NCBI RefSeq assembly: GCF_002843565.1 | Contig: NZ_CP025257.1 | Coordinates: 62,001 to 126,000, forward strand | Length of the DNA stretch: 64,000 bases | Source: Mesoplasma syrphidae | GTDB taxonomy: Bacteria > Bacillota_I > Bacilli_A > Mycoplasmatales > Mycoplasmataceae | Reading direction: 5' to 3' | Shown here: positions 1 through 64,000 of the stretch, one piece after another | How the letters are laid out: each line of letters starts with the position of its first letter | Numbering within the stretch: the first letter of the stretch is position 1 | Translations under genes and position numbers: made by a program | Notes under the pieces: generated by a model | The model's database searches: none | Told to the model about the DNA's origin: nothing | The model's input: only the letters and a program-made list of their open reading frames with translations

Positions 1-140
1 GAGTATTGTCAAAATTTACCGATGCGGAATTAGAAGAGATAACATTAAGCATTGCTAAAAGTTTAAATTTTTTATCTGAATGAAATGATGATCAAGATTT
101 TAATAAAATAATGAGTAAATATAATCTTTTGTACAAATAA
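1..140 (+). CDS. 3' end of an unidentified protein (partial)
   Basis: An open frame entering from the left edge (codons begin at base 3) ends in TAA at 138-140 and gives about 45 residues. It reads as a charged, helical C-terminus ending in YNLLYK. One TGA is read as Trp (SEWNDD), consistent with the rest of the window. A terminator-like hairpin follows directly, so this is the end of a transcription unit. Too little is present to name a family. Confidence 0.6.
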
Positions 141-180
141 AAACAAAAAAGATGGTTTCGCTACTTTTTTTTGTTTTTCA
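139..180 (+). terminator. Terminator-like hairpin after the first gene
   Basis: An A-rich arm (AAAAACAAAAAAG) and a complementary T-rich arm ending in TTTTTTTTGTTTTT flank a short loop. The stem is mostly A-T, so it is weaker than the G/C-containing terminators elsewhere in the window. Confidence 0.5.
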
Positions 181-247
181 ATTACTTTTTTAGAAAAACA
201 TTTCCTGCATAAACTTACAAAATATAATTTAACTTAGGAGGATAAAT

Positions 248-484
248 ATGAGTTACGGAGAAAAAACATTGCTTATAGTCGGAATTTGCGGATTACTTTT
301 CGGAATAGTTGTTTTGTTTTTATTTAGTTTTAGAAAAGTTCCGTTAGTAAAAACTGTTCTTTTGGGGTTGACTGCAATTGTCATTTTGCTAGTGATTGCT
401 CTATCACTTTGAGCAATATTGCAGTCTACTGGAGTTGTAGATCAGGTTTTCTTAGAATGATTCAAGAAAGTTGTTGCTACATAA
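248..484 (+). CDS. Small two-helix membrane protein, unknown function
   Basis: The frame codes for 78 aa from ATG with an excellent ribosome site (TAGGAGG, 7 bases upstream) to TAA. Two hydrophobic stretches, about residues 8-28 and 36-62, are separated by a short basic turn (SFRKVP), which suggests a helical hairpin. Two TGA codons are read as Trp. Size and topology recall SecG, but the conserved glycine-rich features of SecG are not evident, so I do not assign it. It sits alone between a terminator and metG. Confidence 0.65.
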
Positions 485-550
485 AAGGACTTAGGTCTTT
501 TTTTATTTTAAAATGATAAAATATTTTTATTGTAGAAAGAGGTATCATAT

Positions 551-2077
<1,527 letters not shown>

Positions 2078-2079
2078 AT

Positions 2080-2116
2080 AAAAAAGTTGATGCTTTAAGG
2101 CATCAACTTTTTTATT
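2080..2116. terminator. Bidirectional intrinsic terminator between metG and pncA
   Basis: A perfect 8-bp stem (GTTGATGC, 2086-2093; GCATCAAC, 2100-2107) with a 6-base loop is flanked by A-run and T-run. It lies between convergent metG and pncA and can serve both strands. Confidence 0.9.
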
Positions 2117-2121
2117 TATTT

Positions 2122-2619
2122 TTAAAATGTTAAAACATTTGAAAACCCAGCACAACCTTCAAGGTCCAAGTGTACTTTATAACCTGATTTTATAGCACTA
2201 GAAACGGTGTTGGCAACACAAATATCGGTAGCTACACCTACAATTGTTAATTCGCTTACGCCTAAGTTTTTAAGTAGCTCATCTAAGCCGTTTGAATTGT
2301 TCCTTTCATCATAAAAAGCACTATAACTTTCAATATCTTTATTTTGACCTTTTAATATTACGTGATCAAGGTCAGCCTGATTAATCATTAAATTTGAACC
2401 CTTTTTATTTTGTTCACAATGGTTTCCTCATTGAGCAAAAGAATAATGATCTGCAGGATGTCAATCTTGAGAAGCGATTATTAAATTCTTTTCCTGTTTA
2501 AATTTATGAATTAAATTTGTGATGTGTTGCAACTTAGTTTCTGCTTCAGGAACATATAAACTTCCATCTGGACTAACAAAATCATACTGATAGTCTACAA
2601 TTAGTAATGCATGTTTCAT
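2122..2619 (-). CDS. pncA: Nicotinamidase / isochorismatase-family hydrolase
   Basis: The 165-aa cytoplasmic hydrolase most likely converts nicotinamide to nicotinate for NAD salvage. The start ATG has AAAGGAGA upstream. Catalytic triad candidates are visible: Asp9 (LIVDYQYDF), Lys90 (ILKG) and Cys134 (ATDICVANT). Metal ligands fit the D-x-H pattern at Asp52/His54 (SQDWHPADH). Two TGA codons fall at conserved Trp positions. The length is somewhat short for the family but complete. Substrate cannot be separated from other isochorismatase-fold enzymes by sequence alone, but the motif set favours PncA. Confidence 0.9.
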
Positions 2620-2754
2620 TTCAATCTCCTTTTAAATTTACTAATAATATTCTATAATATAAATTAGTTAATAATTGTCAAAGAATTAATAACTAAACTT
2701 TATTGTTTATATGTCAAAGATATAACAAATCTACAGAAAGAAGATTACTATATT

Positions 2755-4638
2755 ATGAAAAATAAAAACTATGATGTTTTAGTTGTTGGTGGTGGACATG
2801 CTGGAGTAGAAGCTGCATTAGCTTCTGCACGAATGGGCAAAAAAACAGCTTTAATAAATCTTTATGAAGATAAAATCGCAGCCATGCCTTGTAATCCAAG
2901 TATTGGGGGTCCGGCAAAAGGGATTGTTGTTAGAGAAATTGATGCTTTAGGTGGAGAAATGGCAAAAGCAGCTGATGCTACAGCTTTGCAAACAAAACTT
3001 TTAAACTCATCAAGAGGGCCCGGAGTTTGAGCACTTCGTGTTCAATCTGACAAAATTGAATATTCAAAATATATGCAACGAAAAGTTAAGGAACAAAAAA
3101 ATCTTGAGTTAGTTGCTAGCGCAGTTCAAAAACTGCTATTTAATGATTTAAAAGAGGTCTATGGTGTTGGATTAGAAGATGGAGCAGAATTACACGCTAA
3201 GGCGGTTATTTTGACTACAGGGACGTATCTAAAATCTGAAATTCTTAAGGGAGTGGAACGATTTGAATCGGGACCAAATCAAGAGCGAACAACTACAGGT
3301 ATTAGTCAATCCTTAAAAGAATTAGGTTTAAAACTTTTGCGTTTCAAAACTGGAACTCCTGCACGTGTTTATCAAGATTCAGTTGATTTGAGTCATGCAA
3401 TTAAAGAGCCTGGCTCAGACGCTCCTCTAGCCTTTAGTTTTTCAACAACTAAATTCACTCCATTGGCAGAACAACAACTATGTTACCTGATCCATACTAC
3501 AACTGAAACTAAAAAGATTATTGAGGATAATTTGCAAAAATCAGCAATGTACTCGGGAACAGTTGAGTCAATTGGACCAAGATATTGTCCAAGCTTTGAG
3601 GACAAAATTGTTCGCTTTAAAAATAAGGAAACTCACCAAATTTTTATTGAACCAGAATCGCTAAGCGATGATGTTTGATATATTCAGGGATTTTCAACTT
3701 CAATGCCAATTGAAGTCCAAGAGCAAATGTTAAAGTCTTTACCAGGCTTTGAAAATATGCGTGTTAAATCATGAGCATATGCAATTGAATATGATTGTTT
3801 GGACCCAATGCAATTAAAACCTAGTTTGGAACTAAAAGCAGCTAAGAACTTATTTACCGCTGGACAAATTAATGGAACAAGTGGCTATGAAGAAGCAGCT
3901 GGGCAAGGTTTGTTAGCAGGAATTAACGCAGTTAGAAAAATAAATAATGAACCGCCTTTAATTTTAAGACGTGATGAAGCTTATTTGGGAGTTTTAGTAG
4001 ACGATTTGATTAACAAGGGAGTTTGAGAACCATATCGTTTGTTGACATCTAGAGCAGAGCATCGTTTATTGTTAAGAAATGATAATGCCGAGCTAAGATT
4101 GAAAGAATATGGATATCAAATTGGTTTAATTAATGAGCAAGAATGAATAGAGTATAAACAATATATTAGGGAAATGGAAAATGCTGTTGAAGAATTGAAA
4201 GCAATTCGCTTCACTCCCAAATCTGAATTAGCAGCTAATTTAAAAGCTAAAGGGCAGGCAAATTTGACTCATGGTTATAGTGGCTTAGAAATTATTAAAA
4301 TTCCAACTGTCGATATCAACGAATTAGTACCATATGTTAAAACACTACAAAATTTAAAAGTAAATCAGTTGCAATCAATCACAATCGAAATTCGTTTTGA
4401 GGGATACGTAAAAAAAGAGCGTCAACAAGTAGAAAAATTAGTCAAATTAGAACGTAAGCAAATTCCAGAAGATATTGATTATAATAAAGTAGAAAATTTA
4501 GCAACAGAGGCTCGCCAAAAACTAGTTAGGGTTCGTCCCTTAAATATTGGTCAGGCATCAAGAATTACTGGAGTTAATCCAGCAGACATTCAAATGCTGT
4601 TATTTTACTTAAAATCAGCTTATGCAAATGCAAAATAA
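2755..4638 (+). CDS. mnmG: tRNA uridine-5-carboxymethylaminomethyl modification enzyme MnmG (GidA)
   Basis: The 627-aa FAD protein, with MnmE, modifies the wobble uridine of certain tRNAs. The N-terminus has the dinucleotide-binding motif ([14 protein letters not shown]), followed by the family signature region [12 protein letters not shown] and later GTPARV. The family hallmark near the FAD site ([14 protein letters not shown]) is intact, and the helical C-terminal domain ends with the typical ITGVNPADI block. The length is normal. The leader contains TATAAT near 2652 and a weak ribosome site (AGAAAGAAG). It stands alone, with a terminator after it. Confidence 0.97.
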
Positions 4639-4667
4639 AAAGTTGCGACCTAATCGCAACTTTTTTA
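4637..4667. terminator. Bidirectional terminator between mnmG and ackA
   Basis: Stem GTTGCGA (4642-4648) pairs with TCGCAAC (4654-4660) around loop CCTAA, with A and T runs on the two sides. It separates the convergent mnmG and ackA genes. Confidence 0.9.
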
Positions 4668-4673
4668 GCGCTC

Positions 4674-5861
4674 TTATTTCAAAAAACTCAATGTGTTTTG
4701 ATAAATCATACTTTCTTCGTCAGTTCTAATTACATATACTGGAATAGCTGAACTGTTGGCACTAATAAGTTTAAAACTATCATTTTTTTCATTATTAGCC
4801 GTTTGATCAAGATTAACATTCAAAATCTTAATTTTGTCAATTATTCCTTGACGATTTTCAGGAGAGTTTTCACCAATTCCTGCTGTAAAAATAATAGCAT
4901 CAACATAAGGTAATCTATTAACAAAAGTCACAATGTTATCAGCTACTGTTTGCTCATATTTATTAACAGCCAATTTAGCGTTATCATTACCTTTTGCGCT
5001 AGCAAGAATTAAATCACGCATATCTGCAGAAATTTCACTCATTCCCAACAAACCAGATTTTTTATTTAGCATTTCAGTAACTTCTGAAATTGTCATCGAC
5101 AGTTTTTTAGTTATAAATTCTAAAATCGAAGGATCAATATTCCCCGAACGAGTACCCATCATTAATCCACCTAAAGGTGTAAATCCCATTGTTGTGTCTA
5201 ATGATAGTCCATTTTGAATACAAGCCATGCTAGAACCACTTCCCAAGTGGCAAATAACTAAGTTAAGATTTTCCTTATTTTCTTTTGCCAATTCGGCAAA
5301 TTTCTCAACAATATATTGATAACTTAAACCATGAAATCCAAACTTTCTAACGTTATATTTTTTGTATCATTCAATAGGTAAAGGATACAAAAAATTACTT
5401 TTTGGTATTGTATGGTGGAATGCATTATCAAAGTTTCCTACAAGAATAGCATTGGGAGTGATTTTTTTAAAAGCATCAATTGCTACTAAGGCACCTGGAT
5501 TATGAAGAGGCGCAAATTCAATACTGTCAAATATTGCCTTATATACTTTATCATTAATAATTGTTGGTTCAGTAATTGAACCTCCATTTACAATTCGGAA
5601 ACCGATAGCCACGATTTCATCAATTGTTTTAATAACCCCTAAATCTTGAAATTTACTTAAAATTCCTTTAACAGCGCTTTCATGATTTTGAAAATCCATA
5701 TTTCAAGTGGTCCTATTATCCTTGTACTTAATTGTCAAAATTCCATCAAGAGTAATTCTTTCAGCAATTCCTTCCAAAACTGTTTGATTATCTTGTGAAG
5801 GTTCCTTTTTATAAAGTTTAAATTTGATTGAACTGCTACCTGAGTTTATAACTAAAATCAT
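4674..5861 (-). CDS. ackA: Acetate kinase
   Basis: The 395-aa cytosolic enzyme transfers phosphate from acetyl-phosphate to ADP, the substrate-level ATP step of acetate fermentation. The N-terminal ASKHA phosphate loop is evident (VINSGSSSIKFKLY), as are the adenosine-binding stretch VICHLGSGSSMACI and the motif MGTRSGNIDP. The C-terminal IFTAGIGENSPENR and the RTDEE ending are family-typical. Its ATG overlaps the pta stop by one base (TAATG), implying translational coupling. It is the last gene of the nox-lplA-pdhABCD-pta-ackA run. Confidence 0.97.
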
Positions 5862-6832
5862 TAAGCCACCTCGCTTGCTTGAAAAATTGTAATAATGGCT
5901 GTACTAATTATATCTTCTAGAGTTGCTCCACGACTTAAATCATTAACCGGCTTGTTAAGGCCCAAAATAAATGGACCAATTGCGTTTCAATTACCCATTC
6001 TTTGAGCAATTTTGTAGCCGATATTTCCTGCGTTAATATCTGGAAATACAAATACATCTGGAATCAATTTAGTTAAAGTATTAGTGGGAAATTTTTTTGA
6101 GCGCACTGTTTGGTCAAAAGCAGCATCAAATTGAACTTCACCTGCAAAATTAAAGTCAACTTTTTGTTCCTTCAAAATTGAAACAGCAGATTGAACTTTT
6201 ATAACATCCTCACCTTTGCCAGATCCATTTGTTGAATAACTTAACAAAGCCGCCTCGGGCTCTTTTACATTCATTGAACGAGCAAATTCAACAGTCATTT
6301 TTGTAATATCAACAAGTTGAGCAGCATTAGGTTTGATATTAAAACCACAATCAGTAAACAATAAACTTTGGTCATCTTTTTGCATTATTAAAACAGAACT
6401 AGCCAAACTATAACCAGGAGCAGTCTTAATAATCTGTAAAGCAGGTCTTAAAGAATCTGCAGTAGTATAAGTTAAACCTAACAACATACAATCTGCTTTA
6501 CCTAATTCAACAAGTAAAGTACCAACATAGTTTGGCTGCTTAATAACTGTATTAGCGATTTCTAAAGTGGCTTTTTCTTTTCTAATTGCAAGAAAAGCAT
6601 CACGCAGTTCGCTTAAATCATAAGAGTCCAAAATAATTTTTTCGACTTGAGAATTTAAGTCAGAAGAAATATTTTCGCTAGTCTCAAAAATCACAATTGG
6701 AATTGCTAAATTATTTTCGACTAAGTAATTTGCTGTCTTAATTATTGAAGGTTCATTACCCTCAGGTAAGACAATTCTTTTTTTAACTTTCGAGTTGCTA
6801 ATAAAATTTTTAATTTCATTAATTGTATACAT
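5861..6832 (-). CDS. pta: Phosphate acetyltransferase
   Basis: The 323-aa short-form Pta converts acetyl-CoA plus phosphate to acetyl-phosphate. It consists of the catalytic domain only (no N-terminal P-loop/DRTGG regulatory region), the form usual in Firmicutes and Mollicutes. Conserved blocks include RIVLPEGNEPS near residue 20, the ADCMLLG/TTADSLRPALQIIKT region, the LLSYSTNGSGKG block and the C-terminal PDVFVFPDINAGNIGYKIAQRM, which is highly characteristic. It lies 9 bases after pdhD and overlaps the ackA start, so carbon passes directly from PDH to Pta to AckA. Confidence 0.97.
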
Positions 6833-6841
6833 GTATTTCTC

Positions 6842-8314
<1,473 letters not shown>

Positions 8315-8320
8315 TCATAA

Positions 8321-9631
8321 CTATGTTAATAAAATAATTGGGTTTGTTAAGTATTCTTCTACTTTTTGTAAGAAACGTCCAACATCGGCACCATCAATTA
8401 CTCTGTGATCAGCTGTAATTGAAAATGGCATAATGTATCTTGGTTTAACTTCATCACCAATATAAACGGGCTCTTTTTTCATAATTCCAACTCCCATAAT
8501 TGCAGATTCTGGAGAATTAATAATTGGAGTTGCATATTCCAAACCAACACTTCCAATATTTGAAATTGTAAAGGTTCCATTAGTCATATCACTAACAGCC
8601 AATTTTTTGTCTTTAGCTTTTGAAGCAATGTTGCTAATCTCTTTAGCAATTTCAAATAAACTTAAATTGTTAGCATTGAAAATAACAGGAACTACAAGTC
8701 CATATGGAGTATCTACAGCTACAGATATATTAATATTTTTAATATATTGAATTGCGTTGTTTTCTTCATCAATACGAACATTAATATTTGGATTATCAAC
8801 TAAAGCTTTTGCAACAGCCTTAACAACAAAAGCTAAATATGTTAATTTAATATCGCTTTGCTTTGCGAAGTCCTTTAAATTGTTACGCAAATCATAAATA
8901 TTAGTAATGTCAATTTTCTTAAATGATGTAAATGAAGCATTTGTTGAGTGTGAATATTTCATTGCCTTAACAGTTGCCTTACGAATTCCTGTCATAGAAA
9001 TTGCTTCGACTTCTAAACCTGTCGTTGATAAATTAGAACGAACGGGTTGTTGAGCTGTAGCAGGTTGAACAGAAGCAGAAGCTTGGTTATTATAAGCCTC
9101 AATATCTTCAATTGAAATTCTTCCACTTGGTGAGGAAGCAATAATTTTGGACAAATCAATGTTCAATTTAACTGCCATTCTTCTTGCTTGTGGAGTTGCA
9201 CGAATTTCTGCTGCTGGCTTTTTAATATCTGATGGTTGCGGAACTTGACGAGTAATTACATGATTTGAAACAGGTGTAGAACCAACAACACTCGCATTTT
9301 CTTCTTCAGGTTCTGGTAAATTTGGAACGCATGATCCTCCACTAATTTCAGGCTCTTTGCTGGCTGTTGAAACGTTTGAATCAGCAGCAGTAGTAGAGCC
9401 GTCATCAATTATGAAAACAACGTCACCAACATTAATATCTTGATCTTTTTTAATCAATATTTCAGACACTTTTCCATCAACAGGAGAAGGAATTTCGGCA
9501 TTAACTTTATCAGTTTCTACGGCAAATAAACTTTGTCCCATTTTTACAGAATCACCGATGTTAACAAGAACTTCGGTTACTTTTCCTTCATGTAAACCTT
9601 CTCCGATATCGGTAAATTTAACTTTAAACAT
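8321..9631 (-). CDS. pdhC: Dihydrolipoamide acetyltransferase (E2 of PDH)
   Basis: The 436-aa core of the pyruvate dehydrogenase complex. Domains in order are one lipoyl domain (residues 1-77) with the lipoylated Lys42 (VETDKVNAEIPSP), an acidic and Ser/Pro-rich linker (80-140), a peripheral-subunit-binding domain (143-180, TPQARRMAVKLNIDL), a second flexible linker, and the catalytic domain with ITADHRVIDGADVGRFL near the C-terminus holding the active His and Asp. The single lipoyl domain makes Lys42 the likely main target of the lplA product encoded upstream. Confidence 0.97.
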   Translation of the reverse strand: MFKVKFTDIGEGLHEGKVTEVLVNIGDSVKMGQSLFAVETDKVNAEIPSPVDGKVSEILIKKDQDINVGDVVFIIDDGSTTAADSNVSTASKEPEISGGSCVPNLPEPEEENASVVGSTPVSNHVITRQVPQPSDIKKPAAEIRATPQARRMAVKLNIDLSKIIASSPSGRISIEDIEAYNNQASASVQPATAQQPVRSNLSTTGLEVEAISMTGIRKATVKAMKYSHSTNASFTSFKKIDITNIYDLRNNLKDFAKQSDIKLTYLAFVVKAVAKALVDNPNINVRIDEENNAIQYIKNINISVAVDTPYGLVVPVIFNANNLSLFEIAKEISNIASKAKDKKLAVSDMTNGTFTISNIGSVGLEYATPIINSPESAIMGVGIMKKEPVYIGDEVKPRYIMPFSITADHRVIDGADVGRFLQKVEEYLTNPIILLT

Positions 9632-9651
9632 ATTTTCTTCTTTCTATAGTT

Positions 9652-10635
9652 CTAATATTCTAAAACTTCATGAATTTTATCCAAGATTTTGTATGGATTA
9701 ATATTAAATCAACGTTCTCCTTGAACAAAAGGAATATTTACATCATATCCAGTACAACGTGTTAATGGAGCTTTCAAATAATCAAAACAGTTTTCATTAA
9801 CTGACGCAATAATTTCGCTTGCAACACCAAATGACTTAGCTGCTTCATTAACAATTAATAGTCTTCCTGTTTTTGTTACAGATTTAAATACCATATCGCG
9901 ATCTCAAGGATTAATTGTTCTTAAATCAATTAAATCAACAGTAACCTCAGGATGAGTTTCTTTTAAAAGTTCAAGTGCTTTTTGACAATCCACAGTTGGT
10001 GCTCCGTAAGTTACAATTGTTAAATCATCTCCCTCTTGAATTTTATATCCTACTCCAATTGGAACAGTATAGTATCCTTCAGGAACTTCTTGTTTAAACG
10101 CACGATACAATTTAGTTGGTTCTAAAAAGATTACGGGATCTGGTGAATCAATTGCAGCAAGTAGCAATCCTTTAGTGTCATATGGTGTTGACGGAATAAT
10201 TACTACTAAACCTGGTGTATGTGAATAAATAGCTTCAAAAGATTCAGAGTGATGCTCAAGAGCACTAATTCCTCCACCCATTGGAGTTCTAATTACTAGT
10301 GGACATGTATATTTTCCACGAGTTCTGTTACGCATTTTTCCTAAATGAGTTGTAATATTTTGCAAGGCTGAACGCCCTAATCCTTCAAATTGCAATTCCA
10401 CAACTGGAGATAGACCATTAATTGCCATACCAATTGCTGCACCAATAAATAAATTTTCTGAAATTGGCGCATTAAATGATCTTTCAATTCCATATTTTTG
10501 TTGAAGTCCTTCAGTAGCTCTGAAGACTCCTCCTTCGAAACCAACGTCTTCTCCATATGTTACGACGTTTTGATTTCTTTCCATTGCGACATCAAGTGCT
10601 TGGTTAACAGCTTTAATATTATTAATTAATGGCAT
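9652..10635 (-). CDS. pdhB: Pyruvate dehydrogenase E1 beta subunit
   Basis: The 327-aa protein pairs with PdhA to form the thiamine-diphosphate E1 that decarboxylates pyruvate. Family blocks include TYGEDVGFEGGVFRATEGL near the N-terminus, EGLGRSALQNI and the PMGGGISALEHHSES region, and the C-terminal domain has LKAPLTRCTGYDVNIPF. It begins 2 bases after the pdhA stop, with its ribosome site (GGAGG) inside the last pdhA codons, which implies coupled translation and balanced subunits. Confidence 0.97.
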
Positions 10636-10637
10636 AA

Positions 10638-11747
10638 TTAGTGTCCTCCCTTAACTGAATTAGGATATTTTTCATAAAATCTTCGTGCTTCTTCAAATTG
10701 TTCTTCAAGCTGATCATTTTTTTCAGCAAATGTGTAATTAAAGATATCTTCAAGTGGGTATGCTTTGTTTTGCTCCATTCAATCAAATTGTTCTTTAACA
10801 TACTGATCATGTTCATTATCCAATGCTTCTTGTTGAGCATCGCTTCACACTTTATTTTTAATTAAATAAGTTTTTAATCTAATTAGAGGATCACGACTTT
10901 TAGCATCTTCAAATTCTTTAGGATCACGGTAAACATCAGGATTATCAGCACTAGAATGAGGTCCTAAACGATAAGTTTCACATTCAACAAGGAATGGCCC
11001 TTTACCCTCGCGAACTCATTGAGCAACTTCTTTAAATACTCCATAACATGCTAAAAAGTCGTTACCATCAACTTTTAATGAAGGAATTCCAACAGCAATA
11101 CTTTTAATAGCAAAGTTAAGTGATTTAGTTTGTTCTCCTCTTGGAGTTGAAATGGCTCATTGATTATTTTCACAAACAAAGATCACTGGAGATTCATGAA
11201 CTTTTGCAAAATTCATTGCCTCAAAAACTTCTCCTTCACTCATTCCACCATCACCAGTAACTGTTAAAGCAATTGCATCAGACCCTTTATATTTTTCAGC
11301 AAAGGCAATTCCTGTAGCATGACTGAATTGACTACCAATTACGATGTTTGGAGGTAAAACATTAACCCCATCTGGAGATTTTGCTCCATACTCATTTCCT
11401 GCTCAATATAACATCACATTTTTAATTGGCACTCCGCATGTAATTCATGCAGCATTATTTCTGTATCCAGAAATAAATCAGTCTTTGCCCTTAATTAAGT
11501 TTAAAGAATAGGCAACTTCACAAGCTTCTTGTCCTGTAGAACTTAAAAATGATAGCAATCTTCCTTGTCTTTGTACAAGATTTTGAAAAATATCTTGTCT
11601 TCTTGAAAGATTCATAATTTTATATGCTTCCAAAGTTTCTTCCAAACTAATTTCGGGCATTAAATCCTTGTTAATAATTTTTCCAGAACTATCCATTACA
11701 CGAATAATTTCATCTTTTGTTACATCAAATTTTTCAATATATTTCAT
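10638..11747 (-). CDS. pdhA: Pyruvate dehydrogenase E1 alpha subunit
   Basis: The 369-aa protein binds thiamine diphosphate through the GDG...N pattern (TVTGDGGMSEGEVFEAMNFA). The phosphorylation-loop region YRLGPHSSADNPDVYRD is conserved. Several TGA codons are read as Trp, which splits the frame if read with the standard code. A good ribosome site (AAGGAGG) precedes the ATG. It follows lplA by 20 bases on the minus strand and precedes pdhB by 2. Confidence 0.96.
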
Positions 11748-11767
11748 ATATTCCTCCTTAAATTTGA

Positions 11768-12763
11768 TTAGAATAATAAATTAGTAATATCGTCAATTTC
11801 AAATGTATCACCAAATATTTCTGCCATATTGATGTGGCGTATTACATTAGTAATTGCATCTTTTTCATATTTTTGGCCTATTAATAATTTTTCCAAATTT
11901 TCTGTTCCTAAATAACCTAAAAAATCCCCATAAAATTTAATATTTGAAATGTACCCTTCAGATGTTGAAAATCTTATTTCCAATAAACCTTTATTTGGAA
12001 GATAAACTTTTGTAGTCTTAGCAAACGAAGCATTTTTTCCAAACGTTCATTCCCAAGTAGAATACTTTTCTTTTGCAAGCTTATCAATTACAGCTAAATC
12101 TTCAGAAGACAAATTGATTTCTTCTACATCTTGGTTTTTTAAATAAGAATTTTTCAAATCATTAATAAATTTCTTTAAATCTTTAGTCTCATTCAATAAT
12201 GCTGAAATATTGGCAACTCTAGAACTAACTGAAGCAATTTTTTTGGATTCCATTTTTGTACGATCAACAATTAAATAGTCGTTAATTTTAGCTAAGTCAA
12301 CATCATATAATAATGTTCCATGCTGAAGTACTCGGTCATTAGTTTTTAACTGCGCATTCCCAGAAACTTTAAAACCATCAATTTCAATATCATTGCGACC
12401 TGAAAAACTAGCATTTAAATTTTTGTCTCTTAAAAAATCTACAATTGGATTTAAAGTTCTTTGAAAGTTTTCATTAATGCTTTTTTGATCATTTTCAACA
12501 ATTAAAGAAAAACATATATTTCCCAAATCTTGATAGACTGTTCCACCACCAGTGTTTCTTCGAACAATAGTAACTTCATTAGCATTGGCTTTTTCAATAT
12601 TTATTTCCGAATAGGCATTTTGATTACGACCAACGACAATTGTATTTTGGTTTTGTCACAAAAAGAAAATTGGTGTTTTAAAATTTTTATTGTAGGTTAA
12701 ATATTCTTCACATGCTAAATTTCAATAAGGATTCGTTTGCCTTGAAACAATTAAACTTATCAT
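11768..12763 (-). CDS. lplA: Lipoate-protein ligase A
   Basis: The 331-aa enzyme adenylates free lipoate and attaches it to the E2 lipoyl lysine. Typical motifs are NLACEEYL near residue 14, the WQNQNTIVVGRNQN block and VRRNTGGGTVYQDLGNICFS with the RR-x-GGG lipoate-binding loop. The C-terminal accessory domain (about 250-331) is present. The ATG overlaps the nox stop by one base (TAATG). Lying directly upstream of pdhA, it makes the operon self-sufficient in E2 lipoylation when lipoate is scavenged. No lipoate synthase is seen in the window. Confidence 0.95.
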
Positions 12764-14133
12764 TACTTTTTGTCACTTTTTTTAAAATAATTCAATCCCA
12801 GAACTTCCAACCCAGCCAAAGTTACAAAGTTATAAGGTTTATTAAAGTGAGGTAAAAAGAACATATCAACTAATGGTAATTCATCAATTGTAAGTCCTTT
12901 TCAAATACCAAGTGAAAACATATGAATAATTTCTGTGTGGTTATTTTCTCCGGCAACTTGTGCCCCAATAATTTTTCTTGTCGTTTTATCTCAAATGATT
13001 TCCAAATAAACTGGTTTTGTTGATGACATAAATTCTGGGCGGTCATTGTCAGTAAAGAAAATTTTGTCATAATCAATATTTAGTGATTGAGCAACTTTCT
13101 CAGTAATTCCAACAGATGCCATTTTCATTCCAAAAACATCAATTGCGTTTGATCCACAAAATCCTGGTGATGGCAATGAATTTGGTTTAATAATATTCAT
13201 AGCTGCTAAAATTCCTGTACGAACTGAAGTAGTTGCCAAAGCAATTGGATGATTCTTTGCAGTAGCATTGTCGTAGACTTCAATACAATCTCCAATAGCA
13301 TAAATATCAGAATTAGAAGTTTGCATGTATCGGTCAACTTTAATACTTCCATTGCTGGCTAAATCTACTATTCCTTGTAGCATTCCTGTTTGAGGTTTAA
13401 TTCCTAAACAAAATACAACGTAATCTGTGTCAATAACGCTATTTTCAGTAACAACCTGTATTACCTTATCTTTTTGACCAACAAATTCAACTACTTTTTC
13501 ACCAAGAACTAAAGATACACCAGCATCAGTCATTCTTTTTTCAATTAAAGAAGTGAAATTTTCTCCATAATAGTTAGGCATGATTCGATCAGCGACATCA
13601 ATTAAGGTTACTTTTTTGCCAGCTTCATGGAATGCTTCTACTAATTCTACTCCAATATAGCCAGCGCCAACTACTGTAATATTTTCAATATTTTTATCAT
13701 TGTTAACTTCTTTTAAAATTTTTCCGTGATGATAGTTTTTACAAATTTGAACTCCGTTTAAATTAATTCCTGGAATTGGTGGTTGCACTGGTCATGAACC
13801 AGTAGCAACAATTAATTTGTCATAACTATCTTCAAAAGTTTTATCTGTTTTAAGATTCTTAATTAAAACGGTTTTTTTATCGGGATTAATTCCGACTCAT
13901 TCATGCTGCATATGAACTTCAATGCCTTCAGCTGCTAGAGTTTCTGGAGATGCATAAAATAACCCCTGAGGGTCTTTAACTTCATCTTTAACTCATAAAG
14001 CAATACCACATCCTAAAAAAGAAATGTTGTCATTTCTATCATAAGTTGTCACGGTAACACTTGGATCCAAACGTTTTAATGTTCGGACGGCAGTCGTACC
14101 TGCATGATTGGTTCCAATTACAATTACTTTCAT
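12763..14133 (-). CDS. nox: NADH oxidase, probably water-forming
   Basis: The 456-aa FAD protein of the Nox/CoA-disulfide reductase family is expected to reoxidise NADH with oxygen. The catalytic cysteine is visible as Cys42 ([10 protein letters not shown]), which in this family cycles through sulfenic acid. The FAD-binding N-terminus is [14 protein letters not shown], the NAD motif is [14 protein letters not shown], and the second FAD block YAIGDCIEV is intact. It is the promoter-proximal gene of the PDH-acetate operon, so NAD regeneration is co-ordinated with PDH. CoA-disulfide reductase is the main alternative. Confidence 0.93.
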
Positions 14134-14331
14134 TATTTGTAATTCCTCCTATTTTGTTGGAGTATTTCTCCATATATAATTTTATGTTCTTATCACAAAG
14201 AGTTAGTGAGAATATAGTAAATATAATCTGGAAAACATTTTGTGAATTACCAACCTAAATGGAAAAATTTCCACACAATTATTATAAAAAAGAGTATAAT
14301 AATTAAATGCATTAATTTTTTTGGAGGCTTT
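14134..14331. promoter_or_regulatory. Divergent promoter region between nox and the GNAT gene
   Basis: This 198-base A/T-rich gap lies between diverging genes and must hold both promoters. A clear -10 (TATAAT, 14295-14300) and a ribosome site (TTGGAGGC) serve the rightward gene. On the other strand a GGAGGAAT sequence precedes nox. I could not pick out a convincing operator. Confidence 0.5.
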
Positions 14332-14856
14332 ATGAAAAAAATTGTTTTAATTAATCCAACTATAGCATATGAAGCTGAGATTAAAAAATATGTTGAAGAA
14401 TTTGATAATAAAGTTATTGAAGGAAGTTCTCAACTATTTGCTATGTCGAATATTAAAGAGTGATTGCAATATTTAAAAAATCAAAAGGACGCCAAAAATT
14501 TGCCGCTTGGCAGAGTACCCTCACTGGAATTTCTAGTAGTTGATATAGAAAGTACTGAATTAGTTGGTTTAGTTAATATTCGCTTAAGTTTAACAGAATA
14601 TTTATTAAATTATGGTGGTCATATTGGTTATTCTGTTAGTCCAAAACATCGCCGCAAAGGTTATGGAACTGAAATTTTAAAGTTGGCTTTACAAGAAGCA
14701 ACAAAGCACGGGATTAAACAAGTTTTGGTAACTTGTAAAGCAGATAATATTGGATCAATGAAGGTTATCCTTAACAACAAGGGTATACTAGAAGACCAAA
14801 GATATGAACCAGAGCAAAAACTAGTTTTTAATCGTTACTGAATTTCTGTGGAGTAA
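14332..14856 (+). CDS. GNAT-family N-acetyltransferase
   Basis: The 174-aa cytoplasmic protein has a GNAT core. Motif A is GYSVSPKHRRKGYGTEIL, where the RRKGYGT loop matches the acetyl-CoA pyrophosphate-binding Q/R-x-x-G-x-G/A. It is followed by the helix LKLALQEATKHG and the strand VLVTCKADNIGS. The substrate is unknown. The ribosome site is strong. It stands alone before the purA riboswitch; a weak A/T hairpin follows its stop. Confidence 0.88.
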
Positions 14857-14940
14857 CAAAAATCAAAAAAACTTTGAATATTTTTTTTAAAGTTATTATG
14901 TGGATATAGAGTATAATAATTTATGTAATTTAATATAGAA

Positions 14941-15004
14941 AACTTATATAATTCTGCATAGTGGGCAGGAGTCTCTACCTTACACCAATGTAAGATTATG
15001 AGTT
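14941..15004 (+). promoter_or_regulatory. Purine riboswitch aptamer (U74, adenine type) upstream of purA
   Basis: The sequence folds as a three-way junction. P1 pairs AACTTAT (14941-14947) with ATGAGTT (14998-15004). P2 is TTCTGC/GCAGGA with a 7-base loop, J2/3 contains the conserved TCTACC core, and P3 is CTTAC/GTAAG with a 6-base loop. J3/1 reads ATT followed by ATG, so the specificity base equivalent to C74/U74 is U. By the established rule for this class, U74 recognises adenine and C74 guanine. The P2 loop (ATAGTGG) departs from the usual GATATGG. A -10-like TATAAT lies at 14912-14917. Confidence 0.82.
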
Positions 15005-15007
15005 ATT

Positions 15008-15063
15008 AAAACTAGCAAAAAAGCTATGGGTTTTCGTAATCTTTTTTTGTTAGTTTTTGTTTG
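15008..15063 (+). terminator. Riboswitch expression platform: terminator hairpin
   Basis: AAACTAGCAAAAAAG pairs with CTTTTTTTGTTAGTTT (ending near 15056), followed by a U-rich tail. The aptamer's 3' part (AAGATTAT, 14992-14999) can instead pair with GTAATCTT inside this hairpin. That would be an antiterminator, so ligand binding should favour termination and switch purA off. Confidence 0.72.
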
Positions 15064-15079
15064 TTTTCAAGGAGGAAAT

Positions 15080-16378
15080 ATGGAAAGAAAATATAAATCA
15101 TTAGTCGTAGTTGGAACACAATGAGGTGATGAAGGAAAAGGTAAAATTACAGATTATTTTGCTCAGAAGGCAGACATGGTTGTAAGGTTTGCTGGTGGAG
15201 ATAATGCTGGTCATATGATTGAGTTCAACAATAAACGTCACAAAGTTACAATTGTTCCTTCAGGAATTTTTAACCCAGAAGTTCTAAATGTAATTGGTAA
15301 TGGAGCGGTTGTCAATTTGGAAAAACTAGTTTTGGAAATGCAACGCTTACAAGAATCACATATTAATACTGATAACTTATTTATTTCTGATCGCGCACAT
15401 TTAATTTTTGATTGACACTGTCAAATTGATGAGTTACAAGAAGAAGCTCGTAAGGCTCAAAAAATTGGAACTACGAAGCGAGGAATTGGCCCAACGTATG
15501 CAGATAAGGCGTCTCGTTATGGGATTAGAGTATGCGATGTTAAGCAACCTAATTTTAAATCTGTTTTGCAAGAGAATTTGGATTATCATAATGAAATAAT
15601 CACAAAAATCTATAATGGGAATAGTTATTCATTTTCAGAGGTTTATGAAAAACTAATGAAGTACTATAACTTTATTGCTGATAAAATTGTTGATTCTGGA
15701 GAAGTAGTCGCAAGAACAATTGAAAATAATAACTTTGTCTTATTTGAGGGAGCGCAAGGAGTATTACTTGATATTGATCACGGAACATACCCATTTGTTA
15801 CATCTTCATCATGTTCTGCGAACAATGCCTCAATTGGAACTGGAATTCATGCCAAACATGTTCAAAAAGTTGTTGGTGTTGCAAAAGCATATAATACTCG
15901 TGTTGGAGCTGGAGGAATGCCTACAGAAATTACAAATGAGGTTTGCTTAAGAATTCGCGAACGTGGAAATGAATATGGATCAAACTCAGGACGACCAAGA
16001 AGAATTGGTTGATTTGATGCAGTAGCTATGAAATACGCAGTTAGAGTTGGTGGAATTGATGAACTATTTTTAACATTATTTGATGTTTTGGATACTGAAA
16101 AAATTATTAAAATTTGTGTCGCTTATGAACTTGACGGAAAACAAATTCAAACTATGCCAGCTAATGATAATGATTTATTGAGATGTCAGCCGATTTATAT
16201 TGAAATGCCAGGATGACAAACAGATATTACTAAAGTACGAAGCTATGAAGAATTGCCTCAAAATGCTAAAAATTATATGGCAAAAATTGCTGAAATTACC
16301 GGAGCTAAATTTTTGGGATTTTCTGTTGGTCCAGATCGTACGCAAACAATTCTATTAAAAGGAGAATTTGATGATTAA
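15080..16378 (+). CDS. purA: Adenylosuccinate synthetase
   Basis: The 432-aa enzyme joins IMP and aspartate using GTP, the first step from IMP to AMP. The P-loop motif is GTQWGDEGKGK, with Trp encoded by TGA. Further family blocks are FAGGDNAGH, the [17 protein letters not shown] region, [32 protein letters not shown] and the C-terminal [11 protein letters not shown]. The start has an ideal GGAGGA site. Expression is predicted to be gated by the riboswitch and terminator just upstream. It overlaps purB by 8 bases (ATGATTAA), implying coupled translation. Confidence 0.97.
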
Positions 16379-17663
16379 CAGATATACGATTGAAGATGTT
16401 GAAAATATTTGAAGTGATCAAAATAAATATAATATTTGATTGAAGGTTGAACAGTTAGTTTGTGAGGCTTGAGCTAAAATTGGTGTAATTCCTGAAGAAG
16501 ATGTTAGATTAATTAAGGAAAAAACTTATGTTGATTTAAAGCGTATGGCAGTAATAGAAGAAGAGACTAAACATGATGTTGTTGCATTTACTAGAATGCT
16601 TTCTGAGCAATTAAATGTTGAAAGTAAATGAATTCATTTGGGAATTACTTCAACAGATATTGTCGATACAGCTCAAAACTATATGATCAAAGAATCAAAT
16701 CAAATTATATTTAAAGAGCTATTTGAAATAACAGAAGTTTTGAAAAAATTGGCAATTGCCAATCAAGATATTTTAATTATGGGACGTACTCATGGAATGT
16801 ATGGTGAACCTACATCACTAGGACTGAAATTTGCTTTATGATATGAAGAATTTATGCGTCAAATTGAGCGTTTTGAATTGGCAGCAGCGCATATTGAAGT
16901 AGCGAAAATTTCTGGATCAATGGGAAATTATGCGAACTTGGAATTAGAAATCGAAGATTATGTGGCTGAAAAATTAGAACTTGGAATTGATACTTTATCA
17001 ACACAAGTAACTCAACGTGATCGTCATGCATTTTTGATTGAAGTATTTGCTAACATTGCTTCGACTTTAGAAAAAATTGCAACAGAAATTAGACTATTCC
17101 AAAGATCTGATGTTAATGAAATGGCTGAAGGTTTTGCTAAAAATCAAAAAGGTTCTTCATCAATGCCTCATAAAAAAAACCCAATTTCAAGTGAAAATAT
17201 TTCAGGATTGGCTCGTTATATTCGTGCTCAAGTTATTGTAGTTCTAGAAAACAATAATTTATGACATGAACGTGATATTTCCCATTCATCAAATGAGCGA
17301 ATTATTTTTCCAGATGTATATAATGTTTTAGTTTATGCTATTCGTAGAATGAAAGATACATTAGAAAATTTGGTAATAAATTACGATGTAATACAACAAC
17401 ATATTATTGATGCTAAAAACATTTATTTTTCTCAAAGAGTTTTGACATACGTTTTAATGTTCAATAAAAAGGTTACTCGTGAAATTGTTTATGACATAAT
17501 TCAAGAGGCAACATTGGAGTGTTTAAGAGAACATACTGACTTTAAAGATGTTATTTTGAAAAGTCAAATAGTCAATTATATTTCTAAATCAGAGCTATCA
17601 CTTTTATTTGATGACCAGTTTTTTAACCGTCAAACAAAAAAAATATTTGAGAAAATATTTTAA
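16371..17663 (+). CDS. purB: Adenylosuccinate lyase
   Basis: The 430-aa enzyme of the fumarase/aspartase superfamily cleaves adenylosuccinate to AMP and fumarate (and SAICAR if the de novo path existed). Signature elements are [29 protein letters not shown], the catalytic loop [18 protein letters not shown] and [13 protein letters not shown]. The start overlaps the purA 3' end, so both AMP-forming steps sit under one riboswitch. The rest of de novo purine synthesis is not seen here, which fits an IMP-salvage role. Confidence 0.97.
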
Positions 17664-17737
17664 TTTTAAAGATTATAATGACTTTTAAAGATTTTATAAA
17701 TATAATAAAATATAGATTAAAATCATATGGAGGCATT

Positions 17738-18733
17738 ATGGAAATAACTGTAGTAGAAAAAAAGGGTAATAGAAGAGCTATTAATTATTGATTAGTATTC
17801 TTTTTAATAATTTTCTTAGCATCATTTGCTGTTGCAATGTTAATTAAAATTTTAAACCCAGTATTTAACCAAGAAGAGGGGCTTACAAAAGACTTTTTGT
17901 TTGGACCTGCAGGAGTAATCAACTTTAGTTTGGCAAATTGAAATAACGGAGTCGCATTTAGAGTAGATTTTATTGCTAACATCTTTTTATTAATTGTGGC
18001 ACCAGCTTCATTTTTAATATGAGTTCTTTTATCAATTCTTGCGATTTATACAGCAAATGACGAAATTGTAATTGAACAAAACGAAGAGATAATTGCTGAA
18101 GAATCAAAATGTGAGATTAAAGATTTTTCGCCAATTTTTAATATTAATTGTGTTTGTGGAAAAAATGAAGAGACAACCCTTGCTGAAAGTAGCCAAATAG
18201 ATGAAAATCAGATAGTCATAGAAAAACTAATGATTGAAGAAAAGATTGAGGAAGAAGTGTTTGAAAAAAATCAAGAAGCTCAAGAGAACAATGAAGTTTT
18301 GAGTGGCGAAGAAGTTATTAATGAAAAAATTGAAATTGAAGAGAAAACGAAAAGAAAAGTAGCTAGTAAAAAAGCTGAGCCAATTGTAGTTGAAGAAACA
18401 ACTAAAGAAATCATTAAACCAAAAGCAAATAAGACTCCTAAAATTAAAAAAGAGCAAGTTTCTAAAAAAATGATTTTGGATGAACTTATAGCGAATAATT
18501 CAGACATTTCTAAAAAACGAGTTAAAGCAATTATGGACCATACTTTTGCAACTATGCAAAGAAAACTACAAGAATCTGAAGAAGTGACAATTTCAGGTTT
18601 TGGTAAATTGGTAACAGTTGCTAAGCCTTCAAAAGTTTCTCGTAATCCTTTAACTGGTGAAACAATTAACATACCAGCTCAAACTGGGGTTAAATTTAAG
18701 CCGTCAAAAACTTTGAAAGAAAAAATGAAATAA
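17738..18733 (+). CDS. Membrane-anchored HU/IHF-like DNA-binding protein
   Basis: The frame codes for 331 aa from ATG with TGGAGGC upstream. Domains in order are a basic N-terminus (KKGNRR), a transmembrane helix at about 17-36, a loop of about 40 residues, a second helix at about 79-103, a charged linker (104-239, acidic then Lys-rich with KTPKIKK), and a C-terminal HU domain (about 240-331). The HU signatures are SKKMILDEL, the turn ISGFGKL, the DNA-arm motif SRNPLTGETINIPA and the ending FKPSKTLKEKM. The positive-inside rule puts both termini in the cytoplasm, so the HU domain faces the nucleoid. It could tether the chromosome to the membrane; this function is inferred. The whole frame has no TAA or TAG. 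Confidence 0.85.
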
Positions 18734-18754
18734 TTATCAAATATAATATTAAAT

Positions 18755-18826
18755 AAAAAATACTCAAATATAATTTAACAAAATTTTAAATTTTGCCTTT
18801 ATCTTAATATTCGAGTATTTTTTCTT
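18755..18826 (+). terminator. Long-arm terminator after the HU-fusion gene
   Basis: AAAAAATACTC (18755-18765) is complementary to GAGTATTTTTT (18813-18823). A smaller A/T hairpin lies inside the loop. The distal arm runs into a T-rich tail. Confidence 0.6.
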
Positions 18827-18866
18827 TTTAAATAATGCTGGCATTAGTTTATTAGTAGGAGATATT

Positions 18867-19622
18867 ATGAAAACAAGAATTACAAAAATTATTGCAACAT
18901 GTTTTTTATTTGTTAGTGTGATTACGTGTATCTTTAATATTGCAACCATTAAGCAGGGATATGAAGTTAATCGAATTAAAACAGATCAAAGAGTTGTCAT
19001 GCTTACCTTTGATGATGGGCCTACAACTGACGATTTAGATATTCTAAATATTTTGAAATCAGAAAATATTCATGCTACATTTTTTATGACAGGTGTAAAC
19101 TTAGCAAAATATAAAACAGATCAAAACGTAAAAGTTGTTGTTGATAGGATAATAAAAGAGGGCCATACAATTGGTAATCATACATACAACCATAATGAAT
19201 ACATTCATAATGAAAAGAAACTGATTGAAGAAATTCAAAAGACTAATCAGCTAATTGAAAATGCTTATGTTGAAAATAATGTTTCAATTTTGAAAAAAGA
19301 AATTCCAGTTCGCTTATCGTATTTGCAATATTTTAAAGGAATTGACTTTGTTGAAAAACAAGTCGGCATTAAATATTTGGTAAGAGGTTATTTAGGAACT
19401 GATTATAACGAAGAAATTACTGGCAAAAATAAAATAATCAATCAGTACATGTCGCATTTATCTCCAGGAAAAATTTTTGTTTGTCATACCCGAAGCTACG
19501 CTAAAGTTTGACTTCCCAAACTTATAACTAATTTAAAAGAAAAAAGCTACAGTTTTGCGGCATTTAGAGATGACGCAGGTCAAATGGATTCGTATAAAAA
19601 ATATGGAAAGTTGGTGTTTTAA
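18867..19622 (+). CDS. Polysaccharide deacetylase-like (NodB homology) protein, membrane-anchored
   Basis: The 251-aa protein has an N-terminal hydrophobic segment (residues 7-29) without a clear lipobox, probably an anchor placing the enzyme outside. NodB motifs are largely present: motif 1 TFDDGPTTDD with the catalytic base and metal Asp, motif 2 GNHTYNHNEY (H-T-x-x-H), and a late IFVCHTRSYAKV holding the distal His. The usual R-x-P-[FY] motif 3 is degraded to VRLSY. Substrate is unknown, since a wall-less cell has no peptidoglycan to deacetylate; a capsule or glycolipid sugar is possible. Its stop overlaps the next ATG (TAATG). Confidence 0.82.
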
Positions 19623-19951
19623 TGCACTTTTCAATCGTTGAGATTTTTCACCTATTGCTTAATAGTATCTGCGGCATATTTGGCTTAGTTTTTAGTATAT
19701 ATTTATTGACAAGGGTAAACTTTAAAAGAAAAAGTGAAGACAGTAAAGCGCTTAAAATCTTATTTTTAATTGGGCTATTGATAAGTTCATTGCTAATATT
19801 AGTTTTTTTGATTATAAGCTTAACAATTCTGAAATCATCATGGGCAGTGGTCGTTTTGGCTCCAACAATTTTATTAGGTTTTTCATTATTATTTTTTAGT
19901 GGATACCTTATTACAAGTTGATTTAGTACAAAAAACCTTAAGGAATATTAA
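19622..19951 (+). CDS. Small membrane protein coupled to the deacetylase
   Basis: The 109-aa protein has three predicted helices (about 8-29, 44-68 and 73-98) and a basic loop RVNFKRKSEDSK between the first two. Its ATG overlaps the deacetylase stop by one base, so the two are almost certainly co-translated and may work together. I do not recognise the family. A hairpin AGCATTT/AAATGCT at about 19970-19993 follows and may end the unit. Confidence 0.7.
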
Positions 19952-20024
19952 GTCCTTACATTTTGAAGCATTTATTTCATTGGAAATGCTAAAATATTTT
20001 TAACAACTTTGGAGGCAAAATTTT

Positions 20025-22697
20025 GTGAAACAATATCATTATACAGAATCTAATAAGGTCATTGCAGTTGCTAATACCGATATTGAAAATTTATCATTGC
20101 AACTAGATACTAGCATTGGTATTAAGGAAAATTTTAGGTCACAGCAGAAAAAGAAATATGGTGGGAATGAAATTATTGTCCCCAAATTTCATCATGTTAA
20201 GAAATTTTTTGAAGCTCTAACAGAGCCCTTCAACTTATTATTATGGTTAATTGCAATCGGTGAACTGCTTATTTATATTTTCATAACAGATGAAGGTAAG
20301 CACGATTTAATTAATTTAATTTCCTCATTAATTGTTTTTTTCATGATTTTTTTGGCAGCGGTTATTGATTATATTCAAGAATTCAAAGCCTACAAAACAA
20401 ATATTGAATTGAACAAAATCATTGAAAATAGCTTTTGAGTTTTAAACGGCTCAGTGACAAACTTTAACGATCTTAGTTTTTTAAATATTAAAAATAAGCT
20501 AATTAGTTGTGATCAATCTCAACTTTTATATGGAGATGTCATAGTTTTGCATCAAGGAGATATCGTTCCTGCGGATGCAAGAATATTGTGAACAAACAAT
20601 TTTACAGTTAATCAGTCATCACTAACTGGCGAAGCAGAACCAGTTGAAAAGCTAATATCAAATTCAAAAGAGCGTTTAATTGAGCTGGACAATATTTTAT
20701 TTGCTCAAACAGTAATAGCAACCGGAACTTGCATCGCCGTTATTATCAATGTTGGCGAAAAAAATTATGCTTCATCAATTTTGCAAATGGTTAATGATGA
20801 TGAGCCAAGTGAGTATGAAAAAGGTTTGACTAAAATTACCCGTATTTTAGTGGCCTCAATTTTAGTAATGGTTCCAATAATTATGATTGCTGCAGGACTG
20901 CGAAGCGGGGGGACAAGTCAAGATTGAGTTTCTGCATTAATCTTTGCTTTGTCAATTGCTGTCGCTTTAACACCTGAAGCACTGCCGGCAATTATTTCTT
21001 CTAATCTAAAATTAGGAAGTAAAAAAATGGCCAAAGAAAAGGTTGTAATTAAAAAGCTTAGTGTTGTTCAAAATATGGGAAGCGTTGATATTCTAGCAAC
21101 TGATAAAACTGGGACCTTAACTTTAGATAAAGTTCAATTAAATAGTTGCCAAAATTTCAATAATCAAGAAGACCCTTATTTGCTAAGAATGCTTTTCTTA
21201 AATGCAAGTTTTCAGCAAAATTTATCTAATAAAATAGATCAGGCTATCATTGATTTGCTTGCATCACAAATGGACTTATCAAATGTTGAACTTGTTGAAG
21301 ACCAAGCCTTTAGTCATCAAACTCGAATTTCATCGGTCCTGGTTAAAGAAAACGATCACTACCTTCAAATTTCTAAAGGCTCTGTTGATGAAATCTTAAA
21401 TCAATCAAAATTCATAAGACTTGGAAAAAAAGTTGTTATTTTATCTGATGAACTAGTTGATATGGTTAAACAAACAATTGACACATGAACAAAACAAGGA
21501 TTTAGAAGCATTTTAATTAGTACAGCTGTAACGACCACACTTAAAGATACAGATTTGGTATTAGAAGGAATGGCTCTTTTTGAAGATGTATTAAAAAACG
21601 ATGTCGTGGAAACATTGGAAATTATCAAGAAATACAGTATTGACTTAAAAATTTTGACAGGCGATGCCCAAGATATTGCTCTAAATATTGCTCATCAAAT
21701 TAATTTAAAAACTTCCAGAACTTTGAGCGGCGAGCAGCTAGAAAATTATTCATCAGCTGAACTCCAAGAAATTTTAAAACTTTGCAATGTATTGGCAAAA
21801 CTTTCTCCTACTGATAAAACAAAAATTATTGAAACTTTGAAAATTAATAATGTGATTGCATTTTTGGGTGATGGCATCAATGATGCTGGAGCTTTAAGAG
21901 CAGCTGACGTAGGAATTTCAGTTAACAATGGGACTCCGTTAGCAAAATCTGCTGCAGACGTCATTTTGTTGGAAAAAGACTTAAGAGTTTTGGAAAATGC
22001 TTTTGTTCAAGGTCGTGAAATTTTTGCAAATGCCATTAAATATATTAAAATTACAGTTGCATCCAACTTTGGAATGTTGCTAACTCTATTAATTTCCTCA
22101 CTGTGACTTGAGTTTCCTTCTATGTCACCAATTCAATTATTATTGCAGAATTTGATTTTTGACTTTGCAAATTTAATTTTTGTATTTGATTCAGTTGACA
22201 ATAGCAGTATTCGCAAACCACAAAAATGAAATGCTAAATCAATTATTCCATTTGGATTATGGAATGGGTTAGTTTTGACAATTATCAGTATTTTAAATTT
22301 TTTAATTTTGGGATTTGTTTTCGGTTTACTAACAAATGGAGTATATGCTCATGAAACAATTGATCAACAGCAATTTCAAACCGCATTCTTTTTAGAATCA
22401 ATTTTGACGCACATTCTAATTATTTTAGTGTATAGAACAGAACATATATCATTTATTAAGGCTCGACCAACTAAAACATTAGTTTATGGTTTATTAGGAT
22501 TTGCATTAATTCCGTTTTTGTTTATTGGGCTTGATAATCACTTAAATAATCTAGGATTTAAAATTATGAGTGGAACTCACCAAGGTGTCAATTTGGGTTG
22601 ATGGTACCTTGTTTTAGTTGGACTTTTAGTATTAGCATGAGTACTAGCGGAATTGTTCAAAAAATGCTACAAGAAAGTTTTTAAATCGTGATTGTAA
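20025..22697 (+). CDS. mgtA: P-type ATPase, magnesium-translocating (MgtA/MgtB type)
   Basis: The 890-aa transporter starts at GTG, with TTGGAGGC 7 bases upstream. The phosphorylated Asp360 lies in ATDKTGTLT, the dephosphorylation loop is LTGEAEP, and the hinge is GDGINDAGALRAADVGIS. The sequence preceding the phosphorylation site (LTPEALPAIISSNL, then KKLSVVQNMGSVDIL) and the block SADVILLEKDLRVLE closely match MgtA-type Mg2+ importers rather than Ca2+ or K+ pumps. About ten membrane helices flank the cytoplasmic domains. No magnesium-sensing leader was recognised. The metal is inferred from subfamily resemblance. Confidence 0.9.
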
Positions 22698-22787
22698 ATT
22701 TTGCAAATCATCTCAAAACGAATTAGTTTTACTTTTCCGATTTATTATTATAAACTTATAGAAAATATGTCGAAAGGAAATCGTTAT

Positions 22788-24365
22788 ATGATAAAAAATA
22801 AAGCTAAGCTTTTTGAATTATTAACTTTATTTACAATGGTTGTTGGTACTGTTGTGGGAACGGGTATTTATGTCAAAAACAATGAGTTATTAGTTGAAAC
22901 AGGTAATCCGATTATTGCGATTATTTTGTGATTTGTTGTTGGAATGGTATGTGTGGGAATTGTTTATGTCTTCATTGAAATTTCCTCTTCTACTAGAAAA
23001 TTTGGAAATGGGACAGTTGGAAACTGAACAAAGCTATTTGTAGGCCGTAAAGCAGCATCAGTATGCAGCATGATGTATATGATTATTTATGTCCCAAGCT
23101 GTCAGGGAATTTTTACAGTATTGTTTGTTACCTATATTTTTAAAATTTTCAATGTCGTGTTGCCACCAGGTGCAATGTTTAGTCTATATTTGTTTATAGG
23201 AATTTCTATGATTGTAATTTTCTTATTTATTAATATGTATTCACCATTCAATGCTTCAAAAAAGATTTTAATTTTTGGAACCTTTTTTAAGTTTATTCCA
23301 TTAATTATAGCGCTTTTTGCAGGATTTATTTTGGCTGGACCAAATGGTGCAATGAGTAACGGTGGGCTTAACGATCAATCATGGTCAACATCTGATTTTG
23401 ATCCGGGATTATTTATTAGAGGTTTTGGTGGAATATTGTTTTCATTTGATGGGTTTATTTATATTGCAAATGCTCAAAAAACTGCTAAACATAAAGAAGT
23501 TGTTCCTAAAGCACTATTATTTGGAATGATCTTTGTAGCAATTTTTTATGTATTAATGGCCATTTCATTATTTTTAGGATCACCTGATGGAACAATTGAA
23601 AATATTCTGATTCAAGTATTTGGTGGTAAAGGAGCTGGCTCTCTAATCACTAACTTAGTGTCAATTGTAATTTGTTTTATAGGAATTAACATTTTTTCAT
23701 ATATCGGAGTTGTCGGAATGCAGTCTGATGCTCAATCTCGAGTTGTTTATTCAAAAGGAAGAAATATTGATTATATTAAAGCAGGATATATTCAAATGAT
23801 TGCTTCTATTATTGTTTTCACATTGTTTCTAACATTAGGATTTGGTTTGTTCTCTGGAAATTGACATGGGTTTCAAACTAGTATAGATATTGATAATTAT
23901 CAAAATTTAGTTTTCGGACATGCTGCTAAATATGTTGGAATTATGTCTTCAACTGCTGCTTGCTTTGGATTCTCATTTATAACATTGCTTATTTTTTCAG
24001 CAATTAGAAATCGCTGAACAAATAAAGTTGAAGTTTTAAAAATAAAAGGATTTTTGCCAGTTGCTTGAGTTTCAGGAATTCTTTTGGCAACATTTGTAAT
24101 TTTAGGAATTTATACATTCTTAGTGCCAATTGATGTTTATAAGGGACAAACTAGTTGAATTGAGTCTTCAGGATTTATTTTCTTATTGCTTTTATTAGCG
24201 GGAATTTCAGCAATAGCAATTTTATACTTTATTCAAGAATATAAGTTTAAAAAAGACCCATTTGTTAATGGATTTGAAGGTGAAATTCAACCTGAAGAAG
24301 TTATTGCTAAGAAAAAAGTATCTGAAGTTATTAAGATAGTAAAGGCTAAAGTTCTAAGACGCTAA
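22788..24365 (+). CDS. APC-superfamily amino acid permease
   Basis: The 525-aa integral membrane protein has about 12 helices. The N-terminus carries the APC helix-1 pattern FTMVVGTVVGTGIYVKNNELL, with the unwound Gly-rich segment. A conserved-looking FGGILFSFDGFIYIANAQKTAKH segment aligns with the helix-6 region (the F-x-G-F substrate gate). The ATG at 22788 has GAAAGGAAA at proper distance; an in-frame ATG at 22767 and a TTG at 22701 are less likely starts. The C-terminus is a charged tail. Substrate is not predictable. Confidence 0.85.
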
Positions 24366-24382
24366 ATAATGAAAAAACTATT

Positions 24383-24410
24383 AAAATCCATTTCTAATGG
24401 ATTTTTTATT
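24383..24410 (+). terminator. Intrinsic terminator after the permease
   Basis: AAAATCCATT (24383-24392) pairs with AATGGATTTT around a 3-base loop, followed by a T-run. Confidence 0.9.
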
Positions 24411-24444
24411 TATGATAAAATTATAAATGATAATGAGGTAAATT

Positions 24445-25104
24445 ATGGATAAAAAGCCAATAGTAAATGCACCAAATATTTTGACACTTATTCGTTTAAT
24501 ATTAGTTCCAGTCGTGATTTGTTTAATCTTAGTAAGCTATTATGCAGAAATGCAAGATTCTAATTCTTTAAACTGACAATGAACACTTGGAACTTTTGGT
24601 AAGTATCAATACAAATTGCCAATTTTATGAATGGCAGCAGGAATTGTATTTATTTTGGCATCTTTGACTGATTTTTTGGATGGCTATTTGGCTAGAAGAA
24701 ATAATCAGGTTACTGATTTTGGAAAGTTCTTTGATCCGATTGCAGATAAATTACTAGTAAATTCGGCTTTAATCTTATTAGCAGTTGCGGGAATTATTCC
24801 TTTATGAATGGTGTTAATTTTAATTTTACGAGATACTATTGTAGATTTTATTCGTATGATTTTATCTTCTAAACAAATTACATTAGCAGCCGGTATGGGT
24901 GGAAAGTTGAAAACATTATTTCAAATGGTTGGTTTATCATTACTGTTTTTTGTAAATTTCAAATTTTTTGCCAGCGTAGAGTTTTCTGCTACAGAATATG
25001 GTTGAATTAATCAAGTAATTATGATTCCAATGTACATTGCAACGTTTTTTAGTATTTATAGTGGAACAGTTTATTTCTGTAATGCTCGCAAAAATCTATT
25101 TTAA
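24445..25104 (+). CDS. pgsA: CDP-diacylglycerol-glycerol-3-phosphate 3-phosphatidyltransferase
   Basis: The 219-aa membrane enzyme makes phosphatidylglycerol-phosphate. The CDP-alcohol phosphotransferase signature D-G-x2-A-R-x8-G-x3-D-x3-D is complete ([19 protein letters not shown], then PIAD). About five membrane helices surround it. Together with cls at the right edge, it supplies the PG-to-cardiolipin branch. The ribosome site AATGAGGT precedes the ATG, and rsmG follows 37 bases later. Confidence 0.96.
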
Positions 25105-25141
25105 TTTAAAGAGCTAGTCTCTTTTATAGAAAAGGAGAACT

Positions 25142-25840
25142 ATGTTTACAAATTGAAAAATATTTGAAAATTATAACAATATTTGCGTAACATCTACTGT
25201 TAAACAACAGTTAAATAAATATTATGAATTTTTGGTTAAAGAAAATTCTAAATATAATTTGACAAGAATTACTAACATCAATGAAGTTTTTGAAAAACAT
25301 TTTTTGGATTCTTTGTTGTTCACAGAAAATTATCCAATTAGTAATCAAAAAATTGCAGATATTGGCACTGGCCCTGGATTCCCTGGAGTCGTTATTAAAA
25401 TCTTTTTTCCTGAAACAAAAATTACCCTAATTGAATCCAATAATAAAAAAGTTAACTTCTTAAAACAATTAATTAATGAATTAAACTTAACTGATATTGA
25501 AATCACTAATGAACGAGCAGAAAAATTTTCATTAAATAATATTGAAAAATATGATTTGGTAATTTCTCGTGCCGTTGCTTACTTAGATATTTTATTAGAA
25601 ATTGGAGTTCAAATGATTAAAGTTAATGGACATTTCATAGCATTAAAAGGTCCTCGTGCTGAAGAAGAAATTAATAATTTAAAAGGCAAAGATGAACGCA
25701 TAAAATTGAAGCTTGTTGATAAGCAGATCTTAAAAGATGTTGGATTTGGCACTAGAATTAACTTATTTTATTTAAAAACAGATACCACTAATAAAATGTA
25801 CCCACGAAAGTATTCACAAATTAAAAAGGAATCTCAGTAA
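25142..25840 (+). CDS. rsmG: 16S rRNA (guanine527-N7)-methyltransferase
   Basis: The 232-aa SAM-dependent methyltransferase of 16S rRNA has the SAM-binding loop IADIGTGPGFPGVVI, with ITLIESNNKKVNFLK as the acidic strand and ISRAVAYLDIL after it. The N-terminal helical part YNLTRITN...HFLDSL is typical of GidB. The RBS AAGGAGA is strong. The next gene starts directly after the stop. Confidence 0.96.
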
Positions 25841-26041
25841 ATGTCATGAGAGGATTTAGAGATTGGAGATCTGGTTGAATTTAAGAAACCTCATCCAAGC
25901 AAAACTGTAAAGTGAGAGTTAATTAGAATTGGTGCTAAATATAAATTTCGTAGCAAAGATATTTTTGATTTATTCATTGAATTAAAACGAGAAACAATAA
26001 ATAAACAGTTAAAAAAAATAATAAAGAAAAAAGAGGAATAG
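25841..26041 (+). CDS. DUF951-like small protein
   Basis: The 66-aa protein begins immediately after the rsmG stop. The N-terminal half (LEIGDLVEFKKPHPSK, then WELIRIGAKYKF) matches the DUF951 pattern of a G-D-x-V-x-x-K-K-P-H-P strand followed by a W-x-x-x-R-x-G segment. In the family as I know it, a Cys-x-x-Cys ribbon usually follows; here there is no cysteine, and a Lys-rich helix replaces it. A position next to ychF is common for DUF951 genes. Function unknown; a nucleic-acid role is only a guess. Confidence 0.8.
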
Positions 26042-26044
26042 TAT

Positions 26045-27139
26045 ATGTCATTTAAAGCAGGAATAGTTGGTTTGCCCAATGTTGGAAAATCAACATTGTT
26101 TAACGCAATTACAAATTCAAAAGTTGAAGCAGCAAATTATCCATTTGCAACAATTGAACCAAACGTTGGTGTAGTCGAAGTTCCCGATAAAAGACTTGAT
26201 GATTTAGCAAGAATTTTTGAATCTAAAAAGAAAATCGCTACTACAATTGAATTTGTAGATATTGCAGGTTTAATTGCTGGTGCTTCTAAAGGGGAAGGAC
26301 TTGGAAATGCTTTCTTAGCTAATATTCGTGAAACTGATGCGATTTGTGAAGTTGTAAGATGCTTTGACAACAAAGATATTACTCACGTTGAAGGAACTGT
26401 TGACCCAGTTCGTGATATTGAGATTATTAATCTAGAGTTAATGCTTGCAGATGAGGCAACTATTAAAAAACGTCTTGAAAGAATTGCACCAAAAGTTAAA
26501 AGCGGTGATAAAGCACACTCGTTTGAAAACGAAGTCTTGCAAAAATTACAGGTGTGTTTAGCTGAAGGGCAACTATTAAACAATTTAGAATTAAGTGAGG
26601 AGGAAACAAAAGTTTTAAAAGGTTTCCAACTTTTAACATCAAAAAAATTTATATACGTATGTAATGTCAATGATGATGATCTTCAAGAAGATAATAATTA
26701 TGTGCAACAAGTTAAGGAGTTTGCTCAAAAATCTGGATCTCATGTAGTCAAAATTTGTGCAAAGATTGAAGAAGATTTATCAGAAGCAACTGAAGAAGAG
26801 AAAAAAGAGTTTTTGGCTGATTTGGGTGCTTCACAATCTGGATTAGATTCTTTAATTCAAGCAGCTTATGCAACACTGGGACTACAAACATACTTCACTG
26901 CTGGTCCGCAAGAGGCTCGTTCATGACAATTTCCAAAAGGAGCAACAGCTCCACAGTGTGCAGGAATTATTCATACAGATTTTGAAAAAGGATTTATTAA
27001 AGCAGATATTTATCATATTGATGATCTTTTAGATTGTGGAACAGAAAAGGCAGTTAAAGAATCAGGTAAAATGCGTCTTGAAGGTAAACAATATATTATG
27101 CAAGATGGAGATGTTTGCTTTTTTAAATTTAATAACTAA
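26045..27139 (+). CDS. ychF: Redox-regulated ATPase YchF (Obg-family)
   Basis: The 364-aa TRAFAC-class P-loop protein binds ribosomes and prefers ATP over GTP in characterised members. The Walker A is GLPNVGKST (residues 9-17), the G3 region is FVDIAGLIAGASKGEGLG, and the C-terminal TGS domain includes TYFTAGPQEARSWQFPKGATAPQCAG and MQDGDVCFFKF. The length is normal. It starts 3 bases after the DUF951 stop, forming an rsmG-DUF951-ychF unit. Confidence 0.97.
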
Positions 27140-27199
27140 AATTGACCAATATAATTTTTTATATTAGATAAGCAAATGTATTATTAAATGGAGGATATA

Positions 27200-27886
27200 A
27201 TGGCTGAAGTTAAAAAAACTTTGACATCCAATGGCAACAAAATTAACTATTATATTCGCTATGGAAATCAAAAAAATATTATTGTAAGAGTTAGAGAGGG
27301 ATTAATTTTTGTTTCAGCACCACATAACTCTCCTGATTGAGAAATTGAGAAATTAATTTATAAAAATTTATCAAAAATAATTAAAGTTCAAACAAACTAT
27401 GAGGTTCGTTCAAAACATGATTTTTATGGAACTCAACCATGAGTAAAAATTTTTGATAATTTTGTAAATGTAACATTAATAGATCAAAACATTCATGCAA
27501 AGCAAACGTCTGAAGGAATTGTTATGAAGGATTATCATGATCATGAATTACAATTAAACAAGCTTTATTCTTTTTTAGCAAATTCCTACAAAAACTGATT
27601 TATTAATCGTTCTTCACAGTGAGCAGTTAACATGAATGTCCACTTTAAAAATTTAAATGTGAGAGTTATGAATCTTAAATGAGGAGTTTGTTACCCTATT
27701 CAAGAAAAAATTATTTTTAATACTAAATTACTGCATTTTAGATCAGAAATTATTGACTATGTAATTGTTCATGAATTAGCACATTTGCGCCATCATAATC
27801 ACTCAAAAGATTTCTGAAGGTTTGTTGAGCAACATTTGCCAAACTATAGAGAATTACAAAATGAGTTAAATGGCGCAGGACTTTAA
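27200..27886 (+). CDS. YgjP-like zinc metallopeptidase
   Basis: The 228-aa protein belongs to the YgjP/DUF45 (SprT-like) group. The zinc-binding helix is VIVHELAHLRHHNHSKDFW, giving H-E-x-x-H plus a downstream His. The preceding MNLKWGVCYP corresponds to the family R-W-G-S-C segment. It is preceded by a GGAGG site and followed by a strong terminator. The physiological substrate is unknown. Confidence 0.9.
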
Positions 27887-27896
27887 TGTTTATTTT

Positions 27897-27936
27897 AAAA
27901 CAAATGAGTGATATCATTTGTTTTTTTTTTTTTTTT
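27897..27936 (+). terminator. Strong terminator with a very long T-run
   Basis: ACAAATGA pairs with TCATTTGT around a 6-base loop, followed by about 17 consecutive T. The homopolymer is long enough to be prone to length change. Confidence 0.92.
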
Positions 27937-27941
27937 AAAAT

Positions 27942-27977
27942 AATGTAAATTTTTTATTTTTTTAAAAAGTTTACATT
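27942..27977. repeat. 15-bp inverted repeat at the promoter of the permease pair
   Basis: AATGTAAATTTTTTA (27942-27956) faces TAAAAAGTTTACATT (27963-27977), complementary with one wobble, around a T-only spacer. The right arm runs into a TATAAT (27977-27982) ahead of the permease gene. It has no T-tail on its right, so an operator is more likely than a rightward terminator. Confidence 0.6.
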
Positions 27978-28036
27978 ATAATAATAAGAATATTTAAATT
28001 TGCTTAATTTGAATACTAAAAAGAGAGGATTATATT

Positions 28037-29686
28037 ATGAAACTTAAAAAAATAAAAGCATCTGATAAAGACCATAAAATTGGTGTCAGGCATGGAATTT
28101 GGATGCTCTTTAGTTATATTGCTGGGATAACGTTCGTTATGCATTTTGGAGTATTTAATGGGGAGAGATCGGAAAACCACCAAGTAATACAACTTGGGTA
28201 TCATATTGTATGAATTATGGCTGCCATATCAATAACAATTTTCATTACAGCCTGAGCTTTTATCAGATTAATAAAAACTCACCCAACAACTACAGGTGGA
28301 GGAGCTCAATATGCTAGAACTGCGCTTGGAAAATATATGAGTGTTTTATATAGCTGTTTTTCAATAGGAGTAATTAGTTTGCTATTTATTTCTATGATCG
28401 TTACTTTAAGAACAACATTATCAGTTGATAATTGATTAAAAGAACATGTATTTGGTAGCTGAACAAACTTTGTATTAGACTTTGGTGGTGTAATTTTTGC
28501 CGTAACAGCAGGAATCACATCATATTGAGGTGTGCATAGATTTAAAAAAGTATCAACATTTTTATCTTATGCTTCATGAACAATTACAGGATTAATTACA
28601 GTGATTGCATTTGTTTTAATTTTTGGGGGCAGAACAAACACAGACGGAAATGGAAATCCAATTACTCCAATCGAATCAAAATTAACCTTTAGTTGATTCC
28701 AATATGCGTTTATTGTTTTCTTCTTCAGTTATGGAGGATTTGAAACATTTATTAGTACGGGAAAGGCAATTAAAAATCGCAGAAAAAACTTGCCAATTAT
28801 TGTAATGGTAGCTTTAGGATTAACATCACTATTTTTCGTATTATTTTCAGGATTATTCTTATTCACTTTGATAAGTAACTTTACTGATACACCAAACTTG
28901 GAAATCTTTAAAAGATTAGATATATTATTTAAAACAAAACAACAATACTTTTTTGGATTTGGAGTTACTATTATCATAGTTTACATGTTATTCAATAGAT
29001 TTAACTCAATTACGCAAATGTCATACTATGGATCAAACAGCGTTGACTCTTTAGTTCAACAAAACTTTTTACCTAAAAAAATTGGAGTTACAAATGCTAA
29101 TAACGTATCAACAAAAGGGCTACTAATAAGTATTTGCTTAAGCTTAATTTTGGCAGTGTTTTTCTTATTAATACCAGATTCTATTGAAGGCATAACAGGA
29201 TCAACATCTTTTTTTAACTTTGATTCAGTAGCTGGAGCAGTTGGATTTATTTATATTTCAATGTATTCAATGGTTATTCTTTGTGCAATAACTTTATCAC
29301 TTAAAAAGAAAATAACTTCAAAGTGATGAGAAATAGCATTATGAATTGGAACAGTAGTTTTCTTAATGGTCATTTTATTTTACCAAATTTATCAATTAAT
29401 TAATCAAATGATTCCAAAAGAAAATCAAACAAACTCCGAATATGCTCAAGCATTAATTGGAGCATTGACGCAAATTTTATTCTATTGTGCAATAGTGGCC
29501 ACATCACTATTCATACGTTTTGTAATTCATCCAAAACTTGAAACACAGCTATCACCACAAGAAGTTAAGCAACAAGATGAATTTATTAATCAATATTACT
29601 ATGCATCTGATGTTATTGAAGATGATGAAGAGGAAGTGCTTACACAAAAACGAGAATCAAAAGCAATTCAAAAACGGGCAGTTTAA
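28037..29686 (+). CDS. Amino acid permease (APC-like), first of a tandem pair
   Basis: The 549-aa membrane protein has 12 or more predicted helices. Helix 1 carries SYIAGITFVMHFGVFNGERS, and TTTGGGAQYARTALGKYMSVL resembles the APC G-G-x-Y-x-Y-x-x-x-x-x-G segment after helix 2. FFFSYGGFETFISTGKAIKN fits the helix-6 gate. The C-terminal tail of about 50 residues is hydrophilic and acidic (VIEDDEEEVL) then basic. The next permease begins 30 bases downstream with its own AAGGAG, so both are probably co-transcribed from the inverted-repeat promoter. Confidence 0.85.
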
Positions 29687-29716
29687 ATTATTTAATAATA
29701 AATAAGGAGTAAACTA

Positions 29717-31294
29717 ATGAGAAGAAAAAGTTTTACAAAATCAGCACTAGTATTTTTAGTGTTTGCAATTGTTTTTAGTTTTCGAAATATCGTTAACAAT
29801 CAATCCCAATTTGGAGTGATGACTTTGGTTTTATTCTTAATTGGAGGAATAATTTATGCAATTCCCATTACGTTCGTTTCAATCGAGTTTAATAGTATTA
29901 AAAAACTTCGTAATAATGAAGCGGGTCTTGGAGGATGATGCATCTATTCTTTAGGAGAAAAAAATGGTTTCATCGCGAGCTGATCATCTTATTTTGCTAA
30001 CGTGTTCTTTTTTGCAACACTAGCACCATTTGCTGTAATATCAGTATCATTTGTAATTATGGGAAACAATGGATTTGATATTTTAGCAAGTCAATTGGTT
30101 GCAAAAGGCATTAGTGAGAATAACGCCACAAGATATTCAACTATGTTATTGTCGCTATTTGCAATTTTACTATTTTGGTTTACAACTTACCTTTCAAAAA
30201 AAGGGCCGAATTGAATTAAACATGTAACCAATATTGGCGGAATGGCTTCTTTATTCTTAGGGTTAATATTCGTAGTTGTTGGTTTGTGCATATCATTACC
30301 GATTGTTTACAAACAAGTTAGCCATAGTTGAAGTTGAGAATTCTTTAATCCGTTAAATGAACATTTTTTTAAGGGAAATACTTGAGCATTCATGTCAGCA
30401 CTTCCATGAGTATTTTTTGCTTATAATGGAATTGAAACAATTGCTGTATTCCAAAAAGATTTAAAAGGTGATCATAAAGCATTTAAGGTAGCAGCTATTT
30501 TAGGAAATGTTTTTACAATTATAATTATGGTTCTTTGTGGTTTAACAATGAGCCTAGTTATTGATCAAGACTTGTTACAAAAATGGGGAATGTCTAATTC
30601 TTACTATAGAGTCTTTCCAGCTCTACTTAATTTAGATCCGGCAACCTCAGTATGAGGACAAATTATCTTAAGACTCACAGCATTAATTTTTGCAGTTAAT
30701 ACTTTTGGAGCTTTAGCATTTTGAACTGTTGGGCCTGCAAAAGTATTCTATTCTGAAAATCCTAAACAAGCAACAGGTAAATGATTATCAAAATTAGATC
30801 ATAATGGAATTCCTACCAATGCTTTAAACTTTCAATTTATTACCGTTGTAGTTTTACTAGTTCTAGTAGGAACAACAACAGAAGGTAAACCTGGAGAAGG
30901 AACTTCTGATTTCTTAGTAACTATTACTCAGGCAACAACATCTTTAGCAATAGTCCCGTTCTTATATTTATTTGTAGGATATATAAGAATTAGGCTAAAA
31001 GACAAAGTTGAAATAGAAATGTGTTTTATTAAAAACAAATATGTAGCAATAGGATTCGCAGTCATGATTATAGCTATTTTGGGAATGGCATTATTCTTTG
31101 GAGTTATTCCGTCTCCACAAAGCTGAGAAGAAAATTGAAAATCGTCACTAATTTCATTAACACTATCATTCTTAGGAACTGTTGTATCAATGGCGTTCGC
31201 ATACTTTATGTGATATTGAAATGTCGACAGAAAACAAAAGAAATTTTCTTCCACAACCAAGGGCAAAGAAAAATCTGTAAGCACTCGAACATAA
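29717..31294 (+). CDS. Amino acid permease (APC-like), second of a tandem pair
   Basis: The 525-aa membrane protein has about 12 helices. The early EAGLGGWCIYSLGEKNGFIA recalls the APC G-G-x-x-x-Y segment, and ALPWVFFAYNGIETIAVFQK fits the helix-6 substrate gate (Y-N-G-I-E). It differs clearly from the upstream permease, so the pair is not a recent duplication. The C-terminal tail is short and Ser/Lys-rich. No terminator directly follows the stop; transcription would run into the 0.5-kb gene-poor region. Confidence 0.85.
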
Positions 31295-31327
31295 CTGTAA
31301 TTAAAAAAAGAGATCAAATTCTAGTGG

Positions 31328-31592
31328 AATAATCTTTGCCTTTGAAAATACTCATACGTAAGAACTACTTGTTTAATCCTTCAGGCAATAGTACTAGGCA
31401 GCAGGACCAAATCATTATTTTTTTGGTGTAATAAAAGTAGCCGCGTTTACAAATGCTGATTCTTTGCTTATCTTAACTGTGATTTACCGAATTGGTCAGC
31501 TATTTAATACCAAATGAAAGCCAAATTAAAGTTATGAATAAAGTGATAGTACATCGTCATATATTAAAGAATAATAATTTGCTTTGAAAATA
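31328..31592 (+). repeat. Imperfect direct repeat pair flanking the remnant
   Basis: A 23-base unit, AATAAT..TT.GC.TTTGAAAATA in consensus, occurs at 31328-31350 and 31570-31592 in the same orientation, 242 bases apart. They match at about 20 of 23 positions if small gaps are allowed. It could be a scar of insertion or deletion, or chance in A/T-rich DNA. Confidence 0.35.
31398..31529 (+). pseudogene. Possible protein remnant (43 codons, unidentified)
   Basis: With TGA as Trp, this frame is open from just after a TAG to TAA and translates to a plausible mixed hydrophobic peptide (for example GPNHYFFGVIKVAAF, then SLLILTVIYRIGQLF). It has no start codon context or ribosome site, and an overlapping frame just upstream (LILQAIVLGSRT) could be its earlier part after a frameshift. 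Parent family not recognised. It may equally be chance. Confidence 0.25.
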
Positions 31593-31729
31593 ACAATATC
31601 AAAAGTTAAAGTAGCGTTATTGTGTATTTAATTGACAAACAGGAAACTTATCATGTGTTAACTAAATTGAAAAAGCGGATGAAATCTTCAAGAATTTTTA
31701 TTAGCAAAGAGTTTAAAACAATTAATCTT

Positions 31730-31756
31730 AAAAGAGAACATTATTCTCTTTTTTTG
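31730..31756 (+). terminator. Intrinsic terminator before the ABC operon
   Basis: AAGAGAA (31732-31738) pairs with TTCTCTT (31744-31750) around a 5-base loop, followed by seven or more T. It probably ends transcripts coming from the permease pair. Confidence 0.8.
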
Positions 31757-31797
31757 TATAAAATAAGTGTAGTCGTTTGACAATAAAAAGGATATTT

Positions 31798-32610
31798 ATG
31801 AGAAAAAGTAATAAAGAAGAAACTGCCTATTTTGAAGTGAAAAACTTAACAAAAATTTTTAAAACAGGTGTTGGGGTAAAAAATGAAAGTTTCACAATTA
31901 ATAAAGGTCAAATTGTTGGTTTTATTGGTGACAATGGAGCTGGAAAAACTACGACAATTAAACTTATTTTTGGGGAATACAAAAAGGATTTGGGGGAAGT
32001 TTTTCTAAAAGGGATTTCTACTGAAAAACCTGAAGCTCTTATTAAAATAGCATTTTTTCCTGATCAAAATAATTATCCGCATCAATATAAAATTAAAGAT
32101 TATGCTTATTATTGTGCTAGTTTAAAAGGAATCACCAAGCAGTATGTAGATCAATATTTTAATCGATTTTTGGAAGCTTTAAGTTTGGAAAAATTTCATA
32201 AAAGTCGATTTGATGAATTGTCTGCAGGAATGCAAAAGCGAGCATTATTATTGGCAACGTTAGTAACAGACCCAGAAATGATTATTTTAGATGAGCCAAC
32301 AGCTAATTTAGATGTCAAATCACGTTTAGAATTCATGGAAGTTTTAAGATTTTTGGCTCGTGAGTATGATAAAACAATTATGATAACAAGCCATAATATT
32401 GATGAATTAAACTTATTAATTGATAAGGTGGTATTAGTCAATCATGGCGAAATCATTTATGAAAATGACTTTGATAAAACAAAAGAAAATTTACGTGATG
32501 TTTATATGAAAGCAATTGGAGATAAAGAAACAACTATTAATTATGAGAAAATTAAGGCTATTGTAAAAGAAGAAAGCGAGAATAAGAAAAATGATAAAAC
32601 AAATTTCTAG
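31798..32610 (+). CDS. ABC transporter ATP-binding protein
   Basis: The 270-aa nucleotide-binding subunit has an intact catalytic set: Walker A GDNGAGKTTT, signature ELSAGMQKRALLLATL, Walker B with Glu MIILDEPTANLD, and the H-loop MITSHNIDEL. It resembles ABC-2 type exporters or regulators rather than importers. The start at 31798 has AAAAAGGAT upstream; an in-frame ATG at 31777 lacks a site. The end overlaps the permease gene by 20 bases, so the two form one transporter. Confidence 0.93.
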   Translation: MRKSNKEETAYFEVKNLTKIFKTGVGVKNESFTINKGQIVGFIGDNGAGKTTTIKLIFGEYKKDLGEVFLKGISTEKPEALIKIAFFPDQNNYPHQYKIKDYAYYCASLKGITKQYVDQYFNRFLEALSLEKFHKSRFDELSAGMQKRALLLATLVTDPEMIILDEPTANLDVKSRLEFMEVLRFLAREYDKTIMITSHNIDELNLLIDKVVLVNHGEIIYENDFDKTKENLRDVYMKAIGDKETTINYEKIKAIVKEESENKKNDKTNF

Positions 32611-34534
32611 TTTTGATAGATCAACTAAATTTCCAATTTTTAAACGACTTACATTTGGTTTTTTAAAGTCTAAAACATGAATTATAATGACTACTTTATG
32701 TTTTTTGGCGATATTAATGATTAATATAGGATCAGCGTTCATTTTTGTAAAAGAAGGGAACCCAAGTAAAACCGCAGCTGTTTTTATTCCGATAGCAATT
32801 ATGATTTTTTACTTAACATATTTTGAAATTCATAGTATATCCTCATCATTTGCCAAGGAAATTCGTAATGGAGTAATGAATTTAGAAATACGTAGTGGGA
32901 TATCTAAGTCCAAACTATTTTATGAAAGAATTTTAGTAAACAAAATGTTTTCGCTTAGTGCAATTGGAATTTTTATTTTCTTATTTTTCTTAATTCATAT
33001 AGTCTCTCCTTATGAGGCTAGTAAACTAATTGCGCTTAAATCAACAGCAGGATTATTTTTTGTTTTATTGTTTGATATGTTTTTGACTGCCATTTTGTTG
33101 TTACTCGTAACTATGAGAAGTTCAATTTTAATGGGTGTCTTTGGAACTATTTTATTTTGCTTAACAGCAATTACCCCAATTATGGGGAGTGTGTCGACAT
33201 TAACAAATAAAAGTAATATTCAGAATTTATCTGAAATCAGCTTGAAATATAATTTGATTAGTAGAGTTAATGAGCTTAGTTATAAGTATGGGAAAAACTC
33301 AAAGATTGAAGAAATGTTAGTTGATATTTCTAAATTTGAAAATTCAATTGAGAAATATATAGATATACAAGGAAATGATATTTCAAAAGATGAACTTGAG
33401 GATAAAAATTTTTATAGTTTTGATGTGAGTACATATAAATTGGCGCAAGGAAAAGGAAGCAGATATGAATACAATTCACTAAATAACAAGTATATCTATG
33501 ATCTTTTAAGTGAGGGTTTATTTACAGAAATTGAGAATAAACCATTAAAATATATTCCAAGTAATTCTGAAAGTGGCTATGATTATAAAGAAATTTATCC
33601 AATTTTAAAGCCTGAAATAAAAAACTTGGCAACTTATAAATTAATGGAAAATTTAACTAAAATTGTCAATTTAGATAAAGAGTTTTTTAGCGAAAAAAAT
33701 AATTATGGAGCAAATGTTATTCATAATTCTATTTTTGTAGAAGAAGATAATCAAAACTACTGAAATGTCTCAAAAAACTTAAATCGAAAAAATATTTTCA
33801 AAGGTGATTTTAATTACAATAATGATTATCAAAAAATAAGCAAAATCGCAAACTCTGAGCTTAGAGACTTTTTAAAAATTGTTGATGATTTTGTTAAGTC
33901 AAAGTATTTGACAACCAATCATCCTTTTAGTGAAAGAAATTATCGTGATGAGCAAATTTTTACCTTTATTGTCAATGAACAAGTTAGTTCTAGTGGAATT
34001 AGTGGAAGTTGAGGCTTTACAGTAACTGATTTTAGTTGGGCAGAGGGAATGAGAACTTCTCTTGGACAACGTACAATTCAAAGAGCTGCTTTTAAGCTAT
34101 TAGAATTAGCAATTCAAATTGAAGATTCAACATATCCATATCGTTTAGATTCAAATTCTGAAAAAAAACTTACAGGTAAAGAAGTTCAAAAAAATCTATT
34201 ATTGAAGAATATGACCAATCCGTTTGACATTATATGAAAACAAATATTTAACGTTCAAACTAACAAAACTTATAATCTAGCTTGAGATCGCTTTTCTTTG
34301 TCAAGTTCAATTGGTTCAAGTAACCCATTGTATATTTACGATGTTGAAGGATATAAAGAACCTAAAACAAATTCAGAAGGGTTTGCAAAATTTTCTGAGG
34401 GACGTAATTATAGTCAAGTGATTTTAGTTGGAAAAACATTTAATGTTGCTGCAAGTTACATTATTATGCTGTTCGTATATTTATTATTGGGACTTTTGGG
34501 ATACTGAATGTTCTATCGAAAAATTATTAAATAA
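32591..34534 (+). CDS. ABC transporter permease with a large non-membrane domain
   Basis: The 647-aa protein is the partner of the ATPase encoded just upstream. Hydrophobic helices occur at about 29-50, 60-80, 112-135, 150-175 and 180-200. A hydrophilic region of roughly 400 residues follows, rich in Lys/Asn/Tyr, and then one C-terminal helix (LLLGLLGY region). This fits ABC-2-like permeases in which a large extracytoplasmic domain lies before the last helix. The domain's sequence is not recognised and could be a binding or secretion module. Substrate is unknown. Confidence 0.82.
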
Positions 34535-34544
34535 GTAGTACATT

Positions 34545-34578
34545 AAAAATCTTCAGGTTTTATAACCTGAAGATTTTT
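34545..34578 (+). terminator. Strong terminator after the ABC operon
   Basis: AAAAATCTTCAGGTT pairs with AACCTGAAGATTTTT around a 4-base loop, a 15-bp perfect stem. T-runs on one side and A-runs on the other allow use on both strands. Confidence 0.93.
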
Positions 34579-34661
34579 AATTATAATTTATTTTTTTTAA
34601 AAAAATCTTTGTAATTTAAATTTCCTATAACTATAAGTTATTACAATTTTTTTTAAAAATT

Positions 34662-34737
34662 TTGTGATTTCAGAAATGGAGTTCTTATAATAAAAATATG
34701 ATTATTTCCAAAAATAAATATTAAAAATGGAAATAAT
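34662..34737 (+). promoter_or_regulatory. Promoter and operator-like inverted repeat of the sucrose operon
   Basis: A -35-like TTGTGA (34662-34667) and -10 TATAAT (34686-34691) are 18 bases apart. Just downstream, ATTATTTCC (34701-34709) and GGAAATAAT (34729-34737) form a 9-bp inverted repeat that would cover the start of transcription or lie at the RNA 5' end. A further small palindrome, ATAACTATAAGTTAT, is at 34627-34641. These suggest a repressor operator or an RNA antiterminator; no regulator gene is adjacent. Confidence 0.6.
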
Positions 34738-34754
34738 TCTAAACAGGAGAGAGT

Positions 34755-36293
34755 ATGAAGATTACAAAAAAAGAATCTCCCTATGCAAAGGACTGCTCTA
34801 TTTTAAAAGAATCAGTAGGGGGAGTTAAAAATATTGAAAACATCAATAGATGTTCTACAAGAATTAGAATCACACTTAAGGATACAAGTAAGGTGAATCA
34901 GAATGCGTTAAATAATACAATTCTTTTTAAGGCTTTTTTAATAAAAGACAATACACTTCAGCTTATTGTTAAGTCCGATATTGAAAATATTTTTATTACA
35001 TTTATTAGAAGCTTAAGAATCTCGTTTACAAGTTTACCCAACACGTTTGAAGTAAATTTGCTGAACACCAATAACAAAAGTTTCTTCAAATGGTTAACAG
35101 ATGGGATTGCTGTTATTATGAATCCGATTATTCCTTTACTGATAACATTAGCAATTGTTTCGACTTTATCTAATGTCTTTAATGGTATTGATTTTGGAGG
35201 TGGAACATTGGCTTCAACAAGTGAAGTTGCCCAAACTGTCGGAAGCATGCTAAAAACTTTACAATCAGGCGTTAATTTGGCTTTTACAATTTTGATTCCC
35301 TGATCAATTTTTAAAGTAATGAAGGGTAGCCAAGCAATTGGAATCACAATTGGAATTGTTCTTTGTTGTAAAGATTTAATGATGACTGACCAAATCATGG
35401 GTAATGGTGATCCAATTTTCAAATGAGACATTTCCTTTAGTCAAATTGTTGGTTCTTATCCTTGAAAAATATCTTATGAGGGACAAATTTTACCCATTGT
35501 TTTTATGAGTTTTATTGGTGTTTATTTAGAAAGATTTGCTACAAAGAAAATGAATTATCCAGTTATCAAAGAAATGGTTGCTATTCCAATGATCACTATT
35601 GCGACTTTTTTTATTGCAATGTTAATAGTAGGACCAATTGGACTAATAATAACTTACGGGATGAATATTGGAATTGTTTGAGCAACAACAAACAGTATTG
35701 CTAAATATATTTTTAATCCAGCATTTGGATTGTTATTGCCCTGAATGGTAGTAACTGGATTTATTCAAATATTTGTTGTAATAAATATGCAACAATTTAC
35801 AAATTTTGGTGGAACAACAATTATGCCAATGTTCACACAACTGAACATCGCTGTTGCAACAAGTTTAATAGCTTTAATGATTATTAATAGAACTAATAAA
35901 GAATTACGTAAAACAGGAATTCCCTCATCAGCATTAGCATATATTAGTGGTTCAACAGAACCAGCATTATTTGGAATAACATTACGTTTTATGTTTCCAG
36001 TAATTGCCGCAAGTATTGGAGCAACAGTTGGAATCTTAATTACTACTTTTTCAGGAGTTGTATGTACAATGGGAAATGCATCGTTATTAGTATTCTTATC
36101 AGTTACGTCAGATCCAAACACCCTAAGCAACTTGAATGTTGAAACAATTTTTGGAGGACCATATTTATGAATGGCAGTTGCTATTATGGTTACATTTCTA
36201 GTCACATTTGTAAGCACGTTAGCATTATCAAAATTGAAAGTATTTAAAGAAATGAATCAAAAAGTTTTAGAAAGAGATTTTTCGGTAAATTAA
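34755..36293 (+). CDS. scrA: PTS system EIIBC component, sucrose/beta-glucoside class
   Basis: The 512-aa sugar transporter has an N-terminal EIIB domain (residues 10-95) with the phospho-cysteine Cys33 in [14 protein letters not shown], and a C-terminal EIIC domain of about ten helices. The latter includes the [13 protein letters not shown] block, the conserved E-P-x-x-[FY]-G motif of the glucose superfamily EIIC. No EIIA domain is fused, so EIIA must come from elsewhere. Sucrose specificity is inferred from the GH32 hydrolase encoded one base downstream. Confidence 0.9.
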
Positions 36294-36294
36294 A

Positions 36295-37743
36295 ATGAAA
36301 ATAAATAAAGAAATACTAATGAATAAAATTAGTCAGCATGAATTAAAAAATATTAAAATAGCCAATGACTTAGTAGCTCAGGACAAGTTTTATCGTCCCC
36401 TATATCATGTTGCTCCACCAAATGGATTATTAAATGACCCGAATGGATTAATTTACAAAGATGGCTATCATCATGTTCATTACCAATGAAGTCCAATTCA
36501 ACCATATCATGGAATGAAACATTGATATCATTTAAAAACTAAAGACTTTGTTAATTATTTAGACTTAGGAGTATCAATTATTCCTGATCATGAAGGGGAA
36601 ATCACTGGTGCATTTTCAGGTTCTGCATTTGAAACTCCTAAAGGGACTAAAATTTATTACACTGGTAATATTGAAGATGGCAAAGGAAATATGATTCGAG
36701 AAGTTCAAATCAGTGCTGATTTAATTGGCGACCAAATTGTTAATAAGCGAATTGCAGTTGAACATGATTCGACATTGTTTACGCCTCATGCTCGAGATCC
36801 AAAAATTTTTAAATATGAAGATCAAATTTATATGATTTTTGGAGTTCAATGTCAAGATGATAAAATGGGAGGCTTAGCCCTTTATAAAACAACTGATTAT
36901 GAAACATTTACTTTTGATAGAATCTTAAAACCTTCTCTAAAAAATGAAGACTATGGTTACATGTGAGAATGTCCTAATTTAGATTCATTAGAAGAAAAAC
37001 TACTATTTATGATTTCTTCTGAGGGATGATTTAATTTTAAAGATGATTATGAGCTTAATAACTCACGTAATGTTGTCTATACTGCAATCAAAAATTTAGA
37101 TTTAGAAAATTATAAATTGGGTGAAACTTCAATTATGAAAACAATGGATTATGGACATGACTTTTACGCACCTCAAACATATTGATATAATGACAAATTA
37201 TTGATGATTGGATGATTAGGAGCAGTTGATGTTCAATATCCAACAGATAAGTATTCATGACATTCCATGTTAACAATTCCCCGTGAACTTTCATGAAATA
37301 ATGACACTCTTGTTCAAAAACCGTTCAATGAATTTAAGAAAAATATTTTAATAAAAACTGAAAACCAAAAGTCAAAAAGTTTAAAAATTGACAAGGCAGT
37401 TCATTTAGAATTTGAACTAGAGAATGATTTAAAAATCGAATTATTGAATTCAAAAGGTGAAAACATTAAAATTAATTTTACAGATAAGGAAATTATTTTG
37501 GATCGCTCACAACAAACAGCCAATCCAACTTGAAATTTTGAGACGATTAGAAAAGCATGCAGAAAATTTAAGCACCAAACTGTTGAAATTTATGTTGATT
37601 CTTCATCAATTGAAATTTTTGCAGATAATTATCAAACTATTTTTACTTCAAGATTTTTTGTTGAAAATTTTGACACAATTGTTTTTAACAAGTCAACTGA
37701 GGCCAAAGTCTCAAATTTAAAAACAATAAATTATTTAAAATAA
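36295..37743 (+). CDS. scrB: Sucrose-6-phosphate hydrolase (GH32)
   Basis: The 482-aa glycoside hydrolase splits sucrose-6-phosphate to glucose-6-phosphate and fructose. The GH32 triad is visible: nucleophile Asp48 (GLLNDPNGL), transition-state stabiliser Asp168 (ARDPK) and acid/base Glu225 (WECPN). A five-bladed propeller region is followed by a beta-sandwich C-terminal domain (about 350-482, ending in [11 protein letters not shown]). It begins one base after the scrA stop with no clear ribosome site, so translation probably depends on scrA ribosomes. Confidence 0.95.
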
Positions 37744-37777
37744 GAAAAAGTTAGAATTATTATTCTAACTTTTTCTT
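37744..37777. terminator. Bidirectional terminator between scrB and topA
   Basis: AAAAAGTTAGAAT and ATTCTAACTTTTT form a perfect stem around a 4-base loop, serving convergent scrB and topA. Confidence 0.92.
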
Positions 37778-37778
37778 A

Positions 37779-39728
37779 TTATTTTTTAGCTGGTTTTTTA
37801 TTTTTAGTTGTCTCTGTAGTTTTTTCTGGAGTTACATATTCTTTTCAGGTTCCGTCAGGCTGTTCGTATTCACGGTAACCACATTTAGTCTTTGTAAAGT
37901 TTGAACATCCACGACCACGATTAAAACGGGACTTAATAAATACTAAAGTACCTTCGCCACATTTTGGACAAGGAATATCGCTTGTCTTGGCATTTTCAGT
38001 TTCCAATAAAACTCGGTCATTTAGTTTAGTATAAATATCTTTCAACCAATTAACATAGTTATAATCTCCATCAGAAATTTCATCCAGCGTTTCTTCCATT
38101 TTAGCTGTATAGTTTAAATTAAAAAAATCTTCAAATTTACTATATAAAAAGTTATTAGCAATATAACCCTTGTCTGTCATTTCAATAGCCTTACCTTTGT
38201 GATATATTGCATATTCTCGCTCTTTTAGTTTTGCCAAAATTGGATTATATGTAGAGGGTCGCCCGATTCCTAAATTTTTCAGTTCTTTAATTAAACTTGC
38301 TTGGTTAAACATATTTGGTGGCATAGTTTTGGCTTCATCATTTTTTATAAAATCTTTTGATATTTCTTTTGTAAACCCAGTTTTGAATTCCAATTTAGGT
38401 TTTGGATTTTTAGTATTTTGAGCAACTTCTTCATCGTCTTCATTCAATTCAATTCCTTCATCAAAAGTTGAGCGTTTAATTGCTTGATAACCAAAGTCAG
38501 TAATTTCTTGCCAAGATTGCTTAAATTCATAACCATTATTCATGAAAGTCCAACGATGATTTAGACCAGAAGGACCACGCATTAATGATTTAACTGTATT
38601 TCATCAAATCAAATTGTAAATACGTTTTTGCAATTCATCTTCGATAGTAACTTTTTCAGGAGTAATAAATAAATCCGTTGGGCGAATTGACTCATGGGCA
38701 TCTTGCGATTTGTCATCCTTTTTAGTTTTGATAATAATTGGATCTTTGTATAAGCTATTTTCAAAATTTGTTTCAATGTAGTTTTTGGCTTCTTTAATAA
38801 ATTGGGCACTATATCGAGTTGAATCTGTACGAATATAAGTAATCAATCCAGCTTCATACAATTTTTGTGCGGCAACAGTAATCTGAGCAGCACTTAATCT
38901 CAATTTTGAAAATCCATCTTGTAAGAGTCCTGCTGTTGAATAAGGTTTAAAACTTCGTGTTTCAAATTCTTTTGCTACGTATTCGCTACATTGATAAGAA
39001 GTCGAAAGACTTTTAATAATTTCATTTGCTTGTTCTGTTGAGATATATGAAGTTTTTTCTGTATTAACAACTTTTTTGTCTAATCCCTTATTCAGTGTTA
39101 ATAAAATATTTTCAGCTTGGTTAATTACAGAAATCTTACGATAAATAACTTCCTTAAAAGCTTTAATTAATTTATCACGAGTGACTAAAATATTTAAGGC
39201 TGGAGTTTGAACACGTCCTGCACTCATCAATCCTGTTGATTTTTGTAGTGATTTAGAAACTAAGTATCCAATAATCTTATCTAACATTTGACGTGACAAT
39301 TGAGCTTTAACCAAATCCAAGTCAATCTCTCTTAAGTTTCTGAAACTTTCAACAACTGCATCTTTAGTAATTTCATTAAAAGTTGCTCTTTTAATAATTT
39401 TACCTGTACCTTCAAAAATGTTTCCTAAATGTCAAGCAATGGCTTCTCCTTCACGGTCCGGATCTGAAGCAAGCACAATCACATCGGCGTTTTTTCCAGC
39501 TTTTTTAATTGCTGCAATATTCTTGGCTTTTGTTCTCTCATTTATAAATTTAGGAGTCATTGTTTCCAAATCAATTCCTAGACCTCAAGTACCTGTATCT
39601 GCAATTTTAGTAATGTGACCTCCACTTGCCAAAACTTCATATTGATTTTCAGAAAACTCTTCCTCCAAGAAATGCTGAATTTTTGTAACCTTAGATGGTG
39701 ATTCCAATAGTACTAGTATTTTTGCCAT
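37779..39728 (-). CDS. topA: DNA topoisomerase I
   Basis: The 649-aa type IA topoisomerase relaxes negative supercoils. The N-terminal TOPRIM domain begins LVLLESPSKVTKIQHFL and holds LASDPDREGEAIAWHL with the metal-binding acidic cluster. The catalytic Tyr is in GLITYIRTDSTRYSAQF. A single C-terminal zinc ribbon remains (CPKCGEGTLVF, then GCSNFTKTKCGY), fewer than in E. coli. A Lys-rich tail ends the protein. The start has GAGGAGA on the minus strand. Confidence 0.96.
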
Positions 39729-39836
39729 GTGATTAGTTCTCCTCGAATTTTTTTGCTGCTTATATAATAATAGTAAAAAACAAATTAAACAAGACAATAA
39801 AACTATTTTCACACGTTATTTTTTTATTTTATTATC

Positions 39837-39863
39837 TTAATATTATAAATATTAAAGTATAAT
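39837..39863 (+). promoter_or_regulatory. Palindrome overlapping the promoter of the YfcC-type gene
   Basis: TTAATATT-ATA-AATATTAA (39837-39855) is a perfect 8-bp inverted repeat lying just upstream of a -10 TATAAT (39858-39863). The placement between -35 and -10 fits a repressor site. A/T-only palindromes are frequent by chance in this genome, so support is modest. Confidence 0.4.
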
Positions 39864-39908
39864 TTTATAAAAAGCACGAAATATTATATTGTAGAAAGGT
39901 ACTCAGCT

Positions 39909-41666
39909 ATGGATCAAAATAAGTTAGAAAGACTAAATGATCTTAAGAAAAATGTTGAATTAAAAATTCTCCAAGAAAATAATTTGCCAGATAATGGCAA
40001 TGAAGAGAAAACTAAAACGATAGAACTTCTTAATATTTCTTTAGGAGAAATTAATAAACGTATTGATGAATACTATCAAGAAAATCCATCAGCTTCAGTT
40101 AGTGGAGTTGTAAAGAAACCAAAAGTTAAAAAAACTCGCAAAATGTGAGCTGCTGTAGTTATTTTATTATTAATTGTAGCTGCAGTTGTTTTTCTATCAT
40201 GAATTTTGAAATTGACTGGAAAACAAGTAGTTTCAGGAGTTGATGAACAAGGTAATGAAATTTGAGTACCGATTAAAGCTTTAGGAATTCTCGATATTTT
40301 TTATTTACCATTAAAGGGATTTGAACGCCAAGTTGAAATTGTAATTTTTATTTTAATGATTGGTGCTTTTATAAATGTAGTTGTTCGTTCTAAAGCATTA
40401 GAAGGAATGGCTCAAAATATCACTCTTACTTTAAAAGGAAAAGAAATTTGAGCAACTGTTCCGTTAATGTTGTTTTTCTCTATTTGTGGATCAATTGAAG
40501 GAATGTGTGAAGAGTCACTGGGATTCTATGCCATTTGTATTCCACTGATGCTAATGGCTGGATTTGATACTTTTACAGCTTTTTTAATTGTTTTTTTGGG
40601 AGCAGGAATTGGAGTAGTTGGTTCAACCTTGAATCCTTTTGCTGTGACTGTTGCTGTAAATGAATTAAATGAGTGAGCAAAAGACCCAAACTTTATTTCA
40701 TCAGGAGATGGTTTGGTTTGAAGATTTGGTACTTGAGCTGTTTTAACAATATTTGCAATTGTTTTTACAATTAAGTATGCCAAAAAGGTAAAAAATGATC
40801 CTCAAAAATCTGTAGTATTTGCTACTTTAGAAGGCGATAAAAAGTTTTTTCTCGCAAATTCTTATGAAAAAATTGAAATGAATTGAAAGCGTAAGATTAC
40901 TGTTTGAGTTTTTTGTTTGACTTTTCTACTTATGTTAGTTTACTTAGTTAAATGAGATAGTATCTTTGGAATTACTTGATTTGAGACTGCTTCGCAATGA
41001 GTTCACGAACATTTGTGATTTTTCTCTAGCCAAATTCCAGGGATTGGAGTTGGATATTTAATTGAGGTTGCAGCCTTTTTTATGATTGCAACTGTTATTT
41101 TGGGTCTTGTAAATGGGCTAGGCCAAGAAAAATTTTTGGGACAATTTACAGAAGGCGCTGCTGATTATATTGGGGTTGTTTTTGTTTTGGCAACTGCGGC
41201 TGGAGTGTCAATTGGGATTGAAAATTCTAATATCAAATTTTTAATTACTGAGGTTGTTAAAAATGGGTTATCTGGAGTTCAAAGTTCATATGTAAAACTT
41301 ATTTTGTTATTTTTAATTTTTATTCCAATTTCATTTTTGATTCCGTCTACTTCTGGATTTTCTGCATTAATTTTTCCACTAATTGCTCCAATTGTTGCAA
41401 TTGAAGGTCAAACGCCAGGAACTTGAGTAGCTCACCCAGCATTAGCGTCAGGTTCAATTGCAGCTTTTGTCAATGCTAATGGGTTCGTTAATTTATTTAC
41501 TCCAATGTCTGCTGCACTAATGGGTGGTTTGGCATTATCGAGAGTAGAATACGGAACTTTTTTGAAAAAAATGCTTCCTTTCTTTGTTGGAGTGTTAGTA
41601 ATTATAATGACAATGTTATGTATAGGAGTTTATATTTCTGAAAATGTCAATCCAGTACTAGCATAA
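39909..41666 (+). CDS. YfcC-family C4-dicarboxylate/arginine-ornithine-type carrier
   Basis: The 585-aa protein has an unusual soluble N-terminus of about 76 residues that looks coiled-coil (KLERLNDLKKNVELKIL..), followed by a Lys-rich joint (KKPKVKKTRK) and about 12 helices. Family-like blocks are FSICGSIEGMCEESLGFYAI, GVVGSTLNPFAVTVA, IPSTSGFSALIFPL and NANGFVNLFTPMSAALMGG. YfcC/ArcD-like carriers exchange amino acids or dicarboxylates; the substrate here cannot be told. A terminator follows. Confidence 0.85.
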
Positions 41667-41674
41667 TTTAAATC

Positions 41675-41700
41675 AAAAAAAGGCTTGTGCCTTTTTTTAA
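41675..41700 (+). terminator. Intrinsic terminator after the YfcC-type gene
   Basis: AAAAAAAGGC pairs with GCCTTTTTTT around loop TTGT. Confidence 0.9.
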
Positions 41701-41727
41701 TATATATAATTATCTTAAAGGAGTCCT

Positions 41728-42651
41728 ATGCATAAGATAGTAGTTATTGGTTCACTAAATGTAGATTCAGTTTTCAAGGTTAAAAAAATACCAAAACCAG
41801 GAGCAACAATTTTTTCGAGCAGCTTTGAATATCATTTTGGTGGTAAAGGTGCTAACCAGGCATATACGATAGGTAAACTTGGTGGCGATGTTGAACTTTT
41901 AGGTGTTGTTGGAAATGATGAGTATGGAAGTAAAATTTTGCAGCATTTAAATAAAGAGGCAAATGTTAAGATTGATCAAATTAGAGTCAGTTCCAAATTT
42001 TTTACAGGAATGGCAAATATCATTGTTGATGATTTTGGTGATAATCAAATTATTGTTCATTCAGGAGCCAACTTTGACTTTGATTCCAAATATTTGGAAA
42101 CTATCAAAAAGGTTATTGATTTAAAAGAAATTATAATTTTGCAGTTAGAAATTCCTCTCAATATTGTTGAGGATATTATCAATTATGCCCATGAGCAGCA
42201 AAAAATAGTTATTCTAAATCCGGCTCCAGTCCAAAGCAATTGTGAAAAGTTTTTATCAAAAGTGGATTACTTAATTCCCAATGAAACAGAGCTTGAAATT
42301 TTAATGAATCAAAAATTTGAATCGCAAAGTCAATTTTTAGAAGCGGCACAAAAATTTGTTAAAGAAAAACATATTAAAAACCTGATTGTTACTTTGGGGG
42401 CTGCTGGATCATATCTTATCACCCAAAACGTATGTAAGTTTATTAATGTTTACAAGGCTAATGCTGTTGACTCAACTTGTGCTGGAGATAGTTATCTTGG
42501 GGCATTCGCTACAAAACTTTCTCAAGGAATTGCCATAGAAGATGCTTTGGACTATGCTGCTTTAGTAAGCGCAATAGTAGTTACTAAAAATGGGGCTCAG
42601 AGTTCAATCCCTTCTCAAGAAGAAATTGAAAAGGTAAAGTTATTTAAATAA
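41728..42651 (+). CDS. rbsK: PfkB-family sugar kinase, ribokinase-like
   Basis: The 307-aa kinase has the N-terminal PfkB block VIGSLNVDSVFKVKKIPKPG, a Gly-rich FHFGGKGANQAYTIGKLGG-like region (substrate binding), ILNPAPVQ, and LIPNETELEIL typical of ribokinases. The C-terminal anion hole/base motif is AVDSTCAGDSYLGAF. It phosphorylates a sugar or nucleoside with ATP. Ribose is the best guess, because NPAP and PNETE are characteristic of RbsK, but no ribose transporter is adjacent. Confidence 0.88.
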   Translation: MHKIVVIGSLNVDSVFKVKKIPKPGATIFSSSFEYHFGGKGANQAYTIGKLGGDVELLGVVGNDEYGSKILQHLNKEANVKIDQIRVSSKFFTGMANIIVDDFGDNQIIVHSGANFDFDSKYLETIKKVIDLKEIIILQLEIPLNIVEDIINYAHEQQKIVILNPAPVQSNCEKFLSKVDYLIPNETELEILMNQKFESQSQFLEAAQKFVKEKHIKNLIVTLGAAGSYLITQNVCKFINVYKANAVDSTCAGDSYLGAFATKLSQGIAIEDALDYAALVSAIVVTKNGAQSSIPSQEEIEKVKLFK

Positions 42652-42662
42652 AAGTATTATAA

Positions 42663-44139
<1,477 letters not shown>

Positions 44140-44144
<5 letters not shown>

Positions 44145-44166
44145 AAGCGTGACAAGCGCTTTTTTG
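44140..44166 (+). terminator. Intrinsic terminator after gltX
   Basis: AAAAGCG and CGCTTTTTT form a short G/C-containing stem around a 6-7 base loop; the 5' arm overlaps the stop codon. Confidence 0.75.
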
Positions 44167-44221
44167 TTGATTTAACGGAATATTTGCATATAATTGATTT
44201 GAAAAGAGTAACGAGGTATAT

Positions 44222-45430
44222 ATGTTTGAAAAAGTGATTAGAGACAGTGTACATGGCGATATCTATATTAACGAAGAGGTTGTGTATCAAATTATGAATA
44301 CTCCTGAAATGCAAAGAATGCGTCGAATTCTTCAATTGGGTGGCGCACAATTTGCTTATCCAGGAGCATCACACACAAGATTTTCTCATTCAATTGGCGT
44401 CTATCATATTGTAGGAATGTTTCTAGATGCTCCTGGTTTTAAAGAAGTAAATGAAAAAGATCGAATTTTAGTTAAGTTAGCAGGATTAATGCATGACTTT
44501 GGACATGGACCTTTTTCGCATACCTTTGAAAAAATCACTACTAAAAGTCATGAAGATTATACAGCTGATATTATTAGAAATTCAAACGGTAATATTGCAC
44601 CAATTTTAAAAAGTTTTAATATTGACCCAGAAGAAGTTATTCAAATTATTGAAGGAGTTTACCCCAATAAAGCAGTTAATTTACTAGTGAGCTCGCAGCT
44701 AGATGCTGATCGTTTGGATTATTTAATGCGCGACTCATATAATTGTGGAGTTAATTATGCCGCTTTAGACATCAAGTGAATGGTTCGTCACGCACAAGTT
44801 ATTGACGATAAAATTGTATTTCCTAAAAAACTTGTATATGCGATTGAGTCATATTTGCTAGGTCGCTATCATATGTATAAACAAGTATATAATCATAAAC
44901 TATCAATTGCTTTTGACGCAATGTTCATTGTTTGATTTAAAAGATTAAAATATTTGTTTGATAAAGGTTATCAATTCAAACATTCTTACATTGGAGAAAT
45001 GTTCAAAGAAATTTTTAACAAACAAGAAATTCCTCTAGAAAAATATCTGACCTTTGATGATTACTTTATTTTTGAAATTTTTAAAATGTGCGCAATTGAG
45101 GACGATCAAATTTTAGCTGATTTGTCTGATCGTTTAATTAATCGCCGTATATTTGCTTATTGTGAATTTTCAGATATTAAAGTAGGAGAGATGAAGACAA
45201 AACTAAAGGAGGCTGGATATAACTTAGATTATTACTTTATTTCAATAACACCAAAGCAGTCTTTAATTTATAAAGACGGAATTATTGATGGAAAAGATGA
45301 ACGAATTTATATTCAAAATCACAACAAAATTCAGTCAATTCAAAAGTTGAGTTTATTGACTGATTCTATTAAAGAAATAAATGAAATTAAATTAGAAAAA
45401 AAATATTTATTTCCAAAAGAAATAGTGTAA
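44222..45430 (+). CDS. HD-superfamily phosphohydrolase (YwfO/dNTPase-like)
   Basis: The 402-aa cytoplasmic protein starts with VIRDSVHGDIYI, a hallmark of the YwfO group. Metal-binding HD residues are visible in HTRFSHSIGVYH, GLMHDFGHGPFSHTFE (H...HD) and the late SQLDADRLDYLMRDSYNCG. Relatives include dNTP triphosphohydrolases. In Firmicutes the gene is often just upstream of rpoE, as here. Substrate is unproven. A promoter TTGATT-16-TATAAT (-10 at about 44188) lies upstream. Confidence 0.9.
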
Positions 45431-45458
45431 AATAGATTTTTGTAAGGTGAGGTGCGAG

Positions 45459-45857
45459 ATGAAATTATCCAACATTGATATAGCTTACGAATTTCTGAAA
45501 CAGAAAAATGATGCATCAAAATTTGATGAAATTTGAAACTCTGTAGCAGAAGTAATCGGAGCTGCTGGTAAAAACAAAAACTCTGTGATTGCAGAACTAT
45601 ATAGTGACCTAGTTTTGGATAACAGATTTTCATTGACTCCAGAAGGAACATGAGCTTTAAGAGAAAACGTAAAGTTTGAAGATATTAAAAAACAATACGC
45701 TTACGTTGATGAACTTGGGAAATCAAAGAAAACAAAAATTAGAGAAGTTGAAGAAATTGAAGAGACTTTGGAAGTTGATGAATTAGACGTCGAAGAAGAT
45801 GAAGAAGACATCGAAGAAGATGACGATTTTATTGACGATGACGAAGAAATTGATTAG
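45459..45857 (+). CDS. rpoE: RNA polymerase delta subunit
   Basis: The 132-aa RNAP subunit of Gram-positive lineage bacteria increases promoter selectivity and RNAP recycling. The N-terminal winged-helix-like HARE domain (about 1-90) includes IAYEFLKQKN and NRFSLTPEGTWALR; the last 40 residues are almost entirely Glu/Asp (for example DEEDIEEDDDFIDDDEE), matching the known disordered acidic tail. It lies between the YwfO-like gene and pyrG, the conserved Firmicute order. Confidence 0.95.
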
Positions 45858-45896
45858 TTGTAAAAACGTAAGTTTTTGCGACTTTTTATTTTTAGA
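45857..45896 (+). terminator. Hairpin with T-run between rpoE and pyrG
   Basis: GTAAAAAC and GTTTTTGC pair around GTAA, then GACTTTTTATTTTT follows. It probably attenuates read-through into pyrG. I see no sign of the reiterative-G mechanism known for Bacillus pyrG. Confidence 0.6.
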
Positions 45897-45910
45897 AAGA
45901 GGGAATTGCA

Positions 45911-47515
45911 ATGAGTAAATATATATTCGTAACTGGAGGAGTTGTTTCAGGATTGGGAAAAGGGATTACTGCCAGTTCATTGGGAACGCTATTAAAAAAC
46001 AGTGGTCTAAAAGTTTATATGCAAAAGTTTGATCCATATTTAAATGTTGATCCAGGAACAATGTCTCCATACCAGCATGGAGAAGTTTTCGTAACTGATG
46101 ATGGGGGTGAAACAGATTTAGATTTAGGACATTATGAACGTTTCATTGATGAAAATTTATCAAAGATATCATCAACATCTGCAGGAAGAATTTATTTAGA
46201 TGTAATTGAAGCTGAACGCCGTGGAGATTGAGCTGGAAAAACAATTCAAGTTATTCCTCATATAACTGATGCAATCAAAGCAAAAATTTATGCTGCTGCT
46301 GAACGCAGTGAAGCTGATGTGGTTATTTCTGAAATTGGTGGAACTGTTGGAGATATTGAGTCTCAACCATTTATTGAAGCCTTACGTCAAGTAAGAAGAG
46401 AACAAGGACGTGATAATGTTTTATTCATTCATGTGGGTCTACTTCCGTATCTGACAGCTTCTAAAGAATATAAAACAAAGCCGATTCAGGCATCGGTAAA
46501 AGAACTTTTAGGAATGGGAATTCAACCTGATGTAATTGTTGCTAGAAGCGACAAACGTGCTCCAACAGAAATTAAAGATAAAATTTCTTTGTTCTGTAAT
46601 GTACCGATTAAAAACGTTATTGAAGCAGTTGATATGGATTCAATTTATAAAGTTCCAGCAGAGATGAAGCGTCAAGATTTACATAAAATTGCAATTGAGC
46701 ACTTAAAATTAAAAGCCAAGGAAACTCAATCAGCAGAATGAGATCAGTTTGTTAAAAAAATTAATGATGCTATTGAAGACTTTGAAGTTACATTTGTTGG
46801 TAAATATATAGAATTGCAAGATGCCTATTTATCTGTTATTGAGTCACTTAAAATTGCTGGATGAGAGTATGGACGCAATTTAAAAATTCGCTGAATTCAA
46901 GCAGATGAAATTACTGAAGAAAACTACAAAGAAAAATTTGCAGTTTCTCAAGGAATTTTAGTTCCCGGAGGATTCGGAAGTCGTGGTGTTGAAGGAATGA
47001 TGCTAGCTTCCAGATTTGCTCGTGAAAATAATATTCCATATTTAGGAATTTGTTTGGGAATGCAAATTGCAACAATTTCAATTGCACGTGATATCTTAAA
47101 ATTATCAGATGCAAACTCAACTGAATTTAATAGCGAAACTAAAAATCCTATATTTGATTTTATTAGAGGAATTGATCGTGATAATATTGGGGGAACTTTG
47201 CGTCTAGGAAAAATGCCAACCAAATTAAAACAAAATTCAATTGCAGCTAAATTGTATGAAAGTGATATTGCCTTAGAACGTCATCGTCATCGCTATGAAT
47301 TTAAAAATGAATTACGTGAAAAATTTGAAAAGCATGCAGGAGTAGTATTTTCAGGAATCTATGAAGAAAAAGATTTAGTCGAAATTATTGAACTACCAAA
47401 GCACAGGTTTTTTGTAGCATCGCAATATCACCCTGAATTTACTTCTCGACCAAACAAGCCAAATCCTTTATTTAAAGGTTTTGTTGAAGCAATTATTAAA
47501 AATGTGAATAAATAA
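45911..47515 (+). CDS. pyrG: CTP synthase
   Basis: The 534-aa enzyme aminates UTP to CTP using glutamine and ATP. The N-terminal synthase domain begins [20 protein letters not shown] and has the [19 protein letters not shown] block. The C-terminal class I glutaminase domain has [10 protein letters not shown] (catalytic Cys) and the HPEF ending with His/Glu of the triad. The RBS AAAGAGGG precedes the ATG. A strong terminator follows. Confidence 0.97.
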
Positions 47516-47517
47516 AC

Positions 47518-47543
47518 ACAAAAGTCCATTTTTGGACTTTTTT
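47518..47543 (+). terminator. Intrinsic terminator after pyrG
   Basis: AAAAGTCCA and TGGACTTTTTT pair around a 4-base T loop. Confidence 0.92.
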
Positions 47544-47732
47544 ATATGCTTTAAAGAAATATGTAAAATTAGTTAAATGAAAGTATTCAATACATAAAGT
47601 TTGTAAATATTTTTTTTAGCTATAAAAAGCATAAAATCGTAGTTATTATTTTAGCACTTTTAAAAATATTAAAAAATCTTTTCATTTTGATGTAAAATTA
47701 ATACTACAAACAAAAATTTTACGGGAGACAAT

Positions 47733-48077
47733 ATGATAGAAAAAACACGCTTATATAAAACTGCAATGAACTTTAATTTTTTTGCATTAGTTATCTGATT
47801 TTTAGTTGGATTATTATACGGAAATATTTTGGCTGGCTTTGTTTTATGTGGAATAAGTGCTTGCTGAATTATTCCAATGACTATAGCAACTAAAAAAGCT
47901 AAGGACGAAACTTTTCAAGGAATTGAAAGATCTCATTTAGCATTAGCTATTTGCTCAATGATATTTATTTGAATGATTTCAGGGCTATTAATTTTAATTG
48001 CATATACAATGTGCAGCAAATGTAAACAAAATGATACTAATATTATGCCTGTCTGACCTGAAAATCCCAACAAATAG
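47733..48077 (+). CDS. Small membrane protein, unknown function
   Basis: The 114-aa protein has three predicted helices (about 14-35, 36-56 and 76-99) and a polar C-terminus with a Cys-x-x-Cys (CSKCKQ). Five TGA codons are read as Trp, so it disappears under the standard code. The start is supported by GGGAGACA upstream. It stands alone between the pyrG terminator and the converging MFS gene. Family not recognised. Confidence 0.65.
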
Positions 48078-48083
48078 TTTGAT

Positions 48084-48174
48084 AAATAAAAAATGTACAA
48101 CAAACCTTTTCTATACAGAAAGTGCACAAACTTATTGCACTTGCTACATATGGCTCGTTACACATTTTTTATTT
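48084..48174. terminator. Nested inverted repeat, bidirectional terminator
   Basis: Outer arms AAATAAAAAATGT (48084-48096) and ACATTTTTTATTT (48162-48174) are perfectly complementary. Inside is a second hairpin, AAGTGCA/TGCACTT (about 48120-48142). It lies between the converging small membrane protein gene and MFS gene and extends to 3 bases from the MFS stop. Confidence 0.65.
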
Positions 48175-48176
48175 AA

Positions 48177-49646
48177 TTATTTAGATATTTCAGCAATTTT
48201 GTTACGATTTTTTTTAAAAATAAATTTGTCACTATTTTTGTATAATAGTATATACAATGCTGTTCCGCAAATTAAACCGAATACTGCAAATACTGCAACC
48301 ACTAACAAAATTAGCTGATTTCCAGTTTGATTGGCAACTATTGTACCATTTTCTAAAACCATGTTATGTTTGGATTCAATAGCTGATCTTATTTGTTTAA
48401 AGAAAGCATCAGGAGTAAAAGCAATTACTGAAATTATATTAACTCCAGCTGCATAATCTTTATTGTCAACTTTTAATTCTGCTCCAATTGGGGTTCATCT
48501 AATTGTAACTAATGCTCATGTAACCATTCCCAAAAGAATTAAGTTAAGTCCAGCAGCAAACTGAATTATAATTTTACCTGTGCCAAAGTTGCCGGCCCCC
48601 TCTTTATTAAAATCGTTGTTAAATCCTGGAAGCATAATTGCTATACAAACAAGTACAATTCCAATAAGCAGTCCAACACAAATCAAAAATATATATGAAT
48701 GCGATTTGTCAGCACGCTTTCCAAAAGGTGAAGCAATTAGAAACCTCATAACATAGGTTCTAAAGATTCCAATTATCATTACAGCAACAGCGGGAATTAA
48801 GAAAACATTGTTCATATAGTTTATATATGAACTTAATCCCATTTGCAGCATATAGACACCTAATACTAAAAATCCTAATAATCATATTTTTCATTGTTTA
48901 ATTACAGCAACCAAAGATTTAACTGAAAATGATGTTTCAGGAATTTTAGGTTCTTTAATAACAAAGAAAATCATTATTAAAGAAAGAACAGTTAACAAAA
49001 CATAAATTGTTACCAAAATAAAAAATCCTAAACTAATTTCGGTTTCTTTGATTACTAAGTTAGGTAAAAGGCCATTAGTTGATAAGGTTAATAGTAAAGT
49101 TCCAAACAAAGCCAATGTCAAACCAATTAGTCCATTCATCATTCCTTGGTAACCATTGTTAGCACCGACACGTTTTTCTTTTTCTTCTCCTAAAAGTTCT
49201 TCAGTTCCATGGTTTTTGATCACTTTTCATAATGGTGCTCAAAATAGTCCACATGTAGCAAAAGAAAATCCTCCAAAAATGAAATATAGTTGATATTTAA
49301 TAACGTTAGAGTCAGGATTAACAGCACCAATAATTGGTAGCATTAAATATCAAGCACCTAAAATACTAGTAAGGGCCAAAGAAAGTACCATTAGATGCTT
49401 ACTTTTAAATTTATCTCCAATATAGGCTCCTAGAATGTAGCATGGGAGTGCTACAAATCCATAAATTGCTCCAGCTTGAGAATACTCAGCCGCTGTCAAG
49501 TTTAAGTTACCATTAATATTTGGAATATAGTTTTCCATGTAGAATGGTATGGCCATAACAACAACATCTGCAAGAGCCAGAATTAATAAGGGAAAGTTTT
49601 TTTTGAAATCTTCAAAAAAACTTCATTTTATTTTTTTAGTTTTCAT
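48177..49646 (-). CDS. MFS transporter, possible glycerophosphodiester or phosphoester carrier
   Basis: The 489-aa membrane protein has 12 predicted helices. The loop 2-3 region GAYIGDKFKSKHLMVLSLAL fits the MFS motif G-x-x-x-D-R/K-x-G-R/K-R/K. Its gene lies 11 bases after a glycerophosphodiester phosphodiesterase gene on the same strand, so the two are very likely co-expressed. By analogy with the GlpQ/GlpU pairing known in mycoplasmas, the substrate may be glycerophosphocholine, glycerol-3-phosphate or a related product. This is inference from context only. Confidence 0.82.
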
Positions 49647-49657
49647 ATATATTCTTT

Positions 49658-50353
49658 CTATATTTTAAGATCTTTTTTGTCGCTAATAAACGCATTTAGC
49701 AGTTTTTTTGGATAAATGCTTTTAATGATAGTTACATCTTCATTTTTTTTAAATGTTCAAATATTCATCGGCAAATTTATATTCAAATAAAACTCTGAAC
49801 TACGCTTTAGAGAGCCAACATAAGGATGTAAATAATCAAATCCCTTAATTAAATTAGGATCATATTCTGATGGCTTCTCCATTAAGTAACCTTTCTTAAA
49901 GTCTTTCCCAAACTGAGAAATTCATTTGAGAGTTGAATGAGAAAAGGAAGAAACAATAATTTCAGCGGTTGTCGATTTTCTTAAGATGTCTAAAGCTTCC
50001 TTAATAGATTTATATTCCAAATCTGTATACCGATCAGGTTTTATTTCAACATTAATCATAATGTATTTCTTAGAAATTTTTTTAGCAAAATCATCGATAA
50101 AATGTGCAGGAACTCAATCAGGATTTTTAACAAAAAAATCTAAGTTTTTTAATTCATCATAAGTTAATGACCTAATCGTTTTATTTATTCCAGCAATTCG
50201 CTTTAGATTGTGATCATGAAAGATAATTATTTGCTTATCTTTTGTCATTCTAATATCAAATTCAACGGCTTTGCAAATTTTTAAAGCCTCAATAAAATCA
50301 ATCATTCTGTTTTCTCCTGTTTTGCTTCTAAAACCACGATGTGCAACTAACAT
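49658..50353 (-). CDS. glpQ: Glycerophosphodiester phosphodiesterase
   Basis: The 231-aa TIM-barrel enzyme hydrolyses deacylated phospholipids to glycerol-3-phosphate and an alcohol. The family core AHRGFRSKTGENRMIDF gives catalytic His/Arg and the Glu-Asn metal site. VEFDIRMTKDKQIIIFHDH supplies Glu, Asp and the second catalytic His. No signal peptide is present, so it is cytoplasmic, in agreement with a cognate uptake system encoded next to it. In some mycoplasmas this activity feeds H2O2-producing glycerol-3-phosphate oxidase, which is not seen in this window. Confidence 0.93.
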
Positions 50354-50494
50354 ATAGTTCCTTTCTAACTTATTATTTAAAATAAGATAATAACTAAGTA
50401 TTACAATCTAATTATAGAATAAGAAAACGGTATTTTTGGAAAAAATTCCATTTAATGATTGAAAAATAGAAAATAATCTAAATAATTACACAAA

Positions 50495-50530
50495 TAAAAA
50501 AGTGCTAGACCTTTGGTGGTATAACACTTT
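50495..50530 (-). terminator. Terminator of the aldo/keto reductase gene
   Basis: On the minus strand AAAGTGTTATACC pairs with GGTCTAGCACTTT (one mismatch, one wobble) around ACCAAA, followed by a T-run. Confidence 0.75.
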
Positions 50531-50560
50531 GAGGATTTTTTTGATTGCTTGCGCATGAAT

Positions 50561-51391
50561 TTATTTTTTAAATGGATTGACTGGTTGATAATTTAAGTTT
50601 AAATCCTGTGTCATTAAGTTAATTTGAGATATTTCCTGATCGGTTAATTCAAATTTTTCTAAATCTTGGTTTTCGTAAATTCTTGAAGGTGTCACAGATT
50701 TGGGAATAATAATAATACCTCTTTGTAAGGCTCATTTTAAGGAAACTTGAGCAGGAGTTATTGAATATTTTTTAGCCAAATGCTGAATTAGTTCAAAATC
50801 AGCTACTTGTCCTTTCATAATTGTTTGTCATGATGTTACTGCAATGTCACTTTCATTACAAAAATTAACTACGTCTAAACGAGGAACTGAAGGGTTTAAT
50901 TCAACTTGATTCATAGTAGGCTTAATATTAACTTTTGGTAAAAAGTCTTTTAGATCCTCAACTGTAAAATTTGACACCCCAATAGCACGAACTTTTCCTT
51001 CTTTGTATAAATATTCCAAAGCTTTATAGCATGATAAAGCTTTTGGCGTTGGTCAATGAACTAAGCACAAGTCTAAGTAATCAGTTTCCAGCTCCTCAAG
51101 AATTTGATTAAAGTGCTCTAATGTTTGGTCATAATCATGATAATCATTTCAAATTTTTGATGTAATGAAAATTTCGTTACGAGGAACTGCTGATTCCTTA
51201 ATTGCTTTTGCAATATGCTTGTGATTTTGATAATATTCCGCCGTATCAATGTGACGATATCCAATTTCTAATGCGTATTTAATTGAATCAACAGCTTGTT
51301 GCTCATTTTCCATACGATATGTTCCTAAACCAATGATTGGCATTGCGATGCCATTGTTTAAAACACGAGTGCTTTTTAATAATTTTTTCAT
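50561..51391 (-). CDS. Aldo/keto reductase
   Basis: The 276-aa NADPH-dependent reductase has a TIM-barrel with the tetrad visible: Asp and Tyr in RHIDTAEYYQNH, Lys in ITSKIW and His in LCLVHWPTP. GVSNFTVEDL and the C-terminal IPKSVTPSRIYEN (NADPH phosphate binding) are typical. The ATG at 51391 has GAGG 8 bases upstream; a GTG at 51400 in the same frame overlaps that site and is unlikely. Substrate unknown (small aldehydes or ketones). Confidence 0.93.
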
Positions 51392-51522
51392 ATTTTTCAC
51401 CTCACTTATTATTATAGTCCCAAAACAAAAGAAAAAAATGCCTGATATTTATTAATAAGACTACCAAAAAACAATAAAGATACTATAATTAAAAGAGTAT
51501 AAAAGAAAGAGAGAATTATCAC

Positions 51523-52422
51523 ATGCCAAAAATTTACGGTAATAAATTAGTTAATGCTCATAATATGGTTCACGCTGCTTACAAAGGTAAATATGCAATT
51601 GGACATTTTAACATTAACAACTTAGAATGAACAAAAGCTGTTTTAGAAACAGCTCAAAAAACAAACACTCCAGTTATCATTGCTACTTCAGAAGGAGCAA
51701 TCAAATATATGGGTGGGGCAAATGTTGTAGTTGGAATGGTAAACGGACTATTAGAAGATTTAAACATCACTGTTCCTGTAGCTTTACATTTAGACCACGG
51801 TCAATCAGTTGAAGCTGCTAAAAAATGTATTGAAGCTGGGTATTCATCAGTAATGTTTGATGGATCACATTTTTCATTTGAAGAAAACTACGCAAAAACA
51901 AAAGAAGTAGTCGAATTTGCTAAGCAATACGGAGTTTCAGTTGAAGCTGAAATTGGAACAATTGGTGGAGAAGAAGACGGAGTTGTTGGTAAAGGTGAAT
52001 TAGGAGATCCTGAAGAAGCTAAAAAAATGGTTGACTTAGGAATTGATTTCTTGGCAGCTGGAATTGGTAATATTCATGGTCCTTATCCAGCAAATTGAGA
52101 AGGTTTAGCATTTGAACAATTGAAAAAAATTGAAGATGCAATTAACTTTCCAATGGTAATGCATGGAGGATCAGGGGTTCCTCAATCTCAAGTTGAAAAA
52201 GCAATTTCTTTAGGGATTTCAAAAATCAATGTTAATACAGAACTGCAATTGTCATTCCAAAAAGCAACTAGAGCATACATTGAAACTGGAGCGGATCAAG
52301 ATATGGTTAAAAAAGGATTTGATCCTCGTAAATTATTGAAACCTGGTTATGATGCAATTGTTTCAGAAATGACAAACCTAATTACTTGATTTGGAGTAAA
52401 AGGGAAAGCTGACGAAATTTAA
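51523..52422 (+). CDS. fba: Fructose-bisphosphate aldolase, class II
   Basis: The 299-aa zinc aldolase of glycolysis has zinc and active-site blocks ALHLDHGQS, VEAEIGTIGGEEDG, GIGNIHGPYP (zinc His) and MHGGSGVP (zinc His plus phosphate loop), followed by KINVNTELQ. The codon pattern looks highly expressed (few rare codons). The RBS AAGAGAGA is moderate. It likely has its own promoter with TATAAT at 51484-51489. Confidence 0.97.
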
Positions 52423-52439
52423 AAATAGGCTAATAAATT

Positions 52440-52468
52440 TAAAAGAACTGTAGTTGCAGTTTTTTTAT
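52440..52468 (+). terminator. Terminator after fba
   Basis: GAACTG and CAGTTT pair around a 6-base loop, then a T-run and TATTTTTT. Confidence 0.7.
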
Positions 52469-52557
52469 TTTTTGCAACAAAATATTAATTTTTGAGTTAA
52501 AATTATTTAGTAATATTAAAGTATCTAATATGACAACATAGTAAAGGAGAAACAACT

Positions 52558-52839
52558 ATGCCAAAAAAAGATATTCAACCAAAATACTTCGAAGAAGCAA
52601 AATTTGTTTGTACAACTTGTGATAACGAATTTGTTTGTGGAACTGTAAGAGGAGAAGAAGTAAGAATTGATGTATGTTCAAACTGTCACTCATTCTATAC
52701 AGGAAACCAATCATTTGCAAATAATGCTGGACGTGTTGAACAATTTAAATCTAAATTTGCTCGTAAAGAAGCTATTAAAGCAACAGTTGAAAAAGAATCT
52801 GAAGCGCAAAAAGCTCAAAATTCTAAATCAGCCAAGTAG
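52558..52839 (+). CDS. rpmE: 50S ribosomal protein L31
   Basis: The 93-aa ribosomal protein has two Cys pairs (FVCTTCDNEF and DVCSNCHSFYTG), the zinc-binding C-plus form. The N-terminus MPKKDIQPKY is standard. A Lys/Ala/Glu-rich tail of about 25 residues extends past the usual end. The RBS AAAGGAGA is strong, and a terminator follows. Confidence 0.96.
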   Translation: MPKKDIQPKYFEEAKFVCTTCDNEFVCGTVRGEEVRIDVCSNCHSFYTGNQSFANNAGRVEQFKSKFARKEAIKATVEKESEAQKAQNSKSAK

Positions 52840-52854
52840 TTTTATAATTTAATT

Positions 52855-52884
52855 TAAAAGACCTTTTCGGGTCTTTTATTTTTG
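52855..52884 (+). terminator. Intrinsic terminator after rpmE
   Basis: AAAAGACC pairs with GGGTCTTTT around TTTTC, followed by ATTTTTG. Confidence 0.9.
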
Positions 52885-52938
52885 TTTATAAAAAAATCAT
52901 TTAAAATATATATTAGATATTTTATGGAGGAGTAATAT

Positions 52939-54816
52939 ATGTCATACAAAATTGAAAATGTTACTTTTGCCAATAAAGTAGCAGATTTGGATAAAGTTAA
53001 TTTACACGCTCAGCCAGGTAAGACAACTAATATTCTAATTTATAACAAAAATCAAATGTCTTTTATGAAACGAGTTTTAAAGGGGCAAGAAAAAAATCGT
53101 AGTGGTCGTTTTCAAGTTAACAACATTGATATTATTAATAAGAAGTTTGTAAAAAATCGTATCGAGTTTATTCGCAATGATACTTGAATTGAAAGAGTTA
53201 TACCTGCTAAACTTGTATTATTTCTGTCATTATTATTTGACCCAAAGTTTTTACGAAAAGCTAGAATCAAAACAATTGATAAAAAGCATGACTATTTATC
53301 ATTTATTAATTCAAAAAATGATGTTACTGACATGCGATTGCGTCGCAAAATTGACTCAGTAATTTCACACTTTATTGATACAACAAATATTGCTGAGAAT
53401 AAATTATTGAATAAGTTTAATTCTGAAATATACAAATATGACGTTTCAAAAATCAAACAGCTGTATTCAAAATTTCCTCCTCAAGTTGGAGTTTTGGCTA
53501 AAGAAATTTCGCGTATTGAAGCAATGCTTGAAAAGAGCCAAGCAATGCTAACTTTTTCACAAGTTTTATGAGATAACATTTTTGCATTAAACGAGCTTAG
53601 AGATTCATGTACATGTGAGTATAATGCCAAAAAGTCATCAAATAAGTATGTTCGTAAGTATTGGAAAAAGTTTTCATATACTCAGACCAAATATATGATA
53701 ATTAAACAGTTAAAATTTTTGAACTTTAATTTATCAGAATTGCGTTATAGTATTTGAAGAAATAAAAAGTTACATAAGCAGTTAACTAGACAATTTAATC
53801 TTGAGCTTAAAAAATTTTATGAGATTGAAAATATTTCTAAAGAATCACAAATAGAAGTTGCTGAGCAACATCTTAAATGAAAACGTGTGGTCTTAGATCA
53901 ACGTAAAGAGTTTGAAGAGCAACAAAAGGAAATTTTGTTTCAATTGCTGCCTTCTGAAGGTTATATGATTGGTAAAAAGATTACTTTTTTGATTCATGAT
54001 TATCATAAAAAGTTGCTGAGTGGTAATGTTAAATATGGGAATCAAAATGAATTTTTGATTTTAAAAAAACACTACAAAAAGGAAATTCACTCAACGTTTT
54101 CTCAAGCCCTTGAATGAACAGAACAACACTTGGAAAAACTCGACATGAAATTTGATTGATTTATTAAGCAAGGATTTAAGATTTCTTCTTTGAACATTAT
54201 TTACTTAAAAATTTTGAAAGCCATTAATTTACAGAAAAAGAATATCGTATTTTCAAACATCTTAGACTACTTAAGTCAAAAGGATTTTCATGATTTAATG
54301 AATACTATTCAGAAAATTCAAAAAGTTTATCCAGACTTAGCATTTATTACTTTAAATAATAGTCTAGAAACAATTTGGGATTTGCAAGAGCCAATTTATT
54401 CAGTAGAAAAAAATGAGCTAAAAAAAATGACAGGCTCAGAAATCTTTGAAATTAATGCAAACCACATTTTTTCAAAAGTTCATAATTCTTCAAATGTTTT
54501 AAATTATCGCAAAGTTCGTCAAGGAATTGAAGTTGAAAATAAGTATTGAAATATTACCGACTGATCATTAAATGATAAGGGAAAAATTTTTGTCAATCTT
54601 TTTAAAGTCAATTTGGAGCCATCATCAGATCGCGATGATGAATTACCAATTGTTCTAAAAATTATTAAACAAAATAAATATAATGATCCAAGAGTCTATT
54701 TGGGATTTAATAAATTCAAGCATTTCATCTTTTTCTACGATGAGCAAGGTGAATATCTTGAGAATAAAGAAGTAATTGTCTATATCAATCGAGAATCAAT
54801 TAGTAAAATAATATAA
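52939..54816 (+). CDS. Degenerate ABC-ATPase-like protein with a large insertion
   Basis: The frame codes for 625 aa. The N-terminus aligns by eye with an ABC nucleotide-binding domain (KIENVTF, LDKVNLHAQPGK, then a SGRFQVNNIDI strand), but the Walker A position reads IYNKNQMSF (34-42), so the P-loop glycines are gone and the Lys is Met40. About 390 residues of Lys-rich helical sequence follow. Then IVFSNILDYLS (about 436-446) sits where Walker B should be, with Asp and Glu replaced by Ser and Asn, and FITLNN replaces the H-loop FITH. The last 90 residues end in VIVYINRESISKI, resembling a TOBE-like beta domain. Mollicute PotA ATPases also carry a long insertion near here, so a dead PotA-like paralogue is my best guess. 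The RBS TGGAGGAG is strong and no stop interrupts it. Confidence 0.72.
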
Positions 54817-54834
54817 AAATTTATAGGAGAAATT

Positions 54835-55782
54835 ATGAATAAACATGCAGCAAAATTGCTATTAAAAAAAATTAAAGAACATCAGAATATTATTATCGTT
54901 AAGCATAAAATGCCCGACTGAGATGCTCAAGGAAGTGCTTTGGGAATGGCTAATATTATCGCAGAAAATTTTAAAAATAAAAATGTTTTTGTAGTTGGAG
55001 AGCGCTTAACTAAGGACGAAACATTTTTGCCAGAAACATCACTAACAGATGAATTTGTTAGTCAAGCGTTAATTATTACAGTTGATACTGGAAATAAAGC
55101 AAGACTAGACTTTGATCGCTTTGATATGGCAAGAGAGTCATTTAAAGTAGATCACCATTTAAATGTTGATCCCTATGCAACAAATGACATTGTTGTTGAA
55201 GATGCAATTGCCTGTACGCAAGTTGTCGTATTATGAGCGCAGTTAATGAAACTAAAAATAAATAAAACGGCAGCCCATAATTTATATCTGGGCTTAATTA
55301 CTGATTCTGGAAGATTCTTATTTCCCAGAACAGACGAAGTAACTTTTAGAGTAGCGGCTTCTTTAATTGAAGCTGGAGCAGACTTAAAGGCAGCTCACGA
55401 TTTCATATTTGTATCAAGTTTAAAAATGCGTAAATGAACTAACTTTGCTTTTAGCAAACTACAATTAACTAAACATGGAGTTGGTTATATCGTAATTACA
55501 AAAGCAGATCAAGATGGTTGAGGTTTAGAATATTCAGAGGTTAAATCAGCATTAGGAACAATGGCTGGAATGGATGAAATTAAAATATGAGCCTTAGTAG
55601 TTGAGTTAGATGATATGATTAAGGTTTCTTTGCGAAGCCGAGACTTTAGTGTTAATGAAGTCGCAGAAAAATTTGAAGGTGGAGGGCATAGATTGGCAAG
55701 CGGTGCCCAATTATCTTCACTAACAGATGTTTCAAAATTAGTAAAAGCTTTAGATAAGCTTATTGTAAAAGGAGAAAAATAA
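54835..55782 (+). CDS. nrnA: DHH/DHHA1 phosphoesterase (NrnA-like)
   Basis: The 315-aa manganese-dependent phosphoesterase is expected to degrade short oligoribonucleotides and/or pAp or pApA. The N-terminal DHH domain has KHKMPDWDAQGSALG (metal Asp), IITVDTGNKAR and the DHH triplet in FKVDHHLNVD. The C-terminal DHHA1 domain has KFEGGGHRLASGA, the GGGH-x3-AG substrate loop. The RBS TAGGAGA is good. tdk begins one base after its stop. Confidence 0.94.
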
Positions 55783-55783
55783 A

Positions 55784-56395
55784 ATGCTTACAGGTCAAGA
55801 AAAAATTTACAGAGAAACGAATTTGGGATGAGTTGAGTTAATTACTGGATGTATGTTTGCTGGAAAAACAGAAGAATTTATTCGCCGTTTGCGTCGTCAC
55901 GATTATGCTAAACACAATGTAATTGCTTTTAAGCCCTTAATTGATCAACGTTATTCAGTTAATTCAATTGCCTCTCATTCGGGAACAATGCTGCCATCAT
56001 TTCCTGTTGCCTCAACAAGTGATATTCGTAATATTTTTGAGAGAGAAAATCAAAAACAAAAAATTGATGTTGTGGGAATTGATGAAGTTCAGTTTTTGGA
56101 CCCATCGATTGTTGATTATATTGATGAGTTAGCAAATCAAGGTATTATTGTTATTGTAACAGGATTAGATAAAGACTTTAAAAGTCAACCATTCCAAAAC
56201 GTTGACAAACTTTTACCATTGGCAGAATTTGTAGAAAAGTTAACAGCAATTTGTCACAAGTGTGGAAACTTTGCCAATCGAACACAAAGGATTATAAACG
56301 GTCAACCTGCTGCAGCTGATTCACCAATTGTATTGGTCGATGGAAAAGATAGTTATGAAGCAAGATGTCGTAATTGTTACAAAAAGCCAGAATAG
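55784..56395 (+). CDS. tdk: Thymidine kinase
   Basis: The 203-aa type II thymidine kinase salvages thymidine to dTMP. The P-loop is TGCMFAGKT, with Cys where most have Pro. VVGIDEVQFLD is the Walker B region, and the lid carries zinc cysteines in CHKCGNF and CRNCY. It sits in the conserved tdk-prfA-prmC cluster, with AAAGGAGA inside the end of nrnA as ribosome site. Confidence 0.96.
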
Positions 56396-56411
56396 AAAGT
56401 AAGAGGTACAA

Positions 56412-57506
56412 ATGAATCCTAAAACAGTCGAAGCATTAGAAACAATGCAAAAAAGATTAGGTCAAATTAACCATGACTTACAAAGTGAAGAACTCTTAAA
56501 AGACATTAAAAAATTTACCGAGTTAAATAAAGAACGTGCTTCCTTAGAAGAAGTTGTTGAAAAGTTTGAACAATATCAAGTGGCTGTCAAAATGATCGAA
56601 GAGGCGAAAGAAATTTTGGCAAACGAAAAAGACCCTGAAATGGTTGAATTAGCAAAACTTGAATTAGATGAAAATTCTGCTTTGCTACAGCCTTTAATTT
56701 CTGTGATAGAAGAATTACTATTACCAAAAGACCCCAATGATGATAAAAATGTTATTGTAGAAATTCGTGGAGCAGCTGGAGGAGACGAGGCAAATATTTT
56801 TGCTGGAGATTTGTTTAGAATGTATAAACTATATGCTGAAGAACAAAACTGAAAAATTACAGTTTTGGATGCTTATTTATCTGAAGCAGGAGGTTATTCT
56901 CAAGTATCATTTATGATTAAAGGAGAAAGAGTTTACTCAAAATTAAAATTTGAATCAGGTGCACACCGTGTTCAACGTGTTCCAAAAACAGAAACAAAAG
57001 GAAGAATCCAAACATCAACTGCAACTGTGGCTGTTTTACCAGAAATGACCGATGTTGAAATTGAAATTAAAACAGCTGATTTACGAATTGATACATATCG
57101 TGCTTCAGGAGCCGGAGGTCAACATATTAATACAACTGATTCGGCTGTGCGTATTACTCATATTCCAACAGGAGTTGTTGCAGCCTCTCAAGATGGGCGT
57201 TCGCAACATGATAATAAAGATATTGCTATGACAATGTTGCGTGCCCGCATTCATGAGGCAGAGTCTCAAAAACAACAAGCAGAAGCCGATGCAACAAGAA
57301 AATCTGCAGTTGGGACTGGAGCCAGATCTGAAAAAATTCGCACATATAACTATCCACAAAATCGGGTTACAGACCATCGTGTTGGCTTGACATTAAATAA
57401 GCTTGATCAAGTTATGGAAGGCAAAATTGATGAGTTCATTACTGCTCTAATTAATGAAGAACAACGTCAAAAAGTAGCTGAGCAATTAAATGAGTCACAA
57501 AGTTAA
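56412..57506 (+). CDS. prfA: Peptide chain release factor 1
   Basis: The 364-aa factor terminates translation at UAA and UAG. The catalytic GGQ loop is [19 protein letters not shown], and [19 protein letters not shown] marks the domain 2 start. It is RF1 rather than RF2, which suits a genome where UGA is sense; no prfB is seen here. The last 17 bases overlap prmC, whose product methylates the GGQ glutamine. Confidence 0.97.
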
Positions 57507-58344
57507 TTTTACGATTCGAGATTTATATTATAAATTTATGAGTTTAAACATCAGCCTTAAAAAAGCTGATGTTTATCAAATATTGGAGTATTTACTAAAA
57601 ATGGACTATTCTGACATTATTAGTAATTTGGAGTTTAATGTTGAAATTGATGAGGAAAAAATTCGCAGTATTATTACCGATTTGCAAAATCAAAAACCTT
57701 TGGGATATATTTTAAAATATCAATTTTTTTACAAAAGAAAATTTTACATCGATAATCGAGTATTGATTCCTCGTTCGGACACAGAAATTTTGATTGATGT
57801 AGCTTTGAAATGAATCAAATATCGCCAAAATATTTTAATAGCCGATATTTGTACTGGCTCAGGAACTATTGGAATTACTTTAAATTTGGAAACTAATAAT
57901 CCTGTGATTTGTACTGATATTTCTGAAGAAGCATTAACTGTTGCAAAAATTAATAGCCAAAATCTTCAAGCAAATAATACGAAATTTTATTTGGGGAATT
58001 TTTTGAATCCATTAATTGAGCGAAATCTTAAAGTCAATCTTTTAATATCGAATCCGCCTTACATTGATTGTAATGATCAAGACATAAGTTCAAGTGTAAA
58101 AAATTTTGAACCTCATTTGGCGTTATATGCTGATAATAACGGATTATGATTTTATCAAAATTTGGTAGATAATTTGAACAATATTGTTGACTTAAATGAG
58201 CCATTTGCGGTTATCATGGAATTTGGATGAAAACAAAAAAATCAAATTAATCAGATTTTAAAAAAATCTAAAATAAAAATTGCATGAGAATTTATTAGAG
58301 ATTACTCAGGCAATTGAAGATGTGTAATAATTACTAATGGATAG
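57490..58344 (+). CDS. prmC: Release factor glutamine methyltransferase
   Basis: The 284-aa SAM-dependent enzyme methylates the Gln of the RF1 GGQ motif. The SAM loop is [15 protein letters not shown], the catalytic NPPY is in [10 protein letters not shown], and the N-terminal substrate-binding part includes [17 protein letters not shown] and [11 protein letters not shown]. It overlaps prfA by 17 bases, coupling enzyme and substrate. Several TGA codons encode Trp. Confidence 0.95.
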
Positions 58345-58356
58345 AAAGGTAATAAT

Positions 58357-59880
58357 ATGGAACAACGATGAGAATTTAAATTAAAAAATCGGCTAAATTT
58401 TAAAATTAATGATCAAAATGAAGACTTGAGAAAACGAAATCTGCGTTTGTACTTAATGTCATTTTGATTCGCCTTTATCTTTTTAGTTACCTTATTGCCA
58501 TTTTATGTTTATATTTACATTACCTTAAATAATGAAACTTTAAGTTATTATTTTGAACATCATCAGACAATTTCTCAATTTATTGATGTACCGAATAAAT
58601 CAATGATAATGGGAACGTTGTGAAGTTCATTAGCATTAACTTTTTTGGCGTTTGGAATGTTTATGTTATTCAAACCAGTTATAACTTCGCGAGCAATTCA
58701 TAAAAATAGCAAATTGGCATATATTACTGCGATTATTGGTATTGGAATGGTGGTGTTACTACTAGCTGCTTTGTCACAGTACTTTTATTCAGCTTTTCAA
58801 GATTTTTATATTTATGAATCTAAAACAGGTAGCGAGGGCAAACATCCAGCAATGATTGAAATCAGTGATTGATATTTTAATAAAGCCGGTGATGGAGAGT
58901 TTGTTCCAATTTTCATGTGACAAACTTCGGATGTTGTTTGGTGAATTATGTTTATTCAAATTATGATTTTATTTGCTATTGGAATTGCCTTGCAAAATAT
59001 GGCTTTTGGAACTGCTAAATCAGAGGGTATTGATCGCTATGTTAGGTGAATTTCTAAAAATAAAAAAATTACTGGTTCAAAGTTTAAAACACTTTGAAAT
59101 CGTATTTTTAGAATTGATGATAAAACCTTGTCACTTTGGACGGTTGTTATTACTTTAACAATTGTTTTGCCACAAATTATTTATATTATTTTAAGTTCGG
59201 CATCAACAACGGGAATGGGTTCTATCGTCAATTGAACTTATAACGTTGTTAATTTGGTAGGTGACTATGAAGAAGCTCACCGAATTAATGAGCTTTTCAG
59301 TAGCGCATTTAACGGATATCAATTAAATCCTTTGTTTATAACATCATTACCTTTAATTGCCTTAGGAATTACAATCTCTTCAACATTCTTTTTTGTTTCA
59401 GTGAGTGTTAAAGGAGAAAATGTTTCTAATCGAATCTTTATTACTCAATATGTAGTATTGTTTTTTGAATTAACATTGTTACTTTGTTTAACAACTTACT
59501 CTAAATCAGAGATTAATCGCACCACGAATTTATGAAATCATGTGACAGTTTCAGGAGACGAAACTATTGGAATTAAATTATTAAATGAAATAAAAAATGT
59601 TGTGACAAATAACGGAGAAGCAATGTATGATTGAGATCGGTTGATAGAAATGTTTCCTTTGAACGGAATCAATGAAGTTAATGGAACTTTTATTTGACTA
59701 GGAAAGTATGGAATAATTGCAGAAGCAATAATTAATTATTCATTACTACTTAGTTCATTTGGAATCTTGAGTAATGGAATTTGAAAATCCGCTGAATTCA
59801 AAAGCTATTTAAAAAAACAGTTTGTCGCTAAAAAAATTGCTCGCTTAAATGAGATTAGAAAGGGCCGAGATGATGCTTAA
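58357..59880 (+). CDS. Eight-helix membrane protein, unknown function
   Basis: The 507-aa protein starts at ATG with GAAAGGTAAT upstream. Predicted helices lie at about 30-54, 88-108, 121-148, 191-214, 256-276, 324-350, 357-380 and 447-470. Short charged loops, several with IRN or KNKK, alternate. Its place between prmC and tsaC suggests lineage-specific insertion into a translation cluster. It may belong to the Mollicute family annotated MSC_0882, but I cannot confirm that. The stop overlaps the next gene's start by 11 bases. Confidence 0.75.
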
Positions 59881-60373
59881 TTCAGTCCAAATTGACCAAG
59901 CCATAAAATCTTTAAAAAAAAATCAAGTCATTATTTTACCAACTGACACAATTTATGGTCTGTCAGCACTTGCGACTAAATCAAACGAAATAAAAATCAA
60001 TAAATTAAAGCAGGCCAAATTTAGTAAGCCTTTAATTATATTATTTAGTTGTTATCAACAAATTGATTTTTTAAATATTTTTGATCGTAGTTTATATGAA
60101 CTGCTAGATAGTTCAATTCCGACAACTGTTATTATTGAATACAATCAACAAACTTATGCTCTTCGTAAAGTTATTCGTGAAGATATAAAAAAAATTGTTG
60201 ATAGTACCGGATTAATTTATTCGACATCAGTTAATATTCATGGGCAGCAGCCACTTTGAAGTGAGCAAGACCTTGAACAATTTAGTGATGATGTTAAAGT
60301 TTATTTTGATGAACCACTTTATGGAGAACCATCAAAAATTTATAACTCAGTCACAAAGAAATGAGTACGCTAA
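59870..60373 (+). CDS. tsaC: Threonylcarbamoyl-AMP synthase (Sua5/YrdC/TsaC)
   Basis: The 167-aa protein makes L-threonylcarbamoyladenylate for t6A37 of tRNA. Diagnostic blocks are VIILPTDTIYGLSALAT near residue 22, KLKQAKFSKPLIILFS (the K-R/Q...KPL nucleotide site), TYALRKV and STSVNIHGQQPLW. It is short, as TsaC without the Sua5 C-terminal domain. The start is ambiguous between adjacent ATGs at 59870 and 59873. The stop overlaps the next ATG (TAATG). Confidence 0.9.
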
Positions 60374-61074
60374 TGGCTAAGTATCAAATTAGTGACTTAA
60401 GTCAGGTTTTAAGCTATAATGAAAAAACTTTTAAATATGATTTAGCAAATTTGGATTGGGAAGTTGATTATCATATTAAACAAATTATTAAAAAAAGTTC
60501 AAATCAGGGTGTTTTAGCAATAGCAACTATTAGTGAAATTGTTAATGAAGTTTATCCCTTTGTTGATAAACAAAATACTGAAGTCATCCAAAATTTAATT
60601 AATAGGACAAGAAGAATTAAGACATTGGTTTTTCAGGCAATCAAAAATCGCCGCGGAGCTGAATTTTATTTTGAAGAGCTGGATGAAAAGGATAAATTTA
60701 TCATTAAAATAGCAAAATCAATTGTTCATGATTTAAATAAGTTTTTATATAAATATGAAATTAAGCAGGTATTTTCCAATTTAATTTTAATTAATAATGA
60801 TGTAAACAACTTGTTTGTTGGGAATATTGATTTTTTGGCTACTAATGGTAAAGAATGATTTTTGGGTAGTTTTAAAAATAGTCGCTCGGGATTTAATCAA
60901 AAGTATTCTGCTGAGCTTTATTTGCAAAAACAGTTAATTGAATCAAATACTAACTATAAAATTAATAAAATGTTCATTTTTAATCCACTAGAACAGCGAG
61001 TTGTTCTTGAAGCAAATATGCTTTCGAATTACGAACTTTTTAAAATATCTCAAACCGAAATTAAGAAAAGTTAG
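60373..61074 (+). CDS. Unknown protein with a possible PD-(D/E)XK nuclease-like core
   Basis: The 233-aa protein starts at the ATG overlapping the tsaC stop; an upstream in-frame ATG at 60361 is less likely. The N-terminal 120 residues are helical and charged. The segment FVGNIDFLATNGKEWFLGSF followed by K, and then a helix with Tyr and Gln (SAELYLQKQLIE), is arranged like the PD-(D/E)XK pattern G-x-x-D-(x)n-x-x-K-helix. The second acidic residue is Ser here, so catalysis is doubtful. Function unassigned. Confidence 0.65.
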
Positions 61075-61095
61075 TGACTTTTGAAAATTTTGTGT

Positions 61096-61159
61096 TTGTA
61101 AAAATACCCCCTAAGTTGTATAATTTAGTAAGATTATTCTAACGAATAGTCGCTGGGGG
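61096..61159 (+). promoter_or_regulatory. Promoter with an immediate 5' stem-loop and strong Shine-Dalgarno
   Basis: TTGTAA (61096-61101), a 17-base spacer and TATAAT (61119-61124) form a good promoter. Transcription should start about 61131, where GATTATTC/GAATAGTC (61132-61151, one wobble) forms a hairpin at the RNA 5' end. It is followed directly by GGGGG (61155-61159) serving as ribosome site. Confidence 0.6.
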
Positions 61160-61163
61160 CAAT

Positions 61164-62081
61164 ATGAACTCTTATGAATTAATTTATGATTTTAAAGAAA
61201 ATAAGCACTATAATAACGAATTATACAATATTATTAAAAAATCGCCAAAATCTTATTTTGAAGATTGAATGCTGAAAGGGCACTGGGATGAAAATTATTA
61301 TCCAATTGCTTTAATCAATGAAAAAAATGATATTGTAGCAGCAGTATGTATTATTAGACTTAACTTGTCAATTAACGAAGTTAAATGCAATGCAATTCAA
61401 GTGGGACGAATTTTTATTCGTGATGGCTACGAAAAAGATGAGGTCGATAAAAAGCTTTTAAATCTTGTTGCTGAAAAGTATTCAAATGTATCTGATTTGA
61501 TTTACTCTTTTAGTGATTCTGAAACTGATGCACTATTTTATAATAGCGAATTTCAGAAAATCCAAGAATTTATTTATTATATTCCTTGAAACTCATCATT
61601 TGAAACTGAAAAGACCGCTATCAAAAAACTTGATACCGATTCAGTTAAGGACATTGAATTTATTCAAGATCATATCAAACATGCAACTAAGACTCCATCA
61701 GTAATTGCAAGTAATGGAGATTCAAGCGTGAAACTTTATAATATATTAAAATTTTATCGACGTAATGTATATTACATCTCTGAAATTGATGCGGTGGTCG
61801 TTTTTACGATTAATCAAGTCAAAAAGCGTTTTACATTAGTGGCGATTTATTCATCGAACAAAATTGATATTATGGATCTCTTAAAAATTTTAGTTCCTGA
61901 TGGAATTGAAAGAATTGAATTTATGTTTATCCCAAATTTAAGTTGTGGAGTTAATATCCGTAGATTATCTTTTATTGAAACACCTGAGGGTAATGTTCCT
62001 TCATATTTGTATATGAAAGAAATTACAACTGCTCTTGCAGGTAAAAGAATATTTTTCCCTGTTTTGGGAAGAGGAAAATAA
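61164..62081 (+). CDS. GNAT-fold acetyltransferase-like protein, unknown substrate
   Basis: The 305-aa cytoplasmic protein has a first half with GNAT-like order: a strand with AAVCIIRLNL, then AIQVGRIFIRDGYEKDEV followed by a helix (DKKLLNLVAEKYSN), then DLIYSFSDSETDALFYNSEF, recalling the acetyl-CoA region and the end strand of two-domain acetyltransferases. The R/Q-x-x-G-x-G/A loop is only partial. The second half (about 170-305) is mixed alpha/beta and unrecognised. It is monocistronic, with its own promoter and terminator. Confidence 0.6.
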
Positions 62082-62104
62082 GCTTTTTGCTTATTTTTTT
62101 TATA
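62076..62104 (+). terminator. Intrinsic terminator, overlapping the stop codon
   Basis: AAATAAGC pairs with GCTTATTT around a 5-base T loop, followed by a T-run. Confidence 0.88.
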
Positions 62105-62139
62105 AAGAGATATAATTATTTTATAAAGGGAGAATAAAG

Positions 62140-62868
62140 ATGAGAATTAAACGTAATATTACAGCGCGAATTTCTTACATCAAAACCAGAAACAAAAAGT
62201 TTGACAAGTTTTTGCAGCGTAATGAAATTAATGACAAAGATTTTAACAATTTTTCTGTTATTGACAGTAAAAATATTCTTTTAAAAAACTTTATTCACTT
62301 ATTACGTTTGGAAGAATTAAATGAGGAAATTCAAATGGATCATATTAACTTTGTTAAAATATGTTCTCGTTATTTATTTGCAACAACAATTAAGCAAGAT
62401 AATGAAGAATTAATTCAAAATTTGGAAGCAACTATTTGAAAATTAGTATTGGAAAATAATTACGCATATTTTGTTGAAAATCTTGAGGAAAAAGTTTTAA
62501 ATGAGAATGAATTTGAATTTTCAAAAATAGAAGTAAAAAAGTATTTTAATTTTCACAAAATTTATGCCTTAATTGGAAACGTATTTGCTGCACCTTTTTC
62601 AGTAAAAGAGCGCAAAAGCTATTATGAATATGGTTACTATTTGGCGATGTATTTAAACTTGCATAACTTTATTAATAAAAATTCTGTTCATGACAATGTA
62701 GATATGTTTTTAATTAAAATATTAGTTAATAAAAAAACAATCCAAGCAATTTCAGATCTCAGCCCTGACTTTTTTAATTTGTTTGTAATCAAAAATAATA
62801 AATGAATTAATCATATAAATAAACGAAAACTCATTAAGGAGGCGCAAGAATATGAAGAAAAAAATTAA
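62140..62868 (+). CDS. Unknown cytoplasmic protein upstream of cls
   Basis: The 242-aa protein starts at ATG with AAAGGGAGA upstream. The sequence is mostly helical and charged, with a basic N-terminus (MRIKRNITARISYIKTRNKK) and no membrane segment or recognisable motif. Two or more TGA codons encode Trp. Its end overlaps the cardiolipin synthase start by 17 bases, and the ribosome site of cls (AAGGAGG) lies inside it, so the two form an operon. Confidence 0.7.
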
Positions 62869-64000
62869 TATATTTTTAAGTATGTCTTTAATGTTCATTA
62901 TTGTGTTCTTGGGAGTTATTCTTTTAGCAATTTTTCAAAATTGAACATTCTCACTAATTTTTTTAGGAGTATACGCTGCCTCAATTTTATTTACAATTGT
63001 AATTATTAGAAATAAGAGTCGGCGTTTTGAAACTCGCTTACGCTGAAGTATTTTTATTATAGCAGTCCCATTCGTTGGCATGGCATCATATATTTTATTT
63101 GGTCGTTCATATAAATATAAAACTGATAATGAATATCGCTACAAAAATTTTAGTGAATTTGCAACTAGTCATGATCGTGAAACATCAAGACATGCCTTAG
63201 AAACTTTGGCTAAAGAATCCCCACAATATAAGCGTGCATTTGTTTTAGGAAATAACTTACAAAACGATACAATTTACGACCAAACTAATACAAAATTATT
63301 GGATAATGGCGCAGATTTTGTTGTTAGCTTGTTTAGAGATATTAAAAAAGCAGAAAAATATATTTTGCTAAACTTTTATGTGATTAAAGATGGAGAGCTC
63401 TTAGATAATTTAGTAGCACTTTTAAAAAGCAAAGCGGCGCAAGGTGTTAATATTTATATAATTTATGATTTTACAGGATGTTATACAGACTTTAAATATG
63501 AAACTCAAACCAAGCTGCAAGAAGCTGGAATTCGCTTAGTACCATTTGCACCACTAAACTTGCCATGAATAAATTGAACAGCAAATTATCGTGACCATCG
63601 TAAGGATGTTTCTATTGATGGAAAAATTGGTTACATTGGTGGAATTAATTTAAGCGATGAGTATATTAATATGAGTAGCAAATTTGGTTTTTGAAATGAT
63701 GCACACGTAAGAATTGCTGGAGCAGCTGTTCAAGGAATTGAAAAAATTTTTGCTAGCGATTGAAATTTTTGTCATCGTCAACAAGAACGAATTACAGATT
63801 TAGAGCCAAGTGTTGGTACTTTACATTCAATTGAAAATTATTCAAATGACTTAACTCAAATTGTTTCTTCTGGACCCAATCATAATACACCGATGCATTT
63901 TGATTTAATGATGAGTTTAGTGAATTCTGCTCAAAAACGAATTTGAATTTCTTCTCCATATTTCGTACCACCAGTAGAGTTGATTAACGCCCTATGTACG
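62852..64000 (+). CDS. cls: Cardiolipin synthase (phospholipase D family), 3' end beyond the window
   Basis: The first 383 codons are present. Two N-terminal helices (about 5-26 and 30-50) and a third (about 65-85) are followed by the PLD domain: the first HKD motif HRKDVSID is complete, then GGINLSDEY. The region EKIFASDWNFCH and [26 protein letters not shown]-type sequence near the edge leads towards the second PLD half, which is cut off. It makes cardiolipin from phosphatidylglycerol in the membrane, downstream of the pgsA pathway. Confidence 0.93.

Follow-up and report, generated by a model that had tools for sequence, protein, structure and literature searches.

A membrane-anchored HU protein of Mesoplasma as a candidate tether between nucleoid and membrane

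The gene at 17738–18733 encodes a protein of 331 aa in which a predicted two-helix membrane hairpin and a long charged linker are placed in front of a complete HU/IHF domain, and this protein is probably a nucleoid-to-membrane tether of a non-centromeric kind, that is to say, an HU on a membrane leash. The window, i.e., the whole stretch of DNA analysed, is 64 kb long and corresponds to positions 62001–126000 of an AT-rich mollicute genome consisting of one contig of 908,214 bp. The initial annotation had treated the protein as a one-off; it turned out to belong to a clade-specific family of several paralogues, of which a second member is encoded in the same genome. The features of the locus are as follows.

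17701..17706, + strand: promoter-like −10 element TATAAT, 17 nt after ATGACT at 17678, with the same layout 5′ of the M. seiffertii orthologue
17729..17733, + strand: ribosome-binding site GGAGG serving the 17738 start, identical in M. seiffertii
17738..18733, + strand: membrane-anchored HU gene, an open frame under code 4 with orthologues
17738..17788, + strand: positively charged N-tail, predicted cytoplasmic (residues 1–17, net +2)
17789..17854, + strand: transmembrane helix 1 by hydropathy, with K37 of the hairpin motif (residues 18–39)
17855..17974, + strand: loop, predicted extracytoplasmic, with N40, GPxG and D77 of the hairpin motif (residues 40–79)
17975..18049, + strand: transmembrane helix 2 by hydropathy, with N81 (residues 80–104)
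18050..18454, + strand: charged linker, acidic overall (residues 105–239)
18455..18730, + strand: HU/IHF domain; the GFG turn is present and the RNPLTGE arm for DNA binding is intact (residues 240–331)
18750..18830, + strand: terminator-like long stem with T-run 3′ of the gene (z −3.1 against shuffles)

The frame, which the initial annotation had read as uninterrupted, is open throughout under genetic code 4 and ends with TAA. Three TGA codons are translated as Trp (W18, W68 and W95), each of them within the N-terminal membrane part, and reading with table 11 leaves only a C-terminal piece of 167 aa starting from 18230. The GGAGG sequence lies a few bases 5′ of the 17738 start, and M. seiffertii has the stretch TATGGAGGCATTATGGAAATA unchanged; a further in-frame ATG is located upstream at 17678. 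A frameshift or a start near 18230, which had been named among the findings that would undo the fusion, did not appear. No Shine-Dalgarno-like sequence was found upstream of the ATG at 18230, and its methionine (M165) is replaced in M. seiffertii and hence not conserved, by which a separate internal start is ruled out. A frameshift or assembly artefact is likewise ruled out, since M. seiffertii (L034/L036, full length, 75% identity) and the remaining two genomes of the genus (L038 in G001 and L039 in G003) carry the whole fusion unbroken. Promoter-like matches near 17701 are no more frequent than in shuffled sequences, so that it is conservation that speaks for this element, and the stem at 18750..18830 was not reported by a simple pattern scan. 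The gene order purA-purB-gene-deacetylase is shared with M. seiffertii. A mobile-element or plasmid origin was rejected, because the plasmid search matched HU domains only, with no record that covered 80% of the query, the PHROG match was confined to the HU part, and synteny with M. seiffertii holds across the locus. The next gene downstream (18867–19622, + strand) seems to encode a polysaccharide deacetylase whose N-terminus contains a membrane segment, which is odd in a wall-less cell; its identity was read from the motif TFDDGPTTDD, and in M. seiffertii, too, it is the neighbour of the HU gene.

The two-helix anchor and the charged linker of the initial annotation were both recovered. Transmembrane assignments, here as in all membrane HUs, were made by hydropathy, and the two windows in this protein are residues 18–36 (mean 2.84) and 82–100 (mean 2.66). 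The loop of 40 residues between the helices carries a charge of about −1 to −2, and the HU domain has a net charge of +9; according to the positive-inside rule, the protein would adopt an N-in/C-in hairpin with the HU domain in the cytoplasm. An AlphaFold model computed from two sequences places helices and HU-like elements in the expected order with low confidence (mean pLDDT 46), and its best Foldseek matches are HU/IHF proteins, with high rmsd; in view of the pLDDT, the model was given no weight in the argument.

The HU/IHF fold, which had also been claimed, was borne out by a profile search: Pfam PF00216 matches residues 243–330 over positions 3–89 of its 90, with an E-value of 2.3e-24 and 85.9 bits (cut-off 22.4). 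Other models of the superfamily match the same domain far less well (PF18291, E 1.9e-07; PF18175, E 0.021, under the cut-off), and the lead of PF00216 over PF18291 by about 17 orders of magnitude places the domain outside HU-HIG/HU-CCDC81. With the NCBIfam HU/IHF equivalogs, every score is far below the cut-off (e.g., NF001401, 60.9 vs. 111). Since the soluble 91-aa HU of the host also falls under these cut-offs, the telling features against canonical HU are size and fusion. The closest solved natural HU is that of Spiroplasma melliferum (5ogu/5l8z, E 1.6e-11). The DNA-binding arm, with RNPxTG and basic residues, is present as SKVSRNPLTGETINIP (residues 298–313); in HU-DNA structures, the arm proline wedges into the DNA. 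By its sequence, therefore, the protein is a member of the HU superfamily and is not a canonical HU.

There are three HU domains in the host genome, namely the soluble HU (C1:600553-600822), the protein described here, and another membrane HU, 308 aa long, at C1:51558. The taxonomic survey combined a PF00216 search of 60 genomes from the GTDB family of the host with reading of the loci; 12 of these genomes were found to encode hairpin-linker-HU proteins, at least 23 in all and up to 4 per genome, and a soluble HU is also kept in each of the 12. The carriers belong to genera g1, g2 and g5 only (the Mesoplasma/Entomoplasma branch); g5 takes in putative M. florum L1, M. tabanidae, M. chauliocola, M. 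coleopterae and E. melaleucae, and the putative M. florum L1 genome (793,224 bp) contains two members, located at about 503.0 and 778.4 kb. In g8, g11 and g12, genera named Spiroplasma-like by our own reading, long HU fusions were not observed, and among the matches listed in an order-wide search of 298 genomes there was no HU frame outside the family longer than 157 aa. In genus g10, paired neighbouring soluble HU fusions of about 230–245 aa (L061 and L062) were found, which have unnamed N-terminal regions and no predicted membrane segment.

The membrane HUs can be divided into three types. Type A is the 17738 gene, intact in four species. Type B often contains a C-terminal TKWTG motif, and one B gene adjoins mnmG in g5 and g2. 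Type C consists of five proteins, conserved in several species, which have lost the arm NP and possess an extra domain; because of this loss, not all members would be able to bend DNA as HU does. The arm NP is kept in every A and B member. The contig begins at dnaA, with the 17738 gene 80 kb and the second membrane-HU copy 51 kb away from it, and the B gene adjoining mnmG is found within about 15–21 kb of dnaA in G004 and the complete g5 genomes; this closeness may be mere synteny. In the HU-domain tree (94 columns), a supported branch (95/99) separates the canonical HUs and the soluble g3/g10 fusions from the membrane types, on whose side two soluble M. seiffertii relatives (L037 and L045) are also included, and an outlying long-branch sequence (L066) falls outside both sides. 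The tree fits a single origin of the membrane HUs with secondary loss of the hairpin, of which 94 columns are no proof. At the type B locus of M. seiffertii (L045, around 2480–3363), the membrane part is interrupted by in-frame stops, and the HU piece has its own frame of 144 aa; this locus is in a draft assembly, and its broken look is possibly a sequencing error.

In comparison with M. seiffertii, the dN/dS values are 0.064/0.502 for the hairpin, 0.084/1.243 for the HU domain and 0.357/0.751 for the linker, from which it follows that the hairpin and HU are under purifying selection and the spacer between them drifts. Linker residues 149–236 are only 48% identical between the two species. A positive N-tail and two strong transmembrane segments were present in 21 of 21 members examined. 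Linker charge was dropped as a conserved feature when its sign was found to differ between types (net −9 to −21 in type A and +11 to +25 in most type B members of the M. florum group), and since net charge is not conserved, no common electrostatic role can be assigned to the linker.

On this anatomy, the following course of events is proposed. The two helices would insert into the plasma membrane as an N-in/C-in hairpin, and the flexible charged linker, roughly 135 residues long, would extend into the cytoplasm. The HU domain would then bind DNA with little sequence specificity and would pair as a homodimer, or as a heterodimer with the soluble HU or another membrane paralogue. The nucleoid could thereby be held to the membrane at distributed, non-centromeric points, and such a tether might aid the spacing, spreading or segregation of the chromosome in cells without ParABS. 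From insertion and topology through dimerisation and DNA binding to the role in tethering or segregation, these steps are what we infer from sequence. The tether reading is favoured because the HU domain is complete with an intact DNA-binding arm, because the hairpin-linker-HU order recurs while soluble HU is kept alongside, and because ParB is missing in the 12 genomes and a precedent exists in Rv3852. The membrane tether of the initial annotation thus stands as regards the HU fold, the anchor and the predicted cytoplasmic position of HU; tethering itself is the most likely reading of anatomy, conservation and context.

The hairpin also has to be considered as a module. Its motif in the numbering of this protein is K37, N40, GPxG, D77 and N81, and profile searches recovered the same hairpin in HU-less proteins, where it is accompanied in some by an N-terminal domain of no known kind and in others by the tail 'DGS...LRDMTKKEL' at the C-terminus. 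The hairpin of type B seems to have diverged from this form (hhalign probability 86%, E 5.6e-6). Outside the family, only three chance-level matches were obtained in the 298 genomes of the order. One HU-less protein of G001 (L043 2965–3900, − strand) carries two tandem hairpins. In a series of larger proteins (L040/L115, L120, L111, L112, L113 and L114), a small N-terminal domain judged SH3/KOW-like by eye and a long disordered middle precede a hairpin near the C-terminus; proteins of this kind are found in g9, g11 and g12 too, and the anchor module is probably older than the HU fusion.

The conserved hairpin motif, which suggests more than a greasy anchor, leads to the explanation that the protein is a membrane-bound regulator working in the one-component manner of CadC/ToxR, with the hairpin or outer loop sensing and the HU/IHF-like domain acting at limited sites. 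The several diverged paralogues in many genomes would fit specialised roles, and the HU/IHF fold is able to be sequence-specific, as in IHF. However, the same hairpin is joined to unrelated cytosolic cargo, which a generic anchor, and hence a tether, explains better than a dedicated ligand sensor, and the arm of the 17738 protein resembles the general HU arm; a regulator is accordingly regarded as unlikely.

A tail domain of about 70 residues without a Pfam name ('ERAKLDGSDSI.E.RSELQKHAN.MR...NLRDMTKKEL..YMR') was observed at the C-terminus of various proteins, after a low-complexity linker. It occurs at G000:C1:591395-591595 (L137) and at L134, L135, L146, L153, L145, L154, L063, L064 and L042, and its carriers, by sequence reading, are putative bS16, bL20, bS6 and uS5, PTS transporters, membrane-hairpin proteins and some HU fusions. 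It is confined to genera g1, g2, g3, g5 and g10, and is possibly a tag for sorting, degradation or clustering. The joining of the hairpin to this domain, which elsewhere sits on putative ribosomal proteins, together with the conservation of type C without the NP residues, speaks for a reading in which the HU domain belongs to a membrane complex and serves there for dimerisation or for binding RNA or protein, the binding of chromosomal DNA being incidental. For the type A protein studied here this is rather improbable, however, as it retains the full arm with NP, and so do all B types.

A membrane storage form, from which a protease would release soluble HU by cutting the linker on a signal, agrees with a linker that is long, fast-evolving and of a protease-accessible type, and with the soluble relatives of the same HU domains in M. 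seiffertii (L037 and L045); but the drifting linker contains no conserved cleavage motif and the genome already has a normal soluble HU gene, making this explanation very unlikely. The last explanation, that there is no stable fusion and the gene is a decaying duplicate, a frame error or an internal-start soluble HU, could appeal to the broken-looking type B locus of M. seiffertii, where the HU piece is a separate frame, but for the 17738 gene it is refuted by the type A genes, which are intact in four species, by the start and ribosome-binding site, which M. seiffertii shares, and by dN/dS values clearly below 1 in hairpin and HU.

The chromosomal context of the proposed tether was considered through ParABS. 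ParB is absent in all 12 membrane-HU genomes and present in 42 of the remaining 48 genomes of the family; the other six, sister genomes from g3 and g4 (g3 takes in putative Williamsoniiplasma and E. freundtii), have neither ParB nor membrane HU. As for ParA-type ATPases (PF13614, AAA_31), no full-length one was found in the 12 membrane-HU genomes, where one short frame (G003) and one sub-threshold match (G031) were recorded. The loss of ParB is thus older than, or independent of, the membrane HU. Because such losses are inherited by descent and six genomes are without both, the association may be a single coincidence, and the link between ParB and membrane HU is only suggestive. The same six genomes leave a strict replacement of ParABS by the membrane HU unsupported, and the segregation role put forward in the initial annotation is only suggested. 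In the model of JCVI-syn3A, which has no ParABS, chromosome handling is primarily achieved via SMC complexes (PMC13142093). A fuller scenario, in our view doubtful, would be that after ParABS was lost in the ancestor of the branch, the Mesoplasma lineage fused HU to a clade-specific hairpin and multiplied the fusion, so that the chromosome became attached non-specifically over the whole membrane with no centromere.

The proposal bears on how the chromosome is placed and divided in wall-less, near-minimal cells without ParABS. In the non-subscription literature that was searched, neither a description of a membrane-anchored HU in mollicutes nor an experiment on any member was found. If the proposal is true, a distributed HU tether would be an undescribed way to hold and segregate a chromosome, and with this family in Mesoplasma, where the tractable M. 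florum L1 is among the hosts, a direct link between chromosome and membrane becomes accessible to testing.

Among known systems, the nearest is HU itself (Hbs, S. melliferum HU, PF00216), with which the protein shares the complete fold by sequence, including the GFG turn and the RNPxTGE arm. However, ordinary HU is free and of about 90 residues, whereas here a two-helix hairpin and a long charged linker are added in front, and all canonical HUs sampled lie across the 95/99 branch from the membrane HUs. The HU-CCDC81 and HU-HIG clades (PF18175 and PF18291) belong to the same superfamily and occur in multidomain proteins, but the domain described here is far closer to PF00216; some bacterial proteins of these clades are membrane or SPOR fusions. 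The links formed by Noc/ParABS and DivIVA-RacA are alike in their presumed job of joining chromosome to membrane and have no sequence relation to the protein. For Rv3852 of M. tuberculosis, it has been reported that the protein binds DNA while its TM helix holds it in the membrane, with a more diffuse nucleoid, and that it condenses the nucleoid when the helix is removed (PMC8233713). The likeness lies in a DNA-binding chain with its own hydrophobic membrane segment or segments: in the 17738 protein, which is known as a sequence, the two hydropathy peaks and the HU domain are likewise found in one frame. The two differ in build, Rv3852 being described as having H1-like KAAK/PAAK repeats with a single C-terminal helix and the 17738 protein having an N-terminal hairpin with an HU fold; the former would be a functional analogue. 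It is plausible, by this analogy, that the membrane-anchored HU of Mesoplasma, a variant within the HU superfamily, works in the manner of Rv3852.

Follow-up and report, generated by a model that had tools for sequence, protein, structure and literature searches.

The gene between rpmE and an nrnA-like gene in the window (the whole stretch of DNA analyzed; 64,000 nucleotides, positions 62001–126000 of a genome of 908,214 bases) encodes a protein that, judging from profile matches and a predicted structure, has the fold of an ABC ATPase, with its strands and helices in the two-lobe arrangement. By its sequence, the same protein lacks the features that define an ABC ATPase as an enzyme, namely the P-loop, the LSGGQ signature, and the Walker B Asp with the catalytic Glu. 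Nearly all Mesoplasma/Spiroplasma-type bacteria carry the gene in one copy, as does the synthetic minimal cell, judging from gene order. Its actual relatives are active sugar-importer ATPases of the CUT1/MalK type, in which a homologous helical insertion occupies the corresponding site. The reading that we favor, and consider somewhat probable, is that this ancient pseudo-ATPase has been reused as an ATP-free, basic, metal-stapled adaptor or scaffold.

For the minimal cell JCVI-syn3.0, rpmE, ytqI/nrnA, and thymidine kinase have been listed as genes 0137, 0139, and 0140, respectively (PMC6609329). The gene order 0137-0139-0140 identifies the orthologue in this cell as MMSYN1_0138 (Mycoplasma mycoides). 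MMSYN1_0138 and the window gene are the same by numbering and order, a link based on order and the published description rather than on sequence. An unconserved ATP site was noted for MMSYN1_0138 in 2019 (PMC6609329), such that the dead ATPase is already known for the minimal cell from one sentence. The passage on this gene in PMC6609329 does not mention its subfamily, the insertion, a metal site, or how widely it is conserved. In the main texts of the literature searched, we found no mention of the MalK-type ancestry, the homologous insertion, the order-wide synteny, the single loss, or the candidate metal site. With these results, one of the minimal cell's unknown genes can be described concretely, as an ancient and core pseudo-ATPase whose ancestor can be traced and whose candidate metal site can be tested. 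It is unusual for a stand-alone ABC protein to lose its ATP chemistry altogether while selection on it stays very strong, which raises the question of what use an ABC fold has without ATP.

The coding sequence is a single open frame of 625 codons in which eight TGA codons are read as Trp (Table 1). The nrnA-like gene starts 18 bases after its end and is followed by tdk, prfA, and prmC. The presence of a terminator-like hairpin between rpmE and the pseudo-ATPase gene suggests that the latter has its own transcript with nrnA-tdk-prfA-prmC.

Table 1. Features of the pseudo-ATPase gene, its product, and its neighbors, in coordinates of the window; residue numbers refer to the encoded protein.
Feature	Position	Strand	Basis
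rpmE (L31), conserved upstream neighbor	52558..52839	+	ORF, loci comparison
Terminator-like hairpin 3' of rpmE	52855..52878	+	consensus match only
Ribosome-binding site GGAGGAG, just 5' of ATG	52926..52932	+	sequence
Pseudo-ATPase gene, 625 aa, code 4	52939..54816	+	ORF, model
NBD, N-terminal half (residues 1-101)	52939..53241	+	profile matches, model
Walker A equivalent IYNKNQMSF (34-42), for GPSGCGKST; no Gly, catalytic Lys replaced by M40	53038..53064	+	hhalign, orthologue columns
Q-loop equivalent, Gln replaced by N80	53176..53178	+	hhalign, orthologue columns
Helical insertion (about residues 102-385)	53242..54093	+	hhalign, models, insertion profiles
D212, invariant (WD / LFD motif)	53572..53574	+	alignment
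C224-x-C226, invariant candidate metal ligands; the protein has no other cysteine	53608..53616	+	alignment
H353-D-Y-H356; H356 invariant	53995..54006	+	alignment
NBD, C-terminal half (residues 386-515)	54094..54483	+	profile matches, model
Signature equivalent ISSLN (415-419), for LSGGQ	54181..54195	+	hhalign, motif count
Walker B equivalent (434-440); Asp replaced by S439, catalytic Glu by N440	54238..54258	+	hhalign
H-loop equivalent, His replaced by N473	54355..54357	+	hhalign, orthologue columns
C-terminal beta domain, MalK/TOBE-like (residues 516-625)	54484..54813	+	profile matches, model
nrnA-like DHH phosphoesterase, conserved downstream neighbor	54835..55782	+	ORF, loci comparison

For the fold, a Pfam search with the window protein gave no match, and the NCBIfam matches were weak, of ABC type only, and restricted to residues 1–86. 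A profile of 34 orthologues (alignment A1) matches solved ABC ATPases in two stretches (residues 3–95 and 396–565), with the ModC chain 3d31 as the best match. The AlphaFold model of the window protein (mean pLDDT 89, pTM 0.77), when searched with Foldseek and VIA-align, is matched by MalK/CysA/PotA-type ATPases over ranges that cover the NBD and the C-terminal domain. The top structural match is 9bcr_D, a MalK-type NBD+TOBE chain (Z 18.9, 326 residues, rmsd 8.3). Because the profile matches, the model, and the structural matches agree, the NBD+TOBE fold is confirmed. An earlier note on this DNA had recognized an ABC NBD and a TOBE-like end from the letters of the window protein, and both assignments are borne out, the former by profile matches in both halves and a model closest to MalK-type chains, and the latter by the profile matches and by a model that resembles MalK-type NBD+TOBE chains. 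E. coli MalK and other MalK-type ATPases (PDB 9bcr and 2awo) share this NBD and TOBE-type architecture, but they are active and lack the long helical insertion of the window protein.

Equivalents of the catalytic motifs were assigned by hhalign to the active paralogue. The earlier claim that every catalytic motif has been replaced holds for the window protein itself, but some orthologues keep a Lys, Asp, or His in single columns. Among the 34 orthologues, the Walker A column has Lys in nine, the Walker B column has Asp in six, and the H-loop column has His in five; the Walker A column varies freely. The loss of the H-loop His also stands, although the equivalent residue is N473 and the Leu named earlier is the adjacent L472. 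At the level of whole motifs, neither the P-loop ([AG]xxxxGK[ST]) nor the signature ([LIVFM]SGG[QEM]) is present in any of the 39 family members, whereas all 16 active paralogues have both, and none of the 39 has Glu at the catalytic column. The motif losses are thus common to the orthologues, including the most distant ones in family f5, which are also dead.

The large insertion reported earlier is present, but it comprises about 285 residues (about 102–386) rather than about 390, i.e., about 100 fewer. A carbohydrate-type ATPase of the same genome (L058:2930-4834) carries an insertion at the site corresponding to that of the window protein, and its entire length can be aligned to this protein. 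This ATPase gene adjoins genes for an 825-residue lipoprotein and two permeases. In profile-profile comparison, the dead family and the active sugar ATPases match with 99.5% probability over the full length (E 3e-22) and with 81% for the insertions alone (E 1e-5). With f5 members added, the match between the insertions alone rises to 93.7–94.6% (E 2e-7 to 7e-8), and reversed and column-shuffled controls reach at most 0.3%. BLASTP between single insertion sequences gives E values down to 3e-7, and in the model of the active paralogue, the helices follow one another as they do in the insertion of the window protein and are similarly long. A quick maximum-likelihood tree has a single branch with full SH-aLRT support that parts all dead from active forms. 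If the root is on the active side, as expected, this branch indicates one ancestral loss of the ATP motifs. Taken together, the mollicute insertion-type CUT1/MalK-like sugar ATPases share the fold, the insertion site, a homologous insertion, and its helix order with the window protein. However, they keep the P-loop, LSGGQ, and Asp-Glu that the window protein does not have, and lack the conserved CxC and HxYH of the dead family. The earlier note had instead related the insertion site and TOBE-like end to mollicute PotA. This link does not hold, since the PotA of the same genome (L059) lacks an insertion and can be aligned over no more than 69 columns. The region around the active paralogue (L058:453-7324; G000:C1:189.4-196.3 kb, outside the window) is a sugar ABC importer operon in which the ATPase insertion has about 270 residues; a PDB sequence search with this insertion returned chance-level helical proteins only.

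Within the insertion, C224, C226, H356, and D212 are invariant as judged in alignment A4, in which W314 and Y355 are nearly invariant. Most of the invariant residues of the protein are in this part. The Asp that matches D212 is also invariant in the insertion of the active paralogues, and D212 may therefore be ancestral. H353 is present in the aligned members of f1. Its absence is restricted to members in which another Cys or His adjoins the CxC: those of f5 carry CxCxC and those of g20 carry CxCHxxH. Such a ligand swap, which is based on two lineages (f5 and g20), is expected of a metal site that requires four ligands but tolerates a shift of the fourth. The conservation and the ligand swap fit a candidate metal site, CxC...H(xx)H, that may have been gained in the insertion. 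In the secondary structure of the model, the first long hairpin ends at the CxC, and the second has the HxYH close to its end; from these positions, the candidate site could pin both hairpins at their base.

In a sample of 298 genomes of the window's order, each of the 60 that belong to the window's family (f1) has one copy of the pseudo-ATPase gene, which is also found in five genomes of family f9 and nine of family f5. Other families in this sample have partial ABC matches only. In a class-wide search, full-length relatives are confined to the window's order, and the other listed matches are mostly to C-terminal parts of ordinary ABC ATPases. The order rpmE-X-nrnA-tdk, with the pseudo-ATPase gene as X, is kept in loci of all three families (f1, f9, and f5), and single neighbors that went undetected are attributable to a short locus or a weak match. 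In the loci read from all lineages, this order is found instead of any linkage to genes for a permease or a binding protein. In one locus (L040, genome G019), rpmE is on the strand opposite to the pseudo-ATPase gene, unlike in the other loci read. The f5 orthologues (L101, L102, L103, L105, and L107) have about 25 extra N-terminal residues ahead of the NBD.

The pseudo-ATPase is under strong purifying selection. Of the named relatives, Mesoplasma seiffertii is the nearest one found, with an orthologue identity of 94–96%. In comparison with this species, dN/dS is 0.018 overall (dS 1.4), 0.014 in the insertion, and 0.033 in the C-terminal MalK-like domain, and the C-terminal part of the NBD is left without a rating because dS is saturated. 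The value for prfA (0.022) is about as low, and the insertion of the active ATPase has a dN/dS of 0.127 in a similar comparison.

Several explanations compete with the favored one. The gene could be decaying, or its sequence could be an artifact, and frameshifted copies in two genomes of genus g8 in family f1 (L108 in G178 and L109 in G199), which may reflect loss or assembly error, are what such an explanation can point to. With frames open in 58 of the 60 genomes of the same family and a dN/dS as low as that of prfA, a pseudogene or sequencing error is ruled out for practical purposes; the conclusion drawn earlier from the intact frame and its strong ribosome site, that this is not a pseudogene, was right. 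It is very improbable, too, that the protein is active after all and binds or hydrolyzes nucleotide via an unrecognized, rebuilt site. The Asp or His that some members keep in the Walker B and H-loop columns would fit such a site, but all 39 members lack P-loop, LSGGQ, and catalytic Glu, and the Walker A column is free to vary.

Two other explanations retain a link to sugar uptake. In one, the protein would be a non-catalytic NBD subunit that pairs with an active sugar-type ATPase to form an asymmetric importer with one dead NBD. NBDs with degenerate sites in type I ABC exporters form half of a transporter and still bind ATP, whereas in the window protein the P-loop is gone and no transporter gene lies near its gene. 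Such degenerate nucleotide-binding sites (PMC7756269) offer a precedent for an ABC NBD that has lost catalytic residues. The fold and the TOBE domain are those of an importer ATPase, and all 24 of the 298 genomes in which an insertion-type active ATPase was detected also carry the dead gene (the 25th match of the active-ATPase profile is the dead gene itself). However, 41 of the 60 genomes of the same family have the dead gene and no detected insertion-type active ATPase; since the profile misses divergent copies, this absence is no proof. The genes next to the dead gene in the loci read, rpmE and nrnA instead of permeases, also speak against an importer subunit, which we regard as unlikely. 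The other explanation, which we find harder still to accept, draws on an analogy with E. coli MalK, which binds MalT and EIIA-Glc. By this analogy, the protein would be a regulatory remnant of MalK, with the TOBE/regulatory part binding a transcription factor or PTS protein and controlling carbon uptake. The C-terminal MalK-like domain has indeed been retained, but it is less constrained than the insertion, where most of the invariant residues are found.

The adaptor or scaffold that we favor would have evolved from a CUT1/MalK-type importer ATPase that already had the mollicute helical insertion between the Q-loop and the signature. The motifs for nucleotide binding and hydrolysis would have been lost in one ancestor, before the split of the three families, and the insertion would have gained the putative CxC...H(xx)H site in the same ancestor. 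The NBD+TOBE core may now serve as the rigid platform of a cytosolic protein that works without ATP, from which two long helical hairpins (about residues 129–223 and 248–361) would project, held together close to their base by a zinc-like C2H2 site. A strongly basic surface could bind an acidic partner, with nucleic acid, the ribosome, or the membrane as the most plausible candidates. The net charge of the window protein is +33, and among the 46 large ORFs of the window, none encodes a protein that is more basic per residue; the median net charge of the dead family is +31 (range +3 to +47) versus +16 for the active paralogues. The high basic charge favors an ATP-free adaptor that would contact an acidic partner through its helical arms and basic surface, but net charge by itself is weak evidence for the kind of partner, and the conserved neighbors in translation and nucleotide metabolism do not prove a shared function. 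The earlier note had suggested that a dead ATPase could be a structural or regulatory partner or a scaffold, and the protein may have such a role. A more specific version of our proposal, which we offer only tentatively, is that a sugar-importer ATPase was converted a single time into a helical-arm protein, strongly basic, zinc-stapled, and independent of ATP, that does housekeeping work in the RNA, ribosome, or chromosome biology of Mycoplasmatales. If true, this would explain one unknown gene retained in the minimal cell. The arm of ABC-F proteins and the coiled coil of Rad50, which bears a zinc hook, likewise extend as helical insertions from the helical portion of an ABC NBD, and provide a lead. 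Both ABC-F proteins and Rad50 are active ATPases, however, and the candidate metal site of the window protein is predicted at the base of the hairpins rather than at the tip.
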